From Mycobacteroides salmoniphilum (GTDB lineage: Bacteria > Actinomycetota > Actinomycetes > Mycobacteriales > Mycobacteriaceae), in contig NZ_CP024633.1 in assembly GCF_004924335.1 (NCBI RefSeq), positions 620,001 to 684,000 on the forward strand: a stretch of DNA of 64,000 nt, given 5' to 3'. The position numbers and the translations under genes were made by a program. This document shows, piece after piece, positions 1 to 64,000 of the stretch (position 1 is the first letter of the stretch; each line of letters begins with the position of its first letter). The notes below the pieces were generated by a model, which ran no database searches, was not told the DNA's origin, and worked only from the letters and a program-made list of their open reading frames with translations.

Positions 1-423
1 TTGGAAGCCCTCCCCTCGTATGACAGTGGATTCACGGCGCGTTTCGCGATAGGTCCCGATATCGACGCTCTCGCTCGACCGCCGTGGCAGAACCCGCGGG
101 TGCTCTTCGTGCAACATCCGTCCGATCCGGTGACGTGGTGGTCCACGGATCTGCTGTTCAGTGAACCGGATTGGCTCAAAGAGGCGCCGGTGGGAGATCG
201 CTCCGCCGCCATGCGCTGGTACCCCATCGTCACCTTCTGGCAGGTGGCGGCGGACCTGGCCAACGCCGTTGGAGTGCCCGACGGGCATGGCCACAACTAC
301 GGCATCTCGTCGGTCAACGGCTGGGCCGCCATCGCCCCACCGGAGGGCTGGACCCCGCAGGACACCGAACGCATCCGGAAGGCTCTCGTCGACACCGCGT
401 CGCTCGACGGCCCCGACACGTGA
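1..423 (+). CDS. C-terminal part of a membrane-associated alpha/beta-hydrolase-fold protein (PF10081 type), 5' truncated
   Basis: The frame is open from the window edge to TGA at 421-423, so only about 140 C-terminal residues are present and the true start lies upstream. The segments QHPSDPVTWW and MRWYPIVTFWQ are typical of the C-terminal hydrolase domain of a mycobacterial membrane protein family (Abhydrolase_9); substrate and reaction are unknown. The N-terminal membrane domain cannot be seen. The stop overlaps the GTG of the next gene by four bases, so the two are probably co-translated. Confidence 0.75.
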   Translation: MEALPSYDSGFTARFAIGPDIDALARPPWQNPRVLFVQHPSDPVTWWSTDLLFSEPDWLKEAPVGDRSAAMRWYPIVTFWQVAADLANAVGVPDGHGHNYGISSVNGWAAIAPPEGWTPQDTERIRKALVDTASLDGPDT

Positions 424-1046
424 TCGCTCGCACCCGAGTCTGGGTCCTGGCTGTTGCGCTCGTCGCGTGGCCGGCGCTGTTGGAACGGTTCCCGCAACGT
501 TGGCGTCCACTGATTGGGGCGGGTATGAGCACCGCCCTCGCCGCCGGCGCGGGGACACCGCTCGGGCTCCGGCAACCCCGACTGGGGGCCGGTCTGCGTC
601 TGGGGGCAGTGGTCGCATCGGCCGTTGCCGTCGCGGTCGGTGTCTCACCAGCGCTGAAGCCGGTGCGCACCTCGATGCGGGAGCGCGATATCGGTCTTCA
701 TCCTGCGGCCTGGCTGGGGTTGCACATTCCGGTGGGCACGGTGTGGTCGGAGGAGCTCGCGTTCCGCGGGGTAGTGCAGCCGCTGGCGGCCGAGGCATGC
801 GGCCAGAGGCTGGGTGGTGTGGTGCAGGCGGTGGCTTTCGGGCTTGCTCATATCCGGCCCGCCCACGCCGCGGGAGACTCCGTCCCGGCGACGGTGCTGG
901 TCACTGGCTTGTTTGGCTGGCTGTTGGGCTGGCTGCGCGAGCGATCGGGGAGCGTGGCCGCGCCAATACTGGCTCACCTGGCCCTCAACGAGGCCGGTGC
1001 GCTGGCCGCATTGGCCGTGCAACGGACGAAACGCGGGCCGCTGTGA
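420..1046 (+). CDS. CPBP-family intramembrane metalloprotease
   Basis: A 208-residue membrane protein starting at a GTG that overlaps the previous stop (GTGA). The family signature is present: the E-E-x-x-x-R motif at residues 111-116 (SEELAFRG), a first His in AFGLAHI (144) and a second His/Asn pair in LAHLALN (186, 190). In this family (Rce1/CAAX-protease-like) these residues bind a catalytic metal inside the membrane. Several hydrophobic segments flank them. Mycobacterial substrates are not established. It is translationally coupled to the upstream hydrolase. Confidence 0.85.
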   Translation: MIARTRVWVLAVALVAWPALLERFPQRWRPLIGAGMSTALAAGAGTPLGLRQPRLGAGLRLGAVVASAVAVAVGVSPALKPVRTSMRERDIGLHPAAWLGLHIPVGTVWSEELAFRGVVQPLAAEACGQRLGGVVQAVAFGLAHIRPAHAAGDSVPATVLVTGLFGWLLGWLRERSGSVAAPILAHLALNEAGALAALAVQRTKRGPL

Positions 1047-1102
1047 CCATGGATGTAGTGCGGTTTTTCCCCGAAGCCCGGACTCTATGGGTATTGGCTG
1101 TA

Positions 1103-1108
1103 GATAAT
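1103..1108 (+). promoter_or_regulatory. -10 element of a leaderless promoter
   Basis: GATAAT ends six bases before the ATG at 1115. This is the spacing expected when transcription starts on the A of the start codon, and it favours 1115 over the in-frame ATG at 1049. Confidence 0.55.
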
Positions 1109-1114
1109 CGGCGG

Positions 1115-1717
1115 ATGGCCTCGAACTGGAGAAGCAGGGTCGGTGCAGCGCTGGCGGGTATGACGATCGCCGCCGGACTGGCACTGGCCGCACCCGCCGG
1201 CGCAGAACCCGGGCAGGGCGCCTCGCTGCCCGTGTTTGTTCCGTACCCCTCGGACTGGTCGCCGGACACCTCGGTATTCCCGTTCAACATGTGGCAGAAC
1301 CGCGCGACCGACGAGCAGTTCACGGCGCTACGCGAATCCTGCCAGTGGTTCAACGCCCAGTACGACACCTTGATGGGGTCGGTGTACGGATTCCAGAATT
1401 ACCTGCGCGATCACCGCGACGTCTGGGCCGCCTCGGGATCGGACACCATCGGCAATGTGGTGACCGCGAACCTGGATCAGTCGGCAGCCTTCCTCGACCC
1501 ACGGGTGCATACCCTGTACATCACCAATTACCCGGATCAGAGCCAGTACTCACCGCTCTACAACGGTGACTCCTTCTATCACCTGTGGTTCCAGTTCACC
1601 CAGATCAGCGACAAAATGAAGCAGCAGCTGCCGTCCGGGGTGATCAACGCCAACATCGCCACCGCCACCGTGTACGGCAACACCATTCGCGACTCGGGAA
1701 TCTGTAACGGGGCCTAG
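1115..1717 (+). CDS. secreted protein of unknown function
   Basis: A 200-residue protein with a clear Sec signal peptide: Arg near the N-terminus, a hydrophobic core GMTIAAGLALA and a likely cleavage after APAGA, about residue 30. The mature part is rich in Tyr, Trp and Asn and has two Cys (CQWF and near the end, GICNGA) that could form a disulfide. I do not recognise a domain. The start at 1115 is chosen because the signal peptide begins there and a -10 hexamer sits six bases upstream; ATG 1049 would add 22 non-signal residues. Confidence 0.75.
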   Translation: MASNWRSRVGAALAGMTIAAGLALAAPAGAEPGQGASLPVFVPYPSDWSPDTSVFPFNMWQNRATDEQFTALRESCQWFNAQYDTLMGSVYGFQNYLRDHRDVWAASGSDTIGNVVTANLDQSAAFLDPRVHTLYITNYPDQSQYSPLYNGDSFYHLWFQFTQISDKMKQQLPSGVINANIATATVYGNTIRDSGICNGA

Positions 1718-1748
1718 GTTCCTCGGTCGGGCCCCGCCCTCCCCCGGA

Positions 1749-1754
1749 TAGGCT
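1749..1754 (+). promoter_or_regulatory. -10 element of a leaderless promoter
   Basis: TAGGCT lies seven bases before ATG 1762. It fits the TANNNT pattern of leaderless mycobacterial genes and decides the start of the SCP-like gene. Confidence 0.55.
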
Positions 1755-1761
1755 GGTGGCC

Positions 1762-2148
1762 ATGCCAGCTCGTGTACCCGATGCCGCCTCGACTCGGACG
1801 GCCGTGCTCGCGGTGGCCGATTGGCTGCGCGACCCGCAGGGGCCCGAACCGGCGCGCTCCGTCCTCGCCGACGCGGTCCGGTTTACTGCCCGTGCCCTCG
1901 CCGCCGATGCTCCGGGGGCCTCGGTGGAGGTGCGGGTACCGCCGTTCGTTGCGGTGCAATGCATCTCGGGTCCCCGCCACACCCGGGGAACCCCACCCAA
2001 CGTCGTGGAGACAACCCCGCGGACCTGGCTGCTGCTGGCAACAGGGCTGCTGACGTTGGATCAGGCCACCGCCGACCGCGCTGTCACTGTGTCCGGATCA
2101 CGTGCCGCCGAGATCGCCGACTGGCTGCCGTTGGTGCCGCTCGGCTAG
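1762..2148 (+). CDS. sterol-carrier-family (SCP-like) conserved protein, Rv0807 type
   Basis: A 128-residue actinobacterial protein matching, by content and position, the conserved gene next to purF in mycobacteria (Rv0807). The family is annotated as bacterial SCP-like, with a lipid-binding type fold; no catalytic residues are evident. An in-frame GTG at 1756 is an alternative start two codons earlier. Its TAG overlaps the stop of the convergent DoxX gene in the four-base sequence CTAG, leaving no intergenic space. Confidence 0.8.
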   Translation: MPARVPDAASTRTAVLAVADWLRDPQGPEPARSVLADAVRFTARALAADAPGASVEVRVPPFVAVQCISGPRHTRGTPPNVVETTPRTWLLLATGLLTLDQATADRAVTVSGSRAAEIADWLPLVPLG

Positions 2149-3470
2149 CGGAAGAACGGATACTCCTGCACCCAGTGGAATCCGCGGCTGCGTAAGGGGA
2201 AGCTTTGCGGGTCCACCCGTTTCAGCATGATCGTCACCGGCTGTTGGAGCAGTTTTCCGCCCAGAAGCAGCGTGTCGACATTCGGCTGGCTGTACGTCAG
2301 ATCGGCGAAGGGTGGCTGCGCTCCGACTTTCCCGCCAGTGTTATCCGAGGTGTTGGTGAGCCGCACATGACCGTCGCGGAACTCGGCCAAAACGGGCACG
2401 AGCTCGCCATTCATGCGCTGGTAGGTTGCGGCCCCAGGCCGATCGAAAACAATGGTCTGCCAACGATTTCTGTCGGTGGCGTAGGGAGGGACGAACGTTC
2501 CGTCGACGAAGAATCCCTGTACTGACCACATGCCGTACAGCTCGGACTTGGGGCTGCCGCCACCATATTCGTGCCAGGTCACCCAGCCGTCATAGACGCC
2601 GCCCAGCGCCACCCAGATACCGATGACCACCTGAACCCATGCCGCGAGGCGATTTCTCCGGTTGTCGGTGAACAGCGGCGGTTGCGTCAACGGGTCGCAG
2701 GAGCGTTGCCGCACAAACACATTGGCAAGTCGTCCCAGATACGGGGTCAGTAGTACCAGGCATAGCAGGAGCAGGTGAAGCGACAGCAGTTTGACGGGGA
2801 CATCGAAGGTCATGTTCATCAGGAAGACCTGGGCCATGCTGGCCAGGCTCAGCACCGCACCAAGGACAGCCGTTCGTGGCATGAACAGCAGCAGGCCGGC
2901 GATGACCTCCACCGCGCCCAACGCCATCTCGTACGGCTGGGAACTGCCGACCTGCAGCCACAACACCGAGGCCGGGCTCAGGGTGCCGTACGGCTGCAAC
3001 AGCTGTGCCAGCGTCGGGCCCGGCATCTGGGTGGGGATCAGCTTGGCGAATCCGTAGAAGAGCATCTGCCCGCCCAGACATATGCGCAGGAACACGGTGA
3101 ACCAGGCCAGTAGCCGTGGGTAGTAGGTGCGGCGGTCGAGAGCCGTCCACAGCACCGTGGCCACGACCGCGATGACCAGAATGCACAACACCAGCACCCA
3201 GATGGCGGCCTGGTCCCCGCTTCCGGAGTCCTCGTGCAGCACTGCGTCGACGCCGAACAAGGTCCTGCCCACCCAGCCTGTGATGGGGTTCATCAGTGAC
3301 ATCGCCGTCAGCGCGGTCTGCCCGCCGATCACCCGGCCCGCGACACCGAGTAGCGCGAACGGAATCTGCGTCAACAGCAGGCAGAAGAGGCCGAAGTAAA
3401 CGACACCGAACCGGAACGCGATTCGCGTCTGCGGGCGCCACGTTGGGGGTGTTGCAGTGGCCTCGGTCAC
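2145..3470 (-). CDS. DoxX-family integral membrane protein
   Basis: A 441-residue protein starting at GTG 3470. It has an N-terminal membrane segment (about 15-45), another near 90-110, and a DoxX-like four-helix block (about 120-240) with the typical RICLGGQMLFYGFAKL and GAVEVIAGLLLF segments. The C-terminal 170 residues after a further helix (about 285-305) form an extracytoplasmic domain without a recognised family. DoxX proteins are linked to redox and sulfur homeostasis (the MRC complex in M. tuberculosis), but a role here is inference. It is divergent from purF. Confidence 0.8.
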   Translation of the reverse strand: MTEATATPPTWRPQTRIAFRFGVVYFGLFCLLLTQIPFALLGVAGRVIGGQTALTAMSLMNPITGWVGRTLFGVDAVLHEDSGSGDQAAIWVLVLCILVIAVVATVLWTALDRRTYYPRLLAWFTVFLRICLGGQMLFYGFAKLIPTQMPGPTLAQLLQPYGTLSPASVLWLQVGSSQPYEMALGAVEVIAGLLLFMPRTAVLGAVLSLASMAQVFLMNMTFDVPVKLLSLHLLLLCLVLLTPYLGRLANVFVRQRSCDPLTQPPLFTDNRRNRLAAWVQVVIGIWVALGGVYDGWVTWHEYGGGSPKSELYGMWSVQGFFVDGTFVPPYATDRNRWQTIVFDRPGAATYQRMNGELVPVLAEFRDGHVRLTNTSDNTGGKVGAQPPFADLTYSQPNVDTLLLGGKLLQQPVTIMLKRVDPQSFPLRSRGFHWVQEYPFFR

Positions 3471-3477
3471 TTCAGCG

Positions 3478-3483
3478 ATGGTA
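3478..3483 (-). promoter_or_regulatory. -10 element of a leaderless promoter for the DoxX gene
   Basis: On the minus strand TACCAT is followed by seven bases and the GTG start at 3470, the standard leaderless spacing. Confidence 0.5.
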
Positions 3484-3541
3484 CTGACGGGCCATTTTGC
3501 GGGGATCGGCCTGCCGATTCTGCGTTCAGCAACCTTCCCCG

Positions 3542-3547
3542 TAAACT
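3542..3547 (+). promoter_or_regulatory. probable -10 element of the purF promoter
   Basis: TAAACT fits TANNNT. It lies 46 bases before the GTG start of purF, which implies a leader of about 40 bases that includes an AGGGAG ribosome-binding sequence near 3580. No obvious -35 element or riboswitch fold is visible. Confidence 0.4.
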
Positions 3548-3593
3548 GAAGTGGTCACCACCCCCACGCAGGACTCAGCCAGGGAGCCGCACC

Positions 3594-5108
3594 GTGACCG
3601 CACAGCCAATCGAGCTGGAAAATGATCCTCGTGAAGAATGCGGCGTATTCGGGGTCTGGGCACCCGGCGAAGAGGTAGCAAAACTCACCTATTACGGCCT
3701 GTATGCGCTGCAGCACCGTGGCCAGGAGGCCGCCGGTATTGCCGTAGCGGACGGCTCGCAGGTGGTGGTGTTCAAGGACCTCGGCCTGGTCAGCCAGGTA
3801 TTCGACGAGCAGACCCTCGCCGCCATGCGGGGACATGTGGCGGTCGGTCACTGCCGTTACTCCACCACTGGCTCGGTGACCTGGGAGAACGCCCAACCGG
3901 TGTTCCGGACGACCGCCGCGGGCACTGGAATCGCGTTGGGACATAACGGGAACCTGGTCAACACCGCCGAGCTCACTACCCGAGCGCGTGATGCGGGCCT
4001 GATCAACTCGAAGACCCCGGGTCTGGCCACCACCGATTCGGACATCATGGGCGCACTGCTGGCACACGGAGCTGCGGACGCCACCATTGAGCAAGCGGCC
4101 ATGTCGCTGTTGCCCACCGTTCGCGGCGCGTTCTGCCTGGTCTTCATGGACGAGAACACGCTGTATGCGGCGCGTGATCCGCACGGGGTCCGGCCGCTGT
4201 GCCTGGGCCGTCTCGACACCGGCTGGGTGGTCGCCTCCGAAACCGCCGCCCTGGACATCGTGGGTGCCTCCTTCGTTCGGGATATTGAGCCGGGCGAGCT
4301 GCTCGCCATCGACGCAGACGGGGTGCGCTCCAGCCGGTTCGCCAACGCGACGCCCAAGACTTGTGTCTTCGAGTACGTGTACCTGGCCCGTCCCGACAGC
4401 ATGCTCGACGGCCGCTCCGTGCACTCCACCCGCGTTGATATCGGGCGCCGGCTGGCCGCCGAACACTCGGTGGACGCCGACCTGGTGATCGGTGTTCCCG
4501 AGTCCGGTATCCCGGCGGCCGTCGGATACGCGCAAGGCTCGGGCATCCCGTACGGACAGGGACTGATGAAGAACGCCTACGTGGGCCGCACCTTCATTCA
4601 GCCGTCGCAGACCATCCGTCAGCTTGGTATCCGCTTGAAGCTCAACCCGCTTCGTGAAGTCATCCGCGGCAAGCGGCTTGTGGTGGTGGATGATTCGATC
4701 GTCCGCGGCAACACCCAGCGCGCGTTGGTGCGAATGCTGCGCGAGGCCGGGGCGGCCGAGGTGCATGTGCGCATTGCCTCCCCGCCGGTGCGCTGGCCAT
4801 GCTTCTATGGCATCGATTTCGCTTCTCCCGCAGAACTTATCGCTAACGCGGTGGAATCGGACGACGAGATGCTCGATGGCGTCCGGACCGCTATTGGTGC
4901 CGACAGCCTCGGTTACATTTCGGCTGAAGGAATGGTCGCGGCCACCACGGAACCCCGGTCGCGGCTGTGCTGTGCGTGCTTCGACGGCAACTACCCGATC
5001 GAGCTGCCCAAGGAAACGGCGCTGGGCAAGAACGTGGTCGAGAACATGCTCGCGGCGACCGCACGGGAGAGATCAAGCGACAGCGCGGATTCCGTTCAGG
5101 CGCGTTAA
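3594..5108 (+). CDS. purF: amidophosphoribosyltransferase
   Basis: A 504-residue enzyme of the first committed step of purine synthesis, transferring glutamine amide nitrogen to PRPP in the cytoplasm. A short N-terminal extension precedes the catalytic Cys of the class II glutaminase domain (EECGVFG, Cys16), so propeptide removal is expected. The glutaminase domain runs to about 240. The phosphoribosyltransferase domain carries the PRPP loop VVVDDSIVRGNT near residue 365. C-terminal Cys residues (RLCCACFDG) suit the iron-sulfur-containing PurF type. The GTG start follows AGGGAG. The TAA overlaps the stop of the convergent downstream gene. Confidence 0.97.
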   Translation: MTAQPIELENDPREECGVFGVWAPGEEVAKLTYYGLYALQHRGQEAAGIAVADGSQVVVFKDLGLVSQVFDEQTLAAMRGHVAVGHCRYSTTGSVTWENAQPVFRTTAAGTGIALGHNGNLVNTAELTTRARDAGLINSKTPGLATTDSDIMGALLAHGAADATIEQAAMSLLPTVRGAFCLVFMDENTLYAARDPHGVRPLCLGRLDTGWVVASETAALDIVGASFVRDIEPGELLAIDADGVRSSRFANATPKTCVFEYVYLARPDSMLDGRSVHSTRVDIGRRLAAEHSVDADLVIGVPESGIPAAVGYAQGSGIPYGQGLMKNAYVGRTFIQPSQTIRQLGIRLKLNPLREVIRGKRLVVVDDSIVRGNTQRALVRMLREAGAAEVHVRIASPPVRWPCFYGIDFASPAELIANAVESDDEMLDGVRTAIGADSLGYISAEGMVAATTEPRSRLCCACFDGNYPIELPKETALGKNVVENMLAATARERSSDSADSVQAR

Positions 5109-5632
5109 GTGTCACGTCCCCGCGGCGGGTACTCCTCGACGACGGTGACGTCCCGAAGTACCTCGGAGCTGCTCTTGATGAGCTCGATCTGGGTGTCGAT
5201 CATGCCGTCGAGTGCCGTCATGAAGGAATGCTGAAGGTCGCCGGTCAAGATCACTTCGTCGATCAGCACGAACAGCTCGGCCCTGACCGACGGCGCCTGC
5301 TCGTAGACGTTGAGCACGACGGTGGCGGTCGCACCCTGTAGTCCTTTCGACACCACCTGGTAGCGGCCTCGACGGTCGGCGAGAAGTTGTGCCGTGTGGG
5401 TGATTTCGACGATCACCCAATCGATGGGCGTCATCAGGCCGGCTATTCCGGCCTGTGTGGTGAATTCGTCGCCGACGGTGAAGTCACTGAGCCGACGAGC
5501 CGTATCGGCGAAGACCAGGGGTGCGTGATTGCCGGGCTCGATGTCGCCGGCTGAGGGTAGTTCGAAGCGGGCGACCGAAGAGATTTCCTCGAGGCTGCGA
5601 GAGAACTCGAATCGTCGCTCAGCCGATAGCAA
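5105..5632 (-). CDS. conserved hypothetical protein, possibly SRPBCC-like
   Basis: A 175-residue soluble protein without signal peptide or membrane segment. Alternating strand-rich segments (DWVIVEITHTAQLLADRRGR, TATVVLNVYEQ, RAELFVLIDEVIL) and a C-terminal helix resemble a START/SRPBCC-like small-ligand fold, but this is only an impression. No catalytic motif is visible. Its stop overlaps that of purF (TTAA at 5105-5108). It is the first gene of the block separating purF from purM. Confidence 0.6.
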   Translation of the reverse strand: MLSAERRFEFSRSLEEISSVARFELPSAGDIEPGNHAPLVFADTARRLSDFTVGDEFTTQAGIAGLMTPIDWVIVEITHTAQLLADRRGRYQVVSKGLQGATATVVLNVYEQAPSVRAELFVLIDEVILTGDLQHSFMTALDGMIDTQIELIKSSSEVLRDVTVVEEYPPRGRDT

Positions 5633-5706
5633 ACTTCCCCCCTCGGATTCCCTTGGCCCGAGGTTATGTGATGGAGCGGGAGCGTGCGATGACCGAATGG
5701 GGCGAA

Positions 5707-6720
5707 TTACTTGACCGAACGTGCACCGTTTCGGTACTGGGCCGGCGAAGCGCCCGTCCAGCGGCGGAAGGCGCGAGTAAAGGCGCTCAGCTCCGAAAAG
5801 CCAAGGCGGATCGATAGATCGCTAAGAGATTCCATTCCGCCCTCGAGGCTTCTGATGGCCTCAGCGCGCAGCGCGGTATCTCTGATCTCTCGCACCGAGG
5901 TGCCGAACTCGCTTCGGAGTGAACGCTGGAGCGCGGAGGGCGTCATGTTCAACGCCGTCGCGATATCGCGCACGGTCGGAATTCCCTGCCCGATACTCGA
6001 TGCGACGATTCGTTCGACGCGCTCGGGCAGCTGCTGGCGGTCACTATGAACGTTGAACCAGATCTGCTCCGGGTTCTCGAGGAGGGATGTGATTTCTTCC
6101 TCGGTGCGCAGAACCGGAGCATCGAGGAGCTTGGCGTCCAGAATTATTGCGGCCGAACCACTGTCGAACTCTATCGGCGCCTTGAGTATGTTGCTGCGGT
6201 TGGATCGCCCGGCCGCGCGAGCCTGAGGAAGGCAAATACGGTCCAGGTGTATCGACCGCATGGTCAACCAGCTCCACATCCGGACTACGGCGGCGAGAAT
6301 CCATTCCGTGACTGTGGCGTCGGGCAATCTGAGTGTTGATACCTCTATCGCCACGGTCGCGAGGTCGCCAGATCTGGCCACCGTCATGTTCGGCACCAGA
6401 GGCATGGCGTCGCGGAATACCACCCAGCGGGCAAAAGCCGCACCGACAGTCTCGGAAGTCGCGAGACTGAACATCAGAAGCTGGAGTGTCTCGGGTGGGA
6501 TCGGCTCCGGGCTGCTGCCAAATGACAGGTCTGCCGTGCGGGCGAGGGTCTCACGTATTACGGTGCGGATCTGCTCGGGGCCGACCATCGCAGGTTCGCC
6601 GGCGAGAAACCGTGGCGAAACCTGCACATTCATCAGCATTTTGGCTGCGTCCATGCCCTGCCGCTGTGCCAACTCCGCCACCAGGGTGCCCCATCGCGGC
6701 GGGATAGACAGCTGCTCCAC
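5707..6720 (-). CDS. AraC-family transcriptional regulator with arabinose-binding-like N-terminal domain (OruR/ArgR type)
   Basis: About 337 residues. The N-terminal part (SIPPRWGTLVAELAQRQGMD, then LSFGSSPEP and the FARWVVFRD region) matches the PF12625-type domain, and the C-terminal hundred residues form a double helix-turn-helix ending in LGFSELSAFTRAFRRWTG-ASPAQYR, a textbook AraC motif. I chose GTG 6718-6720 because a perfect AGGAGG lies four bases upstream; a longer reading would run into the MarR gene, whose stop is at 6776. Both are on the minus strand with a 55-base gap and may be co-transcribed. Confidence 0.85.
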   Translation of the reverse strand: MEQLSIPPRWGTLVAELAQRQGMDAAKMLMNVQVSPRFLAGEPAMVGPEQIRTVIRETLARTADLSFGSSPEPIPPETLQLLMFSLATSETVGAAFARWVVFRDAMPLVPNMTVARSGDLATVAIEVSTLRLPDATVTEWILAAVVRMWSWLTMRSIHLDRICLPQARAAGRSNRSNILKAPIEFDSGSAAIILDAKLLDAPVLRTEEEITSLLENPEQIWFNVHSDRQQLPERVERIVASSIGQGIPTVRDIATALNMTPSALQRSLRSEFGTSVREIRDTALRAEAIRSLEGGMESLSDLSIRLGFSELSAFTRAFRRWTGASPAQYRNGARSVK

Positions 6721-6775
6721 GTCACCTCCTGAATCAAGATCCGAGAGGTGATCTTGGTATAGATTATTGCCAGTT

Positions 6776-7249
6776 TCAACTACCCCGGTACTGCGGCACG
6801 TCAATTCCACGCGCGCGCAGGGCCTCTGCCACCTTGGTCAGGAGGCGAAGCAGCTCCACCTGTTCCCTGACCGGGAGGTCGTCGAAGAGCGCCGCAGAGA
6901 CCAGTTCCGAGGGGCCGAGTTCTGTCTTGGCGATTTTCCTTCCTGCATCCGTGATTTCGACACAGGTGATCCGTCGGTCGCGCTCGTGGGGTACCCGCTG
7001 GACCAGGCTCTCTCTTTCGAGGCCGTCAATGAGCACCGTCATGTTCCGTGGGGACATGCCGAGATACTCGCCGAGTTCGCTCATTCCGGCGGGCTCGGTT
7101 CGGGTGGACAGGCCGAGGAGCACCGTGGCGCGGGGCACGGTCATGCCGCCGTCGGTGGGGATGTTCGAACGGGCCCACTGTGTGAGGGCCTTCGATGACT
7201 TCAGCAGGGCGAAGAGCAGTTCGCGCGTCGTTGTGCTTGACATGGCCAT
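6776..7249 (-). CDS. MarR-family transcriptional regulator
   Basis: A 157-residue winged-helix protein. The order is helical dimerisation region, winged helix (MSELGEYLGMSPRNMTVLID, then HERDRRITCVEITDAGR as the wing) and a C-terminal dimerisation helix. The Asp-Arg-Arg of the wing is conserved in MarR proteins. ATG 7249 is preferred, with ATG 7243 also possible. It is divergent from an SDR gene across 66 bases containing an inverted repeat, which suggests that it represses itself and the SDR. Confidence 0.88.
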   Translation of the reverse strand: MAMSSTTTRELLFALLKSSKALTQWARSNIPTDGGMTVPRATVLLGLSTRTEPAGMSELGEYLGMSPRNMTVLIDGLERESLVQRVPHERDRRITCVEITDAGRKIAKTELGPSELVSAALFDDLPVREQVELLRLLTKVAEALRARGIDVPQYRGS

Positions 7250-7251
7250 TC

Positions 7252-7285
7252 TTAACAATTGATACTATTTCCAGTGATATGTTAA
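7252..7285. promoter_or_regulatory. candidate MarR operator between divergent genes
   Basis: TTAACA (7252-7257) and TGTTAA (7280-7285) form an inverted repeat with a 22-base AT-rich spacer. It lies directly upstream of the MarR start and 30 bases before the SDR start, covering any promoter for both genes. Confidence 0.45.
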
Positions 7286-7315
7286 CTGTCATCCTAGACG
7301 TCCCGGAAGGCCGAC

Positions 7316-8227
7316 ATGAGCGAATCCACCCCCCAACACACCGTCGTCATGACGGGTGCCACCGCGGGACTCGGTGCGCACGCCGCCAAACTTCTTGCCG
7401 AACATTCGAATACGCGCCTGATTGTGGGTGCGCGCGGCACCGGCAGGGATGTTCCCGGCGCCCAGGTGCTGCCGCTCGATCTCGCCTCACTGGATAGCGT
7501 CAGGGAATTCGCCGAGGACGTGAAGCGTGAACTTGGCAAAGTCCCGATCGATGTGCTGGTGCTCAACGCGGGGATTCAGTTCCGGGACACGAACCATGTG
7601 ACCGTCGATGGCTTCGAGACGACCTTCGCGGTCAATCATCTCGCGCACTACCTGCTGGCGCGGCTGCTCCTGCCCAGCCTCGCGGAGGGTGGTCGTCTGC
7701 TCATTACCACCAGCGACACCCACGACCCGGCGATCATCCCGTTCGGACCGCGGTCGCTGGACCCGGAGCGTCTGGCGCACCCCGAAACGGGCGGATTGTC
7801 CGCGGGCTTTCGCGCGTACGCGTCCTCCAAGCTGTGCAACCTGCTGACTGCGCGATCCTTCGCCGCGTCGGATGAGGTCATTCGTCGGCGGATCGATGTG
7901 GTCGCATACAACCCCGGCCTTACCCTGGGGACGAATCTGGCGGGGGAGTCGATGTCGGGTCGCGCGATCACGGGGGCGTTCCGGCCGGTGCTGCACTTGC
8001 TCTCCACAGTGCGGCCCGCCTTCTATCCAGGGCGCGTCGAAACGGCGGGAAAGGCACTGGCGGATCTTTCGACGGGCGCACTGACACCGCCGCAGGGTCG
8101 CCTCTATGCGTCACTTGTCAAGGGGAAATTGACTTTCCCGGACCCGGCGCCGCTGGCACAGGACAACCGCATCGCGGATCAGCTGTGGCGGGAGAGCGCG
8201 ACCATGGTGGGGCTAGAGCCGGCCTGA
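7316..8227 (+). CDS. short-chain dehydrogenase/reductase
   Basis: A 303-residue classical-fold SDR. The cofactor loop is TGATAGLG (residues 13-20), the NAG-type motif is LNAGIQF, the catalytic Ser lies in ITTSDTHD, and the YASSK motif provides Tyr and Lys. It resembles the retinol-dehydrogenase/protochlorophyllide-reductase-like group; substrate unknown. GGAAGG sits seven bases before the ATG. It is divergent from, and probably controlled by, the MarR gene. Its 3' end overlaps the convergent epimerase gene by 15 bases. Confidence 0.88.
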   Translation: MSESTPQHTVVMTGATAGLGAHAAKLLAEHSNTRLIVGARGTGRDVPGAQVLPLDLASLDSVREFAEDVKRELGKVPIDVLVLNAGIQFRDTNHVTVDGFETTFAVNHLAHYLLARLLLPSLAEGGRLLITTSDTHDPAIIPFGPRSLDPERLAHPETGGLSAGFRAYASSKLCNLLTARSFAASDEVIRRRIDVVAYNPGLTLGTNLAGESMSGRAITGAFRPVLHLLSTVRPAFYPGRVETAGKALADLSTGALTPPQGRLYASLVKGKLTFPDPAPLAQDNRIADQLWRESATMVGLEPA

Positions 8228-9184
8228 ACTGACGAAGAAGTCCACGAGTTCGGTGACCGTCGTCTCGATCGAGCGAGGGTCGTAACCCAACTCGGTGCGG
8301 GCCTTGGTGATGTTCGCAGTGGGCGAGACGGTCAGCTTGTTGAATGCGGCGCGGCTCAGCGCGTCGTTCTTCAGCAGCTTCCCGATCGGCTCGATGAGCG
8401 GAACCGAGGCGTTGAGCAGACCCATCGGCAGCGCGAACAGCGGACCGCGCTTGCCGACATGGCGCGCGGCCAGGCGACACACCTCTAACAGGCTGCCCAT
8501 GTGGCCGCCGAATAGATAGTTCTCGCCGGTGCGCCCCTTCTCGCCGGCCAGGTATAGCCCGGCCGCGACATCGCGGGCATCGACGAGGTCGTACTTGCTG
8601 TTCACCATGGCGGGAAGTCGTCCGCGGGCACTGTCGAACAGCAGCTTGTTGATGCGGGACAGGTTGGGCAGATCCACCGGGCCGTAGACGCCGGTGGGGT
8701 TGCCGATGACGGCGTCCAATCCGGACTCGATGACCTCGCGCACGGCAACCTCGCCACCCCACTTGGAGCGCTGGTAGACGGGCAGGTCGGCACCCGTCGA
8801 GCGCGGTGAGTTCTCGTCGAGGGTGGCCACACTGTTGGAGTAGGAGTCGATAGAGCTGCAATGCACCATGCGGCGGACGCCGACGGCGAGGGCGGCCTGC
8901 GCGACGGTGCGCGCACCCTCGGTGTTGATGCGCCAGCACAGCTCGTCTTCGTGCTTGAGCGTGATGACCGCCACCAGGTGGTAGACGACCTCGACGCCTG
9001 CGAGGGCCTTGGTCATCGAGGCTAAGTCGAGAACGTCACCGGAGACCCAGGTCACGGCCTCGCGAGTCTCCGGTGAGCTGGGCGCGGCGCGGTCGATGGC
9101 GACCACTTCGTGCCCGTGCTCCACCAGGAGATTGACTAGGTTGGTACCAATGAAGCCGGCGGCTCCGGTGACAGCAGTCTTCAT
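8213..9184 (-). CDS. NAD-dependent epimerase/dehydratase family protein
   Basis: A 323-residue extended SDR. The N-terminal Rossmann motif is TGAAGFIG (residues 5-12), there is DVLDLASM after the second strand, a Ser-rich HCSSIDSYSNS segment and the catalytic YQRSKWGGE (Tyr-x-x-x-Lys). Homologues act on nucleotide sugars, flavonoid-like substrates or 3-beta-hydroxysteroids, so the substrate cannot be named. The ATG at 9184 is chosen because the Rossmann strand MKTAVTG begins there. Upstream in-frame sequence runs toward the divergent transporter gene and does not look coding. Confidence 0.87.
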   Translation of the reverse strand: MKTAVTGAAGFIGTNLVNLLVEHGHEVVAIDRAAPSSPETREAVTWVSGDVLDLASMTKALAGVEVVYHLVAVITLKHEDELCWRINTEGARTVAQAALAVGVRRMVHCSSIDSYSNSVATLDENSPRSTGADLPVYQRSKWGGEVAVREVIESGLDAVIGNPTGVYGPVDLPNLSRINKLLFDSARGRLPAMVNSKYDLVDARDVAAGLYLAGEKGRTGENYLFGGHMGSLLEVCRLAARHVGKRGPLFALPMGLLNASVPLIEPIGKLLKNDALSRAAFNKLTVSPTANITKARTELGYDPRSIETTVTELVDFFVSSGRL

Positions 9185-9339
9185 CTTTGTCCCTCGTGTG
9201 GCTCGGGTGTCGTGACCGCCGGGCGCTGGCGCGGACGACGGGATCGCCACCAACCTACCTAACGCTCGCTTGGTCGGTCTGGTGACATGTATTGCACCGC
9301 ACCCCAGCAGGGTGGGGCAAGTATTGCCATACTCGTCGG

Positions 9340-10917
9340 ATGCGCAAACTGGCGGTGGCCGCATCCGTGCTGCTTGTTGCTGGATGTGGAGTGGGCCGGC
9401 CACCAGGAGCCGTCGATGGCGAGTACCTCACGGTCGGCACCACGGACCGTGTTTCCACGCTCGATCCCGCGGGCGCCTATGACAATGGCTCCTTTCAGGT
9501 CGAGAACCAGGTCTACCCGTTCTTGATGAACTTCACTCCGGGGACCGGCGACCTCAAGCCCGATTTGGCGGCGTCGTGCGGATTCAAGAACCCCACGCTC
9601 TATAGCTGCACGCTCAAGCCCAACACGGTATTCGCCAACGGGCACAAACTGACCTCATCGGACGTGAAGTACTCATATGACCGCGAGCGCGTGATCAATG
9701 ATCCCAACGGGCCGCAGTCGTTGCTTGCCAATCTCGATCGCATCGAGACGTCCGACGACCTGACTGTCGACTTCCTGCTCAAGCTCCCCAACGACCAGAC
9801 CTTTCCTCAGGTGCTGGCCACTAATGCGGGGCCCATTATCGACGAAGAAGTATTTCCGCCCGACCGGCTGCTCGATGACGATGCCATCGCGCATGCCGAA
9901 CCTTTTGCGGGTCCATACACCATCACTTCGCACAGCAAGAATCAGCTGATCGGCCTGCGGGCCAATCCCACATACGTTGGCGGCCTGGGAAAGCCGCAAT
10001 GGGAGCTGGTCGGTATCAAGTACTACTCCGGTGGCGAGAACCTCAAGATCGACATCGAGAACCGTGCCATCGACATCGCGTACCGGAGTCTGTCTCCCAA
10101 TGACATCGAAACGCTGCGGGTCAATCCGCGCCTTGCCGTGCACGAGGGGCCCGGCGGCGAGCTCAGGTACATCGTCTTCAATCTCAAGACCATGCCGGGC
10201 GGCACGGATGTGCAGAAGCTAGCCATCCGCAAGGCCGTCTCCGCGTTGGTAGACCGTGAAGCGTTGTCCCGCAACGTATACAAGGGCGTCTACACCCCGG
10301 TCTATTCAGTGGTGCCCGACTCGATGTCGGGTGCCCTGGAATCTTTCAAGACGCTCTACGGAGCCAAACCCAATGTGGAACTGGCGCGAAAGTTTTTGTC
10401 CGATGCCAAGATTGCGGTTCCGGTGCTGATAAACCTGCAGTACAACCCGGATCACTATGGGAGCAATTCATCGGAGGAGTACGCGGCGGTCAAGGGACAA
10501 CTCGAATCATCCGGCCTATTCCGAGTGGATTTGCAGTCCACCGAGTGGGTCGCCTACCAGGAGCGGCGGTCGACGGACTCGTACCCCGTGTACCAGTTCG
10601 GTTGGTTCCCCGATTTCCCCGATCCCGACAACTATCTGACGCCATTCTTCATGCCGGACAACATGTTGGTGAACCACTTCGAAGATGACACCATCACCCG
10701 GCTCATCACCGCCGAGGTCACCGAACCGGACCGAGCCAAGCGCCTGGGCATCATCGGGCAGATCCAGGATCTGATGGCGCGCGACTATATTTCGACGCTG
10801 CCGCTGCTCACCGGGAAACAGATCGCGGTATCGGTGAAAAATGTCGAGGGGATCAAGCTCGGTCCCTCGTTCAAGTTCCAGTTCACTCCGCTGAAGAAGA
10901 CGAGTAAAGCCGCATGA
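9340..10917 (+). CDS. peptide/opine-type ABC transporter substrate-binding lipoprotein (SBP family 5, Dpp/Opp-like)
   Basis: A 525-residue lipoprotein: signal peptide with lipobox LVAGC, lipidated Cys16. The SBP_bac_5 pattern follows, with LKPDLAASC, CTLKPNTVFANG and HKLTSSDVKYSYDRER early and the YQFGWFPDFPDPDNYLTPFF segment late. It captures small peptides outside the membrane for the two permeases and the fused ATPase encoded next. The start is chosen from the signal peptide; CATACT lies six bases upstream and may be a leaderless -10. It is the first gene of a four-gene operon with 1-4 base overlaps. Confidence 0.93.
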   Translation: MRKLAVAASVLLVAGCGVGRPPGAVDGEYLTVGTTDRVSTLDPAGAYDNGSFQVENQVYPFLMNFTPGTGDLKPDLAASCGFKNPTLYSCTLKPNTVFANGHKLTSSDVKYSYDRERVINDPNGPQSLLANLDRIETSDDLTVDFLLKLPNDQTFPQVLATNAGPIIDEEVFPPDRLLDDDAIAHAEPFAGPYTITSHSKNQLIGLRANPTYVGGLGKPQWELVGIKYYSGGENLKIDIENRAIDIAYRSLSPNDIETLRVNPRLAVHEGPGGELRYIVFNLKTMPGGTDVQKLAIRKAVSALVDREALSRNVYKGVYTPVYSVVPDSMSGALESFKTLYGAKPNVELARKFLSDAKIAVPVLINLQYNPDHYGSNSSEEYAAVKGQLESSGLFRVDLQSTEWVAYQERRSTDSYPVYQFGWFPDFPDPDNYLTPFFMPDNMLVNHFEDDTITRLITAEVTEPDRAKRLGIIGQIQDLMARDYISTLPLLTGKQIAVSVKNVEGIKLGPSFKFQFTPLKKTSKAA

Positions 10918-11939
10918 GCTCCACGCTGCTGCGCTATCTCGGAGTGCGTTTGGCGCTGATCATTCCCACAGCCTGGATCCTGATGACGCTGGTATTCGTG
11001 CTCATGCGCGGCATCGGCGACCCGATCACCGCGCAGGCCGGCGGGCGGCTCACACCCGCCGAGATCGCCAAACGCAAGGCCGAGGCGGGGTTTGACCGAC
11101 CGATCTGGACTCAATACTGGGAGTACCTCACCGGCGTGCTGCGCGGAGACTTCGGGCGCACGTTGACCGACAAGCGCTCGATCACCGACATCATCGTGGT
11201 CAACGGCGCGGCCACCCTGGAGCTTGCCGTTGGTGCCATCCTGCTGGCACTGCTGGTGGGGATTCCCCTGGGGCGCCTGGCAGCAACTCGCCGCGACAAG
11301 ATCACCGACGTGGCGTTGCGGCTGGCGGCGGTGTTCTTCTACGCAGCCCCGGTGTTCTTCGTCGCGATCCTGCTCAAGCTCTTCTTCTCGGTGAAACTGG
11401 GGTGGTTGCCGGCCTCGGGGCGCAGCACCGTGGGGACTGAGATCGCGCTGGACGCCATGCCGCACCGCACGCACCTCTTGCTGGTGGACACCGTGTTGTA
11501 CGGCAACAGTGGATATTTCGTGGATGCACTCAAACATTTGGTGCTACCGGTGCTGGCGCTCGGATTGTTGACCGCCGGGGTGTTCCTGCGGTTGGTGCGC
11601 GTCAACCTCTTGCAGACGCTGCGTGCGGGGTATGTGGACGCCGCCCGCGCCCGCGGGCTTTCGGAGCGAGTGGTCGTGGGACGGCACGCCTTCCGGAACT
11701 CGTTGGTGCCGGTGGTCACGGTGATGGGTATGCAGATCGCCATGCTGCTGGCCGGCGCCGTGCTCACCGAGACGGCCTTTGAGTGGAATGGGTTGGGTTC
11801 ACAGCTGGCGCATTATCTTTCGGCGCGTGACTTCGTCGCGGTGCAGGGCATTGTCACCGTGATCGCGATCATTGTCGCGGTGATGAGCTTCGTCATCGAC
11901 GTGGTGGTCGCTTTTATCGACCCGAGGGTGAGGTTCTGA
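10914..11939 (+). CDS. peptide ABC transporter permease (DppB/OppB type)
   Basis: A 341-residue inner-membrane protein with an N-terminal helix, a periplasmic loop containing the DppB hallmark GFDRPIWTQYWEYL, and five further helices. The EAA-type ATPase contact loop is GYVDAARARGLSERVVVGRHAFRN (two adjoining parts). The ATG overlaps the stop of the binding-protein gene (ATGA). It pairs with the next permease. Confidence 0.95.
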   Translation: MSSTLLRYLGVRLALIIPTAWILMTLVFVLMRGIGDPITAQAGGRLTPAEIAKRKAEAGFDRPIWTQYWEYLTGVLRGDFGRTLTDKRSITDIIVVNGAATLELAVGAILLALLVGIPLGRLAATRRDKITDVALRLAAVFFYAAPVFFVAILLKLFFSVKLGWLPASGRSTVGTEIALDAMPHRTHLLLVDTVLYGNSGYFVDALKHLVLPVLALGLLTAGVFLRLVRVNLLQTLRAGYVDAARARGLSERVVVGRHAFRNSLVPVVTVMGMQIAMLLAGAVLTETAFEWNGLGSQLAHYLSARDFVAVQGIVTVIAIIVAVMSFVIDVVVAFIDPRVRF

Positions 11940-12880
11940 TGACGGCATCGGTTAAGGAACCGGTCGGGGACCGGCTGCGCAGGCTGCCGGGTGTGGGTCT
12001 GTTGCGTTCCACGCATGGCCTGCAGCGGGTCACGCTGGTGGCCGGTCTGGTTCTGGTCTTGGGATTTATTCTCGTCGCGATACTGGCGCCCGTGTTGGCG
12101 CCGTACGGATTCGCGCAGACCAGTGGCGACAGCGTTGATTTCGTGCGACAGCAGGCCCCGTCCTGGCAGCACTGGTTCGGTACCTCGGTGCGGGGTGAAG
12201 ACGTGCTCTCGCGCGTACTGTTCGGTGCCCGCACCGCGCTGCTGGTCATCGTGGCCTCGCTGGTGGTCTCCCTGCCGGTGGGTGTGGCGCTGGGCCTGAC
12301 CTCCGGATACCTGGGCGGCTGGCTGGACCGTGCGCTGGTGCTCGTGACGGACGCGCTGTACGCCATGCCCTCGCTCCTGCTGGCCATCGTGGTGTCGATC
12401 GCGGTCACCGGAGGGCAATCCAGCACCGGCGGAGGCATTCTCGCTGCGGCCATCGCCATCATGGCGGTGTTCGTGCCGCAATACTTTCGGGTGGTACGCA
12501 ATGCCACCGTCGGCATCAAACAGGAGCCGTTCGTGGACGCCGCACGGGTCACCGGGGCCAGCACCCCACGAATCCTGTTCCGGCACATCCTGTCCAATGT
12601 CACCTCGTCGCTGCCGGTGATCATCACCCTCAACGGTGCCGAGGCCATTCTCACGCTGGCCGGCCTGGGATTCCTCGGCTTCGGCATCGAACCCACCCAG
12701 GCCGCCGAATGGGGGTATGACCTCAACAAGGCGCTTTCGGACGTGGCGAACGGCATCTGGTGGACGGGGGTCTTTCCCGGTACCGCCATCGTGTTGGTGG
12801 TGCTCGGGATGACCCTGGTGGGCGAGAGCCTCAACGAGGTCATCAATCCTCTGCTGCGGACGAGGCGGGGGGACGCATGA
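11939..12880 (+). CDS. peptide ABC transporter permease (DppC/OppC type)
   Basis: A 313-residue permease. After an N-terminal helix the DppC marker HWFGTSVRGEDVLSRVLFGA is present, followed by five helices and the EAA loop EPFVDAARVTGASTPRILFR. The start codon shares one base with the previous stop (TGATG), and the end overlaps the ATPase start (ATGA), so the operon is tightly coupled. Confidence 0.95.
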   Translation: MTASVKEPVGDRLRRLPGVGLLRSTHGLQRVTLVAGLVLVLGFILVAILAPVLAPYGFAQTSGDSVDFVRQQAPSWQHWFGTSVRGEDVLSRVLFGARTALLVIVASLVVSLPVGVALGLTSGYLGGWLDRALVLVTDALYAMPSLLLAIVVSIAVTGGQSSTGGGILAAAIAIMAVFVPQYFRVVRNATVGIKQEPFVDAARVTGASTPRILFRHILSNVTSSLPVIITLNGAEAILTLAGLGFLGFGIEPTQAAEWGYDLNKALSDVANGIWWTGVFPGTAIVLVVLGMTLVGESLNEVINPLLRTRRGDA

Positions 12881-14535
12881 GCGAGAAGGAAGCATTGGCT
12901 GCGCTGTCGTTCCAGTCGCTGTCGGTGACATTCAGCACCGACAGCGGTCCGGTGGCCGCTGTCGAAGATGTGTCGTTTGACGTCAAACCGGGAGAGGTGC
13001 TGGCTGTCGTCGGCGAGTCGGGTTCAGGCAAGTCGGTGTCCTCGCGCACCGCCATCCGGCTGCTCCCGGACACCGCGCGCATCACCGGTTCGGTTCTGCT
13101 CGACGGCCGCGACGTCACCACCCTGTCGGGCCGGGAGCTGACGGCCATGCGCGGCAAGGACATCGCGATGGTGTTCCAGGAGCCCGGGGCGGCACTGGAT
13201 CCACTGTTCACCATCGGATACCAGGTGAGTGAGGCCGTTCGCGCACATTCGGATATGGGCCGCGCTCAGGCCCGCGCGCGCGTCATAGAACTACTCACAC
13301 TCGTGCAGCTGCCCGATCCTGAGCGCCGCTACGACTGCTATCCCCATCAGCTCTCGGGTGGCCAGAAACAACGTGTGGTCATCGCGATCGCCATCGCGTG
13401 CGACCCCACGGTCATCATCGCCGACGAGCCGACCACCGCCCTGGACGTGACGGTGCAGGCCGAGATCCTGGAGCTGCTGCGGGATCTACGCGACAGGATC
13501 GGCAGCGCCATCGTGCTCATCACCCACAACATGGGGGTGGTGGCCGATATCGCAGACCGAGTGGTTGTCATGAAGCAGGGCAAGGTTGTCGAAATAGCCC
13601 CGGTGGAACAGCTATTCGCTGAGCCTGCCGAGCCGTACACCCGCGCATTGCTGGCGGCGGTCCCGCACTTGGGCCAGGGAGATCCCGAGCATGCGCCCGC
13701 GCGGAGTCCGGAATCGGCCGAGCCCGTGCTCGAGGTGACCAACCTTGTCGTGGAATTCCCTGGCCTACTGGGCCGCTCGTCCTTCCGCGCGGTGGACGAT
13801 GTGAGCTTCAGTATCGGACGGGGGAAGACCCTGGGGCTGGTGGGGGAGTCGGGATCCGGGAAGTCGACCATCGGCCGATGCGTGGCCGCGCTGCAGCAGC
13901 CCGCCTCGGGGTCGGTACGGATGCTCGGGCAGGAGCTTGTCGGCATGAGCCAGCGCAAGCTGCGCCCGTTGCGCGCCAAGTTCGGTTTCGTGTTTCAGGA
14001 CCCGGCGACCTCGCTCAATCCGAAAATGCGCGTGGGCGACTGCATCGCCGAACCCATGCGGGTGCATCGATACGGCGATCAGCGCAAGATTCTGGGTCGC
14101 GTTGCCGAGCTGATCGATGCCGTGCAACTTCCGGCCGGCACCGAAAACCGCTATCCACATGAGCTTTCGGGAGGCCAACGGCAGCGCGCCAACCTGGCCC
14201 GAGCGCTCGCGTTGGGGCCTGACCTACTGGTCGCGGACGAGCCCACCAGCGCTCTTGACGTGTCTGTGCAGGCGGCGGTGCTGGACCTGTTCGAGGAACT
14301 GCAGCGTCAGTGGCAGTTCGCCTGCCTCTTCATCAGTCATGATCTCGCGGTGGTGGACCGGCTGGCCGACGAGGTCGCGGTGCTACGTCATGGAGTTCTG
14401 GAGGAGCTGGGGCCGCGCGGACAGATTTTGCACAATCCGTCGACCGAGTACACCCGAGCGTTGGTGGCTGCCGTGCCCGTGCCGGATCCCGTAGAACAAC
14501 GGGAGCGGCAGCGCAATCGCCAGCACAGCCTTTAG
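12877..14535 (+). CDS. fused double ATPase of the peptide ABC transporter (DppD-DppF / OppD-OppF type)
   Basis: 552 residues with two complete ABC ATPase domains in one chain. Each has a Walker A motif (GESGSGKS, twice), a signature motif (LSGGQKQR, then LSGGQRQR), a Walker B with DEPT, and a switch His (LITHNMGV, then FISHDLAV). Single-chain fusions of the two peptide-transporter ATPases are usual in mycobacteria. The start ATG overlaps the DppC-like stop. The TAG overlaps the stop of the convergent lipase-fold gene (14532-14535). Confidence 0.95.
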   Translation: MSEKEALAALSFQSLSVTFSTDSGPVAAVEDVSFDVKPGEVLAVVGESGSGKSVSSRTAIRLLPDTARITGSVLLDGRDVTTLSGRELTAMRGKDIAMVFQEPGAALDPLFTIGYQVSEAVRAHSDMGRAQARARVIELLTLVQLPDPERRYDCYPHQLSGGQKQRVVIAIAIACDPTVIIADEPTTALDVTVQAEILELLRDLRDRIGSAIVLITHNMGVVADIADRVVVMKQGKVVEIAPVEQLFAEPAEPYTRALLAAVPHLGQGDPEHAPARSPESAEPVLEVTNLVVEFPGLLGRSSFRAVDDVSFSIGRGKTLGLVGESGSGKSTIGRCVAALQQPASGSVRMLGQELVGMSQRKLRPLRAKFGFVFQDPATSLNPKMRVGDCIAEPMRVHRYGDQRKILGRVAELIDAVQLPAGTENRYPHELSGGQRQRANLARALALGPDLLVADEPTSALDVSVQAAVLDLFEELQRQWQFACLFISHDLAVVDRLADEVAVLRHGVLEELGPRGQILHNPSTEYTRALVAAVPVPDPVEQRERQRNRQHSL

Positions 14536-16535
14536 GAGTCACCTGCGGAGTGCTCGTGGGACGGCCCGGTGGTGGACTTCTTGTGGTCACTGGCACCCGA
14601 GCTTGAGCTGGCATCCGAATGTCCGGGCTTGCTGTCACTTGCCCCGGACACCGATCGCGAGCCTGTCGAGCCGGAGGTGCTCGCACCGTCCTTGGGCGCG
14701 GAAGAGTGTTGTCCACCAACGCTGCTCGACGAGCCAGGGCGTTCGGGGGAACCGTTGGGGGTGCGGGCGCCGGCCCCGGCGCTGGCGGGCGCCGTGCCGT
14801 TCTTCTCTGCCGCCGTCTTCGTCGACTCCGAATCGGTTGTCGGGCCGCCCGGATGGTCGGCGGGTCTGCCGCCCGCAGTTGTCCCGTCATGGCCGGCTAT
14901 CCCATTGCCGCCGATACCGATTTTCGGCGTGATACCCACGGTCTTGTGTGCGGAGGGCTTCTTGTCGGCATCCGGCTTACCCGGTGACTGGCCGGCTTTC
15001 GTGTCACCACCCGCCGGGGAGGATTTGTCGGTGGTGTCCCGGCCGGCTTTGGCGGGGTGATCAGGCTGCGGGGAACTCTTGGTGCTGGATGACTGTTCGG
15101 CCGGGCTATTGGTAACCGTCACACCGTGCGTTTCGCTGACGGAGACCGATTGGCCATTGCGCTTCAGTGTGACGTCGCGCCCCGCCACCTCAAGGGTCGC
15201 TCCCGACGGTGTGGTACTGGTAGCGGCCTTGCCGGTGGATTCGCGAGATTGCTTGGCGGTGTTCTGTTGTGCATCGGATCGGTTGTCGACGGTCGCGATG
15301 ACCTTGCCGCCCTCGGACACGGTGGTCGTGTCGCCGTCCCTGGTAAGTGTGGTGCCGGGATTGGCCTTGACCTGGTCGGTGGAGCGCTGTGCAGACTGGG
15401 TGGACTTGAGGTAATTGGTCACCGCCGAGATGACGTCTCCGGTGTTCAGGCCGTGGTCTACCACCCCGTCACGCGGCACGCCGGGCAGTGCATGCGCTTC
15501 GATATTGACCGCAGTGGAACCCGGTGCCGCGGTGATGAATTGAGATTTATATGGCGTGGCTACCACATCGTCCTTGGTGCTCACTACCAGATAGTCGACG
15601 CCGGGTTTGGTGTCCGGCAGTTTGTTGAGCTTCTCGAGGAAGCGGCTGCCCACGGTTTGTTGCGACAGGGATGGCCAGGCCAGCGTGCCAGCGGCCCCGT
15701 AGATCGCGTCCTTGACGGGCTTCCAGCCGTTGATGTCGACGGAGTTGCCCACCGGGCCGACGAAGTCCGCCAGGCCATTGAAGGTGGTGCCGTGGGTCGA
15801 CGGGGCAAGCTGAACGACATTGGCCACGCTGTCAGATGTGTCCTGCGCCACGAAGTTCTTGATCAGGAGGCCGCCTTGGGAATGGCCCACGAGGTCGACC
15901 TTGCCCGCCCCGGTTCGGTCCAAGACCGTCGCGACTTCGTTGGCGAGCTGCTGGGTGGACACCTCGACATCACCGAAGCCACGCAGTCCGACCTTCCGTC
16001 CGATCGACCCGACGAGTCCCTGAAATCCAGTCTGGCCGTACTCGAAGGTGAATGCCTTCATCCCGGCATCGTGCAGGCTCGTCTTCATTGCATCCCAGTA
16101 CTTCTCATTCTCGGCGGTCCCGTGTACCAGCACGATCGGGATGCTTCCGGTCGTGGGCTTGTCGGCCTCGGACGCGGAAGTCACGGATTCGGACGTGATC
16201 ACCGCATCGAGGCCCTGGCCATTCACGCCCGGGTTCAGCGACACGGTGGCCCGTCTGGTGATCGTCAAGGTAGGTGACGAATCGGAGACGCCATGCTCCG
16301 CTCCGAGTGATGTCGAGCTGGAGGTCAGAGAAATGAACCCCGACTCCACCGTCACTGTCATCGGCGCGGACGACGGATTGACCGTAGTCGTGTGCGGGGC
16401 AGCGGGCGCCCCGTCCGTGACAACCAACGATGCGACGAGGGACGCGGCCAGCAGGACGCGCAGCCTGTCTGTGCGTGGGTGCTGTGAACGGGGATTCCGG
16501 AAGATACCGCTCGCTTGATGCGATGCCGTCGGCAT
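14532..16535 (-). CDS. secreted alpha/beta-hydrolase (lipase/esterase fold) with long disordered C-terminal tail
   Basis: A 667-residue protein. Residues 25-45 form a hydrophobic export signal (VLLAASLVASLVV). The hydrolase domain (about 125-385) has the oxyanion segment VLVHGTAEN, the nucleophile elbow GHSQGG (Ser near 219) and late His candidates in HALPG and DHGLN, as in class 2 lipases. From about 390 to the end it is low in complexity, dominated by Ser, Thr, Gly, Asp, Lys and Pro, without predicted fold. TACCGT lies seven bases before ATG 16535, a leaderless arrangement. It is convergent with the transporter operon. Confidence 0.82.
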   Translation of the reverse strand: MPTASHQASGIFRNPRSQHPRTDRLRVLLAASLVASLVVTDGAPAAPHTTTVNPSSAPMTVTVESGFISLTSSSTSLGAEHGVSDSSPTLTITRRATVSLNPGVNGQGLDAVITSESVTSASEADKPTTGSIPIVLVHGTAENEKYWDAMKTSLHDAGMKAFTFEYGQTGFQGLVGSIGRKVGLRGFGDVEVSTQQLANEVATVLDRTGAGKVDLVGHSQGGLLIKNFVAQDTSDSVANVVQLAPSTHGTTFNGLADFVGPVGNSVDINGWKPVKDAIYGAAGTLAWPSLSQQTVGSRFLEKLNKLPDTKPGVDYLVVSTKDDVVATPYKSQFITAAPGSTAVNIEAHALPGVPRDGVVDHGLNTGDVISAVTNYLKSTQSAQRSTDQVKANPGTTLTRDGDTTTVSEGGKVIATVDNRSDAQQNTAKQSRESTGKAATSTTPSGATLEVAGRDVTLKRNGQSVSVSETHGVTVTNSPAEQSSSTKSSPQPDHPAKAGRDTTDKSSPAGGDTKAGQSPGKPDADKKPSAHKTVGITPKIGIGGNGIAGHDGTTAGGRPADHPGGPTTDSESTKTAAEKNGTAPASAGAGARTPNGSPERPGSSSSVGGQHSSAPKDGASTSGSTGSRSVSGASDSKPGHSDASSSSGASDHKKSTTGPSHEHSAGDS

Positions 16536-16542
16536 GAACCAA

Positions 16543-16548
16543 ACGGTA
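16543..16548 (-). promoter_or_regulatory. -10 element of a leaderless promoter for the lipase-fold gene
   Basis: Minus-strand TACCGT ends seven bases before ATG 16535 and supports that start. Confidence 0.5.
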
Positions 16549-16653
16549 GGTGTTCAGCCGGTTGATCGCATGTCGAGCGTCCCAATTCTGTTGCAACACT
16601 GACAATTTGTGACTGGCGTCACGGTGGAGGGTTGGATGTTGCCGTGCGGGCGG

Positions 16654-18078
16654 CTAGCCCAGAATCGAGAAGGGCCGCGCTTCCTCGACTTCCAGCGCCA
16701 GCTCAAGCAACGTCCGCTCGCTGCCGCGGCGACCGCTGAACATCACCCCGATGGGCAGACCGTCCGGATCTTGCCCGAGCGGAAGCGATATCGCCGGAGC
16801 GCCGGACGCGTTGTGCATCGGGGTGAATCCCACGTATGAGCTGAGCTTGTCCAGCAGTACCTCGGGATCCTGGTCTGGGGTGAGGTACCCGATTCGCGGG
16901 GTGGTGTGCGTGAGCACCGGCGTGAGCACGGCGTCGATACCGGTGTCGAATCCGCGTTCGTACACCCGGGCGGATGCGGCCAGCCGGGCCAGGAACAGCG
17001 GCGTGCGATAGGACCGCCGGACAAACCTGCGGCTGAGTCCGAGCGTCAGCGGGTCTAGCCGGGAGGCGTCGAATCCGTCGAACAGCCTGGAACCGCCCTT
17101 GGCGACGGCGAACGCCAAGAAGGACCAGTAGTCCTCGAAGTCGGTTTTGAACGAGGGCAGCACCGCAGGTGTGTACGGCTCGACGCTGTGGCCAAGGGAC
17201 TCAAGCATTTCCGCGGCGGAGTTCACCGTCTGCCGGGTCGCGGTATCCGTGGCCGGAGTGAAGGGGGAATCCATGCACAGACCGATGCGCAGCCGGCGCT
17301 GCACCGGGCGGTCCACGCGGCCGATCGGGGTCAGCTTCGGATTGCGGTAATGCAATTCGGCCGCTTCGAAGAACCTCGCGCAGTCCCGGACGCTGCGTAC
17401 CAGCACCCCGTCGGCGACGATCTTCACGGGCGCCGAGCTGCTTGACGGATCACCCAAAAGTCTTCCGCGACTTGGCTTGAGGCCAACCAGTCCGCAGACC
17501 GCAGCCGGAATCCGGATGGAGCCGCCGCCGTCGTTACCGTGTGCGATGGGCACCACGCCGGCGGCCACCAGGGCCGCCGAGCCACCTGAGGAGCCACCGG
17601 CCGAGAAGTCCGTGTGCCATGGATTACGGGTGACCGAGCCTCCCGAACGTTCCGTGCTGGCCGACCAGCCGTATTCCGGCATGGTCGTCGACGCGATGGG
17701 CACGACCCCGGTGCTGAGGAACTGCTGCGTGAACGGCCCATCCACAGTCTGCAGTGTCGGTGCGATCGCCGCCGAGCCTTCTGTCAGTGGCATGCCCGCC
17801 ACGTGGATATTGCATTTTGTGGCGGTGGGTACGCCCCGAAAGGCAATGAACGTCTCGGAGGCGCCCTCCGCGGCTTCTGCCCGCTCTCGAGCCCGCGGAA
17901 AGTCCTTGAACTCCACCGCATTGAGCGCCGGATTGACCCGCTCCAGACGGACGATGGCGGCCTCGGCGCATTCGCCCGCGGTGACCTCGCCGGAGGCGAT
18001 ACGCTCGGCGACCCCGGTGGCATCCAGGTCGCCAAGAGCGTCCTCGGTGAATGCCGAAACGACGTGCGTGCCCGTCAT
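16654..18078 (-). CDS. amidase-signature family amidase
   Basis: A 474-residue cytoplasmic enzyme expected to hydrolyse a C-N amide bond. The Lys-Ser-Ser triad is visible: Lys88 in GVPTATKCN (most relatives have KDN, so Asp is replaced by Cys), Ser164 in GGSSGGSAA and Ser187 in DGGGSIRIPA. Length is typical. ATG 18078 follows AGGAGG by six bases and overlaps the TetR stop (ATGA), so the regulator and enzyme are one transcript. Substrate unknown; the nearby Rieske oxygenase and DapB-like gene suggest a catabolic role. Confidence 0.9.
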   Translation of the reverse strand: MTGTHVVSAFTEDALGDLDATGVAERIASGEVTAGECAEAAIVRLERVNPALNAVEFKDFPRARERAEAAEGASETFIAFRGVPTATKCNIHVAGMPLTEGSAAIAPTLQTVDGPFTQQFLSTGVVPIASTTMPEYGWSASTERSGGSVTRNPWHTDFSAGGSSGGSAALVAAGVVPIAHGNDGGGSIRIPAAVCGLVGLKPSRGRLLGDPSSSSAPVKIVADGVLVRSVRDCARFFEAAELHYRNPKLTPIGRVDRPVQRRLRIGLCMDSPFTPATDTATRQTVNSAAEMLESLGHSVEPYTPAVLPSFKTDFEDYWSFLAFAVAKGGSRLFDGFDASRLDPLTLGLSRRFVRRSYRTPLFLARLAASARVYERGFDTGIDAVLTPVLTHTTPRIGYLTPDQDPEVLLDKLSSYVGFTPMHNASGAPAISLPLGQDPDGLPIGVMFSGRRGSERTLLELALEVEEARPFSILG

Positions 18079-18698
18079 GCGTGACCTCCTAGGTAGGCGA
18101 CGATCGCGTTGGTCAGCCCTCGACGGGCCTCTTCCAGATCCGAATAGGTTCCCAGCTGCTTTTCCGACACAAGCCCGCGCATGGCACCGGGAATGAAGGC
18201 CGCCACCTCGCGCACTCGGACCGGATCCACATCCAGGCCGTCGAACGCCTGCTGGCACGCTCGCGCCCAACGATGCTTCCATGACGCCAGCTCGGCGGCG
18301 GTGTGGGGGTAGAGCCGTTCCAGCTCGGCGGATTCATGGGGCAGTGCGCGGCGCAGGTTCTCAATGGCCCGCGAGTCCGGTGAGGTCAAACCCCGGTAGA
18401 GAGTTTCCACGATCGCGCTGACCCGGCGATCCAACGGGCCCTCTGGATCGGATCGCCAGGGCTGATCGCCGCGGCGCTCGGCGGTGCGCTGCAGTACCGC
18501 GGCCCACAGCCCGTCGATATCACCGAACTGGTACTTGACCGCTCCCCAGGTGGCGCCGCATTCCTTGGCGATTCTGTTCGCCGACACCGCGGCCGGATCG
18601 CCCGAGGCAAGCACGCGTAGCGCCGCGTCGAGCATGCTCTCGCGGGTCGCCAGGCCGCGACGATTGGCTCGTCGTCCGGTGGCCACCGCTTCGCTCAT
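18075..18698 (-). CDS. TetR-family transcriptional regulator
   Basis: A 207-residue regulator. The N-terminal helix-turn-helix runs over TRESMLDAALRVLASGDPAA, then VSANRIAKECGATWGAVKYQFGD (in parts), and the C-terminal helical ligand domain begins near 85. ATG 18698 is chosen; the longer frame would read through the operator and into the divergent Rieske gene's upstream region. It is co-transcribed with the amidase and faces the Rieske gene across a perfect palindrome. Confidence 0.9.
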   Translation of the reverse strand: MSEAVATGRRANRRGLATRESMLDAALRVLASGDPAAVSANRIAKECGATWGAVKYQFGDIDGLWAAVLQRTAERRGDQPWRSDPEGPLDRRVSAIVETLYRGLTSPDSRAIENLRRALPHESAELERLYPHTAAELASWKHRWARACQQAFDGLDVDPVRVREVAAFIPGAMRGLVSEKQLGTYSDLEEARRGLTNAIVAYLGGHA

Positions 18699-18727
18699 TT
18701 CAGTGATGCTAGCGGTCGGGGAATTTT

Positions 18728-18745
18728 TCACAGAAGCATCTGTGA
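18728..18745. promoter_or_regulatory. TetR operator palindrome
   Basis: TCACAGA and TCTGTGA flank AGCA, giving perfect 7-base arms with a 4-base spacer. It is midway between the divergent TetR (18698) and Rieske (18790) starts and is the obvious binding site of the TetR protein. Confidence 0.7.
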
Positions 18746-18789
18746 TAAGTGGATGAATTGGATTACTGTCACCGCGTAAGGAGGTTCCG

Positions 18790-19797
18790 ATGCCGAAGCC
18801 GCCGTTGTCGATGAAGCCCACGGGGTGGTTCCAGGTCGCCTGGTCCGCGGAGATCGCAGTGGGCACGGTGCACCGGATGACCTATTTCGGGCGTGAGATG
18901 GTGGCCTGGCGCGCGCAGTCGGGTGAACTCGCCGTCATGGATGCCTACTGCGAGCATCTCGGTGCGCACCTCGGGCACGGCGGCCACGTTGAGGGCGATC
19001 GCATTGTCTGTCCCTTTCATGGCTGGGAATGGAACCGCGACGGCAAAAACGTGTGCATCCCCTACGAGAAGCGGCCAAATCCATTGCGGCGTATTCAAAG
19101 TTATCCGGTAGTGGAACGCAATGAGGCGGTGTACATCTGGCATGACATCGACGGCCGCGAGCCATACTTCGACGTCCCGGACGTCTTTACCGGATTCGCC
19201 GACGGCAGCAGCGCCCAGGACTACTACCCGGGATATCCGTACAGCACCCTGTATCGGGAACGGTTGCAACTGCATCCGCAGTACGTGCTCGAAAATGGGG
19301 TCGATTTCGCGCATTTCAAGTATGTGCACAAGACCCCGTTCATCCCGAAGTTCACCCGGCAGGAGTTCGAGGAGCCCATCTCCTATGTCGACTTCACCAT
19401 TGCCTTCGACGAGATACCGGGCATCTCGGCCGAGGGCATGAAGAGCGGAGTGCAGGCCATCAATGGCGGCTTGGGGGTCGCCGTCACCAAGAGCTGGGGG
19501 ATGATCGACAACCGCACCGTGTCCGCGGTGACTCCGGTCGATGACCAGACCTGCGATGTCAGATTCACCGTCTTCATCGGAAGACCTCCGGGGGCCGGCC
19601 CGGGCGGGCCCGAGGAGCCATCCCAGACTGCAAAGGCCTTCGCGCAGGCCATCATCGACCAGTTCCTCGCCGACATCCACATCTGGTCGCATCAGCGGTA
19701 CTCGGACCCGCCCGCGCTGGTGCGGGCCGAATACGAAGGCTTCATCGCCCTACGAAAATGGGCGACCCAGTTCTATCCGGAGGAAGTCCGAGCATGA
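18790..19797 (+). CDS. Rieske [2Fe-2S] non-haem iron oxygenase component
   Basis: A 335-residue oxygenase subunit. The Rieske cluster ligands are Cys54-x-His56 (YCEHL) and Cys74-x-x-His77 (CPFHGW). The mononuclear iron site is visible as NGVDFAHFKYVH (Asp172, His175, His180), with an Asp near the C-terminus in FLADIHIWSH as the likely third ligand. Architecture resembles KshA-like and related single-component monooxygenases, but the substrate is unknown and no reductase gene is adjacent. AGGAGG lies seven bases before the ATG. It overlaps the next gene. Confidence 0.92.
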   Translation: MPKPPLSMKPTGWFQVAWSAEIAVGTVHRMTYFGREMVAWRAQSGELAVMDAYCEHLGAHLGHGGHVEGDRIVCPFHGWEWNRDGKNVCIPYEKRPNPLRRIQSYPVVERNEAVYIWHDIDGREPYFDVPDVFTGFADGSSAQDYYPGYPYSTLYRERLQLHPQYVLENGVDFAHFKYVHKTPFIPKFTRQEFEEPISYVDFTIAFDEIPGISAEGMKSGVQAINGGLGVAVTKSWGMIDNRTVSAVTPVDDQTCDVRFTVFIGRPPGAGPGGPEEPSQTAKAFAQAIIDQFLADIHIWSHQRYSDPPALVRAEYEGFIALRKWATQFYPEEVRA

Positions 19798-20879
19798 TCC
19801 GAGCAATGAGCGGAATTAGGGTTTTTCAGGTGGCGACCGGAAATGTCGGCACCGAGATGATCAAGCGCATCGCCCAGCATCCCGATCTGGAGCTGGCCGG
19901 ATTGCATTGCTACTCACGAGAGAAGATCGGTCGGGACGCCGGCGAGCTCGTGGGGCTGGAACCCAACGGAGTCATCGCCACCGGCACCGTCGAAGAGATC
20001 ATCGCCGCCAAACCCGATGTGCTGACCTTCCACGGTGTGTTCCCCGACGAGGATCTCTATGTGAAGGTGCTCGAGGCGGGCATCGACATCGTGACCACCG
20101 CCGACTGGATCACGGGGCACCATCGCGACCAGAATCACCCTCATCCCTCGGGTCGATCCACCACCGAGGTCTTGCAGGAGGCGTGTGAGCGGGGTGGATC
20201 CACCTTCTACGGCACCGGGATGAATCCGGGTCTGACGCAGATCCTGGGCGTCATCCACTCCTGCGACGTCGCCGAGATCGAGAACGTGACCGTCATCGAA
20301 TCGGTGGACGTGTCCTGCCATCATTCGGTGGACTCCTGGGACATGGTCGGATACGGGCGCCCCATAGCGGACCCGGAGATCCCGGCCCTCCTGGAGAAGG
20401 GCACCCGTGTCTTCGCCGATGGGGTGTATCTGATGGCCGACTGTTTCGGTCTCGAACTCGACGACGTCACGTTCTCCTATGAGCTGGGGGCCTGCACCGA
20501 GGACGTCGACCTCGGTTGGTACCGGCTGCCCAAGGGCTCCCTGGGTGCCAACTATCTGAAGTACCAAGGGATCGTCGACGGGGTACCCAAGGTGGAGGTG
20601 CATGTCGAATGGCAGATGACCCCGAAGACTGAGCCGCACTGGAACGTCAAGGGCTGCTACATCACGAAGATCCAGGGCGATCCCTGCGTGTACAGCAAGC
20701 ACATGGTCATTCCCAAGCCCGGCACCGACTTCTCCGACCCCGCCGCCTTCGCGTCCGTCGGGATGACCGTCACGGGTCTGCCCGCGCTCAACGCCATCCG
20801 GAGCGTCATCGATGCCCCGCCGGGCATCCTCACCTCGGCCGACCTGCCACTGCGCGGATTCGCGGGCCGGTTCAAGTAG
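19794..20879 (+). CDS. DapB-like NAD(P)-binding protein (dihydrodipicolinate reductase-like dehydrogenase)
   Basis: A 361-residue protein with an N-terminal Rossmann fold (VATGNVGTEMIKRIAQHPD, then LELAGLHCYS) and a DapB/2,4-diaminopentanoate dehydrogenase-like layout, including the FYGTGMNPGL segment. Mycobacteria carry many of these in lipid and steroid catabolic clusters; the reaction is not known. The ATG at 19794 overlaps the Rieske stop; ATG 19806 would also fit. It is probably made with the Rieske oxygenase under TetR control. Confidence 0.85.
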   Translation: MIRAMSGIRVFQVATGNVGTEMIKRIAQHPDLELAGLHCYSREKIGRDAGELVGLEPNGVIATGTVEEIIAAKPDVLTFHGVFPDEDLYVKVLEAGIDIVTTADWITGHHRDQNHPHPSGRSTTEVLQEACERGGSTFYGTGMNPGLTQILGVIHSCDVAEIENVTVIESVDVSCHHSVDSWDMVGYGRPIADPEIPALLEKGTRVFADGVYLMADCFGLELDDVTFSYELGACTEDVDLGWYRLPKGSLGANYLKYQGIVDGVPKVEVHVEWQMTPKTEPHWNVKGCYITKIQGDPCVYSKHMVIPKPGTDFSDPAAFASVGMTVTGLPALNAIRSVIDAPPGILTSADLPLRGFAGRFK

Positions 20880-20928
20880 GGCTGTGCGGACACCGCTGAC
20901 AGCCGGGACGGGTAGCCTAAGGCCCGTT

Positions 20929-22008
20929 ATGAGCGAGCGAGCCGACAAACCCAGTAATTCGTACGCCGCGGCCGGGGTGGATATCGAAGCCGGCGACCGG
21001 GCGGTCGAGCTGTTCAAGAAATCCGTCGCCAAGACGCATCGCCCCGAGGTGCTGGGCGGCATCGGCGGCTTCGCCGGGCTGTTCGCCCTCAAGGGCGGAT
21101 ACCGCGAGCCGGTGCTCGCGGCCTCCACCGATGGCGTGGGCACCAAGATCGCCGTCGCGCAGGCCATGGACAAACGCGACACCGTCGGCCTCGACCTGGT
21201 GGCCATGGTCGTCGACGACCTCGTCGTGTGCGGGGCCGAGCCGCTGTTCCTGCAGGACTACATCGCCGTCGGCAAGGTGGTGCCCGAGCGCGTCAGTGAG
21301 CTGGTCGCCGGCATCGCCGAGGGATGCGCCATTGCCGGCTGCGCGCTGCTCGGCGGCGAGACCGCCGAACATCCGGGCCTGATGGCTCCCGAGGACTTCG
21401 ACCTGTCTGCCACCGGTGTCGGCATCGTGGAAGCAGACCGGGTGCTGGGACCGGACCGCGTGCGTCCGGGCGATGTCGTGATCGCGATGAGGTCCTCGGG
21501 GCTGCATTCCAACGGATACTCGCTGGCTCGGCATGTGCTGCTGGAAATCGACCGGATGGATCTGTTCGGACAGGTCGAGGAGTTTGGCCGCACTCTTGGC
21601 GAGGAGCTCCTGGAGCCCACCCGCATCTACGCCAAGGACTGCCTCGCGCTGGCTGCCGAGACCGAGGTGCGGACCTTCTGCCACGTCACCGGTGGAGGGC
21701 TCGCAGGCAACCTCGCCCGCGTGATCCCCGATGGATTGGTCGCCGAGCTGGACCGCAGTAGTTGGACCCCGGGCCCGATCTTCGCGATGATCGCCCAGCG
21801 CGGCCGCATCGAGCGTGCCGAGATGGAGAAGACCTTCAACATGGGCGTCGGCATGGTCGCCGTCGTCGCACCCGAAGACGTCGACAGGGCGCTCGCCGTC
21901 CTGACCGCACGGCACATCGACTGCTGGACCCTTGGCGCCATCAAGAAGTCAGGCAGGGATTCGGGCAGTGAGAATGCCGTGCTGGTGGGCCAGCACCCGA
22001 GATTCTAA
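20929..22008 (+). CDS. purM: phosphoribosylformylglycinamidine cyclo-ligase (AIR synthetase)
   Basis: A 359-residue enzyme closing the imidazole ring in purine synthesis (FGAM + ATP to AIR). Characteristic segments include STDGVGTKIAVAQ, DLVVCGAEPLFLQDYIA, GCALLGGETAEHPG and HVTGGGLAGNLARV. TAGCCT at 20913-20918 could be its -10, ten bases before the ATG. In M. tuberculosis, as I recall, this gene follows purF directly; here the two are about 15.8 kb apart, so it needs its own promoter. Confidence 0.97.
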   Translation: MSERADKPSNSYAAAGVDIEAGDRAVELFKKSVAKTHRPEVLGGIGGFAGLFALKGGYREPVLAASTDGVGTKIAVAQAMDKRDTVGLDLVAMVVDDLVVCGAEPLFLQDYIAVGKVVPERVSELVAGIAEGCAIAGCALLGGETAEHPGLMAPEDFDLSATGVGIVEADRVLGPDRVRPGDVVIAMRSSGLHSNGYSLARHVLLEIDRMDLFGQVEEFGRTLGEELLEPTRIYAKDCLALAAETEVRTFCHVTGGGLAGNLARVIPDGLVAELDRSSWTPGPIFAMIAQRGRIERAEMEKTFNMGVGMVAVVAPEDVDRALAVLTARHIDCWTLGAIKKSGRDSGSENAVLVGQHPRF

Positions 22009-22020
22009 GGAGAGGTGCTG

Positions 22021-22049
22021 CGCCTGGCCGCTGTCAGCGGCGCCAGGCG
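22021..22049. terminator. hairpin terminator between purM and the DUF3073 gene
   Basis: CGCCTGG-CCGCT and AGCGG-CG-CCAGGCG pair around GTC, a 12-base stem with a small bulge. It overlaps the end of the convergent DUF3073 gene and can end transcription from both sides. There is no T tract. Confidence 0.6.
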
Positions 22050-22213
22050 TCCTCGTCTTCGGTCCAGCGGTCGCTGGTGCGGTCGTCATCCGGCTGAGAT
22101 GACGGAGCGCCGGAAAGTTCACGGCGGAGCTGCTCGAGATCCGTGTTAGGAGAGCTGTATTTCAGCTCGCGAGCAACCTTGGTCTGCTTTGCCTTTGCCC
22201 GGCCGCGGCCCAT
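22034..22213 (-). CDS. DUF3073 family protein
   Basis: A 59-residue, highly charged, actinobacteria-specific protein (Rv0810c type). The conserved start MGRGRAKAKQTKVARELKY is followed by NTDLEQLRREL and an acidic, disordered tail. No function is known. ATG 22213 is chosen from the conserved family N-terminus, and a GGGGG run precedes it. It is convergent with purM, as in M. tuberculosis. Confidence 0.9.
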   Translation of the reverse strand: MGRGRAKAKQTKVARELKYSSPNTDLEQLRRELSGAPSSQPDDDRTSDRWTEDEDAWRR

Positions 22214-22328
22214 GGGGGAACCCCCTCGCGCAATAGCGGAGCGGCCCAATTTCAGGGCGGCTCCGGTGGAGTGTTTTTATCGATCCTGACGATAGTTTAG
22301 CGTGCCGATCCACCAACTGCTGCACGCC

Positions 22329-23423
22329 CTAACTACCCGGTTGACCCGGCCCTTGTCGTAGACGGTTGATCGCCTCGCGTCCGCGCTGCTCACCCTGCAG
22401 GTCGGGCAGTAGATCGAGGTCGATAGCGGCCGGTGACGGGCCTGCCGTGAGGGGCGTTTGATCGCCGTGTGAGAGGGCCTCGACGACCGTGCGCTTGAGC
22501 AGAGCCAGGGCTATGGGGCCGAGGTCCACATGGTCGACCACCGAGCCCACCCGGCCGACGGAACGCCCGCCCGCGGCCACCTCATCACCGGTGGACGGCC
22601 GATCGGCGGAGCCATCGAGATGTAGCAACACCAGCACCCGCGGTGGCTTGCCCAGATTGTGTACCCGAGCCACCGTCTCTTGCCCGCGGTAGCAGCCCTT
22701 TTCTAGGTGTACCGCCCGTGGATCGTCGTCGACCGCGATCCATGCCACCTCATGCGGGATGGTGCGCTCATCGGTATCCAGCGTCAGCCTCGGTTGTGCG
22801 GCCGCGATCCGGAGCGCCTCGAACGCCCACAGGCCGGCCAGACGTACACCCAGCCGGTCGGCGAGGTTGTCTCCCGGCGGAACCAGGAGGTCGAACGTCG
22901 CATCGGGGAGCGGCCACGGCATGCGCCTGATGAGGCCGCCGCCGGGTAGGGCGACCGCACGGTCGAGTTCGGGCAGAGCTGTGATCCCCAGCTTGCCGGC
23001 GAGGTCGGCGGTGTTCGGTCCTATCAGGCTGTAGACCTTCAGATCGGACGACGAGACCTCCACCTTCGCCCAGAACACCATCTTGGCGAGGAAGTCCTTG
23101 AGCGCCTGGCCCCGCCAGGGCTCGGTGTCCAGGTAGGTGATGCCATCCAGATCGGTTTGTACCCAGTGGTCTTCGACACGTCCTTGGCCGTCGAGGCTGA
23201 GGTTCTCCCGCGTTTGACCGTCCTGTAGATCGGTGACGTGCTGGCTGGAAATGGTGTGCAACCAACTCAGCCGCTCGGTGCCGGACAGGGCGATGACGGG
23301 GCGTGTCGACCGATCGATGAGTACGGCGGCAGTCAGGGCTGTGCGCTGCTCACCGAGGGGGTCGCCATAGTGCCACACAGCGCCGGCGTCGGGGCCGCCT
23401 TCGGGTACGTAGATAGCCGTCAT
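22329..23423 (-). CDS. ygfZ: YgfZ/GcvT-type folate-binding protein
   Basis: A 364-residue tetrahydrofolate-binding protein of the COG0354 family, which supports iron-sulfur enzymes. The defining motif K-G-C-Y-x-G-Q-E is present as EKGCYRGQETV. The N-terminal GcvT-like fold has DRSTRPVIALSGTERLSWLH. It lies between DUF3073 and pabC, as Rv0811c does in M. tuberculosis, and is divergent from pabC. Confidence 0.92.
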   Translation of the reverse strand: MTAIYVPEGGPDAGAVWHYGDPLGEQRTALTAAVLIDRSTRPVIALSGTERLSWLHTISSQHVTDLQDGQTRENLSLDGQGRVEDHWVQTDLDGITYLDTEPWRGQALKDFLAKMVFWAKVEVSSSDLKVYSLIGPNTADLAGKLGITALPELDRAVALPGGGLIRRMPWPLPDATFDLLVPPGDNLADRLGVRLAGLWAFEALRIAAAQPRLTLDTDERTIPHEVAWIAVDDDPRAVHLEKGCYRGQETVARVHNLGKPPRVLVLLHLDGSADRPSTGDEVAAGGRSVGRVGSVVDHVDLGPIALALLKRTVVEALSHGDQTPLTAGPSPAAIDLDLLPDLQGEQRGREAINRLRQGPGQPGS

Positions 23424-23479
23424 CGGTGCCTAATGTTCTTCACGCAAGCGGCTCATCACATGTCCAACTGTACGACCGC

Positions 23480-23485
23480 TAATCT
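23480..23485 (+). promoter_or_regulatory. -10 element of a leaderless promoter for pabC
   Basis: TAATCT lies eight bases before ATG 23494. Confidence 0.5.
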
Positions 23486-23493
23486 CATTGCCC

Positions 23494-24348
23494 ATGGCGG
23501 TAGCGGTGCTGGTCACACTCGACGGTGCAGTGCATGACCCCTCGGTACCGCTGTTGTACGCCGACGAGCTTGCCGCGGTTCGCGGAGACGGCGCGTTCGA
23601 GACGCTGCTGGTGCGCGGCGGCCTGGTCTGCAAACTGGACGCGCATCTGGATCGGATGGCCGTATCCGCCGCATCGATGGATCTGGCCGAGCCGGACCGG
23701 CCTGCCTGGCGTGCGGCCGTTGAGGTCGCTGTGCGGCAATGGAACTCGATATCGACCGACGATGCGATGTTGCGGCTTGTCTACACCCGCGGTCGTGAAA
23801 GCGGAGGGGGCGCAACGGCGTATCTGACGATCGCGCCGGTTCCGGAACGATCGTTGGTGGCGCGCCGTGACGGTGTCTCGGTGATCACCTTGGATCGCGG
23901 ACTGCCCGCGCGGCCCGCCGAGCCGCTGCCCTGGCTGCTATCGGGGGCCAAGACGCTGTCCTACGCGATCAACATGTCCGCCCTGCGATATGCCGAAACT
24001 CAAGGGGCTCACGACGTCATCTTCGTCAGTTCGGATGGGTTCGTGCTGGAGGGGCCGCGGTCGACGGTCATCGTGGATACCGGCGACGCACTCCTCACCC
24101 CGTTCCCCGAACATGGGATCCTGCACGGAACCACACAGCGGGCGCTCTTCGAGGTGGCAGTGGCCGAGGGTATTCCGTGCCGGTACGAGGCCGTGAGACC
24201 CGCTGATCTGGTTGCCGCCCAAGATGTTTGGATGTTGGCCAGTATTACTCTCGCGGCCCGGGTGCGCACGCTCGACGGTGTCAGCCGTCCCGCGGGGCCG
24301 CTGGCGGCGCGGTTGCCCGAGCTGGTCGATAGGGCCATCGCGCTCTAG
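23494..24348 (+). CDS. pabC: aminodeoxychorismate lyase (fold-type IV PLP enzyme)
   Basis: A 284-residue class IV PLP enzyme. The catalytic Lys is in SGAKTLSYAINM, and the phosphate-binding and active-site segment DVIFVSSDGFVLEGPRST follows. The family includes 4-amino-4-deoxychorismate lyase (4-aminobenzoate for folate) and branched-chain or D-amino acid aminotransferases. The lyase call rests on the conserved position next to the folate-binding ygfZ (Rv0812 type). ATG 23494 is chosen over TTG 23488 because of the leaderless -10. Confidence 0.85.
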   Translation: MAVAVLVTLDGAVHDPSVPLLYADELAAVRGDGAFETLLVRGGLVCKLDAHLDRMAVSAASMDLAEPDRPAWRAAVEVAVRQWNSISTDDAMLRLVYTRGRESGGGATAYLTIAPVPERSLVARRDGVSVITLDRGLPARPAEPLPWLLSGAKTLSYAINMSALRYAETQGAHDVIFVSSDGFVLEGPRSTVIVDTGDALLTPFPEHGILHGTTQRALFEVAVAEGIPCRYEAVRPADLVAAQDVWMLASITLAARVRTLDGVSRPAGPLAARLPELVDRAIAL

Positions 24349-24436
24349 TTCTGCTCGCCGCAGAATAAATCGGTTGTCGCGCACTCTGTTGCGTCGTACC
24401 GTCGTCGGTACACAAGGAAGGAGGTGGTCCGACACT

Positions 24437-24475
24437 TTGATTGCTTATTGGACATGTGAGGTGGCTGCTCGCTAG
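24437..24475 (+). CDS. possible 12-codon short ORF preceding a strong hairpin
   Basis: TTG at 24437 opens a 12-residue frame ending in TAG at 24473-24475, with an AAGGAGG sequence 12 bases upstream (24418-24424). The spacing is long for a ribosome-binding site, so translation is uncertain; a GTG at 24424 in another frame gives an 11-codon alternative. The combination of a strong ribosome-binding-like sequence, a tiny ORF with a Trp-Thr-Cys segment and a downstream hairpin looks like a leader or attenuator, but no + strand gene follows it. Confidence 0.3.
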   Translation: MIAYWTCEVAAR

Positions 24476-24518
24476 GTGCAGCCATGCGCTGCAGTGGGCA
24501 AATCCACCGCAGCCACCC

Positions 24519-24567
24519 GGCCCCCGAACCCTCGATGAGTCCGATCGAGCCGAATGGTTCGGGGGCC
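24519..24567. terminator. long hairpin in the pabC / nitrobindin intergenic region
   Basis: GGCCCCCGAACC (24519-24530) and GGTTCGGGGGCC (24556-24567) are perfect 12-base complements. The 25-base loop contains a nested 6-base stem (CTCGAT / ATCGAG). It lies between convergent genes and probably ends transcription from both sides, although no T tract follows. The rest of the 288-base gap (24349-24636) holds only the short ORF above. Confidence 0.6.
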
Positions 24568-24636
24568 GCCCCCTTTCTGGGGACGGCCGGAAAGACGCGT
24601 CGAAGTGCCCGGCCACGAGCGACAGGCGGGGGAGGT

Positions 24637-25254
24637 CTAGCCCGCGAACCGTGACAGCCGCGCCGACAGATGCGGTGTCAGGCCGCCGTCGGCCGCCACC
24701 CGCTCCTCGACATAGGCCAGGTCGCCGCCCTCGACGATGCCGTACAGACGCTTGGCGCCGCCGATCAGTGCACCGGACTTGCTCCGGGCCAGCGCATCGG
24801 TGACCAACTCCCAGGATGAGGCGTTGCGGGGATGGCCGTAGAACAGCTCGACAAATCCCGCGGCATGCGCCAGCACCAGCTCGATGGCCTGCTCTTCGTC
24901 TGGATCGTCAGGATCGGGCGCGAACCGCCAGAACCCACTCTCGCGCAAGGTCAGGCGCTCGAACTGCCCGTCGGCATCCAGCCGCCACGACCGCGAATCC
25001 CACGTGAGGTAGTCGCTGCCGTCGTGCGCGACGATGATCTGCTGTCCGAAGCGGTAGTCGCCATCGGCATCCCGGCCCTCGCCCTCGCCGCGCCATACCC
25101 CGACCAGGGGCAGCAGCGCGAGCATCGCCTGGTTGAGATCAGCGCCCTCGCGCAGGTTCGCGGTATCGGCGGGGATGGGGAGGTCTTGAAAGGTGGGTAG
25201 GTTTCGGTCCACCGATGGCCGCTGCTCGGCGGCGGTCGGATCTGGTTCCGTCAC
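24637..25254 (-). CDS. nitrobindin-like haem-binding beta-barrel protein (THAP4/DUF1794 family)
   Basis: A 205-residue protein. After a 45-residue flexible N-terminus comes a lipocalin-like barrel with the family hallmark [19 protein letters not shown], then [20 protein letters not shown]. Members bind ferric haem and can react with nitrogen oxides or peroxynitrite. It corresponds to the Rv0813c position in M. tuberculosis. The GTG at 25254 overlaps the TGA of the upstream small membrane protein (GTGA), which both sets the start and implies translational coupling. Confidence 0.85.
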
Positions 25255-25349
25255 GACTCGTCGGTGATCAGCCGGTACAGCGCGTACAGCGCGAACCAGG
25301 TGATGACAAGCACCGCGGCCACCAACATGATCTCGAAGAAGAGCACCAC
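25251..25349 (-). CDS. 32-residue single-pass membrane protein coupled to the nitrobindin-like gene
   Basis: A GTG at 25349 opens a 33-codon frame whose TGA overlaps the GTG of the next gene. The product is almost one transmembrane helix: [20 protein letters not shown], then [19 protein letters not shown] -10 lies eight bases before the GTG, so the message is probably leaderless and starts the two-gene transcript. GTG 25346 is an alternative. No function is known; it may anchor or recruit the haem protein to the membrane, which is speculation. Confidence 0.65.
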
Positions 25350-25357
25350 GGAATGGG

Positions 25358-25363
25358 AGCTTA
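25358..25363 (-). promoter_or_regulatory. -10 element of a leaderless promoter for the small membrane protein
   Basis: Minus-strand TAAGCT followed by eight bases and GTG 25349. Confidence 0.5.
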
Positions 25364-25430
25364 CCTGGGACAACGGTGTGACCCACAACTCGCCGGGTAA
25401 CGTCGGATCCAGCTACCGCGATGGAGGGGT

Positions 25431-25988
25431 GTGACGATCTTGCCAAGGCGATTGTTATCTGCGTTTTTCGTACCCTTTGTGGTGTCTGTTGGGCTTGTTG
25501 CGACGCCCACAGCGAATGCGCAACCGCCCAAGTTTCCGGATGTTGACTCCTATCCGGCGGTCGACCTCGGCGAGTATCGGGTGATCGGTGCGCACCCGAG
25601 CATGTCGGGTTGGGTGTTCAGCACGCCCGGTGGCCTCAGATGCCAGAGCAACATGATCGCGGATCTGGGCGTCTCGTGTACCGGACAGGTCGTGGGTGCC
25701 GGCGAGGGCATGAACTCGGTGACGGTGTCCCTGACGAGGCCTGGGCTCATCGCACAGTACGAGCAGACACCCGACGATCACCCGTATCCGCTGTTGCCCA
25801 CCGGATCCAAGATCGCGCCCGGCAATGGCGTGGTCTGTGCCGTTCTCGCCGAGGATGCGCTGGCCTGTCGCGCAAAGAAACCCGATTCCTGGGCCAAGGA
25901 CGCCCCGGATCCGCCGGACCGGCATTACGGCGAGCACGGGTTCGTCGTGCAGCCCAGTTCGTCGGGCACCGGCAGCTGGTCCTACTAG
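25431..25988 (+). CDS. secreted protein of unknown function
   Basis: A 185-residue protein with a Sec signal peptide ([20 protein letters not shown], cleavage after TANA near residue 30). The mature part has Cys at [18 protein letters not shown] and LACRAK, enough for two disulfides, and the segment [17 protein letters not shown] common in mycobacterial secreted proteins of unknown role. The GTG start follows ATGGAGGGG. It opens the second insertion relative to the M. tuberculosis order. Confidence 0.8.
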
Positions 25989-26086
25989 CGAGCTTCCGAT
26001 CTGTGGGGGTAAACCCCCATGAACTTTGGGTGTCCGTCTGGATGCCAGCGGTGGGCGCACACGGGACGATTGCCGAGTGGGGCGTC

Positions 26087-26488
26087 GTGGATAGGAAACC
26101 AACTGTGTGGCAATCGAAGTCAGTGTTCCGGGGAATCGGTGCGGGTCTTGTCGGCCTCGCGCTCGTGGTGGCGACACCGGGTCTTGCCTATGCGGCACCC
26201 GACAAGCCCACTCCGGTGCCTTCGCCCAACCATGACGGTGAGTGGCTCGATGGCGGCATGGCGCCCACCGAGGCGCAGCAGCCGCGCGACAGTGCCGGCG
26301 GCTGGGTTGACCACCCCGATGGCACCGGGCCGCAGTGCATGGATAGGGGCGTCATCTGTAGTACAGGAATCTGGTACCCGGACCAGGTTCAAAGTCAGCG
26401 CGGTCAACCCGAGTGGGTGCAGTTGCCCGACACCACCGGCCCCGAATGTGAGAATCCCGGCGTCGTCTGTGGGAACACGGCGTCATAG
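26087..26488 (+). CDS. small secreted Cys-containing protein
   Basis: About 133 residues. Signal peptide SVFRGIGAGLVGLALVVATP with cleavage after AYA. The mature part contains two similar Cys-pair units, DGTGPQCMDRGVIC and DTTGPECENPGVVC, an internal repeat of the form D-x-T-G-P-x-C-x-x-x-G-V-x-C. GTG 26105 is an equally plausible start. Function unknown; each unit could close a small disulfide loop. Confidence 0.7.
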   Translation: MDRKPTVWQSKSVFRGIGAGLVGLALVVATPGLAYAAPDKPTPVPSPNHDGEWLDGGMAPTEAQQPRDSAGGWVDHPDGTGPQCMDRGVICSTGIWYPDQVQSQRGQPEWVQLPDTTGPECENPGVVCGNTAS

Positions 26489-26516
26489 TCGCCGCGCACA
26501 TCGAGCCCGGCCCGGG

Positions 26517-27170
26517 TCAGGTACCCGCCAGGAAGGTGATCACCGCCAGCACCCGGCGGTGGTATTCATCGGTTTCGGTGAGATTCAACTTCGTCATCAC
26601 ATTGTGGACGTGCTTTTCGACCGTGCTCTCCGTAATCCATAGCCTGCGGGCGATGCCGGCATTCGATAAACCCTCGGCCATCACCCCCAGCACCTCGCGT
26701 TCGCGCTGGCTCAGGGCATCAATCGGATGGTCGTTGCGGCGTGTCACGACCAGCTCCCTGACCAGTGCCGGGTCCAGTACCGCGGCCCCTGCGGCAATCC
26801 GGTTCAGCGCGTCGACGAACTCCGCGACATCGCCGATACGGCTCTTGAGGAGATAGCCCCGCCCGCCTCCCGTGGACACGAGCTCGATCGCGTACTCCAC
26901 TTCCACGTGCGCGGAAAGGACCAGCACTCCCGTCGCGGGGAATTCCTTGTGGATTGTCCGGGCGGCCTCGAGTCCTTCTGTGGTGTGCGTCGGCGGCATC
27001 CGGATGTCCGTGACGACGAGGTCGGGCCGGTGGGCCCTGACCAAAACCATCAGGTCGGCAGCGTCGCCCGCCTGGCCCACAACCTCGAAATTCGAACGAT
27101 CGAGAAGGCTGGCGATCCCTTCACGAAGGAGTACATCGTCGTCGGCGATTACCACGCGCAGGGCGGTCAC
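26517..27170 (-). CDS. NarL/LuxR-family response regulator
   Basis: 217 residues. The receiver domain has the acidic pocket DDD at 10-12, phospho-acceptor Asp55 (VVTDIRMPP) and Lys in LLKSRIGD. The C-terminal LuxR-type helix-turn-helix includes LSQREREVLGVMAEGLSNAG and TESTVEKHVHNVMTKL. The GTG start is six bases from a TACTCT -10. The partner kinase is transcribed divergently from 27256, and the 85-base gap probably holds the autoregulated promoters. Confidence 0.92.
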   Translation of the reverse strand: MTALRVVIADDDVLLREGIASLLDRSNFEVVGQAGDAADLMVLVRAHRPDLVVTDIRMPPTHTTEGLEAARTIHKEFPATGVLVLSAHVEVEYAIELVSTGGGRGYLLKSRIGDVAEFVDALNRIAAGAAVLDPALVRELVVTRRNDHPIDALSQREREVLGVMAEGLSNAGIARRLWITESTVEKHVHNVMTKLNLTETDEYHRRVLAVITFLAGT

Positions 27171-27176
27171 AGCGCC

Positions 27177-27182
27177 AGAGTA
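27177..27182 (-). promoter_or_regulatory. -10 element of a leaderless promoter for the response regulator
   Basis: Minus-strand TACTCT, six bases before GTG 27170. Confidence 0.5.
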
Positions 27183-27255
27183 GCTGCGCAGCCTGCGTCG
27201 CTATATTCGAAGAGGCGGGACGTACTGGGTCCCGGAGGTAAGGAAGTTTCCAGAC

Positions 27256-28758
27256 GTGACCCCCACTATCTCAACGCTGCCGCTGGGGCCGTCGACGATG
27301 GCCGGCGAGTCGGTCAACAACGGCCGCGGCGCGTCATCACCCAGATTGTGGGGATGGCTGACGCTGCCCTTCCGGCCGGGCGCATCACCCTCGGCCACAC
27401 TCGGAATCCTGGTGGCGGCGGGCTTTCTCGTTTCCGAAACCGTCGCGGCGCTGTTACTGCGGCAGATCGCGCCGACCGAGCGCATGGGGACCATTTATCT
27501 TCTCGGCATCTTGGTCGTGTCGGCGATCTGGGGCCTGCGGCTCGCGGTGCTCACCTCCATCGCCAGCGCCATCACGTTCGACTATGTACGCGATTGGCCG
27601 AACGGTCACGTGCTGTCGGTCGAGCTGCAGAACGGCGTGGTCCACGTGATTTTCCTGGTTGCCGCGCTGGTTGCCAACGGGCTGGCAAGCCTGGCTCGCG
27701 CCCGCACCAACGAGGTCGAGGCGCGCCGTCGGGAGGCGGCCGCTATCGCCGAGCAGCAGGCGGGGTTGCGCCGGATAGCGACTCTGGTCGCGCGCGCGGT
27801 ACCTCCGTCGGACGTGTTCGCGGCGCTGGTCGACGAGATGGTCCATTGCCTGCACGCCGACACCGCGATTCTGATGCGGTATGAGGCCGGCAACACCGTC
27901 ACCATTGTCGCGGCATCCGGTGACGTAGGCCTGGGTCACACCCCGGGAACCCAGTTCGTGTTGGACGACGGCGTGCCGCCGGGCGAGGCGCTGGACTTCC
28001 ATGCCAGCGTGTCCACCCCGATCCGCGTCGGTGAGAGCACCTGGGGAGCGGCAGTGCTGCGGGGGGAAGGCCTTGCGGTTGCACCCGTGAACGACTTTGC
28101 CGACCTGGCTGCCACCGCGATCGCGAATGCCCACACGCGAGAAGAACTCACAGCCTCCCGCGCGCGGATCGTGACAGCGGCCGACGAGGCACGGCGCCGT
28201 CTAGAGCGCGATCTGCACGACGGCGTACAGCAGCGCCTGGCGTCGCTGCGCCTGCGGCTCGGCATGGTGACCGCGGAGTTGCCCTCGGGTTTCCCTGATC
28301 TGGCCAACCAACTCGCCGAGCTCAATGCCGGGTTGATCGGCGTCACCGAGGATCTTCGGGAATTCTCGCGCGGTGTTCACCCGGCAATCCTGTCCAGTGG
28401 CTTGCGGCCCGCGTTGTGCACGCTGGCGCGGCGCTCGGCCGTTCCGGTCACCATCGAGGTGAACGTTGATGGCGCGATCGCCGAGTCGGTCGAGATGGCC
28501 GCGTACTACGTGCTGGCGGAGGCACTTGCCAACGCCGCCAAGCACTCCGCTGCCAGTCAGGTGCAGGTTTCGGTGCGATGTAGCGGGCCAGATCTTTGTA
28601 TGGCTATCCGCGATGACGGCGTAGGTGGGGCCAATCCGCGTAAGGGTTCGGGACTCGTGGGGCTGACCGACAGAGTCGAGGCGCTGGGCGGCACGTTGAG
28701 GGTGTCCAGCCCCGTCGGGCGCGGTACGTCTCTGGACGTGTCCATTCCGATTCTCTGA
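27256..28758 (+). CDS. sensor histidine kinase (NarX/DesK-like, with GAF domain)
   Basis: 500 residues. An N-terminal membrane region with about four helices (residues 45-145, KdpD/DUF4118-like) is followed by a coil, a GAF domain (about 175-300), a HisKA_3 dimerisation domain with phospho-acceptor His321 (ERDLHDGVQQRLASLRLRLG) and a HATPase domain with N box LAEALANAAKHS and G box IRDDGVGGANPRKGSGLVGL. GAF ligand unknown. GGAGG lies upstream of the GTG. It is divergent from its response regulator. Confidence 0.92.
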   Translation: MTPTISTLPLGPSTMAGESVNNGRGASSPRLWGWLTLPFRPGASPSATLGILVAAGFLVSETVAALLLRQIAPTERMGTIYLLGILVVSAIWGLRLAVLTSIASAITFDYVRDWPNGHVLSVELQNGVVHVIFLVAALVANGLASLARARTNEVEARRREAAAIAEQQAGLRRIATLVARAVPPSDVFAALVDEMVHCLHADTAILMRYEAGNTVTIVAASGDVGLGHTPGTQFVLDDGVPPGEALDFHASVSTPIRVGESTWGAAVLRGEGLAVAPVNDFADLAATAIANAHTREELTASRARIVTAADEARRRLERDLHDGVQQRLASLRLRLGMVTAELPSGFPDLANQLAELNAGLIGVTEDLREFSRGVHPAILSSGLRPALCTLARRSAVPVTIEVNVDGAIAESVEMAAYYVLAEALANAAKHSAASQVQVSVRCSGPDLCMAIRDDGVGGANPRKGSGLVGLTDRVEALGGTLRVSSPVGRGTSLDVSIPIL

Positions 28759-29136
28759 CCGGGTCGCTGCCACGGCCCCGCACAGGTGATTCCCGGGTAT
28801 TTCTGCCTGCGGTGCTGTCCTCATGGGGGCAAACCACACCTGCTTAATGGTGGGAAACCCTACCAAATTCCGCGTTTAGTCCCCGTTCACCGAGATTCGA
28901 GGCGGCGTTAACGGATCTCTAGCTAGATGAGCTCCGTTCGGTTGCGAAGAGCTTTATCGGGAATAAGTGACGGCTGGAGAAATTGTTGCGGTAAAGCGCA
29001 ATTCGCAGAAATTGTGGCGTTGTTGCCTGGTCAAGAGTGATGTTGTCGATATCAGTCGATAAATGCCCATACAAGGCAAGCGGCGCCATTCCGTAAGACA
29101 GAACGGCGATATTCAAAGACCATTCGAAAGGCTCAC
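28759..29136. other. gene-free, relatively AT-rich upstream region of the MspA-like operon
   Basis: 378 bases without a convincing gene. From about 28,840 the composition becomes clearly more AT-rich than the surroundings (GTTAACGG, GGAATAAGTG, GATATCAGTCGATAAATG). A minus-strand frame at 28919-29116 lacks codon bias and a ribosome-binding site. The region is long enough for a complex promoter of the downstream porin-like operon; no palindromic operator stands out. Confidence 0.5.
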
Positions 29137-29793
29137 ATGGCGGGAATGCTTGATCGATTTACGCGCGCTGCATGCGTTGTGGCGGTGCTCTGCGGTATGG
29201 CAGTGACAGAAGCGCCCGCGGCATTCGCGGAACCGGTGACCATGTTGCCGGAGGACCTGGATCAGGTGACACCGGACGGCTGGCACATCCATCTGAACAG
29301 CTACAACGAGGTAGTCAACTCGATTCCCAACCTCGCCAATGCGACGAACTCTCGCGAGGCCTTTGTATCCCTGTATGCCTCGGCGAGGGTCGAGGGTGGG
29401 CAAGGGGCGATCGTGGACAGCCTGTTCATCATGGGCTATCAGCTCGGCTGCCAATCTGACGTGTCCAGCGGCCTTCAGTTCGGCGGCGCGGCGTCCGGCG
29501 GTGTGAGCGGAACCGGAAGCCTCGGGTCGAGCAGCTCCGTCGGCGGATCAGTAGGTGGCGGTCTTACCGGGTACGCGCAGACGGTTCTCGAACCCGGCGT
29601 GATTGTTGATCTCCCGATGTCGAACATGGCGCTCGACAAGTCGGGACACGCAACGCTCGACGTCACGAATCTGCATGTCAAGGCCGATGCCTGCGGCGGC
29701 GATGTCACCGTCCGGTCGTACGCGTACTTGCGGATCTCGACCACGGGGGCACATTCCTCCTACGCCATCTATGGCGAACCCACCAAGATCTGA
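29137..29793 (+). CDS. MspA-family outer-membrane porin-like protein
   Basis: 218 residues with a signal peptide (cleavage after AFA near 31). MspA-family marks are GYQLGCQSDV (compare GYQIG in MspA), the C-terminal VKADACGGDVTVRSYAYLRI and the terminal YGEPTKI, matching the YGEPWNMN end of MspA. A Gly/Ser-rich stretch lies at about 115-145. Unlike M. smegmatis MspA it has two mature Cys (105 and 186) that could form a disulfide. If it is a porin it would form octameric channels in the mycomembrane; divergence makes transport unproven. It is followed by two secreted-protein genes. Confidence 0.85.
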   Translation: MAGMLDRFTRAACVVAVLCGMAVTEAPAAFAEPVTMLPEDLDQVTPDGWHIHLNSYNEVVNSIPNLANATNSREAFVSLYASARVEGGQGAIVDSLFIMGYQLGCQSDVSSGLQFGGAASGGVSGTGSLGSSSSVGGSVGGGLTGYAQTVLEPGVIVDLPMSNMALDKSGHATLDVTNLHVKADACGGDVTVRSYAYLRISTTGAHSSYAIYGEPTKI

Positions 29794-29807
29794 ACAAGGA
29801 GAACGCC

Positions 29808-30374
29808 ATGGCATCACGCATGATCGCGAGGGGAGCGCTCGCGATTCTCTGTGGCGCAGGGATTTTCCTGGCGCCGAACGCATCCGCAGATCCCGTCCCT
29901 CCCGGCCCACCTCCTGGCTATGACGGTCTTCCGTACCACAACATGCCGGGCCGGATCGGGCATCAACCCGGTGCGTACACCTGGATCCTGGGCTTCTGGA
30001 TGCGGCCCCGGCGCGTCCTCGACACGGCCGGCGTGGCCGCGATGACCAATACCGACTCCCAATCGGCCGAGTTCGGGCTCCCCGGCTCGCAACTCGGTGT
30101 CGAACCGCAGCGCCGTTCGATGGTGGGGAACGCCTTCGGAGTGCGGCCGGAGTCGCAGATGGAGGCGACGGGTGCACCCGAGCCTGCCGGTGGCGTCACG
30201 CCCGGATACACGATGCCGGTGGGCAGTCCGGGTGGTGGCCTCGAAGACCCCTACGCCGGAACCGCGAGACAGCTGCCCCTCGGCGGTGAATCCCTGCAGC
30301 CGGCCGCCAACGGGACCGTCGGGCCAAGCTCTGTGAACAGCGGCCCCGACACGGGTCCCACCTTGTCGAAGTGA
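29808..30374 (+). CDS. secreted protein of unknown family, porin-operon paralogue 1
   Basis: 188 residues. Signal peptide with cleavage after ASA (about 27). The mature protein starts Pro-rich and carries PGAY (54-57), RVLD (69-72), AMTN (78-81), a GLP segment and LGV, then a low-complexity tail. The same ordered motifs occur in the next gene, so the two are paralogues. AAGGAG lies seven bases before the ATG, and the gap to the porin gene is only 14 bases, so they are one operon. No known domain is recognised. Confidence 0.82.
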   Translation: MASRMIARGALAILCGAGIFLAPNASADPVPPGPPPGYDGLPYHNMPGRIGHQPGAYTWILGFWMRPRRVLDTAGVAAMTNTDSQSAEFGLPGSQLGVEPQRRSMVGNAFGVRPESQMEATGAPEPAGGVTPGYTMPVGSPGGGLEDPYAGTARQLPLGGESLQPAANGTVGPSSVNSGPDTGPTLSK

Positions 30375-30406
30375 CTCACCGCACCCATAGGCAGAGGATC
30401 CACACC

Positions 30407-30976
30407 ATGAGAGCACACCTCACCCGAGCAGCGGCGATTGTCGCGCTGCTACCTGCGACACTGCTGGGAGCGCCGAGCGCGGCGGCGGACCCTTCGGTAC
30501 CGGGCGACCCGACAGGGCAGATCTACTCTCCGCCGGGCTACATCGGCTACTTCCCCGGCGCGTACGGGTTCCAAACCGTCTTCTCCCTGACCCCGCCGCC
30601 CCGGGTCCTGGACGCCGGTGGCGTCGGGGCCATGACGAACGCGGACCCGGAGTCGTCCCATATCGGCCTGCCCGACGATCGTCTCGGAGTTCAGTTGAAG
30701 TATGTCGTCGTGAAGCCACAAGAGGCCGGCCCGCGTGGACAGGTCTTCGGCGTGCGCACCGGTTCGCCCATGCAGGAGACCGCGGCGCCCGACGCCGCCG
30801 GCGGCGTGATGCCGGGTGCGACGTCCGCCATCGGCCGGCAAAACCCCGCCACCGGGCAATCGATCGGACTGGAGGATCCGTCACCGGTCGGGGGTGGACC
30901 CGAGCAGCCCATGCCGGGGCTGGAGGCCAGGCAGCCGGTGCGCAGTCCCGTCGCCGCACCGGATACGGCGAACTGA
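30407..30976 (+). CDS. secreted protein of unknown family, porin-operon paralogue 2
   Basis: 189 residues. Signal peptide with cleavage after AAA (about 27). It shares PGAY (50-53), RVLD (66-69), AMTN (75-78), a GLP segment and LGV with the preceding gene, then a Pro/Gly-rich tail. ATG 30407, with AGAGGA upstream and the signal peptide following, is preferred over GTG 30371, which overlaps the previous stop and would put a basic 12-residue stretch before the signal. It ends the operon before a strong terminator. Confidence 0.82.
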   Translation: MRAHLTRAAAIVALLPATLLGAPSAAADPSVPGDPTGQIYSPPGYIGYFPGAYGFQTVFSLTPPPRVLDAGGVGAMTNADPESSHIGLPDDRLGVQLKYVVVKPQEAGPRGQVFGVRTGSPMQETAAPDAAGGVMPGATSAIGRQNPATGQSIGLEDPSPVGGGPEQPMPGLEARQPVRSPVAAPDTAN

Positions 30977-31008
30977 ACTCCTGCGGGCACGGCGCCTAGT
31001 GACATGAA

Positions 31009-31056
31009 AAGGCACTCAGGTACGTGATTCGGGCTGAATACGTACCTGAGTGCCTT
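31009..31056. terminator. bidirectional terminator hairpin
   Basis: A perfect 17-base stem (AAGGCACTCAGGTACGT at 31009-31025 and its complement at 31040-31056) with a 14-base loop. AA and TT ends flank the stem on either strand. It separates the convergent porin-like operon and the sulfurtransferase operon. Confidence 0.8.
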
Positions 31057-31074
31057 CGGCAGCGAAAGAAGAGG

Positions 31075-31380
31075 CTAGGCCTCGATCTTGATGTCGACCT
31101 CGTGGATGCCGGCGCCGGTGGGGCTCACCGTGGCCGTGCCGTTCCCGGCCGAGGACAACGCGCGCAGCGTCCAGTCGCCCGGTGCGGCGAAGAACCGGAA
31201 GTCGCCGGTCGCAGACGCCACCACCTCGGCGGTGAATTCATCGGAGGAATCCAGCAGGCGCACAAAGGCACCGCCCACCGTCTGACCGTTGCCGTCGACC
31301 ACGCGGCCGGTGATCACGGTTTCCTTTTCCACGTCAACGCCCGCCGGAATGGCCAGGCCCTGCTTCGGTGCACTGCACAT
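31075..31380 (-). CDS. DUF1416 protein (SseC family)
   Basis: A 101-residue protein starting MCSAPKQGL, with a carboxypeptidase-regulatory-like beta-sandwich pattern (ETVITGRVVDGNGQTVGGAF, FVRLLDSSDEFTAEVV). It is the actinobacterial partner gene of CysA-type sulfurtransferases (SseC2/Rv0814c in M. tuberculosis). Its molecular role is unknown; thiosulfate or sulfur-transfer accessory function is inferred from constant linkage. The ATG lies two bases after the cysA2 stop, so it is co-transcribed. Confidence 0.9.
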   Translation of the reverse strand: MCSAPKQGLAIPAGVDVEKETVITGRVVDGNGQTVGGAFVRLLDSSDEFTAEVVASATGDFRFFAAPGDWTLRALSSAGNGTATVSPTGAGIHEVDIKIEA

Positions 31381-31382
31381 AA

Positions 31383-32216
31383 CTAGCTTCCCAACTCGAT
31401 CGGGGCTCCCACCAGAGAGCCGTATTCGGTCCAACTGCCGTCGTAGTTCGTCACGTTCTGATGTCCCAGGAGCTCCTGCAACACGAACCAGGTGTGCGAG
31501 GAACGCTCACCGATACGGCAGTACGCGATGGTTTCCTTTTCACCGTCCAGCCCCGCGTCGGCGTAGAGCTTGGCCAGCTCTTCATCCGACTTGAAGGTGC
31601 CGTCTTCATTGGCCGCCTTGCTCCACGGGACGTTGATGGCGCCGGGGACGTGTCCGGGGCGCTGGCTCTGCTCCTGCGGCAGGTGTGCGGGAGCCAGGAT
31701 CTTCCCCGAGAACTCGTCGGGCGAACGCACGTCGACCAGGTTCTTGGCGCCGATGGCGGCGATCACCTCGTCGCGGAAGGCGCGGATCGAGTTGTCCGGT
31801 GCGGCGGCCTGGTAGGACGTTGCGGGCCGCGAGACGGTGTCAGTGGACAGCGCGCGGCCGTCCAGCTCCCACTTCTTGCGGCCGCCGTCGAGCAGCTTCA
31901 CGTCCTGGTGCCCGTACAACTTGAAGTACCAGTAGGCGTATGCGGCGAACCAGTTGTTGTTACCGCCGTAGAGGACCACGGTGTCGTCGTTGCCGATGCC
32001 CTTGTCGGACAGCAGCTTCGAGAACTGCTGCTGATCGACGAAGTCTCGCTTGACCGCATCCTGCAGATCGGTCTTCCAGTCCAGCCTGACGGCGCCCTCG
32101 ATGTGGCCGACGTCGTACGCGCTGGTGTCCTCGTCCACCTCCACGAACACCGTGTTGGGGGTGGAAAGGTTGTCTTGCGCCCATTGGGCGGAGACCAGTA
32201 CGTCAGAGCGTGCCAT
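31383..32216 (-). CDS. cysA2: thiosulfate sulfurtransferase (rhodanese)
   Basis: A 277-residue tandem rhodanese, the same length as M. tuberculosis CysA2/CysA3. The N-terminal inactive domain (1-125) precedes a catalytic domain with LVDVRSPDEFSGK and the active-site loop AYCRIGERSS, Cys233. It transfers sulfane sulfur from thiosulfate or a similar donor to a thiol acceptor in the cytoplasm. It sits between DUF4395 and DUF1416 genes in an operon headed by a poly-Cys leader, so it is probably induced when cysteine is short. Confidence 0.95.
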   Translation of the reverse strand: MARSDVLVSAQWAQDNLSTPNTVFVEVDEDTSAYDVGHIEGAVRLDWKTDLQDAVKRDFVDQQQFSKLLSDKGIGNDDTVVLYGGNNNWFAAYAYWYFKLYGHQDVKLLDGGRKKWELDGRALSTDTVSRPATSYQAAAPDNSIRAFRDEVIAAIGAKNLVDVRSPDEFSGKILAPAHLPQEQSQRPGHVPGAINVPWSKAANEDGTFKSDEELAKLYADAGLDGEKETIAYCRIGERSSHTWFVLQELLGHQNVTNYDGSWTEYGSLVGAPIELGS

Positions 32217-32246
32217 GCAGGGGATCCTTCCGGTGGTTTTGTCGGG

Positions 32247-32720
32247 TTACTGAGCCGACGGTTGTGTGCGGCGAAAACGGGTGACGAGCGGGTACAACTG
32301 GCAGCCCAGGCAGATGCCGAAGGCGGCGTTCAGGAAGGCGGCGCCCAGTGCGAACGCCGTCGCGATCAGGCCGAGCAAGGTGACGCCGGTGGCGAACCCG
32401 ATGGTTCCGACCGCGGCGAAGGTGAAACCCAGCAACTGGGCGAACTGTAGAGGCGGGATGGGCTCACGCTCGGTGACCGGGCTCAGCCTGGGCTGAATCA
32501 GGGTCCGGAAGATCGTTCCGTAGGGGGAGCGATGCGGTCCCAGCAGCGCGCCGATCGCGAACACCACCGCTTGAAGTCCCAGGATCACCGCGGCTGCAAC
32601 CGGCGACACGGCAGACACCGCCAGGGTGATGATGAGAACTGTGGTGGTGACCCACGCGACGAAGCGCGGACCGCGAACGTCAACCTGACTGATTGCGGGC
32701 GGTGTGTTGGCAGTGGTCAT
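32247..32720 (-). CDS. DUF4395 integral membrane protein
   Basis: 157 residues with four hydrophobic helices and the family's C-terminal GICLGCQLYPLV, whose two Cys (C-L-G-C) are conserved and could carry persulfide or sense redox. DUF4395 proteins are commonly encoded beside sulfurtransferases and thioredoxins; transport or transfer of sulfur across the membrane is an inference. AGGAG precedes the ATG by about 13 bases, inside a region able to pair as GGTGT/ACACC. It is the first structural gene after the poly-Cys leader. Confidence 0.88.
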   Translation of the reverse strand: MTTANTPPAISQVDVRGPRFVAWVTTTVLIITLAVSAVSPVAAAVILGLQAVVFAIGALLGPHRSPYGTIFRTLIQPRLSPVTEREPIPPLQFAQLLGFTFAAVGTIGFATGVTLLGLIATAFALGAAFLNAAFGICLGCQLYPLVTRFRRTQPSAQ

Positions 32721-32789
32721 GGGGTGTTGTGCTCCTAAGGGTGGCGGATATGGCTACACCAGGTACGGCACACTCAAAGGTGGCCGCTA

Positions 32790-32879
32790 TTAGCAGCAAC
32801 AACAACAGCAGCAGCCCGCGACGCGGCACAGATCGACGGCGCGTCGTTTAGTGAGCATCGGCTCAAGGCGGGCTTGCAC
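32790..32879 (-). CDS. leaderless poly-cysteine leader peptide (cysteine-responsive attenuator type)
   Basis: A 29-codon frame starts at GTG 32879, seven bases after a TAAACT -10, and ends in seven consecutive Cys codons before TAA; another Cys lies at residue 18. ATG 32858 would give a 22-residue version. Mycobacterial leaderless poly-Cys short ORFs upstream of sulfur genes are known to act as cysteine-responsive attenuators: slow translation of the Cys run alters expression of the downstream operon. Here the operon is DUF4395-cysA2-DUF1416, 69 bases away. The hairpins and a direct test are not established for this copy. Confidence 0.85.
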   Translation of the reverse strand: MQARLEPMLTKRRAVDLCRVAGCCCCCCC

Positions 32880-32886
32880 GGCGACG

Positions 32887-32892
32887 AGTTTA
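32887..32892 (-). promoter_or_regulatory. -10 element of the poly-Cys leader promoter
   Basis: Minus-strand TAAACT, seven bases before GTG 32879. Its first three bases are the TAA stop codon of the upstream thioredoxin gene, so a second transcript can begin exactly where that gene ends. Confidence 0.6.
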
Positions 32893-33357
32893 CCCCGGCT
32901 GCGTCATGCCCTGCAGCGCAGTGCGCAGGTCGGCGGCCTTGGGCACTCCAGAGACCCGATACGCCTGCCGTCCGGTGGCATCGAAGATGAACGTTGTCGG
33001 CAGTGACAGCACCGAGAGGACCCGCGCGGCGTCGGGATTGGCATCGATGTCGACCTCTATATGGGCCACCTCAGGATGGTCAGCCGAGACCTGGTCGACA
33101 ACTCGCCGGACCGACGCGCACGGACCACACCAGACCGCGCTGAAATGCACGATTGTCGGTCCGGTCGCGGAGAGCTCGATGCCGGGCGGGGCTTGGACGT
33201 CGTCCGTTCCGCCGGGGCCTTCGCGGAGCTTGCCGGCCCTGCTCTTGATGGCAACTGCGATGAGGCTCGACGCCAGCAGCGCGACCGCGATCACCATGAC
33301 CGCGGTCACAAAGGGCGATGAGCCGCTCTCCTGGAGAGCGGACAAACCTGACGTCAT
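32890..33357 (-). CDS. membrane-anchored thioredoxin-family protein
   Basis: 155 residues: one N-terminal transmembrane helix (about 15-37), then a thioredoxin fold facing the outside with redox motif WCGPC (Cys77, Cys80) and the cis-Pro segment LPTTFIFDATG. It matches Rv0816c (thiX) in position. The ATG overlaps the lmeA stop (ATGA). It may reduce extracytoplasmic thiols, and its neighbours suggest a link to sulfur handling. Confidence 0.88.
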   Translation of the reverse strand: MTSGLSALQESGSSPFVTAVMVIAVALLASSLIAVAIKSRAGKLREGPGGTDDVQAPPGIELSATGPTIVHFSAVWCGPCASVRRVVDQVSADHPEVAHIEVDIDANPDAARVLSVLSLPTTFIFDATGRQAYRVSGVPKAADLRTALQGMTQPG

Positions 33358-34151
33358 GACTGTTTGAACGCGTCCAGGGAGATGGTTACTCCCTTGGCGA
33401 TACCTTCGATGATCACATCTGATCCACGTGCGCCGACCGTTGTTGGTTCGATGGCGAAGGGGAGCTTCTGCTGCGGGACCACTTTGGTGAACGCGGCGAA
33501 CACGTTCGCCTGCTGGTCCTCGGGCACATCGCGGTCGGCCGTGCCCGGGCCCGTCACCACGGATGTGGCGACGAACTGCAGATCCGTCTTGGCCGGTCCG
33601 CCGACGGAGACGTCGACGGAGACGGTCACCTTGTGCTGAAATTCGCCCGTCTTCGGCGTGCCGGTGAACAGCAGGCCGGTTCCCGTGGAAATACCGGATT
33701 CGGTGGTGCCGCCGGTGGCGTCGTTCTGTTCCTTCGGCGGGGGTTCGACGGCGAGGTCGTTGATTCCCATGAATCGGCCCAAGTGGTTGGAGTCGATGAT
33801 GATTCGGCTCTCCACCCTGTCCACGCGCAATGGAGAATCCGGGCGGATCAGCCAGGAAGCCTGGGATATATCGATGCCGTGCAAGGTGCCTTCCAGCGTC
33901 GCCTTGCCCGTTTCCGCGTGGTCCACCCCGTGCGCCTTGATCTCTACTTCCTTGTATCGGTGCGCCAGAGCCTGGGGAATGAACGGGAACACCAGGATCG
34001 CCACGGACGGATCGGAGCTCAGGTTTGCCTCGGCGCGCAGCGTCCGGGACAGCCGGTATTCGGCGTAGATCGCACATCCGAAATCGGTGCCGGTGACCGC
34101 AATTGCCAGTGCACATACCGGCGCGATAGTGGCGATCAGGGGTTTGCGCAT
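33354..34151 (-). CDS. lmeA: LmeA-type DUF2993 lipid-binding cell-envelope protein
   Basis: 265 residues with an N-terminal export segment (ATIAPVCALAIAVTG) and a DUF2993 domain; FMGINDLAVEPP and the end DVIIEGIAKGVTISLD are typical. The mycobacterial orthologue (Rv0817c/MSMEG_5785) is a periplasmic phosphoinositide-binding protein needed to maintain the lipomannan-elongating mannosyltransferase MptA. Orthology is inferred from content and neighbours (thiX, glnR). GTG 34157 is an alternative start. It overlaps the thioredoxin start. Confidence 0.85.
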   Translation of the reverse strand: MRKPLIATIAPVCALAIAVTGTDFGCAIYAEYRLSRTLRAEANLSSDPSVAILVFPFIPQALAHRYKEVEIKAHGVDHAETGKATLEGTLHGIDISQASWLIRPDSPLRVDRVESRIIIDSNHLGRFMGINDLAVEPPPKEQNDATGGTTESGISTGTGLLFTGTPKTGEFQHKVTVSVDVSVGGPAKTDLQFVATSVVTGPGTADRDVPEDQQANVFAAFTKVVPQQKLPFAIEPTTVGARGSDVIIEGIAKGVTISLDAFKQS

Positions 34152-34267
34152 CTGCACATTCTGGCGTACCGCCGCGCGTCTGACGTTCTCGGCCGGGCTT
34201 ACCAGCAGGTGGCGGGGTACATTATGGAACACCTGGAGACCGAAGCACCCGGGTGTTGGAGGGCTCG

Positions 34268-35062
34268 TTGGACCTGTTGCTGCTGACCGCTGACCCAAAT
34301 CCCGATGCGGTGTTGCCGTCTCTGTCGCTGCTCGCCCATACCGTGCGACCGGTGCCCAGCGAGGTGTCCTCGCTGCTGGAGGCGGGCTCCGCCGACCTGG
34401 CGATCGTCGATGCGCGCACGGATCTGGCCTCCGCGCGCGGCCTGTGCAGACTGCTGGGAGCCGCCGGATCGTCGGTTCCGGTGGTCGCCGTGGTCAACGA
34501 GGGCAGCCTGGTGGCGGTCAACGTCGACTGGGGTCTGGACGACATCCTGCTGCCCGGAACGGGCCCCGCTGAGATCGACGCACGGCTACGCCTGCTGGTG
34601 GGGCGCCGTGCGGGCGCGGTCAATGTGGAGAACGCCAGCAAGGTTGTGCTCGGCGAACTGGTCATTGACGAGGGCACCTACACCGCGCGGTTGCGCGGGC
34701 GCCCGCTCGACCTCACCTACAAGGAGTTCGAGCTGCTCAAGTATTTGGCGCAGCACGCCGGTCGAGTGTTCACCCGGGCTCAGCTGCTTCAAGAGGTGTG
34801 GGGATACGACTTCTTCGGTGGCACTCGCACCGTGGATGTCCACGTGCGGCGGCTGCGCGCGAAGCTGGGCGGCGAGTACGAATCGCTCATCGGCACCGTA
34901 CGCAACGTCGGTTACAAGGCGGTCCGGCCGCCACGAGCGAAGGGCGACTCCGGCGCATCCGAGAGTGCCGGCGTCACGGTCCCCGACGTCGATGACGACG
35001 TGGACGAGCAGATCGGCGATGACGACGTCGTCACCGAACCAGGGGCACGCAACGCAGGCTGA
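34268..35062 (+). CDS. glnR: GlnR-type OmpR-family nitrogen regulator
   Basis: 264 residues. The N-terminal receiver-like domain ([20 protein letters not shown]) lacks a full acidic pocket, as in orphan GlnR proteins. The winged-helix effector includes [20 protein letters not shown], then [20 protein letters not shown] and [10 protein letters not shown]. The acidic C-terminal tail is typical. GlnR controls nitrogen-assimilation genes in mycobacteria (Rv0818/MSMEG_5784). TTG 34268 is favoured by GGAGG five bases upstream and by the family N-terminus; GTG 34253 and TTG 34256 are alternatives. Confidence 0.9.
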
Positions 35063-35070
35063 ATCACGAC

Positions 35071-35076
35071 TAGCGT
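35071..35076 (+). promoter_or_regulatory. -10 element of a leaderless promoter for mshD
   Basis: TAGCGT lies six bases before ATG 35083, immediately after glnR. Confidence 0.55.
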
Positions 35077-35082
35077 GACGGT

Positions 35083-35988
35083 ATGACCGAATGGGTCCCG
35101 CTTCTCGATGATCAGCGCCAACTACAGATACGCGAATTGATTGTCGGGGCCACCCGCGTCGATGGTGTCGCGCCGGTGGGGGAACAGGTGCTGCGCGAGC
35201 TGCGCGGAACCGGAGCCAAGCATCTGGTCGCCGAGGACGGGGACGAGGTGGCGGCCTACCTCAACTTGGTGTTGCCGGACGACGGCGCCACCGACGGGGA
35301 TGCTCGCGAGAATGCCACGGCGATGGCCGAATTGGTGGTCGCGCCGGCGATGCGGCGCCGCGGGATCGGTTCGGCGATGATTCGGCAAGCCCTTGGTGAG
35401 GGTGGCGAGGGCACCCGCATGTGGGCCCACGGCGACCTGCCGGAGGCGAGGGCGCTGGCTGCCAAGCTGGGGCTGGTCGCGTTGCGGCGGCTCCATCAGA
35501 TGCGTCGCCCCCTGTCAGATCTGCCCGCCGTCTCGGTCGACCCCAGTGTCGTTATCCGGCATTATATTGGGCCGCAAGATGATTCGGATCTGCTTCGCGT
35601 CAACAACGCCGCGTTCGCGTGGCATCCGGAACAAGGGGGCTGGACGCAGGACGATCTGTCCGGCCGGTTTGCCGAACCCTGGTTCGATCCGACTGGGGTG
35701 TTCCTCGCGCACGACGCGCAGACCGGCGACCTTCTCGGATTCCACTGGACCAAAAGGCATTTGGACAAGCCCGGAGTGGGCGAGGTGTATGTCGTGGGGG
35801 TCGACCCCGCCGCGCAGGGCGGGGGATTGGGTCATCTCCTGACGTTGGTGGGGCTGCATCATCTGGCTGACACCGGATTGAGCACCGTGTTGCTGTACGT
35901 CGAGTCGGACAACAGCGCGGCCCTGCGAACCTATGAGCGGCTGGGATTCGAGGTTTCCCTCACCGATGCCGCCTACGGTCGGGCCTGA
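35083..35988 (+). CDS. mshD: mycothiol synthase
   Basis: A 301-residue protein with two GNAT acetyltransferase domains. The N-terminal domain has [19 protein letters not shown], and the C-terminal domain has [20 protein letters not shown] and [20 protein letters not shown]. It acetylates Cys-GlcN-Ins with acetyl-CoA, the last step of mycothiol synthesis. The position after glnR matches Rv0819. It lies close to the cysteine-linked operon at 31-33 kb, but is transcribed separately. Confidence 0.96.
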
Positions 35989-36031
35989 TAGGCGTTTACC
36001 TGCGATAACGACCGGACTGTCAAGTCTGTGA

Positions 36032-36053
36032 GTTCACTTCCCGTTCACCTGCG
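36032..36053 (+). promoter_or_regulatory. PHO box: two 11-base direct repeats upstream of pstS
   Basis: GTTCACTTCCC and GTTCACCTGCG are contiguous 11-base units, the actinobacterial PHO-box arrangement bound by RegX3/PhoP-type regulators under phosphate limitation. A weaker third unit (GTCGGGTGCCC) follows. The site is 102 bases before the pstS start. Confidence 0.7.
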
Positions 36054-36154
36054 GTCGGGTGCCCGTCCATCGACTGCCTTTAGTTTCCGGGGTGCGCGTA
36101 GAAGATCCATCCCATCACCTGACTTCCGATCACTCATGCGAGAAAGCGAGAGCC

Positions 36155-37294
36155 GTGAACCTCAAGGCCGTGAATCTTAAAAGCACTGGCACCACGATCT
36201 TCGCGGCGGCCGCCGCAGTCGCTCTGACCGCCGGCCTCGCCGCCTGCGGTAGCGACAACACCACGGGAGGTTCCTCGTCCAGTGCCTCAGGCGCTGCTTC
36301 CGGCTCGGGCGACTGTGCGGGCAAGGCCAAGCTGAGCGCAGAGGGCTCGTCGGCACAGAAGAACGCCTTCGACATTTTTGCTAACGAGTACTCGACCGCG
36401 TGCTCCGGAAAGTCGATCAACTACAACCCCACCGGCTCGGGCAAGGGACGCGACAACTTCATCGCCGGACAGGTCGACATCGGCGGCTCCGACTCGGCGC
36501 TGTCCGAGGAAGAGGCGGGCAAGGCAAAGGAGCGCTGCGCAGGCAACGAGGCATGGAACCTGCCCGTCGTTTTCGGTCCAATTGCCTTGGCCTACAACGT
36601 CCCCGGCGTTGACAAGCTGGTCCTGAACGCGGACGCCGCGGCCAAGATCTTCACCGGTGCCATCACCACCTGGAATGACCCGGCCATCGCCGCACTCAAC
36701 CCGGGCGCGACGCTGCCGGACACCAAGGTCACCCCGGTGTACCGCAAGGACAAGTCCGGCACCAGCGAGAACTTTGGTAAGTATCTGACCACCGCGGCCC
36801 CGGAGAGCTGGACCAAGGGCAGCAGTGGCAGCTGGGAGGGCGGCGCCGGTGAGAGCGCCGAGAAGTCCTCCGGTGTGGCCGAGAAGGTCAAGGCTCTGCC
36901 CGGTGCCATCACCTATGTGGAGAAGGGCTACGCCGACGACCTCAAGATGCCGTATGCCCAGATCGACAGCGGTGCCGGCGCGGTTGCGCTGACCCCGGAG
37001 ACCGCCGCAGCCTCGGTGGAGACCGCCAAGTTCGCGGGCGAGGGTAATGACCTCAAGCTGGACCTGGCCTCGATCTACGGGACCAAGACCGCCGGTGCTT
37101 ACCCGATCGTGCTGGCCACCTACGAGATCGTCTGCTCCAAGGGTTACAAGGACCCCGAAGTTGCCGCCGCGGTGAAGTCGTTCCTGACGGTTGCGGTGAA
37201 CCAGGGACAGAAGGGTCTGGCCGATGTCGGCTACGCCCCGCTGCCCACACAGTTCAAGTCCCGTCTGGAGACGGCCATCAAGGCCCTCTCCTAG
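36155..37294 (+). CDS. pstS: phosphate ABC transporter substrate-binding lipoprotein
   Basis: 379 residues. The lipobox LAAC gives lipidated Cys31, followed by a Ser/Gly-rich linker. The phosphate-binding segments are AEGSSAQKNAF, PTGSGKGRDNF, DIGGSDSALS and YRKDKSGTSENF. It binds orthophosphate outside the membrane for PstCA/PstB. GTG 36155 has GCGAGAG before it; GTG 36170 is possible. A PHO box upstream and a hairpin before pstC suggest phosphate control and a higher level of PstS than of the permeases. Confidence 0.96.
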   Translation: MNLKAVNLKSTGTTIFAAAAAVALTAGLAACGSDNTTGGSSSSASGAASGSGDCAGKAKLSAEGSSAQKNAFDIFANEYSTACSGKSINYNPTGSGKGRDNFIAGQVDIGGSDSALSEEEAGKAKERCAGNEAWNLPVVFGPIALAYNVPGVDKLVLNADAAAKIFTGAITTWNDPAIAALNPGATLPDTKVTPVYRKDKSGTSENFGKYLTTAAPESWTKGSSGSWEGGAGESAEKSSGVAEKVKALPGAITYVEKGYADDLKMPYAQIDSGAGAVALTPETAAASVETAKFAGEGNDLKLDLASIYGTKTAGAYPIVLATYEIVCSKGYKDPEVAAAVKSFLTVAVNQGQKGLADVGYAPLPTQFKSRLETAIKALS

Positions 37295-37304
37295 CAGCTG
37301 ATTC

Positions 37305-37342
37305 GTCCCCACCCGGTGAGCTCGGGCGACCCGGGTGGGGAC
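37305..37342 (+). terminator. intercistronic hairpin between pstS and pstC
   Basis: GTCCCCACCCGG (37305-37316) pairs with CCGGGTGGGGAC (37331-37342), a perfect 12-base stem with a 14-base loop. It has no T tract. It lies 10 bases after the pstS stop and 30 before the pstC start, so partial termination or 3'-end protection of pstS mRNA is likely. Confidence 0.6.
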
Positions 37343-37372
37343 GTACCATCAACGACATAGACAGCGAGTTCA

Positions 37373-38437
37373 ATGAGCAGCCAGACCAGCGGGATCGATC
37401 CCGTGGGGGTAGCCCGTCCGGCGGATCTTGACGGATCGGTCTTCGAGGAGAAGCCACAACCCATGAGCGACGAGGGCGACCATCAGCCACCCGCTAAGTC
37501 CACCAAGACGGTCAGCCGTCCAGGCGACCGCATCTTCTCCGGGCTCGCGACTGGCTCGGGAGTGTTCGTTGTCGCGCTCATCGGTCTGGTGGCCGTATTC
37601 CTGATCCTGCGCGCTGTCCCGGCGCTGAACAACGACGACGCGAACTTCTTCCTCTACAACGGTCCGTGGCGCACCGACGACACGGCGCACATGCAGTTCG
37701 GCGTCCTCGATCTGTTCCAGGTCACCGTCTTCGTTTCGGTCTTCGCGCTCCTGCTCGCCATGCCGGTGGCTCTTGGTATCGCGATCTACCTCTCCGAGTA
37801 CGCACCGGCACGGGTTCGTGGGCCGCTGGCCTATGTCATTGACCTGCTGGCCGCGGTGCCGTCCATCGTCTACGGCCTGTGGGGCATCTATGTGCTGGCG
37901 CCCGCGATCGCGCCGGTTGCCCTCTGGCTCAACAGAAACCTCGGTTTCATACCGTTTTTTGCCGACAGCCCCGTAAACATCGGAGGCGGCGGCAACCTGT
38001 TCACCGGTGGCATTGTGCTGGCGGTGATGATCCTGCCGATCATCGCGGCTGTCACTCGCGAGGTCTTCATTCAGACCCCGAGGGGCCAGATCGAGGCCGC
38101 GCTCGCGTTGGGCGCCACCAAATGGGAAGTGGTGCGCACCACCATCATTCCGTTCGGCACCTCCGGATATATCAGTGGTTCCATGTTGGGGCTCGGTCGC
38201 GCGCTGGGCGAGACCATCGCACTGATGTTGATCTTGTCGGGTACCTCGGTGGCATTCGGCTGGTCGCTGTTCGACAGTGGGAGCACCTTTGCAACCCATA
38301 TCGCTTCCAATGCATCGGAATTCAACAACGAATTGGAGGCCGGAGCCTACATCGCGGCCGGGCTGGTGCTGTTCGTGCTGACGTTCCTGGTGAACTCGGC
38401 GGCCCGTGCCGTCGTCGGCGGAAAGGGCCGGGCATGA
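37373..38437 (+). CDS. pstC: phosphate ABC transporter permease PstC
   Basis: 354 residues with a 55-residue cytoplasmic N-terminus and six helices. The PstC segment GIAIYLSEYAPARVRGPLAY, the LAAVPSIVYGLWGIY helix and the EAA loop EAALALGATKWEVVRTT are present. The last bases overlap the pstA start (ATGA). Confidence 0.95.
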   Translation: MSSQTSGIDPVGVARPADLDGSVFEEKPQPMSDEGDHQPPAKSTKTVSRPGDRIFSGLATGSGVFVVALIGLVAVFLILRAVPALNNDDANFFLYNGPWRTDDTAHMQFGVLDLFQVTVFVSVFALLLAMPVALGIAIYLSEYAPARVRGPLAYVIDLLAAVPSIVYGLWGIYVLAPAIAPVALWLNRNLGFIPFFADSPVNIGGGGNLFTGGIVLAVMILPIIAAVTREVFIQTPRGQIEAALALGATKWEVVRTTIIPFGTSGYISGSMLGLGRALGETIALMLILSGTSVAFGWSLFDSGSTFATHIASNASEFNNELEAGAYIAAGLVLFVLTFLVNSAARAVVGGKGRA

Positions 38438-39342
38438 CCGCGACTCTTGACAGGCCCGTGAAGGAGCCTGCTTTCCATCCCCTCTCGGGTAGGCGCAAGG
38501 CCACCAACGCCCTTGCCACGGTGCTTGTCTCGGCGTCGGTGCTGGTCGCCCTGGTTCCGCTGGTGTGGGTGCTGTACACCGTGTTCGATCGCGGATTCAG
38601 TGCCATCCTCAGTGAGGACTGGTGGTTCAAATCCCAGAACATGATGACCAACCGGATCGAGGGTGGCGGCGCCTATCACGCCATCATCGGCACGCTCTTC
38701 CAAGGTCTGTTCTGCGCGATCATCTCGGTGCCCATCGGCATCTTCGTGGCCATCTACCTCGTCGAGTACGGTGCCAACTCCCGGCTGGCCAAGCTCACCA
38801 CCTTCATGGTCGACATCCTGACCGGCGTGCCGTCCATTGTGGCCGCGCTGTTCATCTATGCCCTGTGGGTGGCGACGCTCGGGTTGCCGAGGTCGGGCCT
38901 TGCGGTATCGCTTGCCTTGGTGCTGTTGATGATTCCGGTGGTGGTGCGCTCCTCGGAGGAAATGCTCAAGATCGTCCCGAACGATCTGCGCGAGGCCTCT
39001 TTCGCACTGGGCGTGCCCAAGTGGAAGACCATCGCGCGCATCGTGCTGCCTACCGCACTCTCGGGTGTGGTTACCGGTGTGATGCTGGCGCTGGCCCGTG
39101 TCATGGGCGAAACCGCACCGCTGCTGGTGCTCGTCGGCTACAGCAAGCTGATCAACTACGACATGTTCGGCGGGGAGATGGCCTCGCTGCCCGGCATGAT
39201 GCTCGACCAGCGCAGCGGTTCTGTGGTGGGGCTTGCCGAGTCGCGGCTCTGGGGCGCCGCCCTCACCCTCATCCTGCTGGTTGCGATCCTCAACGTAATC
39301 GCCAAGCTCATTTCGCGTTTCTTCGCACCGAAAAAGGTCTAG
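38434..39342 (+). CDS. pstA: phosphate ABC transporter permease PstA
   Basis: 302 residues, six helices. [35 protein letters not shown] and the EAA loop [20 protein letters not shown] are diagnostic. ATG 38434 overlaps the pstC stop and sets the start. It forms the phosphate channel with PstC. Confidence 0.95.
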
Positions 39343-39352
39343 GAAGGTAGTC

Positions 39353-40129
39353 ATGGCCAAGCGCCTCGATCTCAAGGACGTCAACATCTTTTACGGCAAG
39401 TTCCACGCCGTTCAGGATGTCGCGCTGTCGGTTCCGCCTCGCAGCGTGACGGCCTTCATCGGCCCGTCCGGTTGCGGTAAGTCGACTGTGCTGCGCACCC
39501 TCAACCGGATGCATGAGGTGACACCCGGTGCTCGTGTCGAGGGTTCGGTGCTGCTCGACGGTGCCGACATCTACGGTGCCGGGGTGGACCCGGTTTCGGT
39601 GCGTAAGACCATTGGCATGGTGTTCCAGCGGCCAAACCCATTCCCCACCATGTCGATTCGTGACAATGTGGTGGCCGGCCTGCGGTTGCAGGGCGTGCGC
39701 AGCAAGAAGACCCTTGACGAGGTCGCCGAGCGCTCACTGCAGGGCGCCAACCTGTGGAACGAGGTCAAGGATCGTCTCGACCGTCCGGGCGGCGGGCTCT
39801 CCGGCGGTCAGCAGCAGCGTCTGTGCATCGCCAGAGCCATCGCCGTGCAGCCGGACGTGCTGCTGATGGACGAGCCGTGCTCGGCCCTGGACCCCATCTC
39901 CACGCTGGCCATCGAGGATTTGATCTCCGAGCTCAAGCAGGAGTTCACCATCGTCATCGTCACGCACAACATGCAGCAGGCCGCGCGCGTCAGCGATCAG
40001 ACCGCGTTCTTCAACCTGGAGGCCGCCGGTAAGCCGGGCATGCTGGTGGAGATCGACGACACCGAGCGGATCTTCTCCAACCCCAGCCAGAAGGCCACCG
40101 AGGACTACATCTCCGGCCGCTTCGGCTGA
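39353..40129 (+). CDS. pstB: phosphate ABC transporter ATPase PstB
   Basis: 258 residues, full PstB length. Walker [10 protein letters not shown], the PstB marker VFQRPNPFP, signature [14 protein letters not shown], Walker B with DEPCSALDP and switch His [20 protein letters not shown] lies seven bases before the ATG. In M. tuberculosis the gene here is the lone ATPase phoT (Rv0820), as I recall; this genome keeps a complete pstSCAB. Confidence 0.96.
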
Positions 40130-40168
40130 TCCAGGAATACCTCGGGTCGCGCAACTGTCTTAGTCGGC

Positions 40169-41095
40169 ATGACAAAGGCAGTGCAGTTTGACCAGTACGG
40201 CGATATCGACGTCCTGCAGGTGCGTGAGGTGCCGCGTCCGGTCCCCGGGCCCGGTGAGGTGCTCGTGCAGGTGCGTGCCGCGGGGATCAACCCCGGCGAG
40301 GCGAAGATCCGCACCGGGGTGCTGCACGATAGGTTCCCCGCGATCTTCCCCTCCGGGCAGGGCAGCGACCTGGCCGGTGTGGTGGTGGAGGTGGGCCACA
40401 GCGTGGCGCGTTTCGCGCCAGGGGACGAGGTGTTCGGCTACACCGATGATCGGGCCAGTCACGCGGAGTTCGTCGTCGTTCCGGCGAGCCAGCTAGTCAC
40501 CAAGCCTGAGAGTCTGTCATGGGAGGTGGCGGGCAGTCTCTTCGTCGCGGGTACCACCGCATACGCCGCGGTCGGCTCGGTGGATTTGGCTCCGGGTGAT
40601 GTGGTCGCCGTCTCGGGCGCGGCGGGGGGAGTGGGCACCATCGCCGTACAGCTCGCCAAGGCCGCTGGTGCGACCGTGATCGGTATCGCAGGGCAGGGCA
40701 ACGACGAGTGGCTCACCGCGCATGGCGTCATCCCGGTCAACTACGGCGACAGATTGGCAGACCGCATCAAGGCAGCAGCGCCCGACGGGCGGGTTGACGC
40801 CTTCCTCGACCTCTTCGGCGGAGGCTACGTGGAGCTGGCGCTCAATGAGCTTGGAGTGGAGCTGCGGCGAATCGACACCATCATCGACTTTGCGGCAATC
40901 GAGCGATACGGCGTGCAAAGTGTGGGAAACGCCGAAGGCGCCTCGGCGCAGGTGCTCGCCGAGCTGGCCGCACTAATTGTCGACGAAAAGCTGGATGTGA
41001 TTGTTGCGCAGACATTCCCGCTGGACGAGGTGCGCAGTGCGTACGAGCTGCTCGAACAGCAGCACACCCGCGGAAAGATCGTCCTGGTGCCTTAG
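40169..41095 (+). CDS. NADPH-dependent quinone oxidoreductase-like protein (MDR superfamily, zinc-free)
   Basis: 308 residues. An N-terminal GroES-like domain (REVPRPVPGPGEVLVQVRAA) is followed by a Rossmann domain with VVAVSGAAGGVGTIAVQLAK (AxxGxxG/A motif). Structural and catalytic zinc ligands are missing, as in the quinone oxidoreductase subgroup. Substrate unknown. It lies between pstB and phoU, which are neighbours in M. tuberculosis, and is not obviously part of phosphate control. Confidence 0.9.
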   Translation: MTKAVQFDQYGDIDVLQVREVPRPVPGPGEVLVQVRAAGINPGEAKIRTGVLHDRFPAIFPSGQGSDLAGVVVEVGHSVARFAPGDEVFGYTDDRASHAEFVVVPASQLVTKPESLSWEVAGSLFVAGTTAYAAVGSVDLAPGDVVAVSGAAGGVGTIAVQLAKAAGATVIGIAGQGNDEWLTAHGVIPVNYGDRLADRIKAAAPDGRVDAFLDLFGGGYVELALNELGVELRRIDTIIDFAAIERYGVQSVGNAEGASAQVLAELAALIVDEKLDVIVAQTFPLDEVRSAYELLEQQHTRGKIVLVP

Positions 41096-41099
41096 CCGC

Positions 41100-41777
41100 T
41101 CAGAGTGGAGTCAGGTGGTCGTGGCCCTGCCCCTCCGGCGGCAGCGTGCCGGTCACCTGGAAGATGACCCGTCGGGCGACCTCCACCGCGTGATCGGCGA
41201 AGCGCTCGTAGAAGCGACCCAGCAGCGTTACATCGACGGCGGCGGCCACTCCATGCCTCCACTCGCGGTCCATCAACACGGTGAACAGGTGCCGGTGCAG
41301 ATCGTCCATCGCATCGTCTTCTTCATTGATGCGGGCGGCCTTCTCCGGATCGCGGGTCAGCAGCACCTCCTGCGCGCTGTTGCCCAAATCGACTGCGACA
41401 CGGCCCATCTCAGCGAAGTATCCGTTGACCTCTTCGGGCAGCGCGTGCTGAGGGTGCCGGCGCCGGGCGATCTTGGCGACGTGCAGGGCCAGGGCGCCCA
41501 TCCGGTCCACGTCCGCGACAATCTGGATGCTGCTGACGACCTCGCGCAGGTCGCCGGCCACCGGGGCCTGCAGGGCCAAGATGGCGAAGGCGTTCTCTTC
41601 GGCAGCGGCACTCATCGCGGTGATCTGCTCGTGGTCGGTGATGACCTGCTCGGCAAGGACGAGATCGGCCTGCAGCAATGCACGAGTGGCCCGCTCCATA
41701 GCGGCTCCGGCCAACCCACACATCTCCCCCAGCTGTGCCGATAATGAGGACAGCTGCTCCTGAAACGCGGTACGCAT
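41100..41777 (-). CDS. phoU: phosphate-signalling protein PhoU (PhoY2 type)
   Basis: 225 residues, two three-helix PhoU repeats. The metal-binding motifs E/DxxxD appear in [20 protein letters not shown] and in [17 protein letters not shown]. PhoU links the Pst transporter to the SenX3-RegX3 system and represses the PHO regulon when phosphate is plentiful. The ATG lies six bases after a TAGTCT -10. It is convergent with the oxidoreductase gene, four bases from its stop. Confidence 0.95.
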
Positions 41778-41783
41778 GGATTA

Positions 41784-41789
41784 AGACTA
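41784..41789 (-). promoter_or_regulatory. -10 element of a leaderless promoter for phoU
   Basis: Minus-strand TAGTCT, six bases before ATG 41777. Confidence 0.55.
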
Positions 41790-41890
41790 CGGACCAGTCG
41801 TCGTTGAGTCATGGCCCTGGTGTGAACGGCGAGTGAATGCCGCTACAGATTCCGTCGACAAAACTTGCGATCAATGTCTAAATAGATGGA

Positions 41891-44200
41891 CTATCCGCAG
41901 GTAGCGTCGCCGGCGTTGACGACCGTCAGGTCCATCGGAAGTTCGGCGGGAGCCATCGCGCCCGATGACAGCTGCAGCGGCACGGTCGATCCGGCGACGG
42001 GCGGAGCCTGCACGTTGGCGGTGGACATGTAGTCACCGCCGAGGACCACGCGCACAGAGGTTTGGGCTCCGGTGATCCGCTGGAGCTTGGCTCCACCGAA
42101 CGAGGCGGCAACCGTCGCGGCCTGCTGCTCGTGTCCCGGCGAGAAGAAGACCGTGGTGGCGGGTAGTGCGGACGGATAGTCGTCGGTGGTGGTGATGCCG
42201 AATCCGTACTGGGACAGCTGGCTGGCCGCCGATGCGGCCAGGCCCGTTCGGCCCGTGCTGTTGGACACGTGCACGTTGATCTCGCTGGGCTCTGTGGTGA
42301 CCAGGTCGATCTGTTCACTCGGCGTAGCGGCGGGAGCAGGTGTGGCCGTGGATGTTTCGCCGAGTTCAGTCGCATCGCCGTGCTCGCTGGATGCCAAGGT
42401 AGTGCCTTGAGTGGTGGTGCCGGGCATGGGGACGCGGGTGCCGTCGGGCTGCAGCTCGCCGGGCAACGGATCGTCATTGATGATGGCGTCGAAGATCTTT
42501 CGGATATCCGTGGTGCGCGGCGTCTCGTTGCCCTCAGGGTCGGTGCCATCGGTTGGGACCGTCAGGAAGGTGATCCGGCCAGCCTTCACGTCCTGCAGTG
42601 ATTGACCAAGGTCCACAAGGTCTTTCGTCCTGATGTTGTCGACGTAGGAGTCGTCGATGAAGGTGTTCACCACGTTGTTGAGCTTGCTCAACGAGAAGAA
42701 GGTGTTGTGCGAGATCATCGAACGCAGCAGGGATGACAGGAACAACTGTTGCCGCTTGATGCGCCCGTAGTCACCGTTGTACTCGGTGGTGACCTGACGT
42801 GCGCGTACGTACTGCAGGGCAGTATGCCCGTCAATCGTTTGGCGTCCAGCGGTTTCCAGCACGGTGCCCAGTTCGTAGTCCTCGATCGGCGTGGGCGTGC
42901 ATACCTCGACCCCACCCAGCGCGTCGACCATCTTGGAGAACCCGGCGAAGTCCACCCCGAGGAAGCGGTTGATGTTCAACCCCGAGATCTTCTGAATGAC
43001 CTTGACCAGACACTTGGGACCGCCAAATGCGAAGGCCGAGTTGAGTTTAGTTTCGGTATAGGCCTTATCGGGCCCGTAGGACCGGGTGTCCTCGTTCCAG
43101 ACCTCGCAGAGTGTCGGCTGGATCGCCAGATCGCGCGGGAAGGACACCACCGCGACGCGCTTACGGTTCGCCGGGATGTTGACCAACATCATGGTGTCCG
43201 AGCGCGTGCCCTCGGCATCGGAGGTGTCTCCGGCGCCCATGTTGCTATTGGCGCCCGCACGGGTGTCGACGCCGATGATGAGGAAGTTCTCGTCGCCGTA
43301 CTGAGCGTTGGGATCGCGGATGTCGTGGGAGTTGGGATCCAGCGCCTCGACGCGGTTGAGCCTGTTGTTCTTGACATTGCTCCACTGCCACGCGCCGCCG
43401 GTCACGGTGAGGGAGCACACCGCGACGATCGCGGCAATGGAGCGTCCGAGGTAGATGGGCCGCCGTGAGCGCTTGGACTCAGGTTCCTGGACAAAGGCTT
43501 CCGGATTCCCCACGCGGATGGGGATGGCGCGGGTGTCGATGTTGTCGTCCAGATTCGATGCCCGCACACGGCGTGCGGCGGCCTTGTCGTAGAGGGGGGC
43601 GTCGTCCGGATAGTCGACAAAGTCGGCATGCTCATCGACCGGCTCGTCGGAGTAGCGATCGAGATCGGGTGCGTCCTGTTGCACCTGCGGGAGGACATCG
43701 GTGTGGCTTTCGTCGGCGAACGCAGCGAGAGCGGGCTCCTCGGCGCGGTCCTCGGCCTCTGAGCGGGCGTGCCGCCGCGATCGGCGCCCGCCGCCGGCGC
43801 CCTCACGGGCCAGGAGATCGGCCACCGACAGCGAGTGTGAGCCGGTCTCGTGCGCTGACGTAGCGGGCGGTTCCGGTGCCCGGCCCGGCGTCGATCCGTT
43901 GGGGGCGGGTTTGGGCGGTCGGGTGGCCTGCCGCGGTGCGGGCCGGGGGGCCGGCGCTGCTGGCTCCGGACGCTGCGTCTCGCGCACCGTGTGCGTGGTC
44001 TCCAACCGCCGCGCCCACTCGTCGTCGGTGGGATCGGGCAGCGAGTGATTCAGCGCGGGTGGTGGCGTCCACGGTGTGTTGGATGGTTCCGGCGCCAAGT
44101 CAATGTCAGGATGACTGCCAACGGGCTCGACCGCGCGTTCCCATGGGGCCGCGCCGTATGCGCGCGGTTGGGCAGGAGTGGCGTTGGGGCCATCACCCAT
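41891..44200 (-). CDS. LytR-CpsA-Psr (LCP) family cell-wall ligase
   Basis: 769 residues: a long cytoplasmic Pro/Ala/acidic disordered region (1-250), one transmembrane helix (about 252-272), an LCP domain (about 300-500) with GVDTRAG, SDTMMLVNIPANRKRVAVVS and SFPRDL, and a C-terminal LytR_C domain (about 625-715). LCP enzymes attach arabinogalactan to peptidoglycan in mycobacteria. It corresponds to Rv0822c. ATG 44200 has GAGG six bases upstream; TTG 44206 is less likely. It follows dus on the same strand after a hairpin. Confidence 0.92.
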   Translation of the reverse strand: MGDGPNATPAQPRAYGAAPWERAVEPVGSHPDIDLAPEPSNTPWTPPPALNHSLPDPTDDEWARRLETTHTVRETQRPEPAAPAPRPAPRQATRPPKPAPNGSTPGRAPEPPATSAHETGSHSLSVADLLAREGAGGGRRSRRHARSEAEDRAEEPALAAFADESHTDVLPQVQQDAPDLDRYSDEPVDEHADFVDYPDDAPLYDKAAARRVRASNLDDNIDTRAIPIRVGNPEAFVQEPESKRSRRPIYLGRSIAAIVAVCSLTVTGGAWQWSNVKNNRLNRVEALDPNSHDIRDPNAQYGDENFLIIGVDTRAGANSNMGAGDTSDAEGTRSDTMMLVNIPANRKRVAVVSFPRDLAIQPTLCEVWNEDTRSYGPDKAYTETKLNSAFAFGGPKCLVKVIQKISGLNINRFLGVDFAGFSKMVDALGGVEVCTPTPIEDYELGTVLETAGRQTIDGHTALQYVRARQVTTEYNGDYGRIKRQQLFLSSLLRSMISHNTFFSLSKLNNVVNTFIDDSYVDNIRTKDLVDLGQSLQDVKAGRITFLTVPTDGTDPEGNETPRTTDIRKIFDAIINDDPLPGELQPDGTRVPMPGTTTQGTTLASSEHGDATELGETSTATPAPAATPSEQIDLVTTEPSEINVHVSNSTGRTGLAASAASQLSQYGFGITTTDDYPSALPATTVFFSPGHEQQAATVAASFGGAKLQRITGAQTSVRVVLGGDYMSTANVQAPPVAGSTVPLQLSSGAMAPAELPMDLTVVNAGDATCG

Positions 44201-44264
44201 ATTCAACCTCGCTTAAAAACGTCTGGACAGTTGCAAGTACACGGCACACCGGCAGCACATAATG

Positions 44265-44281
44265 CCGTGCCCTGGGCACGG
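44265..44281 (-). terminator. small GC hairpin between dus and the LCP gene
   Basis: CCGTGCC and GGCACGG pair around CTG. It lies in the 148-base gap after the dus stop and probably reduces read-through into the LCP gene. No T tract. Confidence 0.45.
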
Positions 44282-44348
44282 TCGTCGTCACATGCTACTG
44301 AGCATTGCCGCAGATCACCATGCCCAGTGACCGAGATGTGACCCCACA

Positions 44349-45524
44349 TCACCCGCCAGAGTGCATGACGTCGGCGGCTGAGGGAACCGTGCAATCGTCG
44401 GGGTCGTTGAGCCAGCCATCGGGCAGCGACACCTTGCCAGGTGACCCCTGGCGTCCCCGAGGGCCGTTTCCGCCCTCGGGGAAGGGAGCGGTGGGATCCA
44501 GCTGATTGAGCAGGGTGTCCAGCTCGGCGAGGGTGCTGACGAGTGCGAGCGCGCGCCGGAGGTCTCCACCGGCCGGGAAGCCGTGCAGGTACCAGGCAAT
44601 GTGCTTGCGCATATCGCGCAACGCCTTGTCCTCCCCAAAATGATCGACGAGCAACACAGCATGACGACGCATAATGTCCGTGACCTGACCGAGATTTGGC
44701 GGCACTGGAATCGTCTGACCGTTGAAAACGGCACTCAGTTCGGCGAAGAGCCAGGGCCGACCAAGGCATCCGCGGCCAATGACGACGCCGTCGCAGCCCG
44801 TCTGTTCCATCATGACGACCGCATCGGCGGCGTCGAAAATATCGCCGTTTCCGAGAACGGGGATGGTTGTCACGTGGTTCTTGAGTGCCGCTATCTGGCC
44901 CCAGTCGGCGGTGCCCGAGTAGCGCTGCGAGGCGGTACGTGCGTGTAGCGCAACCGCGGCGGCTCCCTCGGCCTCGGCGATGGCGCCGGCATCGAGGTGG
45001 GTGTGGTGGTCGTCGTCGATGCCGACGCGGAACTTGACTGTTACCGGTATATCGGTGCCCTCCGTGGCGCGCACGGCGGCGGAGACGATCTGCCCGAACA
45101 GCCGCCGCTTGTAGGGAAGTGCTGCGCCGCCGCCATTCCGGGTGACCTTCGGGACCGGGCAACCGAAGTTCATGTCGATGTGGTCGGCGAGATCCTCGTC
45201 CACCACCATCTTGGCGGCCCGATAGGTCGTTTCCGGATCGACTGAATAGAGCTGTAGCGACCGCGGTGACTCTTCTGGGGAGAAAGTCGTCATGTGCAGC
45301 GTGACGGGATGCCGCTCGGCCAGGGCCCGCGCGGTGACCATCTCGCAGACGTACAGTCCGCTCACGGTGCCCGTGGTGGCCAGCTCCAGCTCCCGGCACA
45401 GCGTCCGGAACGCCACGTTGGTGACACCCGCCATCGGAGCGAGCACGACCGGGCTCGGCAATACCAAAGACCCGATCCGCAGTTCGCGGGATCGGGCCTT
45501 CGGAAGGTCGACGGATGCGGTCAC
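44349..45524 (-). CDS. dus: tRNA-dihydrouridine synthase
   Basis: 391 residues, FMN-dependent TIM barrel reducing uridine in tRNA. The family marks are LAPMAGVTNVAFRTLCRELE, DMNFGCPVPKVTRNGGGAAL with the catalytic Cys, and HARTASQRYSGTADW. The DusB-like subgroup is usual in actinobacteria. GTG 45524 lies 12 bases after the desA1 stop, so it is co-transcribed with desA1. It matches Rv0823c. Confidence 0.94.
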   Translation of the reverse strand: MTASVDLPKARSRELRIGSLVLPSPVVLAPMAGVTNVAFRTLCRELELATTGTVSGLYVCEMVTARALAERHPVTLHMTTFSPEESPRSLQLYSVDPETTYRAAKMVVDEDLADHIDMNFGCPVPKVTRNGGGAALPYKRRLFGQIVSAAVRATEGTDIPVTVKFRVGIDDDHHTHLDAGAIAEAEGAAAVALHARTASQRYSGTADWGQIAALKNHVTTIPVLGNGDIFDAADAVVMMEQTGCDGVVIGRGCLGRPWLFAELSAVFNGQTIPVPPNLGQVTDIMRRHAVLLVDHFGEDKALRDMRKHIAWYLHGFPAGGDLRRALALVSTLAELDTLLNQLDPTAPFPEGGNGPRGRQGSPGKVSLPDGWLNDPDDCTVPSAADVMHSGG

Positions 45525-45536
45525 GATGTCAGTCGA

Positions 45537-46541
45537 TTAGACACTGACCGCTTCCCTGGCGGCCTTGGCGGCGTTGCGCTCGGCCCGCTTGGCCTGGCGC
45601 TCCAGGTACTTGGCCTTGACTTCCTCGAAGTCGGCGGAGGTCTTCCTGAGATCGTTGACGATGCGGTCCAGGTCCTCGCGCAGGGTTTCGCCCTCGCCGC
45701 TGAGGTCGGTGCGGTCGAAGATGCGCCATTTGCGCAGCACCGGCAACACCACCTCGTCGAGATGTGACTGCGGGTCGTACACGCCGCCGGTGGCGATGGT
45801 GACGGCGCTCCTGCGGAATCCGGGGATCGTGTAGCCGGGCATCTTGAAGTTATCGAGTACCCGGTGAACGGCCTTCACGGCCTGGTTCGGTGACACTTCG
45901 AGGGCAGCCTCGACCATGTTCCGATAGAAGATCATGTGCAGGTTCTCGTCGGTCGAGATCCGCTTGAGCAGCTCGTCGGCCACCGGCTCGTTGCAGGCCT
46001 TGCCGGTGTTGCGGTGCGAGACGCGGGTAGCCAGCTCCTGGAACGTCACATAGACGACGGAATCGAGCAGGCTGTGGGCGAAAATCTCCTCCCCGCCCTG
46101 CCGATTCTGGCCGGGGGAGAAGCCGCGGGTCATCTGCTCCACGCGGAGCTTCTCGAGTTCCACGGGATCTACCGAGCGGGTGACCACGAGGTAGTCGCGG
46201 ATGGCAATGCCGTGGCGATTCTCCTCGGCGGTCCACCGGTTCACCCAGGTGCCCCACGGCCCGTCCATGGTGAAGTTCATCGCGATCTCGCGGTGATATG
46301 AGGGCAGATTGTCCTCGGTGAGCAGGTTGGTGATCATCGCGACCTTGGCCACCTCGGAGAGCTTGGACTGCTCCGGATCCCAGTCCTGCCCACCCAGTGC
46401 CTTGTAGTTCTTGCCCTCGGACCACGGCACGTAGTCGTGGGGGTTCCAGTCCTTGGTGACACCGAGGTGGCGGTTGACATTCTCCTCGACCACGGGCTCG
46501 AGCTCGTGCATGAGCTCGAGGTCGGTGAATTCCTTCTGCAT
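45537..46541 (-). CDS. desA1: acyl-ACP desaturase DesA1
   Basis: 334 residues, soluble di-iron desaturase of the plant stearoyl-ACP type. Iron ligands are in TEDNLPSYHREI (Glu76, His83 region), AEENRH (Glu106/107, His110), FQELATRVSH and DENLHM (Asp198, Glu199, His202). DesA1 introduces the double bond used in mycolic-acid synthesis and is essential in mycobacteria. ATG 46541 is preferred over GTG 46547, because TGAGGA is nine bases upstream. Two direct repeats cover its promoter. Confidence 0.95.
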   Translation of the reverse strand: MQKEFTDLELMHELEPVVEENVNRHLGVTKDWNPHDYVPWSEGKNYKALGGQDWDPEQSKLSEVAKVAMITNLLTEDNLPSYHREIAMNFTMDGPWGTWVNRWTAEENRHGIAIRDYLVVTRSVDPVELEKLRVEQMTRGFSPGQNRQGGEEIFAHSLLDSVVYVTFQELATRVSHRNTGKACNEPVADELLKRISTDENLHMIFYRNMVEAALEVSPNQAVKAVHRVLDNFKMPGYTIPGFRRSAVTIATGGVYDPQSHLDEVVLPVLRKWRIFDRTDLSGEGETLREDLDRIVNDLRKTSADFEEVKAKYLERQAKRAERNAAKAAREAVSV

Positions 46542-46569
46542 GGACACGTTCCTCAGGTCTCGACAGAGT

Positions 46570-46618
46570 TATCTGTATCTGGAAGTTGCAGTCAATATAT
46601 CTGTAAACGGCGGTTGCA
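46570..46618 (-). promoter_or_regulatory. two 21-base direct repeats over the desA1 promoter
   Basis: TATCTGTA-N7-GTTGCA occurs at 46570-46590 and again at 46598-46618 (read on the + strand), start to start 28 bases. On the minus strand a TTGACT (-35) and GATAAC (-10) pair with a 16-base spacer overlaps them. A repressor site is likely; MadR is known to control desA1 in mycobacteria, but whether this is its site is not shown here. Confidence 0.6.
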
Positions 46619-46756
46619 CACAAGTGGACGGATCATGACGCACAAATACCCTTCCGCGTGCCTACCGACGTGCGGATCAATGCGTTTCTCGCTCGGGCTG
46701 CGAGACCGCTATACCCGCAGTATGATTGCTCGCATCCCAAGCCGGAGGTGTATCCA

Positions 46757-47104
46757 GTGAAGTCGGTAGTCAACGCGACCATCGTCGCGGTTGCGGGCGC
46801 GGGTTTCTCGTTGGCGATGGCCGGGCTGGCCCATGCGGGTGGCCCGACCGACACGACCGGGCAGTTCTACGGCGATGCCTCCTCCACTCTTAAGGGTGAG
46901 GGCTACACGGTCGTCGTTGCGGGCCGCTCTGGTGATCAAGTGGGTCTTGACAATTGCCTTGTCGCGCATCAGGAAGCGTTCACCGTTAAGAAGGGGCAGG
47001 ACGACCGCGGAAAGATGGTCCATGTGACCCTGCGCTGCTACAAGGCAGAGGTCGCGGCGGCTAAGAAGGCTGCTGAGGAGAAGGCGAAGTCCGCAGCGAC
47101 GTAG
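46757..47104 (+). CDS. small secreted protein of unknown function
   Basis: 115 residues. Signal peptide SVVNATIVAVAGAGFSLAMA, cleavage after AHA near 27. Mature domain about 70 residues with two Cys (DNCLVAH and LRCYKA) likely forming a disulfide, then a Lys/Ala-rich helix. GTG 46757 has GGAGG eight bases upstream. It overlaps the convergent TetR gene by 44 bases. No family recognised. Confidence 0.75.
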   Translation: MKSVVNATIVAVAGAGFSLAMAGLAHAGGPTDTTGQFYGDASSTLKGEGYTVVVAGRSGDQVGLDNCLVAHQEAFTVKKGQDDRGKMVHVTLRCYKAEVAAAKKAAEEKAKSAAT

Positions 47105-47711
47105 TCGACCCGGTCGTTGATGGCGTCGCGGTAGCGCCCTGTAGCAGTATCTGCACGCAGTAGTCCACGAACCGCTGCCGGCCCACATTCAGCTCCTCGT
47201 TCAGGTATCCCCTGAAAAGGCTTGTCAGCGCACCCACGAGGCTGGTTGCCACCAATTGTTGCTGCACCTCGTCGGTGAGGTTGGTGCTGAGCTTTCCCTG
47301 CAACAACGCGACGAATCGTGGTAGCCAGTCGTAACCGGATTCCGAAAGTGTCGGCTCAAATGTCGGTGCTATCAGGAGGACTCGTCCCATCGTGGGTTCG
47401 TCCACCATGAGACGGACAAACGCGTCGACGCCCTCATGTGCGGATCGGGCGCCGCTGAGTGCTTCGATCGCGCGAAAGCCCACGTGGTCGTAGACCGCTC
47501 GGACGAAGGTGTCGCGGTCGGAGAAGTTCTCGTAGAAGTATCGCTCGGTCATGCCCGCGGATCGGCATACGGCCCGGACGGTGACGGCCGGCCGGGGGTT
47601 GAGTCCCAACAGGCGTACGCCGGCCGCCATGAGCTCGCGCCGCCGCTCATCTGCGCGCTCGCTCGCTGAGATACCTGCCCAGCTACGTCGCTGCGCTTGA
47701 CCGTTCGCCAC
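47061..47711 (-). CDS. TetR-family transcriptional regulator
   Basis: 216 residues. The helix-turn-helix includes VTVRAVCRSAGMTERYFYEN, with ligand domain following and a Ser/Thr/Pro-rich tail. AGGAGG is three bases before GTG 47711. It is divergent from a DUF2236 gene with an 18-bp inverted repeat between them. The same pairing (TetR next to DUF2236) follows desA1 in M. tuberculosis, as I recall (Rv0825c/Rv0826). Confidence 0.88.
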   Translation of the reverse strand: MANGQAQRRSWAGISASERADERRRELMAAGVRLLGLNPRPAVTVRAVCRSAGMTERYFYENFSDRDTFVRAVYDHVGFRAIEALSGARSAHEGVDAFVRLMVDEPTMGRVLLIAPTFEPTLSESGYDWLPRFVALLQGKLSTNLTDEVQQQLVATSLVGALTSLFRGYLNEELNVGRQRFVDYCVQILLQGATATPSTTGSTTSLRTSPSPQQPS

Positions 47712-47736
47712 GGGCCTCCTAGTCTGATATCAAAGT

Positions 47737-47754
47737 TGACAACCGTGATTGTCA
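47737..47754. promoter_or_regulatory. inverted repeat, candidate TetR operator
   Basis: TGACAA-N6-TTGTCA, perfect 6-base arms, between TetR (47711) and the first DUF2236 gene (47786). Confidence 0.55.
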
Positions 47755-47785
47755 CTATACGTCGAACTGCAACGGAGCGTTCCGA

Positions 47786-48802
47786 ATGGTCAACGATATG
47801 TCCGAGCTCGCCGAGGCGCAGCCTGTCGCCACATCCGGCACCTTCATGTCGGGCTGTCCGGTGAGCCACGAAGCGGGTTCGTCGAGCGCTGTACCACTCG
47901 GCCCTGAATCGTTGACGTGGAAGTACTTCGGTGATTGGCGGGGGGTGTTGCAGGGCCCCTATGCCGGGTCCATGCAGAACATGCATCCACAGCTGGGCGC
48001 GGCCGTCGAGCAGCATTCCCTGTTCTTCCGGGAGCGTTGGCAACGGCTCCTGCGCTCGTTGTATCCGATCGGCGGCGTCGTATTCGACGGAGATCGTGCC
48101 CCGATGACGGGCGCCGAGGTGCGCGACTATCACGTCAACATCAAGGGGGTCGACGATCAGGGGCGCCGGTACAGCGCACTCAATCCTGATGTCTTCTACT
48201 GGGCGCACGCCACCTTCTTCATGGGCACGATCGTCGTCGCGGACTGGCTCAGCGGCGGTATCGGCGAGGCCGAGAAGCGTCAGCTCTTCGATGAGCACAT
48301 CACGTGGTACCGGATGTATGGCATGAGCATGCGACCGGTGCCGAAGACCTGGGAGGATTTCCAGGAATACTGGGATCACATGTGCACCAACGTCTTAGAG
48401 GACAACAAGGCTTCGCGAGATGTGCTCGACCTGACCACTCTGGCGGTGCCGCCGTTTGCGCCCTGGATTCCTGAGGGTTTGTGGCGGTTCCAACGACGTT
48501 TGGTGGCGCCGATGTTCGTGTGGCTGACCGTTGGCCTGTATCACCCTGCCGTCCGAGAGCGGTTTGGGTACACCTGGTCTGCACGTGATGAGTGGCTGCA
48601 CCGCAAGTTCGGTCAGGGTGTCAATCTGCTGTTCAAGTTTGTGCCCGAACGCAAGCGGCGCCACCCGCGGGCCCGGGCCGGCTGGGACCGTGCCACGGGA
48701 AGGATTCCCACCGATGCCCCGCTAGTGCAGACCCCGGATCGCAACCTGCCGCCACTGGATACGTGGGGCAGCCCCAATCACTACAACCCCAAGGTCTCCT
48801 GA
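47786..48802 (+). CDS. DUF2236 / MpaB-type oxygenase-like protein, copy 1
   Basis: 338 residues, all-helical. The family pattern includes GPESLTWKYFGDW, PVSHEAG near the N-terminus, the YSALNPDVFYWAHATFF segment with a possible haem-ligand His, and FDEHITWYRMYGMSMRPVPK. DUF2236 contains latex-clearing protein and MpaB-like haem enzymes; oxidation of a lipid or isoprenoid is a guess. ATG 47798 is an alternative start. It is divergent from TetR and closely related to the next gene. Confidence 0.85.
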   Translation: MVNDMSELAEAQPVATSGTFMSGCPVSHEAGSSSAVPLGPESLTWKYFGDWRGVLQGPYAGSMQNMHPQLGAAVEQHSLFFRERWQRLLRSLYPIGGVVFDGDRAPMTGAEVRDYHVNIKGVDDQGRRYSALNPDVFYWAHATFFMGTIVVADWLSGGIGEAEKRQLFDEHITWYRMYGMSMRPVPKTWEDFQEYWDHMCTNVLEDNKASRDVLDLTTLAVPPFAPWIPEGLWRFQRRLVAPMFVWLTVGLYHPAVRERFGYTWSARDEWLHRKFGQGVNLLFKFVPERKRRHPRARAGWDRATGRIPTDAPLVQTPDRNLPPLDTWGSPNHYNPKVS

Positions 48803-48860
48803 ACGCCCGTCATTTTTGGTGCTTGACGTCACCACATGGGGGCTCCTAGTGTCGACGTAT

Positions 48861-48880
48861 AACTGAATCGCAATTCAGTT
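48861..48880. promoter_or_regulatory. 20-bp palindrome upstream of the second DUF2236 gene
   Basis: AACTGAAT-CGCA-ATTCAGTT: perfect 8-base arms, 4-base spacer, 29 bases before ATG 48909. The sequence differs from the operator before copy 1, so a different regulator is likely. Confidence 0.6.
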
Positions 48881-48908
48881 TCTGATAGGGGCGACAACGG
48901 AGTGGCTT

Positions 48909-49892
48909 ATGACCGACGGCGAGGTCGATGCTCTGACGGCAGGGTGTCCGGTCACCCACGGCGCGGCTCGGTCCATGCCGGTGCCGCTGGGGCCGGAGTC
49001 GTTGACGTGGAAACTCACCGCGGACTGGTCCGGGATGCTGATGGGCTCCTACGCCACCGCGATGCAGAACATGCACCCGAAACTCGGTGCCGCCGTCGAG
49101 GAGCACTCCACCTTTCTGCGTGAGCGGTGGGAACGGCTCCTGCGGTCGCTGTATCCGATCACCGGCGTGGTCTTCGACGGGAATCGTGCCCCGACGACCG
49201 GCGCCGAGGTGCGCGGCTATCACGTCGGCATCAAAGGCATTGACAGTCAAGGGCGCCGCTACAGCGCACTCGACCCCGACGTCTTCTATTGGGCGCACGC
49301 GACCTTCTTCAAATCGTTGTTGCTCTCGGTGGAGCGGTTCGGTGGGGGGCTTACCGAGGCGCAGAAGCGACAACTTTTCGATGAGCACATCGTCTGGTAC
49401 CAGATGTACGGGATGAGCATGCGGCCCGTGCCCAAGACCTGGGAGGAGTTTCAGGACTATTGGGATGACATGTGCGCCAATGTCTTAGAGGACAACAAGG
49501 CGACGCGTGATCTGCTGGACTTCGCCCAGTTGCCCAAGCCGCCGTTCCTGCCGTTGATGCCGACCTGGATGTGGCGCCTAGCGCTCCCTATCTTCACCCG
49601 GTTCTCCGAGTGGGTGATGGTTGGGATGTTCGATGATCCAGTGCGAAAACGCCTGGGGTACACGTGGACCGACCGTGACGAGCGGCGTCTTGAGCGACTG
49701 GGGCGGGTAAACCACGCGATCTTCCGCCTGGTGCCCTTCCGATGGAGAAAACATCCGCGCGCGCGGGCGGGGTGGGACCGGGCGACCGGGCGGATGCCCG
49801 CCAACGCACCGTTGCCGCAGACTTCCGCGCGCTACCTGCCTCCGGTGGCGCTGCGCGACAGTCCCCATCACTACAGCCCCACGGCGTCCTGA
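48909..49892 (+). CDS. DUF2236 / MpaB-type oxygenase-like protein, copy 2
   Basis: 327 residues, a tandem paralogue of the preceding protein. The whole chain aligns, with identical blocks such as WAHATFF, YGMSMRPVPKTWE, NVLEDNKA and RARAGWDRATGR. The variable part is the helical region at about 205-245. It has its own upstream palindrome, so the duplicates are probably expressed under different conditions. Confidence 0.85.
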   Translation: MTDGEVDALTAGCPVTHGAARSMPVPLGPESLTWKLTADWSGMLMGSYATAMQNMHPKLGAAVEEHSTFLRERWERLLRSLYPITGVVFDGNRAPTTGAEVRGYHVGIKGIDSQGRRYSALDPDVFYWAHATFFKSLLLSVERFGGGLTEAQKRQLFDEHIVWYQMYGMSMRPVPKTWEEFQDYWDDMCANVLEDNKATRDLLDFAQLPKPPFLPLMPTWMWRLALPIFTRFSEWVMVGMFDDPVRKRLGYTWTDRDERRLERLGRVNHAIFRLVPFRWRKHPRARAGWDRATGRMPANAPLPQTSARYLPPVALRDSPHHYSPTAS

Positions 49893-49948
49893 CCGGCCGA
49901 CTGCCCTTCTTTAGTTTTCGCCGGTGACATCGTGTTCATGGTGCGAAG

Positions 49949-50632
49949 ATGCTGCTCATGGCAGGAAGTTGGGGCTCTGTCCTCACTGGGCTAGTTCCGC
50001 TCGGACTGGTTATCGCGCTGTCGCCGATCACGGTCATTCCGGCGGTGTTGGTCTTGCATGCGCCGAGGCCACGGCCGAGCGGTCTCGCCTTCCTTGCCGG
50101 GTGGCTGTTGGGCCTGGCCGCTCTCACGGCGCTGTGCGTCGCGGCCACCGGCCTACTTGGCGGGCTACACCGGTCGGCGCCGAACTGGGCCTCGTGGGTG
50201 CGCGTGGTTCTTGGCTCGGCGCTCATCCTTTTTGGCATCTACCGGTGGCTGACCCGGCATCGTCACTCCGAGTCGCCGGGCTGGATGCGATCGTTCTCCA
50301 CGATCAGCCCGGCGCGGGCGGCGATAACGGGGACGGCTCTGGTGGTGGTACGGCCCGATGTCCTGTTCATTTGCGTTCCGGCCGGATTGGCGATCGGCGC
50401 CAGTGGGCTGGATATCGCAGATCGCTGGACGGCCGCGGCGTTCTTCGTCGCCGTCGCCGCATCGACAGTCGCTGTCCCGATACTGGCCTATGCGGCAGCG
50501 GGGCACCGACTCGACGACACCATGCGCCGGCTCAAGGACTGGATGGAGAAAAACAACGCGGCCTTGATGGCGGTAATCCTGATAGTGATCGGTGTGATGG
50601 TGCTGTACAACGGAATTCACGCCTTGAAGTGA
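49949..50632 (+). CDS. GAP-family (sulfolipid-1-addressing / glycopeptidolipid-addressing-like) membrane protein
   Basis: 227 residues with six hydrophobic helices; the N-terminal VPLGLVIALSPITVIPAVLV and the AFLAGWLLGLA helix match the SfLAP/GAP family. Members help move large surface lipids (sulfolipid-1 in M. tuberculosis, glycopeptidolipids in M. smegmatis). The partner lipid here is unknown; there is no mmpL gene nearby. ATG 49958 is an alternative start. Confidence 0.85.
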   Translation: MLLMAGSWGSVLTGLVPLGLVIALSPITVIPAVLVLHAPRPRPSGLAFLAGWLLGLAALTALCVAATGLLGGLHRSAPNWASWVRVVLGSALILFGIYRWLTRHRHSESPGWMRSFSTISPARAAITGTALVVVRPDVLFICVPAGLAIGASGLDIADRWTAAAFFVAVAASTVAVPILAYAAAGHRLDDTMRRLKDWMEKNNAALMAVILIVIGVMVLYNGIHALK

Positions 50633-50641
50633 GGACGTCCG

Positions 50642-51499
50642 CTAGCTGCGCACCGGAAGCGGCTCGACGCCGACCAGCTCGCAGCTCTTGGTATACAGGT
50701 CATCTTGCGCCGTTACGTTTTTCGTGTAGCGCCGTACCGGGCTCGGCTTTTGTGCGGTGAGGTACTCCCCATTGTGCCCGCGGTGCTCCTCCGTCACCGC
50801 CATGTCGGTGATCAGCTGACTGGGCCGCTCCGGTGTGATCAGCACCAGCATCACCAGCGGCCGGATGGGCTGCGGTATCTCACGCCAGATCTCGGATCTG
50901 ACGTTGCCGGGATGTAGCGCGTTTGAGGTGACCCCTTCGGGGAGGCGGCGGGCAAGTGCATTGCTGAACATCAGATTGCCCATCTTCGACTGCGCATAGG
51001 CCGAGAAGGTGAAGTAGAAACGCCTTCCACGCCAGGTCTTTTCGTTGATCCTGCCTACGCTGTGGGCGACGGAGGCCAGATGTATGACGCGGGCATCGCC
51101 GGTTCGGGCGGCCTGCAGCTGCGGAAGCAGCAGGTGTGTCAGCAGGAAGGGGCCCAGATAGTTGGCACCCCACTGCAGTTCGAATCCGTCTTCGGTTGTG
51201 GACTGGCGCATCGGTGAGGCGCCGGCATTGTTGATCAACACGTCGACCTGGGGATGCTGTGCGGCCAGCTCACCGGCGAAACGGTGGATGTGCTCGAATG
51301 AGGACAGATCCAGCGACATCACGTCGACCTGCGCGCCGGGCGTTGCGGCCAGGATTTCGTCGCGCGCTGCCTGGGCCTTCTCCTGATTGCGGCAGGCCAT
51401 CACGATGGTGTGCCCATCGGCGGCCAGCCGGTGTGCCGTGGCCAGGCCGATTCCGGCGTTCGCGCCGGTGATGACCACTGTCCTCGGGGTGCTGGACAT
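50642..51499 (-). CDS. short-chain dehydrogenase/reductase (retinol-dehydrogenase-like)
   Basis: 285 residues. TGANAGIG cofactor loop (11-18), NNAGAS, HLASVAHS with the catalytic Ser, and YAQSKMGN with Tyr and Lys. AGGAG precedes ATG 51499. It is convergent with the GAP-family gene and shares the strand with the membrane protein upstream. Substrate unknown. Confidence 0.9.
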   Translation of the reverse strand: MSSTPRTVVITGANAGIGLATAHRLAADGHTIVMACRNQEKAQAARDEILAATPGAQVDVMSLDLSSFEHIHRFAGELAAQHPQVDVLINNAGASPMRQSTTEDGFELQWGANYLGPFLLTHLLLPQLQAARTGDARVIHLASVAHSVGRINEKTWRGRRFYFTFSAYAQSKMGNLMFSNALARRLPEGVTSNALHPGNVRSEIWREIPQPIRPLVMLVLITPERPSQLITDMAVTEEHRGHNGEYLTAQKPSPVRRYTKNVTAQDDLYTKSCELVGVEPLPVRS

Positions 51500-51538
51500 G
51501 CAGATCTCCTCGTTGAGATGTTCGGAACAGGGGAAGCT

Positions 51539-52036
51539 TCACACGGTGGCGGTCGGGTGTCGACCGGAGGACTGCCAGACAAGACGCAGGGCTCTCATGG
51601 CGAACAGTAGCGCGATGGCGGTGAGCACCACACGGATGAGGTTGAGCATGTTCCACCGCAGCGCGAGCTCATGTAACTCACTAGGGGTTTCGCCCAGAGA
51701 GCCGAAGAAGAGCGTCATATTGAGTGTGACGATCATGTAGATGGAGAGAGCCACAGCCGCGATCTCGGCGAGGCAGGCCAGGAACAGCGAGAGTTTCTCG
51801 GGAGCTCGGCGCGGAGTGCGCACGAGCCAGACGATCAGGGTGATCGCGGCGATCTGGGTGAGCGGGATGTAGTAGTACACGGGATTGATCACCTCGGTGA
51901 ACTGCTGGAAGGCCTTCAGCTGCTCCTTGGTGTCACCGGCGATGTTCGGTCCTATCACGATGGCCTCGTAGAGGTTTCCGAAGAACCACATCGCGATCCC
52001 GAACACGGTGAAATACATCAGTATTCGACGGCCCAT
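51539..52036 (-). CDS. four-helix membrane protein of unknown function
   Basis: 165 residues, four predicted helices (about 5-27, 50-70, 80-103, 135-155) without charged active-site motifs. The FFGNLYEAIVIGPN segment after helix 1 resembles DUF1772-like proteins, which is a weak similarity. GTG 52042 could be the start. It lies 39 bases upstream of the SDR gene and may form an operon with it. Confidence 0.7.
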   Translation of the reverse strand: MGRRILMYFTVFGIAMWFFGNLYEAIVIGPNIAGDTKEQLKAFQQFTEVINPVYYYIPLTQIAAITLIVWLVRTPRRAPEKLSLFLACLAEIAAVALSIYMIVTLNMTLFFGSLGETPSELHELALRWNMLNLIRVVLTAIALLFAMRALRLVWQSSGRHPTATV

Positions 52037-52126
52037 CGGCACATACTCCCAAGATTCGGGGGCGATACGGCCGAAAGTCGTCGAAATATGGCCAGCGGCG
52101 GCCTTTCGGCACCGCGGCGGGACCGA

Positions 52127-52132
52127 TACCGT
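52127..52132 (+). promoter_or_regulatory. -10 element of a leaderless promoter
   Basis: TACCGT, six bases before GTG 52139. Confidence 0.5.
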
Positions 52133-52138
52133 CTGCGC

Positions 52139-52603
52139 GTGACCAAGGTATTGCTCTCGATCCACGTGCTGGCCGTGATTCTCGCGGTCGGCCCAATTGC
52201 CGTGGCAGCAAGCATGTTTCCGGCTTTCGCACGTCGGGCGGCGGCCTCGCCCGACGGCGCTGGCGAGTTGGGAAGCCTGCGCACCCTGCATCGGGTCTGC
52301 CGGGTATACGCGGCGGTGGGGATCGCGATTCCGATGTTCGGTCTGCCGCTGGCCGACCTGATGGGTGTCCTGGGCACCCCGTGGCTGATCGCGTCGCTGG
52401 TGCTCACGGGGGCGGCAGCGGCGGTGCTGGTGTTTGTGGTGTTGCCGCGACAGCAGCGGGTGTTGGCCCAGTTGGGCGAAGGCGAGTCGCTCGATGGGCG
52501 GGTGTTCGCGCGGTTGGCGATGTTCACCGGGATCTTCAACCTGCTGTGGGCGGTGGTCACCGTGCTGATGATCGTGCGCCCGGGGTCCAGCACCGGCGTG
52601 TGA
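52139..52603 (+). CDS. DUF2269-like small membrane protein
   Basis: 154 residues, four helices. The start VLLSIHVLAVILAVGPIAVA with a conserved His in helix 1, and RTLHRVCRVYAAVGIAIPMFG, resemble DUF2269 proteins, which are uncharacterised. GTG 52139 is chosen from the leaderless -10; earlier in-frame codons lie upstream of that promoter element. Confidence 0.72.
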   Translation: MTKVLLSIHVLAVILAVGPIAVAASMFPAFARRAAASPDGAGELGSLRTLHRVCRVYAAVGIAIPMFGLPLADLMGVLGTPWLIASLVLTGAAAAVLVFVVLPRQQRVLAQLGEGESLDGRVFARLAMFTGIFNLLWAVVTVLMIVRPGSSTGV

Positions 52604-52653
52604 CGTCCGAAATCCGCTAGCGCTTGTGGTCGGTTGTGCTGTGGAATCACTCA

Positions 52654-53556
52654 GTGGACACCGCGACCGTCGCTCCGGCCCGTAATCGCTGGCTTCCTCT
52701 TCAGTTCGCCGCTCTTGCCCTGGTGTGGGGTGCGAGTTTCCTCTTCATCAAGATCGGTCTGCAGGGGTTGTCGGCGCTGCAGGTGGCGGCCGCACGCCTG
52801 GATCTCGGTGCTCTCACGCTCGTTTCCCTGATTCTGCTGCTGCGAGTTCCGCTGCCGCGCCAGGCCACGGTGTGGGGACATATCGCCGTTGTCTCGCTGA
52901 CGCTCTGCGTCATCCCGTTCGTGCTGTACCCGTGGGCCGAGCAGACCATCGACTCCGGGTTGGCGAGCATCTACAACGCGGCCACGCCCTTGATGACCAC
53001 CCTGGTGACACTCATCGCGCTGCGGGCCGAGCGCCCCGGCCGGATGCAGCAGCTCGGATTGGCGCTCGGGTTCGTGGGTGTGTGCGTGGTGTTAGCTCCG
53101 TGGCAGCTGATTGGTCACGGCGGCCCGGTGCTCGCGCAATTCGCTTGTCTCGGGGCAACGCTGAGCTACGGAATCGGTTTCGTCTACATGCGCAAGTACG
53201 TCACGCCGCTGGGTCTGCCCGCGCTGACGGTCGCCGGTATTCAGGTGGGTGTGGGCGCGGTGCTGATGACCGTCGTGGTGGCGCTGGCCGACCGCCACCG
53301 CGTGGACGCGACTCCCGCCGTGGTGCTGAGCATGCTGGCCCTCGGGGTACTGGGGACCGGATTGGCCTACGTCTGGAACACCCGCATCATCAATGGGTGG
53401 GGTGCCACCGCGGCGTCGTCGGTTACCTACCTGACCCCGGTGATCGGGGTGCTGCTCGGCGCGTTGCTCTTGGGCGAGCGCATCGGCTGGCACGAACCGC
53501 TGGGCGGGGCGATCGTGATCGCCGGAATCGTGCTGAGCCGCAGGGGTAGTCGCTGA
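52654..53556 (+). CDS. DMT-superfamily transporter (EamA domain pair)
   Basis: About 300 residues with ten helices in two EamA repeats. The first repeat has ALVWGASFLFIKIGL and the second LGTGLAYVWNTRIINGWGAT, then SSVTYLTPVIGVLLGALLLG. Such proteins usually export amino acids or other metabolites. GTG 52654 is the first start that leads straight into the first helix; GTG 52636 is possible. Confidence 0.85.
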   Translation: MDTATVAPARNRWLPLQFAALALVWGASFLFIKIGLQGLSALQVAAARLDLGALTLVSLILLLRVPLPRQATVWGHIAVVSLTLCVIPFVLYPWAEQTIDSGLASIYNAATPLMTTLVTLIALRAERPGRMQQLGLALGFVGVCVVLAPWQLIGHGGPVLAQFACLGATLSYGIGFVYMRKYVTPLGLPALTVAGIQVGVGAVLMTVVVALADRHRVDATPAVVLSMLALGVLGTGLAYVWNTRIINGWGATAASSVTYLTPVIGVLLGALLLGERIGWHEPLGGAIVIAGIVLSRRGSR

Positions 53557-53563
53557 CCTGAGG

Positions 53564-54526
53564 TCATTGAGGCCGGTGTCGCATGCGCCAACGTAGGGGC
53601 GGCTCGCCGAATCGGCGCTGGAACGCCCGGCTGAAGGCGGCATCCGAGGTGTAACCGACGGCTCTGCCGACCTTGCTCACCGCGTCGGTATTGAAGCGCA
53701 GAAGATGCGCCGCCCGATCGAGCCGTCGCTCGGTGATGTAACCGGCGGGCGGCTGTCCCAGCAGTGCGGTGAACCGTTGCGTGAACGCCGAACGTGACTG
53801 CTGCGCGTGCTTGGCGAGCTCTGCGATGGACCAGGGGTGCTCCAGATTGTTGTGTATCGCGGTGAGCACGGGGGCCAGGCGTGGGTCCATGGCCGCGGTG
53901 AGCCAGCCGGGCTCGGCGCGATCGGATGTCGACCACTCCCGCAGCGCATGGATGAACAGCAGGTCCAGGATCCGCGACAGCATCACCCAGGAGCCAGGGC
54001 TAGGCGTGACGACCTCGGCCAGGACGAGCTGAAGAGACAGCGATAGCCATTCATGGCCGGGCTGATCGGTCCGAACGACGATGGCAGGCGGCAGGACCGA
54101 CAGCAGCGGGTCGGCGGCTGTCTTCTCCGCGGTGAATCGCCCACTGACCCAACGGGTTGCGGTCGGGGTGTCCCGCACGCTCACGTGCCGATCCGCCGCA
54201 GACAGGCTTCGCACGCAGCTTGGCTCGCCGTTGGCAAGGCGGTGCGCGGTACCGCGCGCCAGGAGCACCATGTCTCCGGCACCGAGGGTGTACTCAAGAT
54301 CTCCGTCGATATGCACCCGGAGCCCGGGGGTCTCGGCGATGTGCAGTACGCGATCGCTGGAGGGGAAGGTGATATCGAACGGCGGCTCGGAGGAGCAACG
54401 CATCACGGTTTCGCCCCTCAACCCGATGGCGGAGAGGACGCCGGAGAAGGCGTCGATATCTGGAGAGTCTGAGAACCAGCTGAGCGATTCTGGCCGATCG
54501 GCAAAAAATTCAGGATGATCGGTCAT
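53564..54526 (-). CDS. AraC-family regulator with cupin-like sensor domain
   Basis: 320 residues. The N-terminal cupin part (FDITFPSSDRVLHIAE, YTLGAGDMVLLARGTAHRL) is followed by two helix-turn-helix units: SIAELAKHAQQSRSAFTQRF and AVGYTSDAAFSRAFQRRFGE. It is divergent from an alpha/beta-hydrolase gene that it probably controls. ATG 54526 follows a GGAGC sequence. Confidence 0.9.
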   Translation of the reverse strand: MTDHPEFFADRPESLSWFSDSPDIDAFSGVLSAIGLRGETVMRCSSEPPFDITFPSSDRVLHIAETPGLRVHIDGDLEYTLGAGDMVLLARGTAHRLANGEPSCVRSLSAADRHVSVRDTPTATRWVSGRFTAEKTAADPLLSVLPPAIVVRTDQPGHEWLSLSLQLVLAEVVTPSPGSWVMLSRILDLLFIHALREWSTSDRAEPGWLTAAMDPRLAPVLTAIHNNLEHPWSIAELAKHAQQSRSAFTQRFTALLGQPPAGYITERRLDRAAHLLRFNTDAVSKVGRAVGYTSDAAFSRAFQRRFGEPPLRWRMRHRPQ

Positions 54527-54549
54527 ACCACTTGCTCCATAGTCCAAAT

Positions 54550-54621
54550 ATGTTGGAGGAGCCCCGGTAAGTCAACAGTGCCGCCGACGGCGGACACGAC
54601 GGGGTTGAGCTCGTCCAACAT
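54550..54621. promoter_or_regulatory. distant inverted repeat in the AraC / hydrolase intergenic region
   Basis: ATGTTGGA (54550-54557) and TCCAACAT (54614-54621) are perfect 8-base complements 56 bases apart, one near each divergent start. The layout fits two half-sites for an AraC-type regulator. Confidence 0.4.
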
Positions 54622-54637
54622 CTACTGAGAGGCAGAT

Positions 54638-55333
54638 ATGTCCAGCAAACCGGCCATCGTCCTGGTCCACGGATTCTGGGGTGGCGCCGCGCATTGGGGG
54701 AACGTGATCGTCGAGCTTCACAAGCGCGGCTACGAGGAGCTTTACGCGGTGGAGAACCCGTTGACGTCACTGGCCGATGATGCTGCCCGCACGCGGCAGA
54801 TGGTCCAGCAGATCGACGGCCCGGTGCTTCTTGTCGGGCACTCGTACGGCGGTGCGGTGATCACTGAGGCCGGCGATCTTCCGAACGTGGTCGGCTTGGT
54901 CTACGTCGCGGCGTTCGCCCCCGATGCCGGCGAGAGCCCAGGGCAGCTGACCGAACAGCTGCCGCCCGCTGCGGCGGCCAATTTGGCCCCCGATAGCGAT
55001 GGTTATCTGTGGATCAAGCAGGACAAGTTCCGTGAGAGCTTCGCCCAGGACCTGTCCGAGGACGCGGCGCTCGTCATGGCCGTCACGCAGAAGGCGCCGC
55101 TGGCATCGACATTCGGGGACGCCATCACCGCGCCCGCGTGGAAGGTCAAGCCCTCCTGGTATCAGGTATCCACGCAAGACCGGATGATCAACCCGGAGAA
55201 CGAACGCAAGATGGCGCAGCGGATCAACCCCCGTAAGACCATCGAACTGGACGCCAGCCACGCCTCGCTGGCGTCGCAGCCCGTTGCCATCGCTGATCTC
55301 ATCTCCGAGGCCGCTGAGGAACTCGCCGGCTGA
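54638..55333 (+). CDS. alpha/beta-hydrolase
   Basis: 231 residues. Oxyanion segment VLVHGFWGGAAHW, nucleophile elbow VGHSYGGAV (Ser near 76), Asp in the STQDRMI region and His in DASHASLAS. It resembles small esterases related to plant salicylate-binding esterases; substrate unknown. It is probably induced through the divergent AraC protein. Confidence 0.9.
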   Translation: MSSKPAIVLVHGFWGGAAHWGNVIVELHKRGYEELYAVENPLTSLADDAARTRQMVQQIDGPVLLVGHSYGGAVITEAGDLPNVVGLVYVAAFAPDAGESPGQLTEQLPPAAAANLAPDSDGYLWIKQDKFRESFAQDLSEDAALVMAVTQKAPLASTFGDAITAPAWKVKPSWYQVSTQDRMINPENERKMAQRINPRKTIELDASHASLASQPVAIADLISEAAEELAG

Positions 55334-55346
55334 GAGATAGCGCGAG

Positions 55347-55379
55347 TGGGGGCATCGGCCAGTGCTGTCGATGCCCCCA
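55347..55379. terminator. bidirectional hairpin terminator
   Basis: TGGGGGCATCG and CGATGCCCCCA form a perfect 11-base stem with an 11-base loop between the convergent hydrolase and MFS genes. Confidence 0.65.
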
Positions 55380-55389
55380 TCGGCGTGAG

Positions 55390-56676
55390 TTAGGGCGCCA
55401 GGTCTTCGGTAAAGGCCTCGTCGGCAAGGTCTTCGAGCTCCTTGCCTTTGGTTTCGGGTCCCAGCAGGTATCCGATAATCGTCAGGACCCACAGGCCGCT
55501 GAGCGCCAGATAGGGCGTTTGGATTCCGTACTGCGTTATGGCCCAGCCCACCAGGGTTGGTGCGGCAATGGAGACGACGCGGCCACCGCCGACCGCGATA
55601 CCGAATCCGGTGCCGCGCAACACGGTGGGGAAGAGTTCTGCGACATAGGTATCGCCGACGCCCCACAGCCAGCCGAGCGTGGCGATGGAGATGGCGCCGA
55701 ACACCAAATACTGCGAGAGCGAGTCTGAGGTGGCTCCCAATGCGGTGGAAGTGATTTCGATGACCGCGGCGAGGATGGCCGAGGGGCGTCGCCCTATCCA
55801 GTCGGCGAGCGCGGTGCCGATGAACACGAACACGGCCTGCAGCAGAAAGAAGATCAGGGCATAGCGGATCGCTTCTACCGAGGTGGCGTGGAATTTCTTG
55901 ACGATGTACGTGGTCAAGAACAGTGTCATGCCCCAGTACCCGACCGCGTTGGCGGTGTAGACGAGCCAGCCGACCATGAGGCGCCGTCGCACGCCGGGCA
56001 GATGCCACAGCTTGGGTTTGGTGGCGCCACGTTCGACCTTGGCCTGGGTCTCCGTGTAGCGGTGTGATTCCTTGATGCCTTGCCGGGCAAGGAAAAGCAC
56101 GATCGCCGGGACGATCGCGACGATGAAGGCCGCCTGCCAACCGAAACGGGGAACCAGCACCAGGGCAACACCGGCGGCCAGGACGTAGCCCAGCGAGAAG
56201 AGTGAAAAGATCACGCCACCAACGCCTATGGCTCGGGTCTTGGCCGGCCACACCTCGGCAGTGTAAGGGGCACCGACCGCGAGCTCACCGGCTCCGCCGA
56301 CACCCGTCAGAAACCGCAACCCGGTGAATGCCGCGACGTTCGTGGTGAGACCTGCCAGGGAGGTCGTGATGCCGTACAGCAGGATCGAGGCCCCGAGTGT
56401 CGTTTTGCGTCCCCATCGGTCGGCCGCGAGGCCGAAGCCAATGGTGCCGATCGTGTAGCCGAGCAGAAAGATCGAGCCGATGTATCCGGCTTGAGCCTCG
56501 GTGATGTGCAGGGTCTTCTTGATCTCGGGCAGCACCAGACCGTAGATGTTCACCGCATACGAGTCGAAGCCGTACCCGAGCCCCGCCGTCACGGCGACGA
56601 AGAACGCCTGCCGGAACGTCACGGGCTGGGACTGAGGCGCTGCTGTCTCGGTGGTGCTCTGGGCCGTCGACGTCAT
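55390..56676 (-). CDS. MFS transporter (sugar/acid:H+ symporter type)
   Basis: 428 residues with 12 helices. The loop 2-3 motif is GLAADRWGRKTT, helix 1 has GLGYGFDSYAVNIYG, and the second half has ADWIGRRPSAI. It resembles the AAHS/sugar-porter branch, so an organic acid or sugar is likely. ATG 56676 lies seven bases from a TACCGT -10; the longer frame would cross that promoter. Confidence 0.9.
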   Translation of the reverse strand: MTSTAQSTTETAAPQSQPVTFRQAFFVAVTAGLGYGFDSYAVNIYGLVLPEIKKTLHITEAQAGYIGSIFLLGYTIGTIGFGLAADRWGRKTTLGASILLYGITTSLAGLTTNVAAFTGLRFLTGVGGAGELAVGAPYTAEVWPAKTRAIGVGGVIFSLFSLGYVLAAGVALVLVPRFGWQAAFIVAIVPAIVLFLARQGIKESHRYTETQAKVERGATKPKLWHLPGVRRRLMVGWLVYTANAVGYWGMTLFLTTYIVKKFHATSVEAIRYALIFFLLQAVFVFIGTALADWIGRRPSAILAAVIEITSTALGATSDSLSQYLVFGAISIATLGWLWGVGDTYVAELFPTVLRGTGFGIAVGGGRVVSIAAPTLVGWAITQYGIQTPYLALSGLWVLTIIGYLLGPETKGKELEDLADEAFTEDLAP

Positions 56677-56683
56677 TTTCCGA

Positions 56684-56689
56684 ACGGTA
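56684..56689 (-). promoter_or_regulatory. -10 element of a leaderless promoter for the MFS gene
   Basis: Minus-strand TACCGT, seven bases before ATG 56676. Confidence 0.5.
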
Positions 56690-56745
56690 GGCAGCGGGGG
56701 AGGGCCTGATAAGGCTCCTGCTCCCGCTGATCGCAACCGGCGCGC

Positions 56746-56821
56746 TGGTGCCCCCCGTAGGGCTCGAACCTACGACCTGCGGATTAAAAGTCCGTAGCTC
56801 TACCAACTGAGCTAGAGGGGC
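56746..56821 (-). tRNA. tRNA-Lys (anticodon TTT)
   Basis: The cloverleaf closes fully: acceptor GCCCCTC with GGGGGGC (one G-U pair), anticodon loop CTTTTAA and T arm GTAGG-TTCGAGC-CCTAC. CCA is encoded (56746-56748). It is on the minus strand, divergent from the other three tRNA genes. Confidence 0.95.
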
Positions 56822-56961
56822 GTGCCGAGACAGAATACTGGTCGGAGCGGCGAGTCAGCACCGAGGTAATCCGGTTTGGGTTCTGGGGAGGTTGTGCCCT
56901 AAGCTAGGCGAGCTCCCAACGTGACCACGTTGACGAGTACCCCGGAGTGATTCGGACATGG

Positions 56962-57034
56962 GCCCCCATCGTCTAGTGGCCTAGGACGCCGCCCTTTCAC
57001 GGCGGTAGCACGGGTTCGAATCCCGTTGGGGGTA
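56962..57034 (+). tRNA. tRNA-Glu (anticodon TTC)
   Basis: Acceptor GCCCCCA pairs with TGGGGGT. Anticodon loop CTTTCAC lies within the stem CCGCC/GGCGG. T loop TTCGAAT. CCA is not encoded. 73 bases. Confidence 0.95.
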
Positions 57035-57063
57035 CGCAACCAGTCATACTGGGAGCAGAGTAA

Positions 57064-57140
57064 GGCCCTGTGGCGCAGTTGGTTAGCGCGCCGCCCTGTC
57101 ACGGCGGAGGTCGCGGGTTCGAGTCCCGTCAGGGTCGCCA
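57064..57140 (+). tRNA. tRNA-Asp (anticodon GTC)
   Basis: Acceptor GGCCCTG pairs with CAGGGTC, anticodon loop CTGTCAC, discriminator G, encoded CCA. It lies 29 bases after tRNA-Glu. Confidence 0.95.
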
Positions 57141-57174
57141 GTACGGCGAGGCAGTTTCTGTGGATCTGCCGTCC

Positions 57175-57251
57175 GGCCAGGTAGCTCAGTTGGTACGAGC
57201 GTCCGCCTGAAAAGCGGAAGGTCGCCGGTTCGATCCCGGCCCTGGCCACCA
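57175..57251 (+). tRNA. tRNA-Phe (anticodon GAA)
   Basis: Acceptor GGCCAGG pairs with CCTGGCC, anticodon loop CTGAAAA, encoded CCA. Last of the three + strand tRNA genes and followed directly by a terminator. Confidence 0.95.
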
Positions 57252-57255
57252 TGAG

Positions 57256-57281
57256 AGCCCGCTGGTGACAGCGGGCTTTTT
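57256..57281 (+). terminator. rho-independent terminator of the tRNA operon
   Basis: AGCCCGCT and AGCGGGCT form an 8-base stem with a GGTGAC loop, followed by a run of T. This classical form is rare elsewhere in the window. Confidence 0.8.
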
Positions 57282-57373
57282 CCGTATTTGGGCGCACGCA
57301 CGTCCATCTCGGGGGGCGTACACGGTCTATTCCTGCCGTGGGCAGACGTACTTGCCTACTTGCGGCGCTGCGC

Positions 57374-57793
57374 CTAGGCTTCGCACATCTCACGGTTGAA
57401 CCGCCAGCCGATGCCATCGAGCGGATTCCACGACCGGCTGCCCACGGCCCGATGGCGGTAGTAGGCCGGGCCCGCCAAAATCATGTACACCGCGCCATTG
57501 GTCCCGAATCCTCCGAATCCCAGCCTCGGGAAGGCCAGGTACACCACCACACCAAGGAGTAGGCCTAACAGCATGATGGTTATGGCTTTCCGCCACATGC
57601 CTTTCACGATGAAGTAGATGGGCCCGAAAAACAGGGCAGGCAGATTGATGGCCGACCGCATCCTGACCGTGAAGGGTCTGGCTTTCGCGGCGGCGACCGT
57701 TTCCGGCGTGAATCTCGTCCCGTAACGGTCGTAGAAATCGAACTTCAGCCGCCAGTACGCCGACAGGTCGCTGCGGTCATCGATCATTGCCAC
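57374..57793 (-). CDS. DUF2628 small membrane protein
   Basis: 139 residues. A soluble N-terminal part (YWRLKFDFYDRYG) is followed by two helices (LPALFFGPIYFIVKGMW and ITIMLLGLLLGVVVYLAF) and the YYRHRA segment typical of DUF2628. Function unknown. GTG 57793 lies seven bases after a TAGGTT -10; an earlier GTG at 57820 would lie upstream of that element. Confidence 0.82.
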   Translation of the reverse strand: MAMIDDRSDLSAYWRLKFDFYDRYGTRFTPETVAAAKARPFTVRMRSAINLPALFFGPIYFIVKGMWRKAITIMLLGLLLGVVVYLAFPRLGFGGFGTNGAVYMILAGPAYYRHRAVGSRSWNPLDGIGWRFNREMCEA

Positions 57794-57800
57794 GGCCAGC

Positions 57801-57806
57801 AACCTA
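57801..57806 (-). promoter_or_regulatory. -10 element of a leaderless promoter for the DUF2628 gene
   Basis: Minus-strand TAGGTT, seven bases before GTG 57793. Confidence 0.5.
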
Positions 57807-57842
57807 GCAAATTCAGGCACAGTGCTGCGCTCTGTGCCCGAG

Positions 57843-58073
57843 TCAGGTGCGCCGGCACGCGTCGATTAGCCATCGGTCAGGTTGGACGTCTGTCTTCCTC
57901 GACTCGGCGAGCGTATCGAGCTCGCGGTGTGGGGCTCCAGGCCAGTAACTGTCGTGGAGTTCGATGGCGCGATGAAGCGGTTCTCGGAACCGGTGCTCGC
58001 GGTAATCGCTGCGCTTGGGGTTGTAGCCGGGGCCGCTGAGCGTGTGTGGGCTGTCTCGTGGCGGCTGCGACAT
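57843..58073 (-). CDS. small hypothetical protein
   Basis: 76 residues, soluble, rich in Arg, His, Pro and Asp, with no signal or motif. Codon third positions are mostly G or C, which supports coding. ATG 58073 is chosen; a frame 30 bases longer is open. It lies 54 bases from the PPE stop on the same strand. Function unknown and existence not certain. Confidence 0.5.
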   Translation of the reverse strand: MSQPPRDSPHTLSGPGYNPKRSDYREHRFREPLHRAIELHDSYWPGAPHRELDTLAESRKTDVQPDRWLIDACRRT

Positions 58074-58127
58074 CGAGACTGTTCCGCCACGGATCGTTCT
58101 CAATGACCGCGGTCGCGCCGATGGTAT

Positions 58128-59588
58128 TCAGCGCGGATCACTGCCAGCCGGATCCCAGGTGTTCGGAATCATCGGCGCACGGGCACCCTCGCCGCAATCA
58201 TCACTGCGGCCGAATGTCGCCAATCCAGCCGCTGCCGTGTCCTTTCTGGACGCGGTACCGGTGAACCCCATGGGCCCGGCTCCGCGGTGTGAAGCCGTCG
58301 CGGAAGGCTCGTCCCTGTCAAAGGTCACGGTGGCGTCCATGTCCATGTATTCGACGGCGCGCCGTTCCTGCTTGCTCCGATCGCGGCGTCGGCGCGCCTG
58401 TCGTGCTGCCGCAGTCGCGGCAGTCGCCGCCCGTTCTGATGCTGAGTTCCTGGCTACTGCATTGGCTCTCGTGTGAGCCTGGCTCGCCAATGCCAATCCG
58501 GCACCGATGCGGGGGCCGCCGCCCACGGCATACGGGAAGGAAAAGCCGGGATCGCCGACGGGTGGGGGAGGAGGCGACGGCGCGGGCGCCGTACTTGTGA
58601 CCGTGGAGGTAGGGGCGCTGGCGGGGGCTGGAGTCGACGGCGATGGGCTGCTTGTCGGGGCCGTCCCTGCCGCCGCTGCTGTCGGAGGTTCCTGAATGGG
58701 ATTCGGTTCCGCGGCAAGAGCATCAGGCGATGGTTGAATCCCGGCCAGTCCGGCGAGTCCGGCCACCGAGGCAAGGCTGGCAATAGCCAGGGCCAGCGCG
58801 GGCTGGATCAGAGCCGGGGCGAATTGTCCGATGGTGGAAGCCAATTGGGCGGCATGAAAAGCAACGTCCGCCAGCACCAACGGCAGGTTGGTCAACAGCG
58901 CGGCCGGATCTGTCAGCAGGTTGTTCCACAGCAGCTCAATATGTTCAACCATCTCGCCGGCCACATGTACCCACCACTCCGGGTCGGTGGGATCCAGGTC
59001 CCCGTGGCCATGGCCATCGTCGTGCTCATGATCGTGGTCGTGATCGTGGCCATGCAGGATCGGCGGTGGTGGCGTGGAGGGCGGTGCGGATGCCAGGGCG
59101 GCATCGGAGGCAGTTTGGTACGTCGCCATCGTGGTGGCGGCCTGGACCCACATGCGGACGTAGTCGGCCTCGGTGGCCACGATGGGAATGGTGTTGATAC
59201 CAAAGAAGTTTGTGGCCATCAACGCCGCGTGCGTGGCGTGGTTGGCGGCCAACTCGGCAAGGGTGGGCATGATCGCGAGTGCGGAGCTATAGGCGCCCGC
59301 CGCAGCCCCGTGCTGAGCGGCCCGCCCATTGCTTTCGATGGCGCCTTGGGTCAGCCACTCCAGGTATGGAACGTGCGCGGCCACGTACGTGTTCGCGCTG
59401 GGGCCCTGCCACGCTGCCGCATGGGCAGTGGCCAGAATCGCGCGGAGCTCGTCGGCGGTCTCGGTGTAATGCGCACCCAGCGAAGACCATTGGGCAGCGG
59501 CGGCGAGCAGAGGGCCGGGGCCCGGGCCTCCGCTGAGCAGGGCCGAATGGACCTCCGGCGGAGACGCCATCCACACAGGCATAGCCAT
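58128..59588 (-). CDS. PPE-family protein with a His/Asp-rich tract
   Basis: 486 residues. The N-terminal PPE domain (1-175) has [15 protein letters not shown], the WQG motif ([13 protein letters not shown]) and EWLTQGA, the parts that normally pair with a PE protein for ESX export. At about 179-196 comes an alternating His/Asp stretch ([19 protein letters not shown]), then a helical hydrophobic part, a Pro/Ala/Ser linker and a basic segment. The tract could bind zinc or nickel. GGAGG lies eight bases before ATG 59588. No PE gene is adjacent. A Fur/Zur-like box lies just upstream. Confidence 0.92.
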
Positions 59589-59609
59589 TTCCGCACCCTC
59601 CGCAGCACT

Positions 59610-59634
59610 AATGACAACGATAACGATATTCATT
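59610..59634. promoter_or_regulatory. Fur/Zur-like box upstream of the PPE gene
   Basis: A 25-base AT-rich element with AATGA and TCATT ends. The inner 19 bases (59613-59631) match the classical Fur consensus GATAATGATAATCATTATC at 13 positions by eye. It ends 22 bases before the PPE start. Zinc-responsive Zur, which uses AT-rich sites of this family in mycobacteria, is the likelier regulator given the His-rich product. Confidence 0.5.
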
Positions 59635-59803
59635 TACATTAGCGCGTGAGGTTCTAGGCCGTGCCGGTACCCCGTAGGCGTTCGCTGCATTCAGCCGCAG
59701 ATTCGAGAAATCCTGTGCCGTAGATATCGGAGAGCCGTGTCGGCCAGCTGTATTCAGAAGGTCAGTAGATCGTTCTCGCCGCTGAGAGCTCGGGAAGCGC
59801 CGC

Positions 59804-60694
59804 TCAGATGAGCGCCTGCTGCAGGCTTCGGCAGGCCTTGGCCAGGAAGTCCTTCGATACCTGCGCCCACGGCGCGAATCTGTCGAAACCGTGGAAGGCG
59901 CCCTCGACCACTTCCAACTCGCACGGCACCCCGGCCGCTCGCAGGCGTTCGGCGTACGTGAGGTCCTCGTCGTGGAACAGATCGGCGGTCCCAATGCCCA
60001 GCCATGCCGGCGCCAACCCCGCCAGATCGGGGCGGCGGCCCGGCACCGCGACATCGGGGTCTGCGTCGCCGAGATACGAATCCCAGCCAAACCGGTTGCT
60101 TTTGTTGCTCCACATCCGCAGCGTGGTTTCGTCGACATCGGTGCGCGCGGCGGTGCGATCATCGAGCATCGGGTAGACCAGCAGCTGCATGGCGGGGGCC
60201 ACCTCGCCGCGATCGCGTGCCAGCAGGGCCAGCGCCGCGGTCAGTCCGCCCCCGGCACTGGCACCGCCGATGGCGATGCGGGTCGGGTCGATCCAGCCCT
60301 GCACGGATAACCAGCGCAGCGCGGCATAACAGTCCTCGATGGGGGTGGGGTAGGGATGTTCGGGCGCGAGGCGATAGTCGACGGACACGACGGGAAGCCC
60401 CGTCTCCCGCATCACCTTGCGGCAGAAGAGATCGTCCTGGCGGGCGGTGCCCATCACATAGCCGCCGCCGTGAATCCACAACAGCGCCGGGGACGGTTCG
60501 TTGAGGTTCTTGGGAACGTGTGCGCGCACGGTCACGTCGTCGTTGACTGCCATGGTCCGTATCCCGAACCTCGGGAGCAGCCCCGAGGCGCGGATAACCG
60601 CGCGCAGCGTCGACAGCGTTCGCGGAAGGCCGACCTGCCGTGGAAAAACCTTGGCGGCCAAGCGGAGACTTGGATGAATGTCAGGGGACGACAC
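59804..60694 (-). CDS. HSL-family (Abhydrolase_3) esterase/lipase
   Basis: 296 residues. The hormone-sensitive-lipase-type oxyanion motif HGGGYVMG, the nucleophile GGASAGGG, Asp in the TADLFHDEDL region and His in GAFHGFDRF form the triad layout. Mycobacterial Lip proteins of this kind hydrolyse short to medium acyl esters. GTG 60694 is chosen because CATACT lies six bases upstream and the homologous region begins soon after. It is divergent from the SDR at 60802. Confidence 0.9.
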   Translation of the reverse strand: MSSPDIHPSLRLAAKVFPRQVGLPRTLSTLRAVIRASGLLPRFGIRTMAVNDDVTVRAHVPKNLNEPSPALLWIHGGGYVMGTARQDDLFCRKVMRETGLPVVSVDYRLAPEHPYPTPIEDCYAALRWLSVQGWIDPTRIAIGGASAGGGLTAALALLARDRGEVAPAMQLLVYPMLDDRTAARTDVDETTLRMWSNKSNRFGWDSYLGDADPDVAVPGRRPDLAGLAPAWLGIGTADLFHDEDLTYAERLRAAGVPCELEVVEGAFHGFDRFAPWAQVSKDFLAKACRSLQQALI

Positions 60695-60801
60695 ACAGCG
60701 AGTATGCCGGGGGTATGGGCATACCGTGCACGAATCGGACAGGTGGGAATGTTTCGGACCCCGGTCCCCTTGTCTTCTGAGTACCGACCGAAGGGATTGA
60801 C

Positions 60802-61545
60802 ATGACTCAGCCACTCACGGGCCGCCGCGCGTTCGTCACCGGTGGATCGCGCGGAATCGGCGCGGGCATCGTGCGCAGGCTTGCCGCCGACGGCGCACGT
60901 GTTGTCTTCACGTTTTCAAGCTCAGCGAAACAGGCCGCCGATGTGGTGGCTGATGTGAAGGCGGCAGGTGGGTGGTCGCTGGCCATCAAGGCCGATGTCG
61001 CCGACCCCGATCAGCTGGCGGCCGCCGTCAACGAGGCGGCCGAACACCTTGGGGGACTGGATATCCTGGTCAACAACGCCGGGATTGCCACGTTTGGTGA
61101 CGTTGACACGGCCACCTTGGAGGACTTCGACAAGATTGTCGCGGTGAATGTGCGGGCCGTCTTCGCCGCCATCAAAGCCGCCTCCCCGCATCTGCAGGAT
61201 GGCGGCAGGATCATCACCATTGGCAGCATCAACGGTGACCGCTCGCCGACGGCCAATGCGTCGCTGTACTCGATGTCGAAGGCCGCTGTCGCCGGCCTTA
61301 CCCGAGGACTGGCGCGCGAGCTCGGGCCGCGCGGCATCACCATCAACAACGTTCAGCCGGGTCCGGTGGCCACCGATATGAACCCCGAGGACGGCGCGCT
61401 GGCCGAGATTCTGCGTCCCAACATCGCGGTCGGCCGCTATGGCCACCCGCGCGACGTCGCGAGCCTGGTGAGCTACCTGGCGTCCGAGGAGGCGTGGTAC
61501 ATCACGGGAACAGCCATCAACATCGATGGGGGATTCACCGTCTAG
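60802..61545 (+). CDS. short-chain dehydrogenase (3-oxoacyl-ACP reductase-like)
   Basis: 247 residues, classical SDR: TGGSRGIGAG (13-22), NNAGIA, GSINGD with the catalytic Ser, YSMSKAAVAGL, and the C-terminal ITGTAINIDGGFTV. Substrate unknown. AAGGGATTG precedes the ATG. It is divergent from the esterase and monocistronic, since the next gene has its own promoter. Confidence 0.92.
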   Translation: MTQPLTGRRAFVTGGSRGIGAGIVRRLAADGARVVFTFSSSAKQAADVVADVKAAGGWSLAIKADVADPDQLAAAVNEAAEHLGGLDILVNNAGIATFGDVDTATLEDFDKIVAVNVRAVFAAIKAASPHLQDGGRIITIGSINGDRSPTANASLYSMSKAAVAGLTRGLARELGPRGITINNVQPGPVATDMNPEDGALAEILRPNIAVGRYGHPRDVASLVSYLASEEAWYITGTAINIDGGFTV

Positions 61546-61560
61546 GGCTAGGCGGGTCGC

Positions 61561-61566
61561 TAGGGT
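61561..61566 (+). promoter_or_regulatory. -10 element of a leaderless promoter
   Basis: TAGGGT, seven bases before ATG 61574. Confidence 0.55.
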
Positions 61567-61573
61567 CAGATCC

Positions 61574-62011
61574 ATGGCCACTAGCGACACCCGGGAAATC
61601 GTCATCGAAGCGACCCCCGAACAGATCATGGACGTCATCGCCGATTTCGGGGCACTGCCGAAATGGTCTTCGGCGCACCAGAGTTCAACGGTGTTGACGA
61701 CGGGTGAGGACGGGCGTCCGCATGAGGTGAAGATGAAGGTGAAGACGGCGGGTATCACCGACGAACAAACCGTCGCCTACAGCTGGGGGCCCGACACCGT
61801 CAGTTGGACGCTGGTGAAGGCCAGTCAGCAGCGCAGTCAGGACGGCAAGTACACATTCACGCCCACGGGCGACAAGACGCACGTCAAGTTCGAGCTGACG
61901 GTCGACCCGCTGATCCCACTGCCCGGATTTGTGCTGAAGCGGGCCCTTAAGGGCGCCATGGAAACCGCCACCGACGGGCTGCGCAAGCAGGTTCTCGCCA
62001 CCTACCGGTAG
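61574..62011 (+). CDS. SRPBCC-family (polyketide cyclase/START-like) protein
   Basis: 145 residues with the START-like pattern: EIVIEATPEQIMDVIADFGA, ALPKWSSAH, and the C-terminal long helix LKRALKGAMETATDGLRKQV. Such proteins bind lipids or other hydrophobic ligands. The start is set by the leaderless -10. Ligand unknown. Confidence 0.88.
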   Translation: MATSDTREIVIEATPEQIMDVIADFGALPKWSSAHQSSTVLTTGEDGRPHEVKMKVKTAGITDEQTVAYSWGPDTVSWTLVKASQQRSQDGKYTFTPTGDKTHVKFELTVDPLIPLPGFVLKRALKGAMETATDGLRKQVLATYR

Positions 62012-62034
62012 GACCTTCCCTCCACCGGGCCGTC

Positions 62035-62065
62035 CTAGTATCGTTATTTCCAATATCGAAACTAG
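62035..62065. promoter_or_regulatory. 31-bp near-palindrome, candidate TetR operator
   Basis: CTAGTATCG (62035-62043) and CGAAACTAG (62057-62065) are complementary except one base, and the AT-rich centre is itself nearly symmetric. It ends 15 bases before the TetR GTG. Confidence 0.6.
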
Positions 62066-62080
62066 GGGGATGGTCGGATA

Positions 62081-62680
62081 GTGGACAGACGCCAGGGCGG
62101 ACGCCCCCGCGACCCGGACAAGGACGACGCGGTGCGCGAGACGGTGCGGCAGATGCTGGCCACCGAGGGGTATCAGGGCACCACTATCCCCGCGGTGGCG
62201 CGCGCCGCCGGGATCGGTGCACCCACCATCTACCGGCGTTGGCCCACTCAGGCCGACATGGTGGAAAGCGCGATCGCCGACCGCCCCTGGCCCGCGGCGC
62301 TGGCCGAGCCCGCCGAATTTGAGGACCATCTGCCTGTTGTGGTGCGATCCGTGGTCGAATACTTCGCCGACCCGGCCACCCGCGCGGCGATGCCGGGACT
62401 CCTCGTTGAGTACTACCGCGAACCGAGCCGGTATGCGGGTCTGGTAGAGCGCGCCGAAACGCCTTTGCGCGAGGCATTTCGGGCAGCACACACCGAAGCT
62501 GTCGCCGTCGGCCGGTGCGCGGACCAGCCGGGGGCAGACGCGCTCTTCGACACGATCGTGGGCATGGCCGTGTATCACGGCGTGCTGCGCGGCACCGCCG
62601 ACGATGCGCTCGTCGAACAGATTCTTGGCATGGTGCGCGCCGCGAGTTTTATGGACCAGCGAAAAGTTAGGGAACGATGA
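62081..62680 (+). CDS. TetR-family transcriptional regulator
   Basis: 199 residues. The helix-turn-helix includes TTIPAVARAAGIGAPTIYRR, followed by WPTQADMVESAI and a TetR_C-like ligand domain. GGGGGATGG upstream of GTG 62081 may be the ribosome-binding site. The stop overlaps the next ATG (ATGA), so it is the first gene of an operon with an SDR and an enoyl-CoA hydratase and probably represses it through the palindrome upstream. Confidence 0.9.
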   Translation: MDRRQGGRPRDPDKDDAVRETVRQMLATEGYQGTTIPAVARAAGIGAPTIYRRWPTQADMVESAIADRPWPAALAEPAEFEDHLPVVVRSVVEYFADPATRAAMPGLLVEYYREPSRYAGLVERAETPLREAFRAAHTEAVAVGRCADQPGADALFDTIVGMAVYHGVLRGTADDALVEQILGMVRAASFMDQRKVRER

Positions 62681-63447
62681 ACCGGGAAACCTTCTCCAGC
62701 CTGTTCGACCTCACCGGGCGCACTGCGATCGTCACCGGCGGCACGCGCGGGATCGGACGCGCACTCGCTGAAGGTTATGCCTGCGCGGGCGCCAATGTCG
62801 TTGTCGCAAGCCGCAAACCAGAATCTTGTGCCGAGACCGTCGAGCACCTGCGCGCGCTGGGTGGGCGAGCCCTGGGCGTGTCGACGCACACCGGTGACAT
62901 CGAATCCCTGGAACACCTGGTGCAGGTCACCGTGGAGGAATTCGGCGGTATCGACATTGTGGTGAACAACGCCGCCAATGCCCTGACCGAGCCGGTCGGT
63001 GCGTTCACCGTCGACGGCTGGGATAAGTCCTTTGGGGTGAACCTGCGCGGGCCGGTCTTCCTGGTGCAGGCCGCGCTGCCGCATCTGGTGGCCAGCCAGC
63101 ACGCCGCGGTCCTCAACGTGGTCTCAGTGGGCGCCTTCATGTTTGGGCAGGGCGTCTCCATGTACTCGGCGGCCAAGGCCGCCCTCGTCTCCTACACTCG
63201 GTCCGCGGCAGCCGAGCTCGCCGCGCGGGGTGTGCGTGTCAACGCACTGGCGCCCGGCGCGATCGATACCGACATGGTGCGTAAGACACCACCCGCGGAG
63301 GTGGAACGCATGGCGAACGCCAACCACCTCAAACGGCTCGGGCTCCCCGACGAAATGGTGGGCACCGCGCTGCTTTTGACATCCGATGCGGGCAGTTACA
63401 TCACCGGCCAGACCATCATCGCCGACGGCGGGCTGGTGGCCCGATGA
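62677..63447 (+). CDS. short-chain dehydrogenase
   Basis: 256 residues, classical SDR: TGGTRGIGRA, NNAAN, VVSVGAF with Ser, YSAAKAALVSY and the C-terminal ITGQTIIADGGL. Both ends overlap neighbours by four bases (ATGA). The link to an enoyl-CoA hydratase suggests beta-hydroxyacyl-CoA-type oxidation, not proven. Confidence 0.92.
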   Translation: MNRETFSSLFDLTGRTAIVTGGTRGIGRALAEGYACAGANVVVASRKPESCAETVEHLRALGGRALGVSTHTGDIESLEHLVQVTVEEFGGIDIVVNNAANALTEPVGAFTVDGWDKSFGVNLRGPVFLVQAALPHLVASQHAAVLNVVSVGAFMFGQGVSMYSAAKAALVSYTRSAAAELAARGVRVNALAPGAIDTDMVRKTPPAEVERMANANHLKRLGLPDEMVGTALLLTSDAGSYITGQTIIADGGLVAR

Positions 63448-64000
63448 TCCGTACCGAGCAGCGAGAGAACGGCATCCTGGTCGTCACGATCGATCGCCCG
63501 GAGCGCCGCAACGCGTTGGATCCGCAGACCGTGGCTGAGCTGCATTCGGTGATTGAGAAGGTCGATGGCGATCCGAAGGTCCGTGTGGTGGTCCTCACCG
63601 CTGTCGGTGCCTCCTTTTGTGCCGGAGCCGATCTGAAGTCGCTGCCCACTGATTTCACCAATACCGGTGTCACCTCGACGGCCGCGCTGCTCGGTGCCAC
63701 CGACTCGGAGCTGGTCCGCACGCTTGCGGCCCAGGAGCTCATGGCCTCGCTGTTTGAACGGATTCACCGGATGCGTCAGCCGGTCATCGCGGCCGTCAAC
63801 GGGCATGCGGTCGGCGGCGGGTTCGCGTTGGCGCTGGCCTGCGATATCCGGTTCGCCTGTCCGGAAGCTTCTTTCGGGGCCGTGTTCATTCGTCACGGGG
63901 TGTCCAACTGCGATATGGGCACCAGCTATCACCTACCGCGGCTGGTGGGCGCGGCCCGCGCCGCCGAGCTGATGTTGACGGGACGGGTGTTCGGTGCCGA
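63444..64000 (+). CDS. enoyl-CoA hydratase/isomerase family protein, 3' truncated
   Basis: The frame starts at ATG 63444 (overlapping the SDR stop) and is open to the window end, about 185 residues. Crotonase marks are TIDRPERRNALD near the N-terminus, the oxyanion segment ASFCAGADLKSLP, and NGHAVGGGFALALACDIRFA for the second oxyanion loop. The following FGAVFIRHGVSNCDMG places acid/base residues differently from classical hydratases, so isomerase or other crotonase activity is possible. It is the third gene of the TetR operon. Confidence 0.93.
   Translation, partial: MIRTEQRENGILVVTIDRPERRNALDPQTVAELHSVIEKVDGDPKVRVVVLTAVGASFCAGADLKSLPTDFTNTGVTSTAALLGATDSELVRTLAAQELMASLFERIHRMRQPVIAAVNGHAVGGGFALALACDIRFACPEASFGAVFIRHGVSNCDMGTSYHLPRLVGAARAAELMLTGRVFGA

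Follow-up and report, generated by a model that had tools for sequence, protein, structure and literature searches.

The minus strand of a 64,000-nucleotide stretch of the Mycobacteroides salmoniphilum genome (hereafter referred to as the window, whose numbering is used below unless genome positions are named) carries a short leader frame that is very probably the Mycobacteroides copy of the Ms5788A-type cysteine-responsive translational attenuator. This assignment rests here on the anatomy of the locus, its conservation, its family membership and its predicted RNA pairing; the transcription start, translation, stalling and cysteine response we infer or take from what has been published elsewhere for such leaders.

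Along the minus strand, an LmeA-like gene and a thioredoxin-like gene are followed by a -10 element, TAAACT (32887–32892), a GTG, a frame of 29 codons, 69 nucleotides and an operon of DUF4395, rhodanese and DUF1416 genes. The first half of the -10 element is the stop codon TAA of the thioredoxin-like gene (32892–32890), and seven nucleotides separate TAAACT from the GTG at 32879. The putatively leaderless ORF VQARLEPMLTKRRAVDLCRVAGCCCCCCC (32790–32879) ends in a TAA (32792–32790). It contains the codons of a core, TKRRAVDLCR (residues 10–19; 32823–32852), delimited by the anchor motif and the pN/pS values given below, and ends in seven consecutive Cys codons (32793–32813), a (TGY)7 run that occurs only once in the window when both strands are scanned, which speaks against a chance occurrence. 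One of these codons, the TGT of residue 25 (32805–32807), lies nine residues after Asp16, a distance that the comparison of leaders showed to be fixed; we refer to this position as D+9 and number its neighbors in the same way. The 69 nucleotides between the TAA and the DUF4395 ATG at 32720 include a predicted local hairpin (32765–32787), and GGTGT (32760–32756), AGGAG (32736–32732) and ACACC (32727–32723) are all present in the leader-operon interval or next to the start. The three operon genes, likewise on the minus strand, encode a DUF4395 protein (32247–32720; PF14340, 143 bits), a cysA2-like sulfurtransferase with two rhodanese stretches (31383–32216; PF00581), for which none of the NCBIfam models scored above its cut-off, and a DUF1416 protein (31075–31380; PF07210, 144 bits), which we take to be sseC-like. 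On re-reading, every item of the preliminary description of these sequence elements proved to be correct.

The leader peptide scored 57.5 bits against NCBIfam NF042933 ('leader_Ms5788A', Ms5788A family Cys-rich leader peptide, equivalog; cut-off 45) and 44.6 bits against NF042934 (cis_reg_atten, 'putative leader peptide'; cut-off 27). The finding is already known in kind and in the very same operon. A 2005 comparative study (PMC1262725) had already described Cys-run leader peptides ahead of cys operons in mycobacteria. For M. smegmatis, Shell 2015 (PMC4633059) reports a conserved Cys-rich leaderless small ORF with ribosome occupancy upstream of cysA2/Msmeg_5788, and Canestrari 2020 is, according to the papers that cite it, devoted to such Cys leaders. 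An M. abscessus ribosome profiling study (PMC4974804) lists uORFs upstream of nirA, of a TQXA protein and of the 'membrane spanning protein MAB_0741', which, judging by map order, is probably the DUF4395 gene discussed here. In common with Ms5788A of M. smegmatis, the window has the operon, the leader peptide, the apparently leaderless GTG, with the spacing expected of one, and the Cys run before the stop codon upstream of DUF4395/cysA2; sequestration of the ribosome-binding site (RBS) that a ribosome on the Cys tract would block is predicted. Many Ms5788A-type relatives have a Ser-Cys tail, whereas the window leader ends in its seven Cys residues without one. With the members of NF042934 it shares the RRxVDLxRV motif and the Cys at D+9; unlike it, many of them have only one to three Cys residues and stand ahead of other genes. 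The earlier reading of the locus as a leaderless poly-Cys attenuator of the DUF4395 operon, in which Cys starvation would free the DUF4395 RBS, is thus supported on both counts by the NF042933 match and the published M. smegmatis orthologue.

Of the 111 names in our survey, two stand for the window itself (the window and L119, its own copy), and the remaining 109 are DUF4395 loci taken from other records or genomes (80 + 29, some species being represented twice). A leader-like frame was found upstream of DUF4395 in 98 of the 109 loci. The search required TAnnnT at 5–9 nucleotides from the start, so that the hexamer is present in the relatives by construction and the spacing is not; the distance was seven nucleotides in 97 of the 98 leaders and six in the remaining one. 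In 54/98 leaders, the end of an upstream frame no shorter than 90 codons coincides exactly with the first base of the -10 element, and the overlap of the -10 element with the thioredoxin stop codon, to which the preliminary description had drawn attention, is therefore both real and matched elsewhere. For the other 11 DUF4395 genes (L067, L068, L074, L083, L087, L099, L105, L106, L125, L126 and L129), the upstream DNA examined contained no frame combining the motif with two Cys residues. At least three of them (L125, L126 and L129, in genomes G253, G267 and G124) are probably paralogues, as their genomes carry a leader elsewhere. NF042933 matched 272 of the 298 sampled genomes of the order at E ≤0.01 (84 over the cut-off) and one of 14 control genomes (none over the cut-off), and NF042934 matched, at E 0.001, 199/296 genomes of the class and 15/198 of the phylum sample, with 0/14 controls in both. 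The nearest records, with 85–99% protein identity, are L039 and L040 (Mycobacterium sp.) and L041–L044 (Mycobacteroides); together with the window they constitute the set that we call Mycobacteroides-like (n=7). The other group names (Streptomyces-type, Rhodococcus-like and so on) are provisional guesses based on sequence and genome size, families and genera being labeled only as f and g.

The anchor R[RC]xVxLxR was present in all of the 98 leaders analyzed, as was a Thr at D-6. A degenerate leader that failed the motif filter (L072) lacks the anchor, although its +9 codon also reads TGT; it was dropped, together with L119, before the codon and structure counts. Start assignment is weak for L079 and L121. 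Among the 61 non-redundant leaders, pN/pS was 0.27 in the core (TxRRxVDLCR) and 0.88 in the first residues. It was 0.22 within the mycobacterial set and 0.32 between this set and other members of the order. The Streptomyces-type set gave 0.60 internally and 0.63 against the mycobacterial set. As judged from these substitution ratios, the TxRRxVDLCR segment is under amino acid selection, and the constraint is weaker within and against the Streptomyces-type set.

In the minimum-energy fold of the window, Cys codons 4–7 and the stop codon (32804–32790, the putative anti-RBS strand) form 13 pairs with 32738–32725, a ribosome-binding region with AGGAG inside it (UUAGGAGCACAACA; 32725–32738, minus strand) that is predicted to be sequestered in this way. 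The modeled cost of opening the RBS was 9.1 kcal/mol with the tract free, and 3.9 kcal/mol with the tract covered; 30 random tracts averaged 5.3 kcal/mol, and not one of them was as high as the native value. The stability of the whole fold was no better than that of shuffled sequences (z -1.07 and 0.03 for two folds). The same description had assigned sequestration to GGTGT and ACACC arms around AGGAG. The arms exist as sequence; their role as the sequestering element is not supported, as it is the Cys tract with the stop codon that pairs with the AGGAG region in the fold, and a GGTGT/ACACC pairing appears only once the Cys tract has been removed from it. GGTGT was found in 6/7 Mycobacteroides-like sequences, and ACACC near the start codon in only 1/7, the window itself, so that the proposed arms are not a conserved element. 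The earlier description was right about the outcome and wrong about the base pairing.

We evaluated the same pairing in the relatives, leaving out L079, in which no Shine-Dalgarno (SD) sequence was found, from the 60-locus counts of pairing and opening cost. At least one base of the RBS region was predicted to pair with the tract at a probability above 0.5 in 58/60 loci. The mean opening cost was 10.8 kcal/mol with the tract free, 6.2 kcal/mol with the tract covered and 6.6 kcal/mol with random tracts. Opening was costlier with the free tract in 48/60 loci, and covering made it no cheaper in the other 12. At most one of 30 random tracts reached the native value in 36/60 loci, whereas the native tract did not stand out in 24/60; the close relative L041, with an opening cost of 4.7 as against 5.4 for random tracts, showed no predicted excess. 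Covering the tract lowered the pairing probability of the SD sequence by more than 0.1 in 25/60 loci and raised it in 9/60. The longest Watson-Crick helix between tract and RBS averaged 6.7 pairs, as compared with 4.0 in control stretches within the same gene, and this advantage narrowed to 7.8 versus 6.8 when G-U pairs were allowed. Against dinucleotide-shuffled RBS stretches, the helix was superior at the 0.05 level in 22/61 loci (23/61 by duplex energy).

Consensus folding showed almost no covariation (a double change in 2/21 pairs), which is to be expected of a long-range helix whose 5' strand is fixed as Cys codons. In an alignment that took in 37 of the 61 non-redundant leaders, CAACAG stood immediately 5' of GAG in most sequences; the window and L042 instead had ACAACA 3' of AGGAG. 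The window pairing accordingly covers AGGAG and its 3' flank, in contrast to the 5' side used by most of the aligned Ms5788A-type relatives, so that the pairing partner appears to have moved with the logic retained. We also considered whether the order of TGC and TGT in the poly-Cys tract is tuned to strengthen the pairing, and rejected this: when the codons were permuted, 0/61 loci reached the 0.05 level by energy or helix length, and when the Cys codons were redrawn at 75% TGC, 3 to 5 of 61 did so. TGT is enriched overall in the 61 leaders (238 TGT, 195 TGC) relative to 51 long ORFs of the window (52 TGT, 158 TGC). A run of regulatory codons has likewise been proposed to pair with the SD box in the LEU element of actinobacterial leuA, according to the 2005 study (PMC1262725). 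That element differs in responding to leucine and in including a pseudoknot, and the same text cites experiments in which altered leucine codons had no influence on regulation.

In the mechanism that we propose for the window, a leaderless mRNA would begin at the GTG at 32879. With ample Cys-tRNA, the ribosome would complete the leader and depart, and the freed Cys codons 4–7 with the stop codon would pair with UUAGGAGCACAACA and hide the DUF4395 RBS. With Cys-tRNA scarce, the ribosome would sit on the Cys codons and mask the anti-RBS strand, so that DUF4395-cysA2-DUF1416 could be translated. In such leaders, stalling of ribosomes within the poly-Cys tract is reported to block the structures that sequester the RBS. 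Counted from the first base of its P-site codon, a ribosome extends about 15 nucleotides downstream. With the D+9 codon (32807–32805) in its A site, its leading edge would therefore lie near 32795 and 9 of the helix's 13 pairs would be masked, a geometry that would fit a conserved peptide slowing the ribosome at one wobble-read Cys codon.

The Cys at D+9 was present in 98/98 leaders selected by context (66/66 distinct peptides). At the neighboring positions, Cys was found in 91 (D+7), 95 (D+8), 74 (D+10), 97 (D+11) and 80 (D+12) of the 98. Matches to the HMM, mainly from other families of the order, had Cys at D+9 in 39/40 cases, the exception (L263) not looking like a leader; Streptomyces-type frames had it in 17/20, and by a hand count it was the only Cys from the motif on in 10 of these 17. 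The HMM ends at or just after D+9, so that residue counts are biased in the sets gathered with it and unbiased only in the 98 context-selected leaders; codon counts are free of this bias, as the HMM sees only protein. The D+9 codon was TGT in 45/45 distinct leaders of Mycobacterium/Mycolicibacterium, 3/3 of the Mycobacteroides-like set and 8/10 of the Rhodococcus-like set, the other two having TGC. Outside the poly-Cys groups, we collected 84 distinct RxxVDLxR leaders from Actinomycetes (excluding L263, L200, L201 and L210, and counting L199 and L209 as nirA leaders). Cys occurred at D+9 in 81 of them, always encoded by TGT, while their other Cys positions comprised 16 TGT and 111 TGC. Another 57 distinct leaders, which served as a second sample (40 newly taken and 17 from the class-wide NF042934 scan, with eight mycobacterial loci among 25 new ones left out), had 55 TGT, one TGC and one Ser codon at D+9, and 7 TGT and 65 TGC at other Cys positions; TGT at D+9 extended over 21 of 22 family labels (hand count). 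The only TGC was in L336 (LVVRRHVDLRRVSSALCRAT). For both samples, the stretches were chosen from longer lists for family spread with the codons unseen. Fisher values of 6e-42 and 4e-27 for the TGT bias are overstated, as the rows share ancestry. This codon regularity is new here, and it raises the possibility of a single fixed UGU sensor codon on which the Cys run is an elaboration. A partial literature search, in which subscription journals were thinly covered, turned up no precedent for such a sensor, which may nonetheless be in print.

Related leaders also occur elsewhere in the same genome and ahead of other genes; their next-gene starts were assigned by a simple rule that may have misplaced some of them. 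A genome-wide search for (TGY)5 gave 13 overlapping matches at six places. Among the five besides the window, only that at genome position 197643 is leader-like; the other four were rejected as poly-Cys leaders, having no start codon behind a -10-like hexamer. The leader at 197643–197744 (plus strand; L216) consists of TAGACT, 6 nucleotides and an ATG frame of 33 codons that ends in five Cys codons and has no VDLxR, which means that a Cys run can occur without the motif. It stands 94 nucleotides before the next gene, which may be the TQXA-domain gene of PMC4974804. An NF042934-type leader, LVARRHIDLKRVCSACCLPY (genome 1538424–1538374, minus strand; L150/L221), with TGT at D+9, lies 103 nucleotides upstream of a sulfite/nitrite reductase gene (nirA-like), which the gene downstream of L192 resembles by eye. 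In L158–L187, the core LTKRRAVDLCRVA is shared, but CLCRPVI-like ends replace the Cys run; most of these leaders stand about 200 nucleotides ahead of a cysA2-like gene, and no DUF4395 was seen in the interval. Their expression platform may differ, as pairing of the D+9 UGU with the RBS is predicted in none of them (0/30). Streptomyces-type leaders and others with one to three Cys residues, L192 among them, precede genes of several further kinds, namely those for a luciferase-like monooxygenase (L191), a ThiS-family protein (L193), an SsuE-type FMN reductase (L213) and a 2OG-Fe(II) oxygenase (L198).

Several other accounts of the leader have to be weighed. We consider it possible, rather than probable, that the leader is a sensor assisted by its nascent chain, in which the RRxVDLxRV segment, once inside the exit tunnel, would delay the ribosome on the D+9 UGU and so make this codon very sensitive to Cys-tRNA; the poly-Cys run would have been added later and would double as the anti-RBS strand. 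Such a sensor would account for the invariance of Cys at D+9 while D+7, D+8 and D+10–D+12 vary, for TGT at D+9 in 81/81 and 55/56 cases as against 16/127 and 7/72 elsewhere, for the Streptomyces-type leaders in which the D+9 Cys often stands alone, and for amino acid constraint in the presence of synonymous change (0.22 and 0.32 in the mycobacterial comparisons). On the other hand, the poly-Cys frame at 197643 in the same genome lacks the motif, and the constraint is weaker in the Streptomyces-type comparisons (0.60 and 0.63). The edge of the HMM biases the outgroup residue count, the difference between 98 at D+9 and 95 at D+8 or 97 at D+11 is small, TGC does occur at D+9 (two Rhodococcus-like leaders and L336), and some other codons are also near-invariant, so that selection at the RNA level is possible. 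In arrest peptides of the TnaC/SecM type, the spacing between conserved residues and the stalling codon is fixed. The window leader is alike in having residues under amino acid selection at a fixed distance from one codon; stalling is a proposal here, and the signal, unlike theirs, would be the supply of Cys-tRNA. Extended to the class, and with equally guarded credence, these comparisons of sequences could mean that Actinomycetes share one ancient sulfur-gene leader sensor, in which RRxVDLxRV primes a pause at a single wobble-read UGU at D+9, and that the mycobacterial poly-Cys run is a later elaboration into an RBS-hiding strand and not the sensor itself.

It is unlikely that the D+9 UGU is kept only for pairing with an ACA beside the downstream RBS, with the conservation of the peptide being secondary. 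In many mycobacterial leaders and some of the Streptomyces type, CUGU and ACAG can be seen as complementary stretches, and pairing of the UGU with the RBS was predicted at above 0.5 in 8/19 Streptomyces-type loci and in 1/3 nirA leaders. However, the corresponding figure was 0/30 in the f15 group (6 distinct leaders, all with the UGU, the next-gene start being set by the simple rule), and in the window the helix that would sequester the RBS starts just 3' of the D+9 codon and does not include it. As far as these folds can tell, RBS pairing alone does not explain the D+9 UGU.

Transcription attenuation governed by translation of the leader, with an intrinsic or a Rho-dependent terminator, is highly improbable: although it was proposed for cys leaders in 2005, that study itself grades its Rho prediction as weak (PMC1262725), the pairing predicted here centers on the RBS, and a scan of 32600–33000, which is blind to Rho, gave no intrinsic terminator such as the hairpin with a U run that a classical attenuator has between leader and first gene. 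With E values up to 10 admitted, an Rfam scan of the same interval returned six matches, none of which came near its gathering score. That the 29-residue peptide acts in trans, for instance as a thiol or metal-binding peptide, is hardly credible in spite of its being Cys-rich and conserved, given that its position is tied to the DUF4395/cysA2 operon and that related leaders before other genes often keep just one or two Cys residues.

The preferred reading of the locus, a cysteine-responsive translational attenuator of the Ms5788A type, makes it a published switch, here in another mycobacterial genus. The regularity at D+9, where leaders keep TGT at one Cys position although they mostly use TGC elsewhere, could matter more than the locus itself. 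If it is true that the D+9 codon and the peptide preceding it constitute the sensor, these attenuators would be codon-specific and peptide-specific devices, not counters of Cys codons.
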